Below are positions 1-13,050 of a stretch of 13,050 bases of DNA, in pieces; position 1 is the stretch's first letter; each line of letters begins with the position of its first letter. The stretch spans positions 14,295-27,344 of the forward strand of contig PLGA01000262.1 in NCBI GenBank assembly GCA_003139735.1, written 5' to 3'. This stretch comes from Bryobacterales bacterium (GTDB lineage: Bacteria > Acidobacteriota > Terriglobia > Bryobacterales > Bryobacteraceae). The notes beneath the pieces were generated by a model that searched no databases, was not told the DNA's origin, and saw nothing but the letters and a program-made list of their open reading frames with translations. The position numbers were made by a program, and so were the translations under genes.

Positions 1-19
1 CAAGGGCAGCGGGCACCCC

Positions 20-28
20 GACGCGGAG
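20..28 (-). repeat. partial copy of the GACGCGGA octamer repeat
   Basis: One octamer plus one base of the family found in full at 68-92 and 5754-5870, in the opposite orientation to the copy at 68-92. It may be the decayed left partner of that copy, but nine bases alone are weak evidence. Confidence 0.35.
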
Positions 29-67
29 TAAGAACTCCCGACTAACAACCGAACGGCTGTAAATCTT

Positions 68-92
68 CTCTGCGCCTCCGCGTCTCTGCGTC
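68..92 (+). repeat. intergenic octamer repeat, (CTCYGCGY)x3 + C
   Basis: Three consecutive octamers (CTCTGCGC, CTCCGCGT, CTCTGCGT) plus a final C make a 25-nt unit upstream of the glycosidase operon. The same 25-nt architecture recurs at 5846-5870 and, inverted, at 5754-5778. It is noncoding. Similar CTCTGCGTCTC-type intergenic repeats are, to my knowledge, common in environmental bacterial genomes, with no settled function. Confidence 0.75.
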
Positions 93-121
93 AAGAGAGG
101 CTTACATACGGATCGGGGGCC

Positions 122-150
122 TTGCGTATGCCAGGACACGGCGCTAACAT
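122..150 (+). promoter_or_regulatory. possible sigma70-type promoter for the glycosidase operon
   Basis: TTGCGT at 122-127 and TAACAT at 145-150 are separated by 17 bases, about 49 bases before the chosen start of the glycosidase gene. The matches to consensus are 3/6 and 4/6, so this is only a candidate. No operator-like palindrome is evident beside it. Confidence 0.3.
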
Positions 151-198
151 TTGGCTTCGCGATCCGCAAGCGAATCGACCATCAGGAAGGAACGGCCT

Positions 199-3100
199 AT
201 GCATCGACCCGGCAAGCTGTGGATGATTTTGGGAATCTTGTCTGTGGTTCCCGGAGCGGCCTTCGCCCAAGGCGAGCCGCAGGATTTCAATCGTGACTGG
301 CGCTTCACCAAGGGCGACCAACCCGACGCGGTAAAGCAGTTGAGCTTCGACGACTCGGCGTGGCAGGCTGTACGGCTGCCGCACGATTGGGCAATCTTCG
401 GTCCGTTTGACGCCAACCTCCCCGGCGGCACGGGAAAACTGCCGTGGCAGGGGGTGGGTTGGTACCGCAAGACATTCACGCCGAGCGGCGCCGCCGGACA
501 GCGCGTGTACTTCGATTTCGATGGCGTGATGGCGTCTCCCAAGGTGTACGTCAACGGCCAGCTCGCCGGCGAGTGGAACTACGGGTACGCCTCCTTCCGC
601 GTGGATGCGACGCAATACATACGGTTCGGCGAGCGAAACATCATCGCGGTGCAGGCGGACACGCGGCATCACCAATCGCGCTGGTATCCCGGAGCGGGCA
701 TCTATCGCAAGGTCACCATGACGGTCACGGGTCCCGTACACATCTCGCATTGGGGCACGTATGTGACGACGCCCGCGGTCAGCGATCTGCGCGCCACGGT
801 GCGCGTCGAAACTTCGGTGGACAACCACCAGTCCGCGAATCGGGATGTCACCGTCGAGGTTTCGGTGCTCGATCCCACGGGCAAACAGGTTGCGACCGGA
901 TCGAAGAACGGCGTGGCGCCGGGCAACGGATCGGCGGTGGTGGACCAGGTGTTGCTGGTTGCGAGTCCGCAGCGATGGGACTTCGCGAAGCCGAATCTCT
1001 ATACGGCGGTGGTGACGCTGCGCGGCGGCGGCGCATCGCTCGATAAAGACACCGAGACCTTCGGCATTCGCACGTTCCAGTTCACGGCGAACGACGGCTT
1101 CTTCCTTAATGGCAAGCACGCGCAGCTCCACGGCGTGTGCCTGCATTCGGATTTGGGCGCGCTGGGAATGGCCTACAACGTCCGCGCCATGCAGCGGGAA
1201 CTGGAAATCATGAAGGATATGGGGGTCAACGCCATCCGCACCAGCCACAACCCGCCGGCCCCGGAGACGCTGGCGCTGTGCGACCGCATGGGCATCTTCG
1301 TTTGGGACGAAGCCTTCGATAAGTGGAACGCCACGGGCGACAATCCGGACGGAGCGGCGGGCGTGATGCCGAACGCGGAGAAGCAACTGACCAACCTGGT
1401 ACAGCGCGACCGCAACCACCCCAGCGTTTTCGTGTGGTCGGAAGGCAACGAGATCGGGACCTCGGTCGATGAAGTCAGCGATGGCATGTCGTTCGGCCGC
1501 TTGTGGGCGATGCGCGAGATCATCCGGAAACAGGACGACACGCGCGCCGTCGGCATGGCCTGCCACACGCCCAATACGGTCGCCTTCGCGGTTTACGATC
1601 CACTCGATTTGACCGGTTGGAACTATGGCCACCGTTACGATAACTACCGCGCAATGTACCCCGAGAAGCCCATCCTCTACAGCGAATCGGCGTCGGCCAC
1701 CAGCACGCGTGGTTACTACGCGTTTCCGTTGCCGATTTCGAAGACGGGTTTCCCCGCGGGCGCCAGCTATGTGAACTCCTACGATCTCATCGCGGCGGGT
1801 TATTCCGACGTTGCGGACGCGGAGTTTAACCTGCTCGAGAAGGATAAGTTCGTGGGCGGCGAATTCGTGTGGACCGGGTTCGACTATCTGGGCGAACCGT
1901 CTCCGAATGGGCGGGATGCGCGCAGCTCCTATTACGGGATCGTGGATCTGGCGGGCATTCCGAAGGACCGCTTCTATCTGTATCGCAGCTACTGGCGGCC
2001 GGACGAGAACACGATCCACATTTTGCCGCACTGGAATTGGCCCGACCGGGTGGGGAAGAACGTGCCTGTGTTCGTGTACACCAATGGCGATTCGGCGGAG
2101 TTGTTCCTCAACGGGAAATCGCTCGGACGGCGAACCAAGGGCGTTGTGCCGCCCAAGGCGAAGAATGCCGCGCAGGGAAAGACTGCGACCGCCAGCTCGG
2201 GCGCCAACGCGCGGCTGGCAATCGACGGCGACGATGCGACGGAGTGGCTGGCGCAAGCGCCGGGCCCCAACTCATGGCTGCAAGTGGATCTTGGCGCGGT
2301 GCAGCCGGTCCAGCAGATCGACCTGACGCTGGGATCTACCGCGAGCGGGGCCGGATATCTGGTCAAGCTTTCAAGTGACGGCGCGAACTGGACCACGGCG
2401 GCAACGGTGGAGGTTCGGGCGCCCTTCGCAGGCAGGGGCGGCAGGGGCGGAGCAGGCGCGCCCGGGGCGCCCGGCGCGGCAGCAGCGGGCGGCAGGGGCG
2501 GAGCAGGGGCGCCCGGGGCGCCCGGCGGAGCGGGCGGCAGAGGCGGGCCCGTAGCGGGCACCCCCGGCGCACCCGGCGCACCGGGCGCGGCGGCCGGCGG
2601 CAGGGGCGGGGCAGGCGCAGGCGGCGGAATGGGCGGGGGCGCCTCGGCATCCGCCATTGAAACCGATGCGCGCGCGCGGTACGTCCGGATCGAGTTCACC
2701 GCGTTGACGGACAACACGGCGGCGGCGTCCATTCGCGAGTTGAGCGTGTACGGGGCGCGTTATGTGCCCGATTACTACGATGTCACCTACAAGTACAGGC
2801 TTCGTTGGGATGACGTGGTCTATGAGCCGGGTGAGCTGAAGGCGGTCGCTTACAAGGGCGGCGCGAAGATTGGGGAACAGTCGATGCGCACGGCGGGAGC
2901 GCCGGCCTCGATTCGTCTTACGCCGGACCGGACCACGCTGGCGGCCACGGGCGAGGACCTATCCTACATCCTGGTGGAGGCGCTTGATGCCCAGGGGAAC
3001 CCCAATCCGCTGGCGGACAACCTGGTGCAGTTCGATGTGCAAGGCCCGGGCGAGATCGCTGGAATCGACAACGGCGACGAGCTTTCGCTCGCGTCTTTCC

Positions 3101-3240
3101 AGGACAGCCAGCACAAGCTTTTCTACGGGAAAGCGATGCTGATTATCCGGACCAAGGAAGGGCAGATGGGCAGTATCCGTATCACTGCCCGATCACAGGG
3201 ATTGACCGCGGGAACCGCGGCGCTGACGGCCGGGCACTAG
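199..3240 (+). CDS. secreted glycoside hydrolase family 2 (beta-galactosidase-like) with F5/8C-type domain
   Basis: This is probably a retaining exo-glycosidase, most likely beta-galactosidase-like, acting outside the cytoplasm. The ATG at 199 is chosen because AGGAAGG lies 8 bases upstream and it opens a Sec signal peptide (cleavage near AFA-QG, residue 24). An in-frame TTG at 151 lacks this support. The order is a GH2 sugar-binding jelly roll (about 28-190), an Ig-like domain (about 195-300) and a TIM barrel (about 305-600) with RTSHNPPAPE. WSEGNE carries the presumed acid/base E418, and LYSESAS the presumed nucleophile E496. A DUF4982-like segment (about 606-650), a discoidin/F5/8C-like domain (about 655-853) and a GH2 C-terminal Ig-like domain (about 905-1013) follow. 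The F5/8C domain is split by a 70-residue Gly/Ala/Pro/Arg collagen-like insert (745-814). At 1013 residues the length suits multidomain GH2 enzymes. Exact substrate (galactoside or other) cannot be read from sequence. It is first gene of an apparent operon. Confidence 0.93.
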   Translation: MHRPGKLWMILGILSVVPGAAFAQGEPQDFNRDWRFTKGDQPDAVKQLSFDDSAWQAVRLPHDWAIFGPFDANLPGGTGKLPWQGVGWYRKTFTPSGAAGQRVYFDFDGVMASPKVYVNGQLAGEWNYGYASFRVDATQYIRFGERNIIAVQADTRHHQSRWYPGAGIYRKVTMTVTGPVHISHWGTYVTTPAVSDLRATVRVETSVDNHQSANRDVTVEVSVLDPTGKQVATGSKNGVAPGNGSAVVDQVLLVASPQRWDFAKPNLYTAVVTLRGGGASLDKDTETFGIRTFQFTANDGFFLNGKHAQLHGVCLHSDLGALGMAYNVRAMQRELEIMKDMGVNAIRTSHNPPAPETLALCDRMGIFVWDEAFDKWNATGDNPDGAAGVMPNAEKQLTNLVQRDRNHPSVFVWSEGNEIGTSVDEVSDGMSFGRLWAMREIIRKQDDTRAVGMACHTPNTVAFAVYDPLDLTGWNYGHRYDNYRAMYPEKPILYSESASATSTRGYYAFPLPISKTGFPAGASYVNSYDLIAAGYSDVADAEFNLLEKDKFVGGEFVWTGFDYLGEPSPNGRDARSSYYGIVDLAGIPKDRFYLYRSYWRPDENTIHILPHWNWPDRVGKNVPVFVYTNGDSAELFLNGKSLGRRTKGVVPPKAKNAAQGKTATASSGANARLAIDGDDATEWLAQAPGPNSWLQVDLGAVQPVQQIDLTLGSTASGAGYLVKLSSDGANWTTAATVEVRAPFAGRGGRGGAGAPGAPGAAAAGGRGGAGAPGAPGGAGGRGGPVAGTPGAPGAPGAAAGGRGGAGAGGGMGGGASASAIETDARARYVRIEFTALTDNTAAASIRELSVYGARYVPDYYDVTYKYRLRWDDVVYEPGELKAVAYKGGAKIGEQSMRTAGAPASIRLTPDRTTLAATGEDLSYILVEALDAQGNPNPLADNLVQFDVQGPGEIAGIDNGDELSLASFQDSQHKLFYGKAMLIIRTKEGQMGSIRITARSQGLTAGTAALTAGH
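2437..2527 (+). repeat. 40-bp direct repeat, 51-bp period, in the Gly-rich insert
   Basis: Bases 2437-2476 and 2488-2527 match at 39 of 40 positions (C2457 versus G2508). They encode 17-residue-period GGRGGAGAPGAPG-type sequence. The in-frame period suggests recent duplication or slippage. Degenerate copies continue to about 2640. Confidence 0.85.
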
Positions 3241-3289
3241 CCACCGCCGGCGCGGGCCGGGCGTCGCATCCCGGCGTTTCCGACTGATG

Positions 3290-3295
3290 AAGGAG
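3290..3295 (+). promoter_or_regulatory. ribosome binding site that decides the start of the lactonase gene
   Basis: AAGGAG sits 1 base before an ATG at 3297 but 7 bases before the ATG at 3303. The spacing selects 3303, which also starts a cleaner lipoprotein signal peptide. Confidence 0.7.
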
Positions 3296-3302
3296 CATGG
3301 AA

Positions 3303-4310
3303 ATGAAAGTCGCTGGGATTCTGCTTCTCGCTTTCTTGCTGGCCGGTTGTTCCAACGCGCCCGCGCCCGTGGCGGAGCCGCACGGCGTGGGGAGCATCGT
3401 TCGCCTGGATCCGGCGTTCGATTCGATCGTACCCAAGGACGCGATTATTGAAAAGGTCGGCGGCGGATTTCAGTTTGCGGAAGGACCGCTGTGGCGGCCG
3501 GCTGAGGGCGTCCTGTGGTTTAGCGACGTGGTCGGAAACGTGCTTCGCTCCATCACGCCGTCCGGACAGGTTCAGGTCCTGATCCAGAATGCCGGCGGGC
3601 AATCTTCCGCGCCCGCGGGGTCTTTCATCGGATCGAACGGCATGATCGCCGATAAAGACGGATACGTGCTGCTTTGCCAGCACACCAATCGCCGCATTAT
3701 GCGGGTGGCCAAGGACCTTAGCATGACGCCCTACCTGGAGAAGTATCAGGGCAAGCGCTTCAACAGCCCCAACGACCTGGTGTATAAGTCGGATGGCGCG
3801 CTCTACTTCACGGACCCGCCGTACGGGCTGGTGAAGCAGGATGACGACCCCGCCAAGGAATTGAAGTTCAACGGCGTCTACCGTTATGCCGGCGGCAAAT
3901 TGACGGTTGTGGTCAAGGACTTGACGCGGCCCAACGGGCTGGCGTTCTCGCCCGACGAGAAGACGTTCTACGTGGCCAATTCCGAACCCCAACGCGCCTG
4001 GATGCGATACGACGTGGCGGCGGACGGCACGGTCTCGGGCGGCAAGGTGTTCTTCGATGTGACCGCCGAAAGGGAAGCGGGCAATCCCGACGGCATGAAG
4101 GTGGACGTGCAGGGCAACGTTTACGGCGCCGGTCCGGGCGGCGTGTGGGTATTCTCGCCGGACGGCAAACACCTGGGCACCATCAAGCCGCCCGAGATCC
4201 CGGCCAACTGCAACTGGGCCGAGGACGGCCGGACGCTTTACATTACGGCCCGCACCGGCGTGTACCGCATCAAGCTGGCGGTGGCGGGCGTGAAGCCGCT
4301 TTACCAATAG
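3303..4310 (+). CDS. SMP-30/gluconolactonase-family lipoprotein
   Basis: A predicted six-bladed beta-propeller of the SMP-30/gluconolactonase/LRE family, whose members are typically divalent-metal lactonases or related hydrolases. At 335 residues it has the usual length plus a lipoprotein signal. The lipobox LLAGC puts the lipidated cysteine at C16, followed by Ser, so outer-membrane or periplasmic anchoring is likely. Family motifs are visible: FAEGPLW with the presumed metal ligand E60, NSPNDL (N154/N157), RPNGLAFSPDE (N211), NPDGMKVD (presumed ligand D263) and a closing WAEDGRTLYIT blade. It starts 62 bases after the glycosidase stop and ends 17 bases before the ABM gene, which suggests cotranscription. 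A role opening sugar lactones formed near the glycosidase is plausible but inferred. The family also includes esterase- and DFPase-like enzymes, so the substrate is open. Confidence 0.88.
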   Translation: MKVAGILLLAFLLAGCSNAPAPVAEPHGVGSIVRLDPAFDSIVPKDAIIEKVGGGFQFAEGPLWRPAEGVLWFSDVVGNVLRSITPSGQVQVLIQNAGGQSSAPAGSFIGSNGMIADKDGYVLLCQHTNRRIMRVAKDLSMTPYLEKYQGKRFNSPNDLVYKSDGALYFTDPPYGLVKQDDDPAKELKFNGVYRYAGGKLTVVVKDLTRPNGLAFSPDEKTFYVANSEPQRAWMRYDVAADGTVSGGKVFFDVTAEREAGNPDGMKVDVQGNVYGAGPGGVWVFSPDGKHLGTIKPPEIPANCNWAEDGRTLYITARTGVYRIKLAVAGVKPLYQ

Positions 4311-4327
4311 CGCGAGGAGGAGGAACG

Positions 4328-4726
4328 ATGCAACGACGGTCGTACTTGAAGACAATGCTGGCCGCCACGGCGGGGCTGGGCGCCGCCCAAACGCCCAAGA
4401 AACAGGCGCAGAACCCGGTGGTGCTGCACGTGGATCTTTCGGTCGATCCGGCCAAGGAAACGGAGATGCTGCACAACTTCCACACCATCTTCAAACCCGC
4501 GGCGGAGAAGTTTCCAGGTTATATCGATGTGAAGATGTGCAAGCTGCGGTCGGCCCTGCAGGGCGCGGCGCCCAGCGGGGTCAATTACCGCTTCCAATTG
4601 ACGTACCAAAGCGAGGAGCTGCGCCAGAAATGGGTGGCTTCCGAGACGCACCAGAAGGCGTGGCCGACGATAGAGAACACGCTGAAATCCAAGAACTACG
4701 TCGTGCTGCTGTTCGATTCGGTGTAG
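4328..4726 (+). CDS. exported ABM-domain (YgiN-like) protein with twin-arginine signal
   Basis: A 132-residue protein. The N-terminus RRSYLK followed by a short Ala-rich hydrophobic stretch resembles a Tat signal, with cleavage somewhere near residue 20. The rest (about 30-132) looks like one ferredoxin-like antibiotic-biosynthesis-monooxygenase domain: a beta strand VVLHVDLSV, a helix with ETEMLHNFHTIFKPAAEKFPG, and a late segment SEELRQKWVASETHQKAW typical of the fold. Such domains act as cofactor-free oxygenases on quinol-like substrates, or as haem-degrading or dimeric binding proteins. No specific catalytic residue can be assigned. A strong GAGGAGG lies about 7 bases upstream of the ATG. 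The TAG stop is formed by the GTAG foot of the REP-like hairpin at 4723-4746. Domain assignment is by pattern recognition. A Tat signal on an ABM domain is notable. Confidence 0.78.
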   Translation: MQRRSYLKTMLAATAGLGAAQTPKKQAQNPVVLHVDLSVDPAKETEMLHNFHTIFKPAAEKFPGYIDVKMCKLRSALQGAAPSGVNYRFQLTYQSEELRQKWVASETHQKAWPTIENTLKSKNYVVLLFDSV

Positions 4727-4746
4727 GGCGGGCCTCCTGGCCTGCC
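4723..4746 (+). repeat. REP-like hairpin, copy A (GTAG foot)
   Basis: GTAG is followed by an 8-bp stem (GGCGGGCC / GGCCTGCC) closed by a TCCT loop, with one internal G-T wobble. The GTAG overlaps the TAG stop of the ABM gene. It is the inverted partner of copy B at 4776-4799 and matches it at 20 of 24 positions. It could double as a transcription-end hairpin, although no T tract follows. Confidence 0.8.
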
Positions 4747-4775
4747 TTCCGGGCGAAAGTGAACGGGATCAAGAA

Positions 4776-4799
4776 GACAGACCAGGAGGTCCGTCCTAC
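4776..4799 (-). repeat. REP-like hairpin, copy B (GTAG foot)
   Basis: Read on the minus strand: GTAG, then GACGGACC, TCCT loop, GGTCTGTC. Compared with copy A, the four differences form two compensated base pairs (G-C to A-T), and the internal G-T wobble is kept at the same stem position. Its GTAG overlaps the TAG stop of the cupin gene. A 29-base spacer separates it from copy A, giving a tail-to-tail BIME-like doublet. Confidence 0.8.
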
Positions 4800-5674
4800 T
4801 GGCGGCCCCTTCCGCCAAGCACGGTCTCGAGAACGCCCTTCTGGCTGGCGATGCCGATGATCATGAATTCCAGGTCATGCGAACTGTTGTTCTTGAACGA
4901 GTGCGCTTCGCTCAACAGGACCGGCACCGCGTCACCCTTGTGGATGTCGGCCGTTTCCCCATTCACCTGGGCCTGGCCATCGCCGTTCAGAACGAAGTAA
5001 ACCTCTTCGATCCCGGGATGCCGGTGCGCGCCTTCGGAAGCGCCTGGGGGAAGCAGCAGGTGATCCATGTAGGACCAGTTGGTGAGAAACACGCTGGGGT
5101 CGAGCGCCCGGCGATACTGCGCCGTGCCTTCTCCGCCGTGGTAGCCCGGCACGGCGCGCAGCAGCGCCTTATCCAAACGCATGGTCATGAACACGGGGAT
5201 AGGGTCCTTGAAGACGTTGAGGCGCGCATCCCCCAGGTTGAAGGCGTCGTACATGCCCTTGACCGCCGTCACGTTGATGTTCATGAATTCCACGGGGTGG
5301 TCGGAGGGATTATAGATGGCGTGCGAGTGCCCCATGCGGCACGGCGCGCCGACGGTTCCCTTCAACACGGAGGTTCGTCCGTCGATGGTGAACTCCGCCT
5401 CTCCGTCGAAGACGACGAACATCTCCTCGCACTGGTTGTGGAAGTGATGGCCGACGCCGCCGCCGGGCATGATCTGGCAGCGATGGATGAAGTCCAGGTT
5501 GGTAGTCAGGGCATTGCCGGGCATGAGGACTTCGCAGGCCATATCGCCCGCGCTGTCATGCGACCGGCTGCGGGTGTATTTGCTGGGATCGGTATGGCCG
5601 ATCCGCTGCGCCAACGGATCCCGAGCCAACAGAGGCAGCGCCAGAGTGGTCAGGAGAATCAGAGTCTTTTTCAT
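4796..5674 (-). CDS. exported double-cupin protein
   Basis: A 292-residue bicupin with a Sec signal peptide (KK at the start, hydrophobic core, cleavage near residue 17). The start at 5674 is preferred over the ATG at 5701 because it gives a clean signal peptide and a GGTGATGG element lies upstream. The first cupin keeps the metal-binding pattern HFHNQCEEMF with H77, H79, E84 and a later His in GHSHAIYN (116 or 118). The second keeps HRHPGIEEVYF with H217, H219, E224 and H258 in EAHSF. Both sites look intact, so two metal centres are likely. Bicupins include oxalate decarboxylases, dioxygenases, isomerases and sugar-binding proteins, and the substrate is not evident. The gene is convergent with the glycosidase operon, and its TAG stop lies inside REP copy B. 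A functional link to the sugar operon is only positional. Confidence 0.87.
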   Translation of the reverse strand: MKKTLILLTTLALPLLARDPLAQRIGHTDPSKYTRSRSHDSAGDMACEVLMPGNALTTNLDFIHRCQIMPGGGVGHHFHNQCEEMFVVFDGEAEFTIDGRTSVLKGTVGAPCRMGHSHAIYNPSDHPVEFMNINVTAVKGMYDAFNLGDARLNVFKDPIPVFMTMRLDKALLRAVPGYHGGEGTAQYRRALDPSVFLTNWSYMDHLLLPPGASEGAHRHPGIEEVYFVLNGDGQAQVNGETADIHKGDAVPVLLSEAHSFKNNSSHDLEFMIIGIASQKGVLETVLGGRGRQ

Positions 5675-5700
5675 GGTTCCATCACCTATACCGCTCCACA

Positions 5701-5729
5701 ATGGTAAATCGTAACGCGGAGCGAATCAA
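5701..5729 (-). promoter_or_regulatory. candidate sigma70-type promoter for the cupin gene
   Basis: On the minus strand, TTGATT (5729-5724) and TACCAT (5706-5701) are separated by 17 bases, with 4/6 matches to each consensus hexamer. Transcription would start near 5694, giving a leader of about 20 bases to the ATG at 5674. This placement also argues against the ATG at 5701. Confidence 0.4.
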
Positions 5730-5753
5730 CCGGAAGATTGCAAGACAAAGCTT

Positions 5754-5778
5754 GACGCGGAGACGCGGAGACGCGGAG
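5754..5778 (-). repeat. octamer repeat, left arm of a perfect 25-bp inverted pair
   Basis: Three tandem GACGCGGA octamers plus G. It is the exact reverse complement of 5846-5870, with 67 bases between the arms. The pair lies between the divergent cupin and HExxH-TPR genes and could form a long hairpin. Confidence 0.85.
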
Positions 5779-5845
5779 ATCATCGTGACCTAAGGACTCC
5801 ACCAGCGAATCGCCTTCGCCCCGAGCTTTTTCTTCCCATGTGGAA

Positions 5846-5870
5846 CTCCGCGTCTCCGCGTCTCCGCGTC
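5846..5870 (+). repeat. octamer repeat, right arm of a perfect 25-bp inverted pair
   Basis: Three tandem CTCCGCGT octamers plus C, the same 25-nt design as the copy at 68-92 (22 of 25 positions identical). The 67-base interval between the arms has no convincing ORF. Confidence 0.85.
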
Positions 5871-5945
5871 AGGTTTTGGGCGGATTGCCCTGCGCCACCC
5901 CCGCCGCAAGTACGCTAGACTAATCGGTATCCTAGGCGGAGATCC

Positions 5946-7439
5946 TTGAAGCAGCTTGTCTTTCCGGGCATCATAGCGATTGTCTTTACAGCTCTGGCGG
6001 CGTCCCCCGAACAGGGGCAGCTCGACGGCAGTCCCACGTTGTTCGCGGTAATGGCCGCGATCAACGCGGCCGGGTATTCGGCCGAGCTTTCTTCGCCCAA
6101 CAACAGCCCGTTGCGGGACCAAGTCCGTTCGGAAATCCTCAGGAAGAATCCGCCCAGCCTGACGGAGTTGAAACAGTTCTTCGAGAGCCATCGCAAGCGG
6201 GGAGCGGGCGCGGACACCGCCGAGCTGAGCCAGTACATTTCTTACGCGCTCACCGTGGAGGGACCGCCGGATTTCAAGTTCAAGAAGCGCGACGTGGATA
6301 TCCCGCCGGACGTGGTTCCGCTCAAGAGCCTCTCGCCGCTGCTCGCGCAGTTCTACAAGGAAGCCGGCATCGAAGAGATGTGGGCGCTCGCTCAGCCGGC
6401 CTACGACCGGGAGATCGACCGCGTGCACAGTCCCATCGCCGACGCGGTGTTCCACGTGAACGCATATTTGCGGTACGTGGCCTCCGGGATCAACCGCAGG
6501 CACTTTCAGATTTTCGTCGAGCCGCTGGCGGCGCCCAATCAGGTCCAGGCGCGCAGCTATGGGTACGAGTTCACGGTGGTGGTCACGCCCGCGCCCGAGC
6601 CACGGGCCTTCGACATCCGCCACGAATATCTGCATTACCTGCTGGATCCGCTTTCGACGGCACAGCAGGAGGTTCTGGACCGCAAGAAGATCCTGAACCA
6701 GCAGGCGGTGCGCGCCCCGGCGCTCGACCAGCCCTTCAAGGACGATTTTCTTCTGCTGACCACCGAGTGCCTGATCAAGGCCATCGAGGCCCGCATGGAT
6801 GGCAAGCCCGAGCGCATTGAGCGGGACATGCGGCAAGGTTACATTCTGACTCCGTATTTCGCGGAAGCCTTGACGGCCTACGAGAAGCAGGATCAGCCGA
6901 TGAAGGACTATTACCCGGATATGGTGATGGCCATCGACTTACAGAAGGAAGAGACGCGGCTTGACAAGATAGAGTTCGATAAGCAGGCCGCGTCGCCGGC
7001 GGCGGTGCAGGCCGCGGCGCCGCCTCCGCCCGCTCCTTTGACCGGAGCCGCGAAGGCGCTCGACGACGCCGAACAGATGTGGGAGGCGCGCGCCCAGGGC
7101 GCGGCAACCGTCGAGAACGCGAGGAAGCTGTATCTGGATGTTTTGGCTCAGCCCGGCGCGCCTTCGCAGCACGCCGCCGCGTATTACGGCATGGCGCGCA
7201 TCGCGGCCATTCAAAAGGACCCCGAAACAGCCGAACAATTATTTCAGAAGACGCTGGAATTGCAGCCCGAGCCGCAGGTGAAGGCTTGGGCGCTAGTGTA
7301 TCTTGGCAGGTTGTCCCTGGCCGCGGAGGACAGCGACCAGGCAGTCAAATATTTTCAAGAAGCTCTGAAAGTGGATGGGGCGTCCGAAGCGGCGCGCAAG
7401 GCGGCCACGGAAGGCCTGCAGACTAATTCAAGGCAGTAA
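5946..7439 (+). CDS. exported HExxH metalloprotease-like protein with C-terminal TPRs
   Basis: A 497-residue protein with no family I can name. The TTG start at 5946 has AGGCGGAG just upstream (4-base spacing) and opens a plausible signal peptide (hydrophobic to about residue 20), so it is likely exported. The middle region has HEYLH at 226-230, matching the zinc-protease HExxH pattern. A later helix TTECLIKAIEAR offers E274 or E281 as a possible third ligand, as in gluzincins. An Ala/Pro linker (AAAPPPPAPL, about 355-366) leads to two or three TPR-like helix pairs (about 405-485, e.g. AEQLFQKTLELQP and AVKYFQEALKVD). It is 26 bases upstream of the next exported gene and probably cotranscribed with it. 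No clear promoter could be picked. Proteolytic activity is inferred from one motif, so the safe reading is a TPR protein with a possible zinc-peptidase domain. Confidence 0.8.
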   Translation: MKQLVFPGIIAIVFTALAASPEQGQLDGSPTLFAVMAAINAAGYSAELSSPNNSPLRDQVRSEILRKNPPSLTELKQFFESHRKRGAGADTAELSQYISYALTVEGPPDFKFKKRDVDIPPDVVPLKSLSPLLAQFYKEAGIEEMWALAQPAYDREIDRVHSPIADAVFHVNAYLRYVASGINRRHFQIFVEPLAAPNQVQARSYGYEFTVVVTPAPEPRAFDIRHEYLHYLLDPLSTAQQEVLDRKKILNQQAVRAPALDQPFKDDFLLLTTECLIKAIEARMDGKPERIERDMRQGYILTPYFAEALTAYEKQDQPMKDYYPDMVMAIDLQKEETRLDKIEFDKQAASPAAVQAAAPPPPAPLTGAAKALDDAEQMWEARAQGAATVENARKLYLDVLAQPGAPSQHAAAYYGMARIAAIQKDPETAEQLFQKTLELQPEPQVKAWALVYLGRLSLAAEDSDQAVKYFQEALKVDGASEAARKAATEGLQTNSRQ

Positions 7440-7465
7440 CGCAAAAATCGAAGGAGTTCCTTAAG

Positions 7466-8389
7466 ATGAAACGAACGATTCTCACCGGCATCCTGGCGCT
7501 GGCGGCCGGGCTTGGCATGCTCCTCATGGCGCAGCAGCCGTATGCGCCAGCGCCAGCCGCCCCGGCCGGTAAGGCCTCCCAAACGGGGCAGGCTGCCCCG
7601 GCGGGACAGGCAGCCCCGGCGGGACAGGCCGCCGCCCCAGCCACGAAGGCCGGACCGCATCCTAAGTCGGCCGCGGAACAGGCCGCGCTGCAGACCCTGG
7701 TGGCCGCCCAGAGAGCGGGCGACGCCGACGCAATGATCAAGGCCGCCGAGGATTTGCTGACGAAGTTCGCCGACACCGATTACAAGGAAACCGTACTGAC
7801 CTTGGAGGCCATGGCCTACGACAAGAAGGCTGCCGGTGGCGCCGCGGCGGACGTCACCAATGAACAGGTCGCCTGGGGCCGCGTGATGGAAGTGAATCCC
7901 CAGAACATTGCGGCGAACCTGCAGTTGGGCGACATCCTGGCAAAGCAAACCAAGGACAAGGACCTGGATCGGGACGAGCAGCTTGCCAAGGCCGAGAAGT
8001 ACCTGAATGGCGCCATCGCCGGCATCAAGACCCAAGAAGCGAATCCGGCGATGACCCCTCAGAATCTAGCCTCAATGAAGCTGAACGAATCGGAGGCTCA
8101 CCACGGATTAGCGCTGGTCGCGCACACGCGCGCCACGGCGAATACGGACGCCGACCCCAAGAAGTTCGACCCGGCCGTCGCCGAGATGCAGACCGCAGTC
8201 GCCGACGACCCGGATCAAGTGGCGTACCAGGCTCAATTGGCCAGGATGCTTCATGAGGCCGGCAAGAATGCCGACTCCCTGGCGCTGTGCGATAAGATCC
8301 TGGCTCTGCCCGATCTCAATCCGACCATCAAGACTTTCACGACCACCTTGCGCACCGAGGTCGCCAAGGCAGCCCCGGCCGCAAAGTAA
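7466..8389 (+). CDS. exported Ala-rich helical-repeat (TPR-like) protein
   Basis: A 307-residue hypothetical protein. AAGGAG lies 9 bases before the ATG. A Sec signal peptide (KR start, hydrophobic core, cleavage near LLMA-QQ, residue 22) is followed by a low-complexity Ala/Pro/Gly/Gln linker (about 23-65) with GQAAPA repeats. From about 70 onwards it is alpha-helical with TPR-like spacing: AEDLLTKFADTDYKETVLTL, VMEVNPQNIAANLQLGDILA, FDPAVAEMQTAVADDPDQV and ADSLALCDKILA. The NPQNIAANLQLG and DDPDQVAYQAQLA phrases are typical TPR turns. It has no catalytic motif, so a periplasmic or envelope scaffold role is the most I can infer. It lies between the HExxH-TPR gene and rnc, the latter only 12 bases away, in the same direction. 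Confidence 0.8.
   Translation: MKRTILTGILALAAGLGMLLMAQQPYAPAPAAPAGKASQTGQAAPAGQAAPAGQAAAPATKAGPHPKSAAEQAALQTLVAAQRAGDADAMIKAAEDLLTKFADTDYKETVLTLEAMAYDKKAAGGAAADVTNEQVAWGRVMEVNPQNIAANLQLGDILAKQTKDKDLDRDEQLAKAEKYLNGAIAGIKTQEANPAMTPQNLASMKLNESEAHHGLALVAHTRATANTDADPKKFDPAVAEMQTAVADDPDQVAYQAQLARMLHEAGKNADSLALCDKILALPDLNPTIKTFTTTLRTEVAKAAPAAK
7586..7629 (+). repeat. 18-bp in-frame tandem repeat encoding GQAAPA
   Basis: Two full 18-bp units (7586-7603 and 7604-7621, 16 of 18 identical) and 8 bases of a third. They lie in the linker after the signal peptide of the Ala-rich protein. Copy number probably varies between strains without disturbing the frame. Confidence 0.75.
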
Positions 8390-8401
8390 TCGTCTGGTCG
8401 C

Positions 8402-9148
8402 ATGCGCGCGGAGTTGGCATCTCTCGAAGCGAGGATCGGCTACCGTTTCTCCGATCCGGAGTTGCTGCGCCGCGCGCTGACCCACAGTTCGTTAGCCAAC
8501 GAAACCCGCGCCGGTCCGGGTTCGCCTTCCGACGACAACGAGCAGCTTGAATTCCTGGGCGACGCCGTTCTGGGGTTCCTGGTTTCGGAGGCCTTGGTGC
8601 TTCGCCATCCCGATTTTCGCGAAGGGGAGCTTTCGCGCCTGAAGGCCCACCTGGTCAGCGCGGCCCACCTGCACGGCGTGGCGCGCCGCCTGGATCTGGG
8701 CGCCTATCTGGAGTTGGGCCGCAGCGAGGAAATGAGCGGCGGGCGCGCCAAAAAGACTCTGCTGGTGGACGGTCTGGAAGCGGTTATCGCCGCGCTCTAT
8801 CTGGATGCCGGCCCGGAACCGGTGCGGTGTTTCGTTGCCGCGCACGTGATGGACGCTCCGGTTTCCGCCGGCGCGGAAGTTCCGCCGGCCATCGCCGATT
8901 TCAAGAGCGCGCTTCAGGAACTCGCTCAATCCCGCAAGCTGCCGCAGCCGCGCTACACCATCGTAAAAGAGCGGGGGCCGGAACACTCCAAGACGTTCAC
9001 CGTGGAAGTGCGCGCGGGCAAGGAGTGGACGGGCCAGGCCGAGGGGCGCACCAAGAAAATCGCCGCGCAGAGAGCCGCACGGGAGGTCTACGACCGCTTG
9101 TTACGGGAAGCGGCGGAGCCGCCGGGCAATCCGGAGTTGGCAGGGTAA
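8402..9148 (+). CDS. rnc: ribonuclease III
   Basis: A cytoplasmic double-strand-specific endoribonuclease that processes rRNA precursors and structured RNAs. The 248-residue length is close to the family norm. The catalytic domain carries the signature NEQLEFLGDAVLG (46-58) with E47, E50 and D54. LVDGLEAVIAALYLD supplies D123 and E126, matching the E. coli D114/E117 pair. A double-stranded RNA-binding domain follows (about 162-235), ending with TKKIAAQRAA before the last helix. All expected acidic residues are present, so it should be active. The ATG at 8402 has no clear Shine-Dalgarno and lies 12 bases after the upstream stop, so translation may be coupled to the preceding gene. It converges with the glycosyltransferase remnant 13 bases beyond its stop. 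Confidence 0.96.
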   Translation: MRAELASLEARIGYRFSDPELLRRALTHSSLANETRAGPGSPSDDNEQLEFLGDAVLGFLVSEALVLRHPDFREGELSRLKAHLVSAAHLHGVARRLDLGAYLELGRSEEMSGGRAKKTLLVDGLEAVIAALYLDAGPEPVRCFVAAHVMDAPVSAGAEVPPAIADFKSALQELAQSRKLPQPRYTIVKERGPEHSKTFTVEVRAGKEWTGQAEGRTKKIAAQRAAREVYDRLLREAAEPPGNPELAG

Positions 9149-9161
9149 GGGCGCGGCAGGC

Positions 9162-9411
9162 TCAAAGATTCGTGAACAGGAACTTGCCGCCGCTCGCTGC
9201 GACCACGCGCAGGGCATTCGGTCCCGCCAGACGCTCCAGGCGCGGCACGGCGGGACCGGCGGCGAGCAGGTAATACCGGGCGGTGGATTGCCAGCGCCGC
9301 TCGAAATCGCGGTCGTCGATAAACACGTCCGTGGGCGCATCCGGCGCGTAGGACCCATACGCCAGGTTATTGACGCGTCCGTTGAGAAGCAGCGCACGCC
9401 GGTTGGCGTAG
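9162..9411 (-). pseudogene. out-of-frame 3' end of the ArnT-like glycosyltransferase
   Basis: My own translation of the minus strand from 9410 gives about 82 uninterrupted codons to a TGA at 9162-9164. It begins [12 protein letters not shown] and contains [26 protein letters not shown] and [10 protein letters not shown], ending GGKFLFTNL. This reads as the natural continuation of the glycosyltransferase, whose own frame has switched to an unrelated 15-residue tail. The junction is a net +1 (or -2) shift in 9411-9417 near TCGGTTCTTCTAC on the minus strand. It has no start codon of its own. Confidence 0.8.
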
Positions 9412-10977
9412 AAGAACCGAGGAAAACGCGTAATACTGGCCGTCCACGATCAGTTCTCCCGGCTGCGCGTGAACCAGCGCCTCCGCCAGCGGTCGCGACG
9501 ACAGGCAGGGGTCCCATGCCACCAATGCCACGCGCGCCGCATGGAAAAACAGAACCATCATGGCCGTAAGGGCGAGGACGGGCACGCGGGCCGGGTTAGT
9601 CCAGCGCCTACAGGCCGCCACGGCGCCGATGGCAAAGGCCAATCCCGCCATGGCGAGCGGCAGCCTCAGGTACGCAAATGCCGGGAGCGTCAGGTCCGTC
9701 ATGTGTCCCAGCGAGAGCGTGTACGCGTTCGGGTCCTGGCGCAAAGCCGACGCGATGTCTCCCGGCGCCGCCACGCCGCGCACCATCCAGAGAATGGCCG
9801 CGATGGCCGCCGCGGCCAGCGTGGATGCCACGGCGACGGCCCTGGTCCCATACTTCAGGAGCGGGCCGCCGCCGGCGATGGCCGATCCCAACAGCAGCGC
9901 CATGGCCGGATAGGCCGGCATGGAGTAATACTCCTGGGTGGTGGAGAACGTGAAGAACGCGAGCACGAATCCGCTCCAGCACAGCGCCATCAGGCGCGCC
10001 TGGGAAGCGCGGTCCGCCTGTCGATAGCCGAGCTTCAGCGCCGCCGGGAAGTAGAGGCTGAACGGAAACAGCCAGACCAGGTGGAGCAGCCAGAAAGCGA
10101 GCCTCGGCACGGTGTTGTAATCGCGCGGGTAGCGCAGGTTCAGGAAGCGCAGGAGGTGCTCGTTGATGAAGTAGAACCACAAGAACCCGTGATAGGAGCC
10201 TGGCTCGCTGTGCATCGTAAAGTCGAAGTACGGCGGATTGTGCAACGCGGCTAAGACGTGCCACGGAGCGGCAATCGCGATGAGCAGCAGCATCCCCGGG
10301 AACGGCCGCAACCTGGTCCAGGCGGCGCGCCGGAGCTTTCCCGCGAAAAACAGGTAGAGGAGCCCCGCGCCCATGGGGATCAGTGCGCCGATCAATCCCT
10401 TTAGGAGCACGCCAATCCCCATGGACGCCCACATCGCGAGCGCCCAGCGCCCGGGCCGCGGTTCCGTATGGTCGGTGGCTCGCAGCAGGCTCCACAGCGC
10501 CGCCGTGATTGCGAGTGTGAGCATGGCATCCGGAATCAGCACGCGCGTGAACAGAAACAGCCCCACGCTGGCAGTCAGCGCGATCCCCGAATAGAGGCCC
10601 CCGCGCCATCCGAACGCCCACACGCCGAAGCGCGCGGTCAGCCAGCAAAGCGCCACGGCCGCCAGCGCCACAGGAAGGCGCGCCGCCCAGTCGTGGACCC
10701 CAAATAGGAAGAACGACGCGGCGATGGTCCAGTATTTTAGAGGGGCCTTTTCCAGGTAAGCGACGCCGTCCAGCCGCGCCGTAACCCAGTCGCCCGATTG
10801 CAGCATGGAGCGCGCAATCTGGGCCTGCGCCGCGTCAACATCGTCCATGAGCGAGGGCGGGCTGACGGTGCAGCCCAGAAAGATTGCAGCCGCCACCAGC
10901 GCGACCGCTAGCGGGCAGCGAGTGCGCCAGGCGTGTTCCGCCCAACCGCGTCCGGAACGGGGACCTCCACTTTCCAC
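9367..10977 (-). CDS. ArnT/PMT-like membrane glycosyltransferase, frameshifted near its 3' end
   Basis: A polytopic GT-C-fold transferase, probably using a polyprenyl-phosphate sugar donor to modify an envelope glycan, lipid or protein. The open frame gives 536 residues from a GTG at 10977. The restored protein would be about 604. After a first membrane segment (about 22-38) comes the periplasmic loop [12 protein letters not shown], with acidic residues (D45, D46) at the usual catalytic position, then [11 protein letters not shown] and [10 protein letters not shown]. This closely follows the ArnT-type pattern. Many hydrophobic helices follow, with [12 protein letters not shown] and [19 protein letters not shown]. 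The start is uncertain: an ATG at 11013 is also in frame, and either choice overlaps the asparagine synthetase by 70-106 bases. The last 15 residues are spurious, because the frame shifts near 9411-9417. The specific sugar and acceptor are unknown. Confidence 0.85.
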
Positions 10978-12824
10978 CTCTTCATCCAGAGGAAGAGCGT
11001 CAACAGGCCCCATAGATGATATCCGGCATTGGTGCGTCTCTCCATATGATCGCGTATCAGAGACTCGATGGCCGCCCCATCGAAGACCGCCGCGGCCCGC
11101 ACCGCTTCGGGCGTCAGCGTCTCCATCAACAACCCGCGCAACGGGCCGCGAAACCAATCGTGCGCCGGAATATCGAAACCGGTCTTCCCGCGGTCCAGCA
11201 CGGCTTGAGGCAGCTTCCCGCGCATGAGCGCCTTCAGAAGGAACTTCTGTTTCCACCCCCGGATTTTCAAGCTGGAGGGCAGGGAAGCCGCGAACTCCAC
11301 AATGCGGTGGTCGAGAAACGGCGGGCGGACTTCGAGCGAATGCGCCATGCTCATGCGGTCCGTCTTATACAGAACGTCGTCCGGCAGATAGTAATTCTGA
11401 TCGATGCGCAGGTACCGTTCCACGCCCGGCGCGTCAATCCCCAGCCGCTCCGCCAGCGCCCGCAACCCGCTCCCCTTGGTCCCCGGCCGGAGCCGCCGCA
11501 ATTGTTCCGGCGAAAACGTCCCGTTCCAGAAAAAATGCGCTTCGTCAGGATCGAGCCAGCTTCCTTCAATCCAGCGCTTCAGCATGTACTCCAGGCCGAT
11601 TTTCTCGTCGGAGACCGGCATGCACCGGTCCAATGTCCGCAGCAGCAAGCGGCGCAGGGGACTGGGCGTCAGGCGGAAGGGACGCGCCAACTCGTCGGCC
11701 AGGTAGGTGGCGTATCCGCCGAACAACTCGTCCGCGCCCTCGCCCGAAAGCGCCACCGTGACGTGACGGCGGCTCATGCGCGAGAGGTACCACACCGGCA
11801 GCGCGCCCGCATCCGCGCTGGGCTCGTCCGAGTAGTACGCGAAGTCCTGAATGGCGGACTGCAATTCCACGTCCGGGTTCAGGTCGAACTCATGGTGATC
11901 GGTGCCGTAGACCCGCGCCACCTCCCGGAAATACTTGCTTTCGTCGAAGCTGCGCCCGGCGAACGAAACCGAAAACGTCTTCAGCCGTCCCGGACAATGC
12001 GCCGCCGCGTAGTGCAGGATGGTGGAGGAATCGAGACCGCCCGAAGCCCATACGCCCAGCGGGACGTCCGAGACCATGTGCTCCCGGACGGAATCGTTCA
12101 GCAGGCCGTCCAACTCTTCCTTGGCATCCCCCAGGGAGCGCCGCCGCGGCGGCCCGGCCGGGAACTTCCACCACGCTTCCACCCGCGTACGGCCGCGCCG
12201 CCATTCGAGCAGATGCCCCGGCGGAACCTTCCCGATGCCTTGAATCAAGGTCCTTGGGCCGGGCGAGTAGTTGACGGAAAGATAGGTGTCCAGCGCCTCC
12301 AGATCGAGCAGCCTGGGGACCTCGGGGTGTTCCAGAATCGCCTTTAACTCGGAGCCGAAGTAGAGGTCGCCGCCGCGCTCGCAATAGTAGAGAGGCTTGA
12401 TCCCCATACGGTCGCGCGCCAGCACCAGGCGCCCGCTCGATTCGGTCCAGAGCGCCGCCGCGAACATCCCCCGCATGCGCGAAAAGCACTGCGTATCCCA
12501 TTGGAGAAAGGCGCGCAGCACGGTTTCGGTATCGCAATGGGACCGGAAGCGATGCCCGAGTCCTTCGAGTTCTCTCCGGATTTCCCTGTGGTTGTAGATT
12601 TCGCCGTTAAACGCGATGGCCGTATCGCCGTCTTCGGTGACGAACGGTTGATCGCCGCCCGAGAGGTCGATGATCTTCAACCGCACCGCGCAGAGCGTCG
12701 CTCCGCGACCTTCGAAGACGCCCTGCTGGTCGGGTCCGCGATGGCGCAAGGCTTCGACGATGCGGCGCGCGACATCCCGGTCGGGCAGTCGGTTGAGCGT
12801 TGTAAATCCCGCAATGCCACACAT
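10908..12824 (-). CDS. asnB: glutamine-hydrolysing asparagine synthetase
   Basis: Converts aspartate to asparagine using ATP and glutamine-derived ammonia, or acts as a related amidotransferase on a surface-polysaccharide sugar. The 638-residue protein starts MCGIAG, placing the nucleophile C2 of the class II glutaminase. The glutaminase domain (about 1-210) includes RHRGPD, FNGEIYNHRE and DTETVLRAF, all typical. The synthetase domain shows the PP-loop SGGLDSS (261-267) and ALSGEGADELFGGY (358-371), then YKTDRMSMAHSLEVRPPFLDH near the C-terminus. Both halves look complete. The C-terminal coding sequence overlaps the start of the glycosyltransferase gene. That pairing suggests an envelope-glycan locus, but housekeeping asparagine synthesis is equally compatible. 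No strong Shine-Dalgarno precedes the ATG. Confidence 0.94.
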   Translation of the reverse strand: MCGIAGFTTLNRLPDRDVARRIVEALRHRGPDQQGVFEGRGATLCAVRLKIIDLSGGDQPFVTEDGDTAIAFNGEIYNHREIRRELEGLGHRFRSHCDTETVLRAFLQWDTQCFSRMRGMFAAALWTESSGRLVLARDRMGIKPLYYCERGGDLYFGSELKAILEHPEVPRLLDLEALDTYLSVNYSPGPRTLIQGIGKVPPGHLLEWRRGRTRVEAWWKFPAGPPRRRSLGDAKEELDGLLNDSVREHMVSDVPLGVWASGGLDSSTILHYAAAHCPGRLKTFSVSFAGRSFDESKYFREVARVYGTDHHEFDLNPDVELQSAIQDFAYYSDEPSADAGALPVWYLSRMSRRHVTVALSGEGADELFGGYATYLADELARPFRLTPSPLRRLLLRTLDRCMPVSDEKIGLEYMLKRWIEGSWLDPDEAHFFWNGTFSPEQLRRLRPGTKGSGLRALAERLGIDAPGVERYLRIDQNYYLPDDVLYKTDRMSMAHSLEVRPPFLDHRIVEFAASLPSSLKIRGWKQKFLLKALMRGKLPQAVLDRGKTGFDIPAHDWFRGPLRGLLMETLTPEAVRAAAVFDGAAIESLIRDHMERRTNAGYHLWGLLTLFLWMKRWKVEVPVPDAVGRNTPGALAAR

Positions 12825-12894
12825 TTGAAGGTGTTATCCCCGGCTGCTTTGCGCTCCCCGCCATACGACAAGCCCGGCCCGTTCCGATGGTTAA

Positions 12895-12924
12895 AATATA
12901 GCATCTAGTGGTCTGCGGCGTTAA
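12895..12924 (-). promoter_or_regulatory. candidate sigma70-type promoter for asnB
   Basis: On the minus strand, TTAACG (12924-12919) is followed after 18 bases by TATATT (12900-12895). The matches to consensus are 4/6 and 5/6. The start of transcription would be near 12888, leaving a leader of about 63 bases. The segment is the only AT-rich patch upstream of the gene. Confidence 0.45.
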
Positions 12925-12983
12925 TTACGGGCATTATCAGTTCGCGGTCGGTGGCCGGGTATGAGCGTGGAGTGAGCTTCCAG

Positions 12984-13010
12984 CTTGCCACGTCGGCGTC
13001 CTCGCCGACG
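12984..13010 (+). repeat. second hairpin family, copy A (TGCCA head)
   Basis: TGCCA is followed one stem later by a perfect 8-bp palindrome, CGTCGGCG / CGCCGACG, with a TCCT loop. It matches the inverted copy at 13023-13050 at about 20 of 27 positions and carries a compensated T-A to C-G stem change. It differs from the GTAG-footed pair at 4723-4799. Confidence 0.7.
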
Positions 13011-13022
13011 TTCTTCGCGGAA

Positions 13023-13050
13023 ATGCCGGCACGGACGCCGGCATGGCAGG
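13023..13050 (-). repeat. second hairpin family, copy B (TGCCA head)
   Basis: Palindrome ATGCCGGC / GCCGGCAT with a 6-base loop. On the minus strand it is headed by CCTGCCA, matching the CTTGCCA of copy A. The window ends here, so the element may continue. Together the two copies form a head-out inverted pair with a 12-base spacer, in 226 bases without a gene beyond asnB. Confidence 0.7.

Follow-up and report, generated by a model that had tools for sequence, protein, structure and literature searches.

How do the stop codons of two convergent genes come to lie within the feet of a single repeat, and did the repeat supply these stops or come to coincide with stops that the genes already had? 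The locus that raises this question is a 77-bp unit (4723-4799) in the 13,050-nt stretch of Bryobacterales DNA analyzed here (the window), an inverted pair of 24-nt REP-like hairpins located between convergent genes. Direct reading, with both elements matched to family copies, shows that the left REP (4723-4746, plus strand) is GTAG-GGCGGGCC-TCCT-GGCCTGCC and that the right REP, in inverse orientation (4776-4799, minus strand), is GTAG-GACGGACC-TCCT-GGTCTGTC, with a 29-nt spacer (4747-4775) between them. The original prediction of two oppositely oriented elements, each with a GTAG foot, an 8-bp stem and a TCCT loop, is thus confirmed, as are its finer points, namely that the four stem positions at which the elements differ form two compensated pairs and that both stems have a single G-T wobble, in the same position. 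Each foot also holds, as claimed, the stop TAG of its gene: 4724-4726 on the plus strand for the left-hand gene (gene 1; 4328-4726, plus strand, 132 residues) and 4798-4796 on the minus strand for its convergent neighbor (4796-5674, minus strand). The neighbor is clearly a cupin gene (Cupin_2, 80.8 bits; cut-off 27.2), whereas the label 'ABM' proposed for gene 1 is weak because its sole Pfam match, to DUF4286, falls below the cut-off. Upstream of the cupin gene lies a 36-nt inverted repeat (5746-5781 and 5843-5878; 92% complementary) made of GACGCGGA units.

The hairpins belong to a multicopy family. A search of the source genome (5.28 Mb in 661 contigs, about 82% complete) recovered 54 matches at up to 3 mismatches and none with a reversed-pattern control, in keeping with the idea that the window doublet is a dispersed repeat. 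With a covariance model derived from 18 copies, and with 150 of the 5603 first-look candidates scored, 118 matches reached E<=10; among these, a block near 30.6 bits represents a different 37-nt repeat. The consensus is GTGG-GGCGGRCC-TCCT-GGYCTGCC, often followed by TTCTT, with the foot, GTAG or GTGG, immediately 5' of the short stem-loop; stem positions are paired in 93.3% of cells among the 28 distinct 24-mers of the source genome, against at most 91.5% for shuffled columns. After filtering for GT[AG]G feet, which drops copies with other feet, the 56 distinct copies of the source genome comprise 52 with GTGG and 4 with GTAG; outside the filter fall one copy with a GCGG foot and a small number of sites that are out of register or unrelated. 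The normal foot of the family is therefore GTGG, which corrects the GTAG of the earlier description. Many copies in the source genome lie directly 3' of stops and some overlap reading frames, as judged, uncounted, from the gene calls of our own script rather than from annotation. Among 60 relatives searched, 18 contain matches, although single matches may be due to chance given that the reversed control yields one or two in five genomes. The same-genus genome G003 has 277 matches, and all 79 distinct copies in the 57 stretches sampled from it have a GTGG foot.

With respect to its overall form, the window doublet is REPIN-like, that is, an inverted REP pair able to fold as one hairpin; the predicted fold of 4715-4805 is strong (-49.0 kcal/mol, calculated without a shuffle control). 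A second 77-bp unit, at G000:C459:4226-4302, agrees with the window unit at 62 of 77 positions, and their spacers share 21 of 29 positions, a level reached by none of 100000 shuffles. Only five inverted pairs no more than 260 nt apart were found in the loci of the source genome, so that most copies lie outside detected doublets.

The proposed connection to a REP-associated tyrosine transposase (RAYT) holds in a sister genome. On contig C6 of G003 (L200), a Y1_Tnp gene is flanked on both sides by exact REP copies, and its frame (1539-2183, minus strand) matches PF01797 at 25.4 bits (cut-off 23). The source genome has four PF01797 matches of its own, but the examined flanks of all four are free of family copies at up to 4 mismatches; the nearest of these proteins is 54% identical to the G003 RAYT over 139 residues. 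The final codons of the G003 RAYT (EEGRPGGPPH and the stop) lie in one of the REP copies, from which they are read. In the source genome, a GTGG-foot hairpin that differs from the family by 6 mismatches adjoins another Y1 transposase frame (L030, 1418). Furthermore, Y1 transposase genes in G004 (L327, 1400 and 2041) and G033 (L330, 1400 and 2037) are bordered by a sister REP family whose loop region reads CCCC[T/A].

GTAG feet coincide with stop codons beyond chance, as the tabulation suggested in the original prediction makes clear. Stops were called with our own codon-score script, at a minimum of 60 open codons and a score above 10. In all four GTAG feet of the source genome, the TAG is the in-frame stop of a coding ORF: two belong to the window genes, one to a RibBA-type gene (C71) and one to a putative 'Sortilin-like' gene (C179); counted as three independent loci, this coincidence has p = 0.001. 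By comparison, a coding ORF reads TGG in frame in 2 of the 49 judged GTGG copies of this genome (Fisher p = 5e-5 against 4/4), and a scored ORF does so in 10 of the 71 judged in G003, some of these frames being perhaps spurious. An initial sample of relatives, with 1 of 11 GTAG feet serving as a stop, spoke against a general link. The family-wide set covered 237 genomes, 33 of them with matches, and together with the C179 copy yielded 89 distinct GTAG copies, three of which lie too close to a contig end to be judged. Among the other 86, 36 feet are stops, against 11.8 expected from GTAG words in non-coding DNA and from other stops of the family loci, a background set in which the loci of the source genome partly overlap (p = 1.3e-10); with the four copies of the source genome left out, the count is 32 of 82 (p = 1.1e-8). 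All 36 fall at the exact offset from the foot, and when the best-scoring stop is considered, no other offset occurs more than twice. When G130, G131 and G094 were set apart, after the counts had been seen, as genomes with abundant GTAG, stops made up 2 of their 22 feet, against 34 of 64 in the others. For these three genomes, as well as for G253 and G255, only the feet in examined loci enter the counts.

Whether the element created the stops can be addressed through relatives that do not have it. In the three closest (L342, L343 and L358; 84-85% identity), gene 1 stops at the same residue and with the same letters, GTG TAG, without the element. Such orthologues, sharing the stop and devoid of the hairpins, run counter to the proposal that insertion fixed or replaced the stop of gene 1, and the unchanged final residue likewise speaks against trimming of its C-terminus. 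At the gene 1 junction the element is absent within 5 mismatches from all 21 named-genome loci, L362, one of these loci, carrying two copies some 4 kb from the site, and inspection by eye of 13 family-level flanks recognized no element. The stop of gene 1 is TAG in 12 of these 21 loci and in 9 of these 13 flanks, the two sets partly overlapping. From these comparisons, the stop of gene 1 seems to be older than the element, which suggests that the REP, rather than giving gene 1 its stop, merged with a pre-existing one.

The cupin side is less clear-cut. In L358 the convergent cupin gene (81%) is retained, 13 nt from gene 1 and with a TAA stop, whereas L343 has an apparent degenerate cupin end at a distance of 19 nt, with G-TAG on both sides. 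The C-terminus of the window cupin is one residue longer than that of L343, where a TAG after G lies nearby, and two residues shorter than that of L358; thus, the stop lies near those of the relatives, at a position that need not be identical to theirs. The cupin gene is convergent in the window and in L358; in many relatives (e.g., L062, L064, L346 and L348) it lies downstream of gene 1 in the same direction, so that the convergent arrangement itself represents a change in this lineage.

The two other genes of the source genome that end in GTAG feet also appear untrimmed, given that their lengths equal those of their closest orthologues. The RibBA-type gene is as long as its orthologues in G003, G004 and G001, and the G003 stop is also a TAG after G; the fourth closest, in G023, is 10 residues longer, and among the 29 orthologue ends listed the length differences range from -2 to +16 residues. 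The C179 gene, whose protein has no Pfam match in the C-terminal part examined, has the length of its closest orthologue, in G004, which stops at TAA, so that the TAG here may be younger than the end of the protein. A further case shows how a stop can move between a gene and a foot. G023 and G194 (L158 and L413, one genus) share an SDR gene with the same REP downstream; depending on a 7-nt indel, the gene stops either at a native TGA or at the TAG of the foot. The shorter end occurs in 55 of the 120 homologues listed, out of 8000 scored, and an end one residue further on in the other 65, a split that fits either direction of the indel.

Taking these observations together, we consider it probable, though by no means certain, that a 77-bp REPIN of a RAYT-type family entered the short convergent spacer and merged with older stops. 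Under this scenario, two convergent genes that probably both ended in G-TAG beforehand, the older TAG of the cupin gene being a presumption, would have been separated by a very short spacer, into which a REPIN of a family with a GTGG foot was inserted. The native spacer would have been lost, leaving each foot coincident with the resident stop. A plain 77-bp insertion should leave the old spacer in place, and none remains between feet and stops; hence, we propose a small deletion or strand exchange between the GTAG of the stop and the near-identical GTGG of the foot, which would explain the loss of spacer on both sides with the proteins unchanged. Selection on the codon would then maintain the A of the foot because a TGG foot would extend the protein into the hairpin. 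The very short element-free convergent spacers (13 nt in L358 and 19 nt in L343) and the G023/G194 indel, a natural example of such stop shifts, argue for merging. Against it stand the 10 additional residues of the G023 RibBA, the TAA of the closest C179 orthologue and the offset of one or two residues at the cupin end, and no intermediate was seen in the window. The small number of inverted pairs, the initial sample of relatives (1 of 11), the in-frame TGG copies of G003 and the failure to find a copy-flanked RAYT in the source genome also count against this account.

A different order of events, in which the REPIN was inserted with in-frame GTGG feet and a later G-to-A change (TGG to TAG) was selected that restored protein length, strikes us as unlikely, even though it draws on the same facts about the family: GTGG is the normal foot and is one change away from TAG, GTAG is limited to stops in the source genome, and copies with in-frame TGG do occur in both genomes at the frequencies given above, if the frames are genuine. 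For gene 1, this order would need two changes that together rebuild the prior state, since the element-free relatives already have the old letters at the old residue, and the RibBA and C179 genes keep the lengths of their closest orthologues. More doubtful still is the derivation of the foot from the target, with the transposase inserting beside a GTRG word that, at gene ends, is a G-TAG stop. The placement exactly at stops and the GTAG of gene 1 at the empty site of the three relatives would fit such a preference; however, GTAG makes up 26.5% of the non-coding GTRG words in the source genome and 31% in G003, far above its share among feet (4/56, p = 2.5e-4, and 0/79, p = 1.8e-13), and one target word could not provide both feet of a doublet.

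The least probable account is the one originally put forward, in which stops were replaced and proteins trimmed by the element, which would now serve as a bidirectional transcript end. The convergent placement and the strong fold of the whole unit are what such an end would be expected to display, but gene 1 is untrimmed, and a scan of 4600-4950 for intrinsic terminators (a G+C-rich stem followed by a T run) found no terminator-like site on either strand. Moreover, no Rfam family scored above its cut-off, and the six sub-threshold matches were to animal miRNA families (five) and a viral frameshift element (one).

With respect to function, the window REPIN is most likely a mobile passenger. If it acts, it would do so as a stable hairpin directly 3' of a stop, the stem starting immediately 3' of the TAG, with a potential effect on translation termination, stalling or mRNA decay rather than as an intrinsic terminator. 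By analogy, an effect like that of the earlier study cited in the available portion of PMC12306157 is conceivable at the window hairpin. Merging with a stop might also have consequences for the element. According to the accessible part of PMC8266576, another RAYT cleaves GTAG substrates in vitro at CA and CT, and GTGG substrates at CA (less well) and CC; given this difference, merging with a stop would retarget the element or end its circulation. We tentatively suggest, while regarding it as rather improbable, that GTAG feet persist chiefly at TAGs used as stops, so that the coding system edits the guide tetranucleotide of the transposase and merging retargets or retires the element. If so, there would be a built-in route from a mobile REP to a fixed gene end, and gene ends would be the sites where mobile REPs become fixed.

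Several of these features have counterparts in known systems. That REP feet can provide TAG stops has already been published: judging from the available text, the GTAG-tagged REPs of Di Nocera et al. (2013; PMC3733652) resemble the present family in their tetranucleotide foot, short stem-loop, inverted dimers and location near gene 3' ends. They differ in that here GTGG is the usual foot and GTAG is limited to stops in the source genome; a GTGG majority is mentioned there, in the same text, for the O. terrae GTAG-20 elements only, and no mention of Solibacter was found in it. In the RAYT-linked REP literature, as far as available, Solibacter usitatus is credited with a different hairpin family with a CnGA foot, and the accessible literature on REPINs and RAYTs in Acidobacteria held no description of the present family. 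The REPINs described by Bertels and Rainey (2011; PMC3116915), in the portion at hand, are REP doublets thought to move as a single unit; they share with the window unit the two inverse REPs, the spacer and the potential for one long hairpin, a likeness strengthened by the second unit of equal length with a related spacer. In contrast to REPINs, the window family is known from sequence, with the few inverted pairs noted above. The REPtrons and RAYT-linked REPs (PMC2817692, PMC6006769 and PMC8266576, each as available in part), for which GT[AG]G feet have been described, likewise combine a Y1 transposase gene with flanking copies of the same REP, except that in our case the flanked RAYT is found in the sister genome G003 and not in the genome of the window. 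What is new is the REP family itself, which adds a RAYT-linked family of Acidobacteria, together with its GTGG norm, the restriction of GTAG to stops in the source genome and the element-free relatives; the counts and these relatives now back the published remark on REP feet as stop codons.
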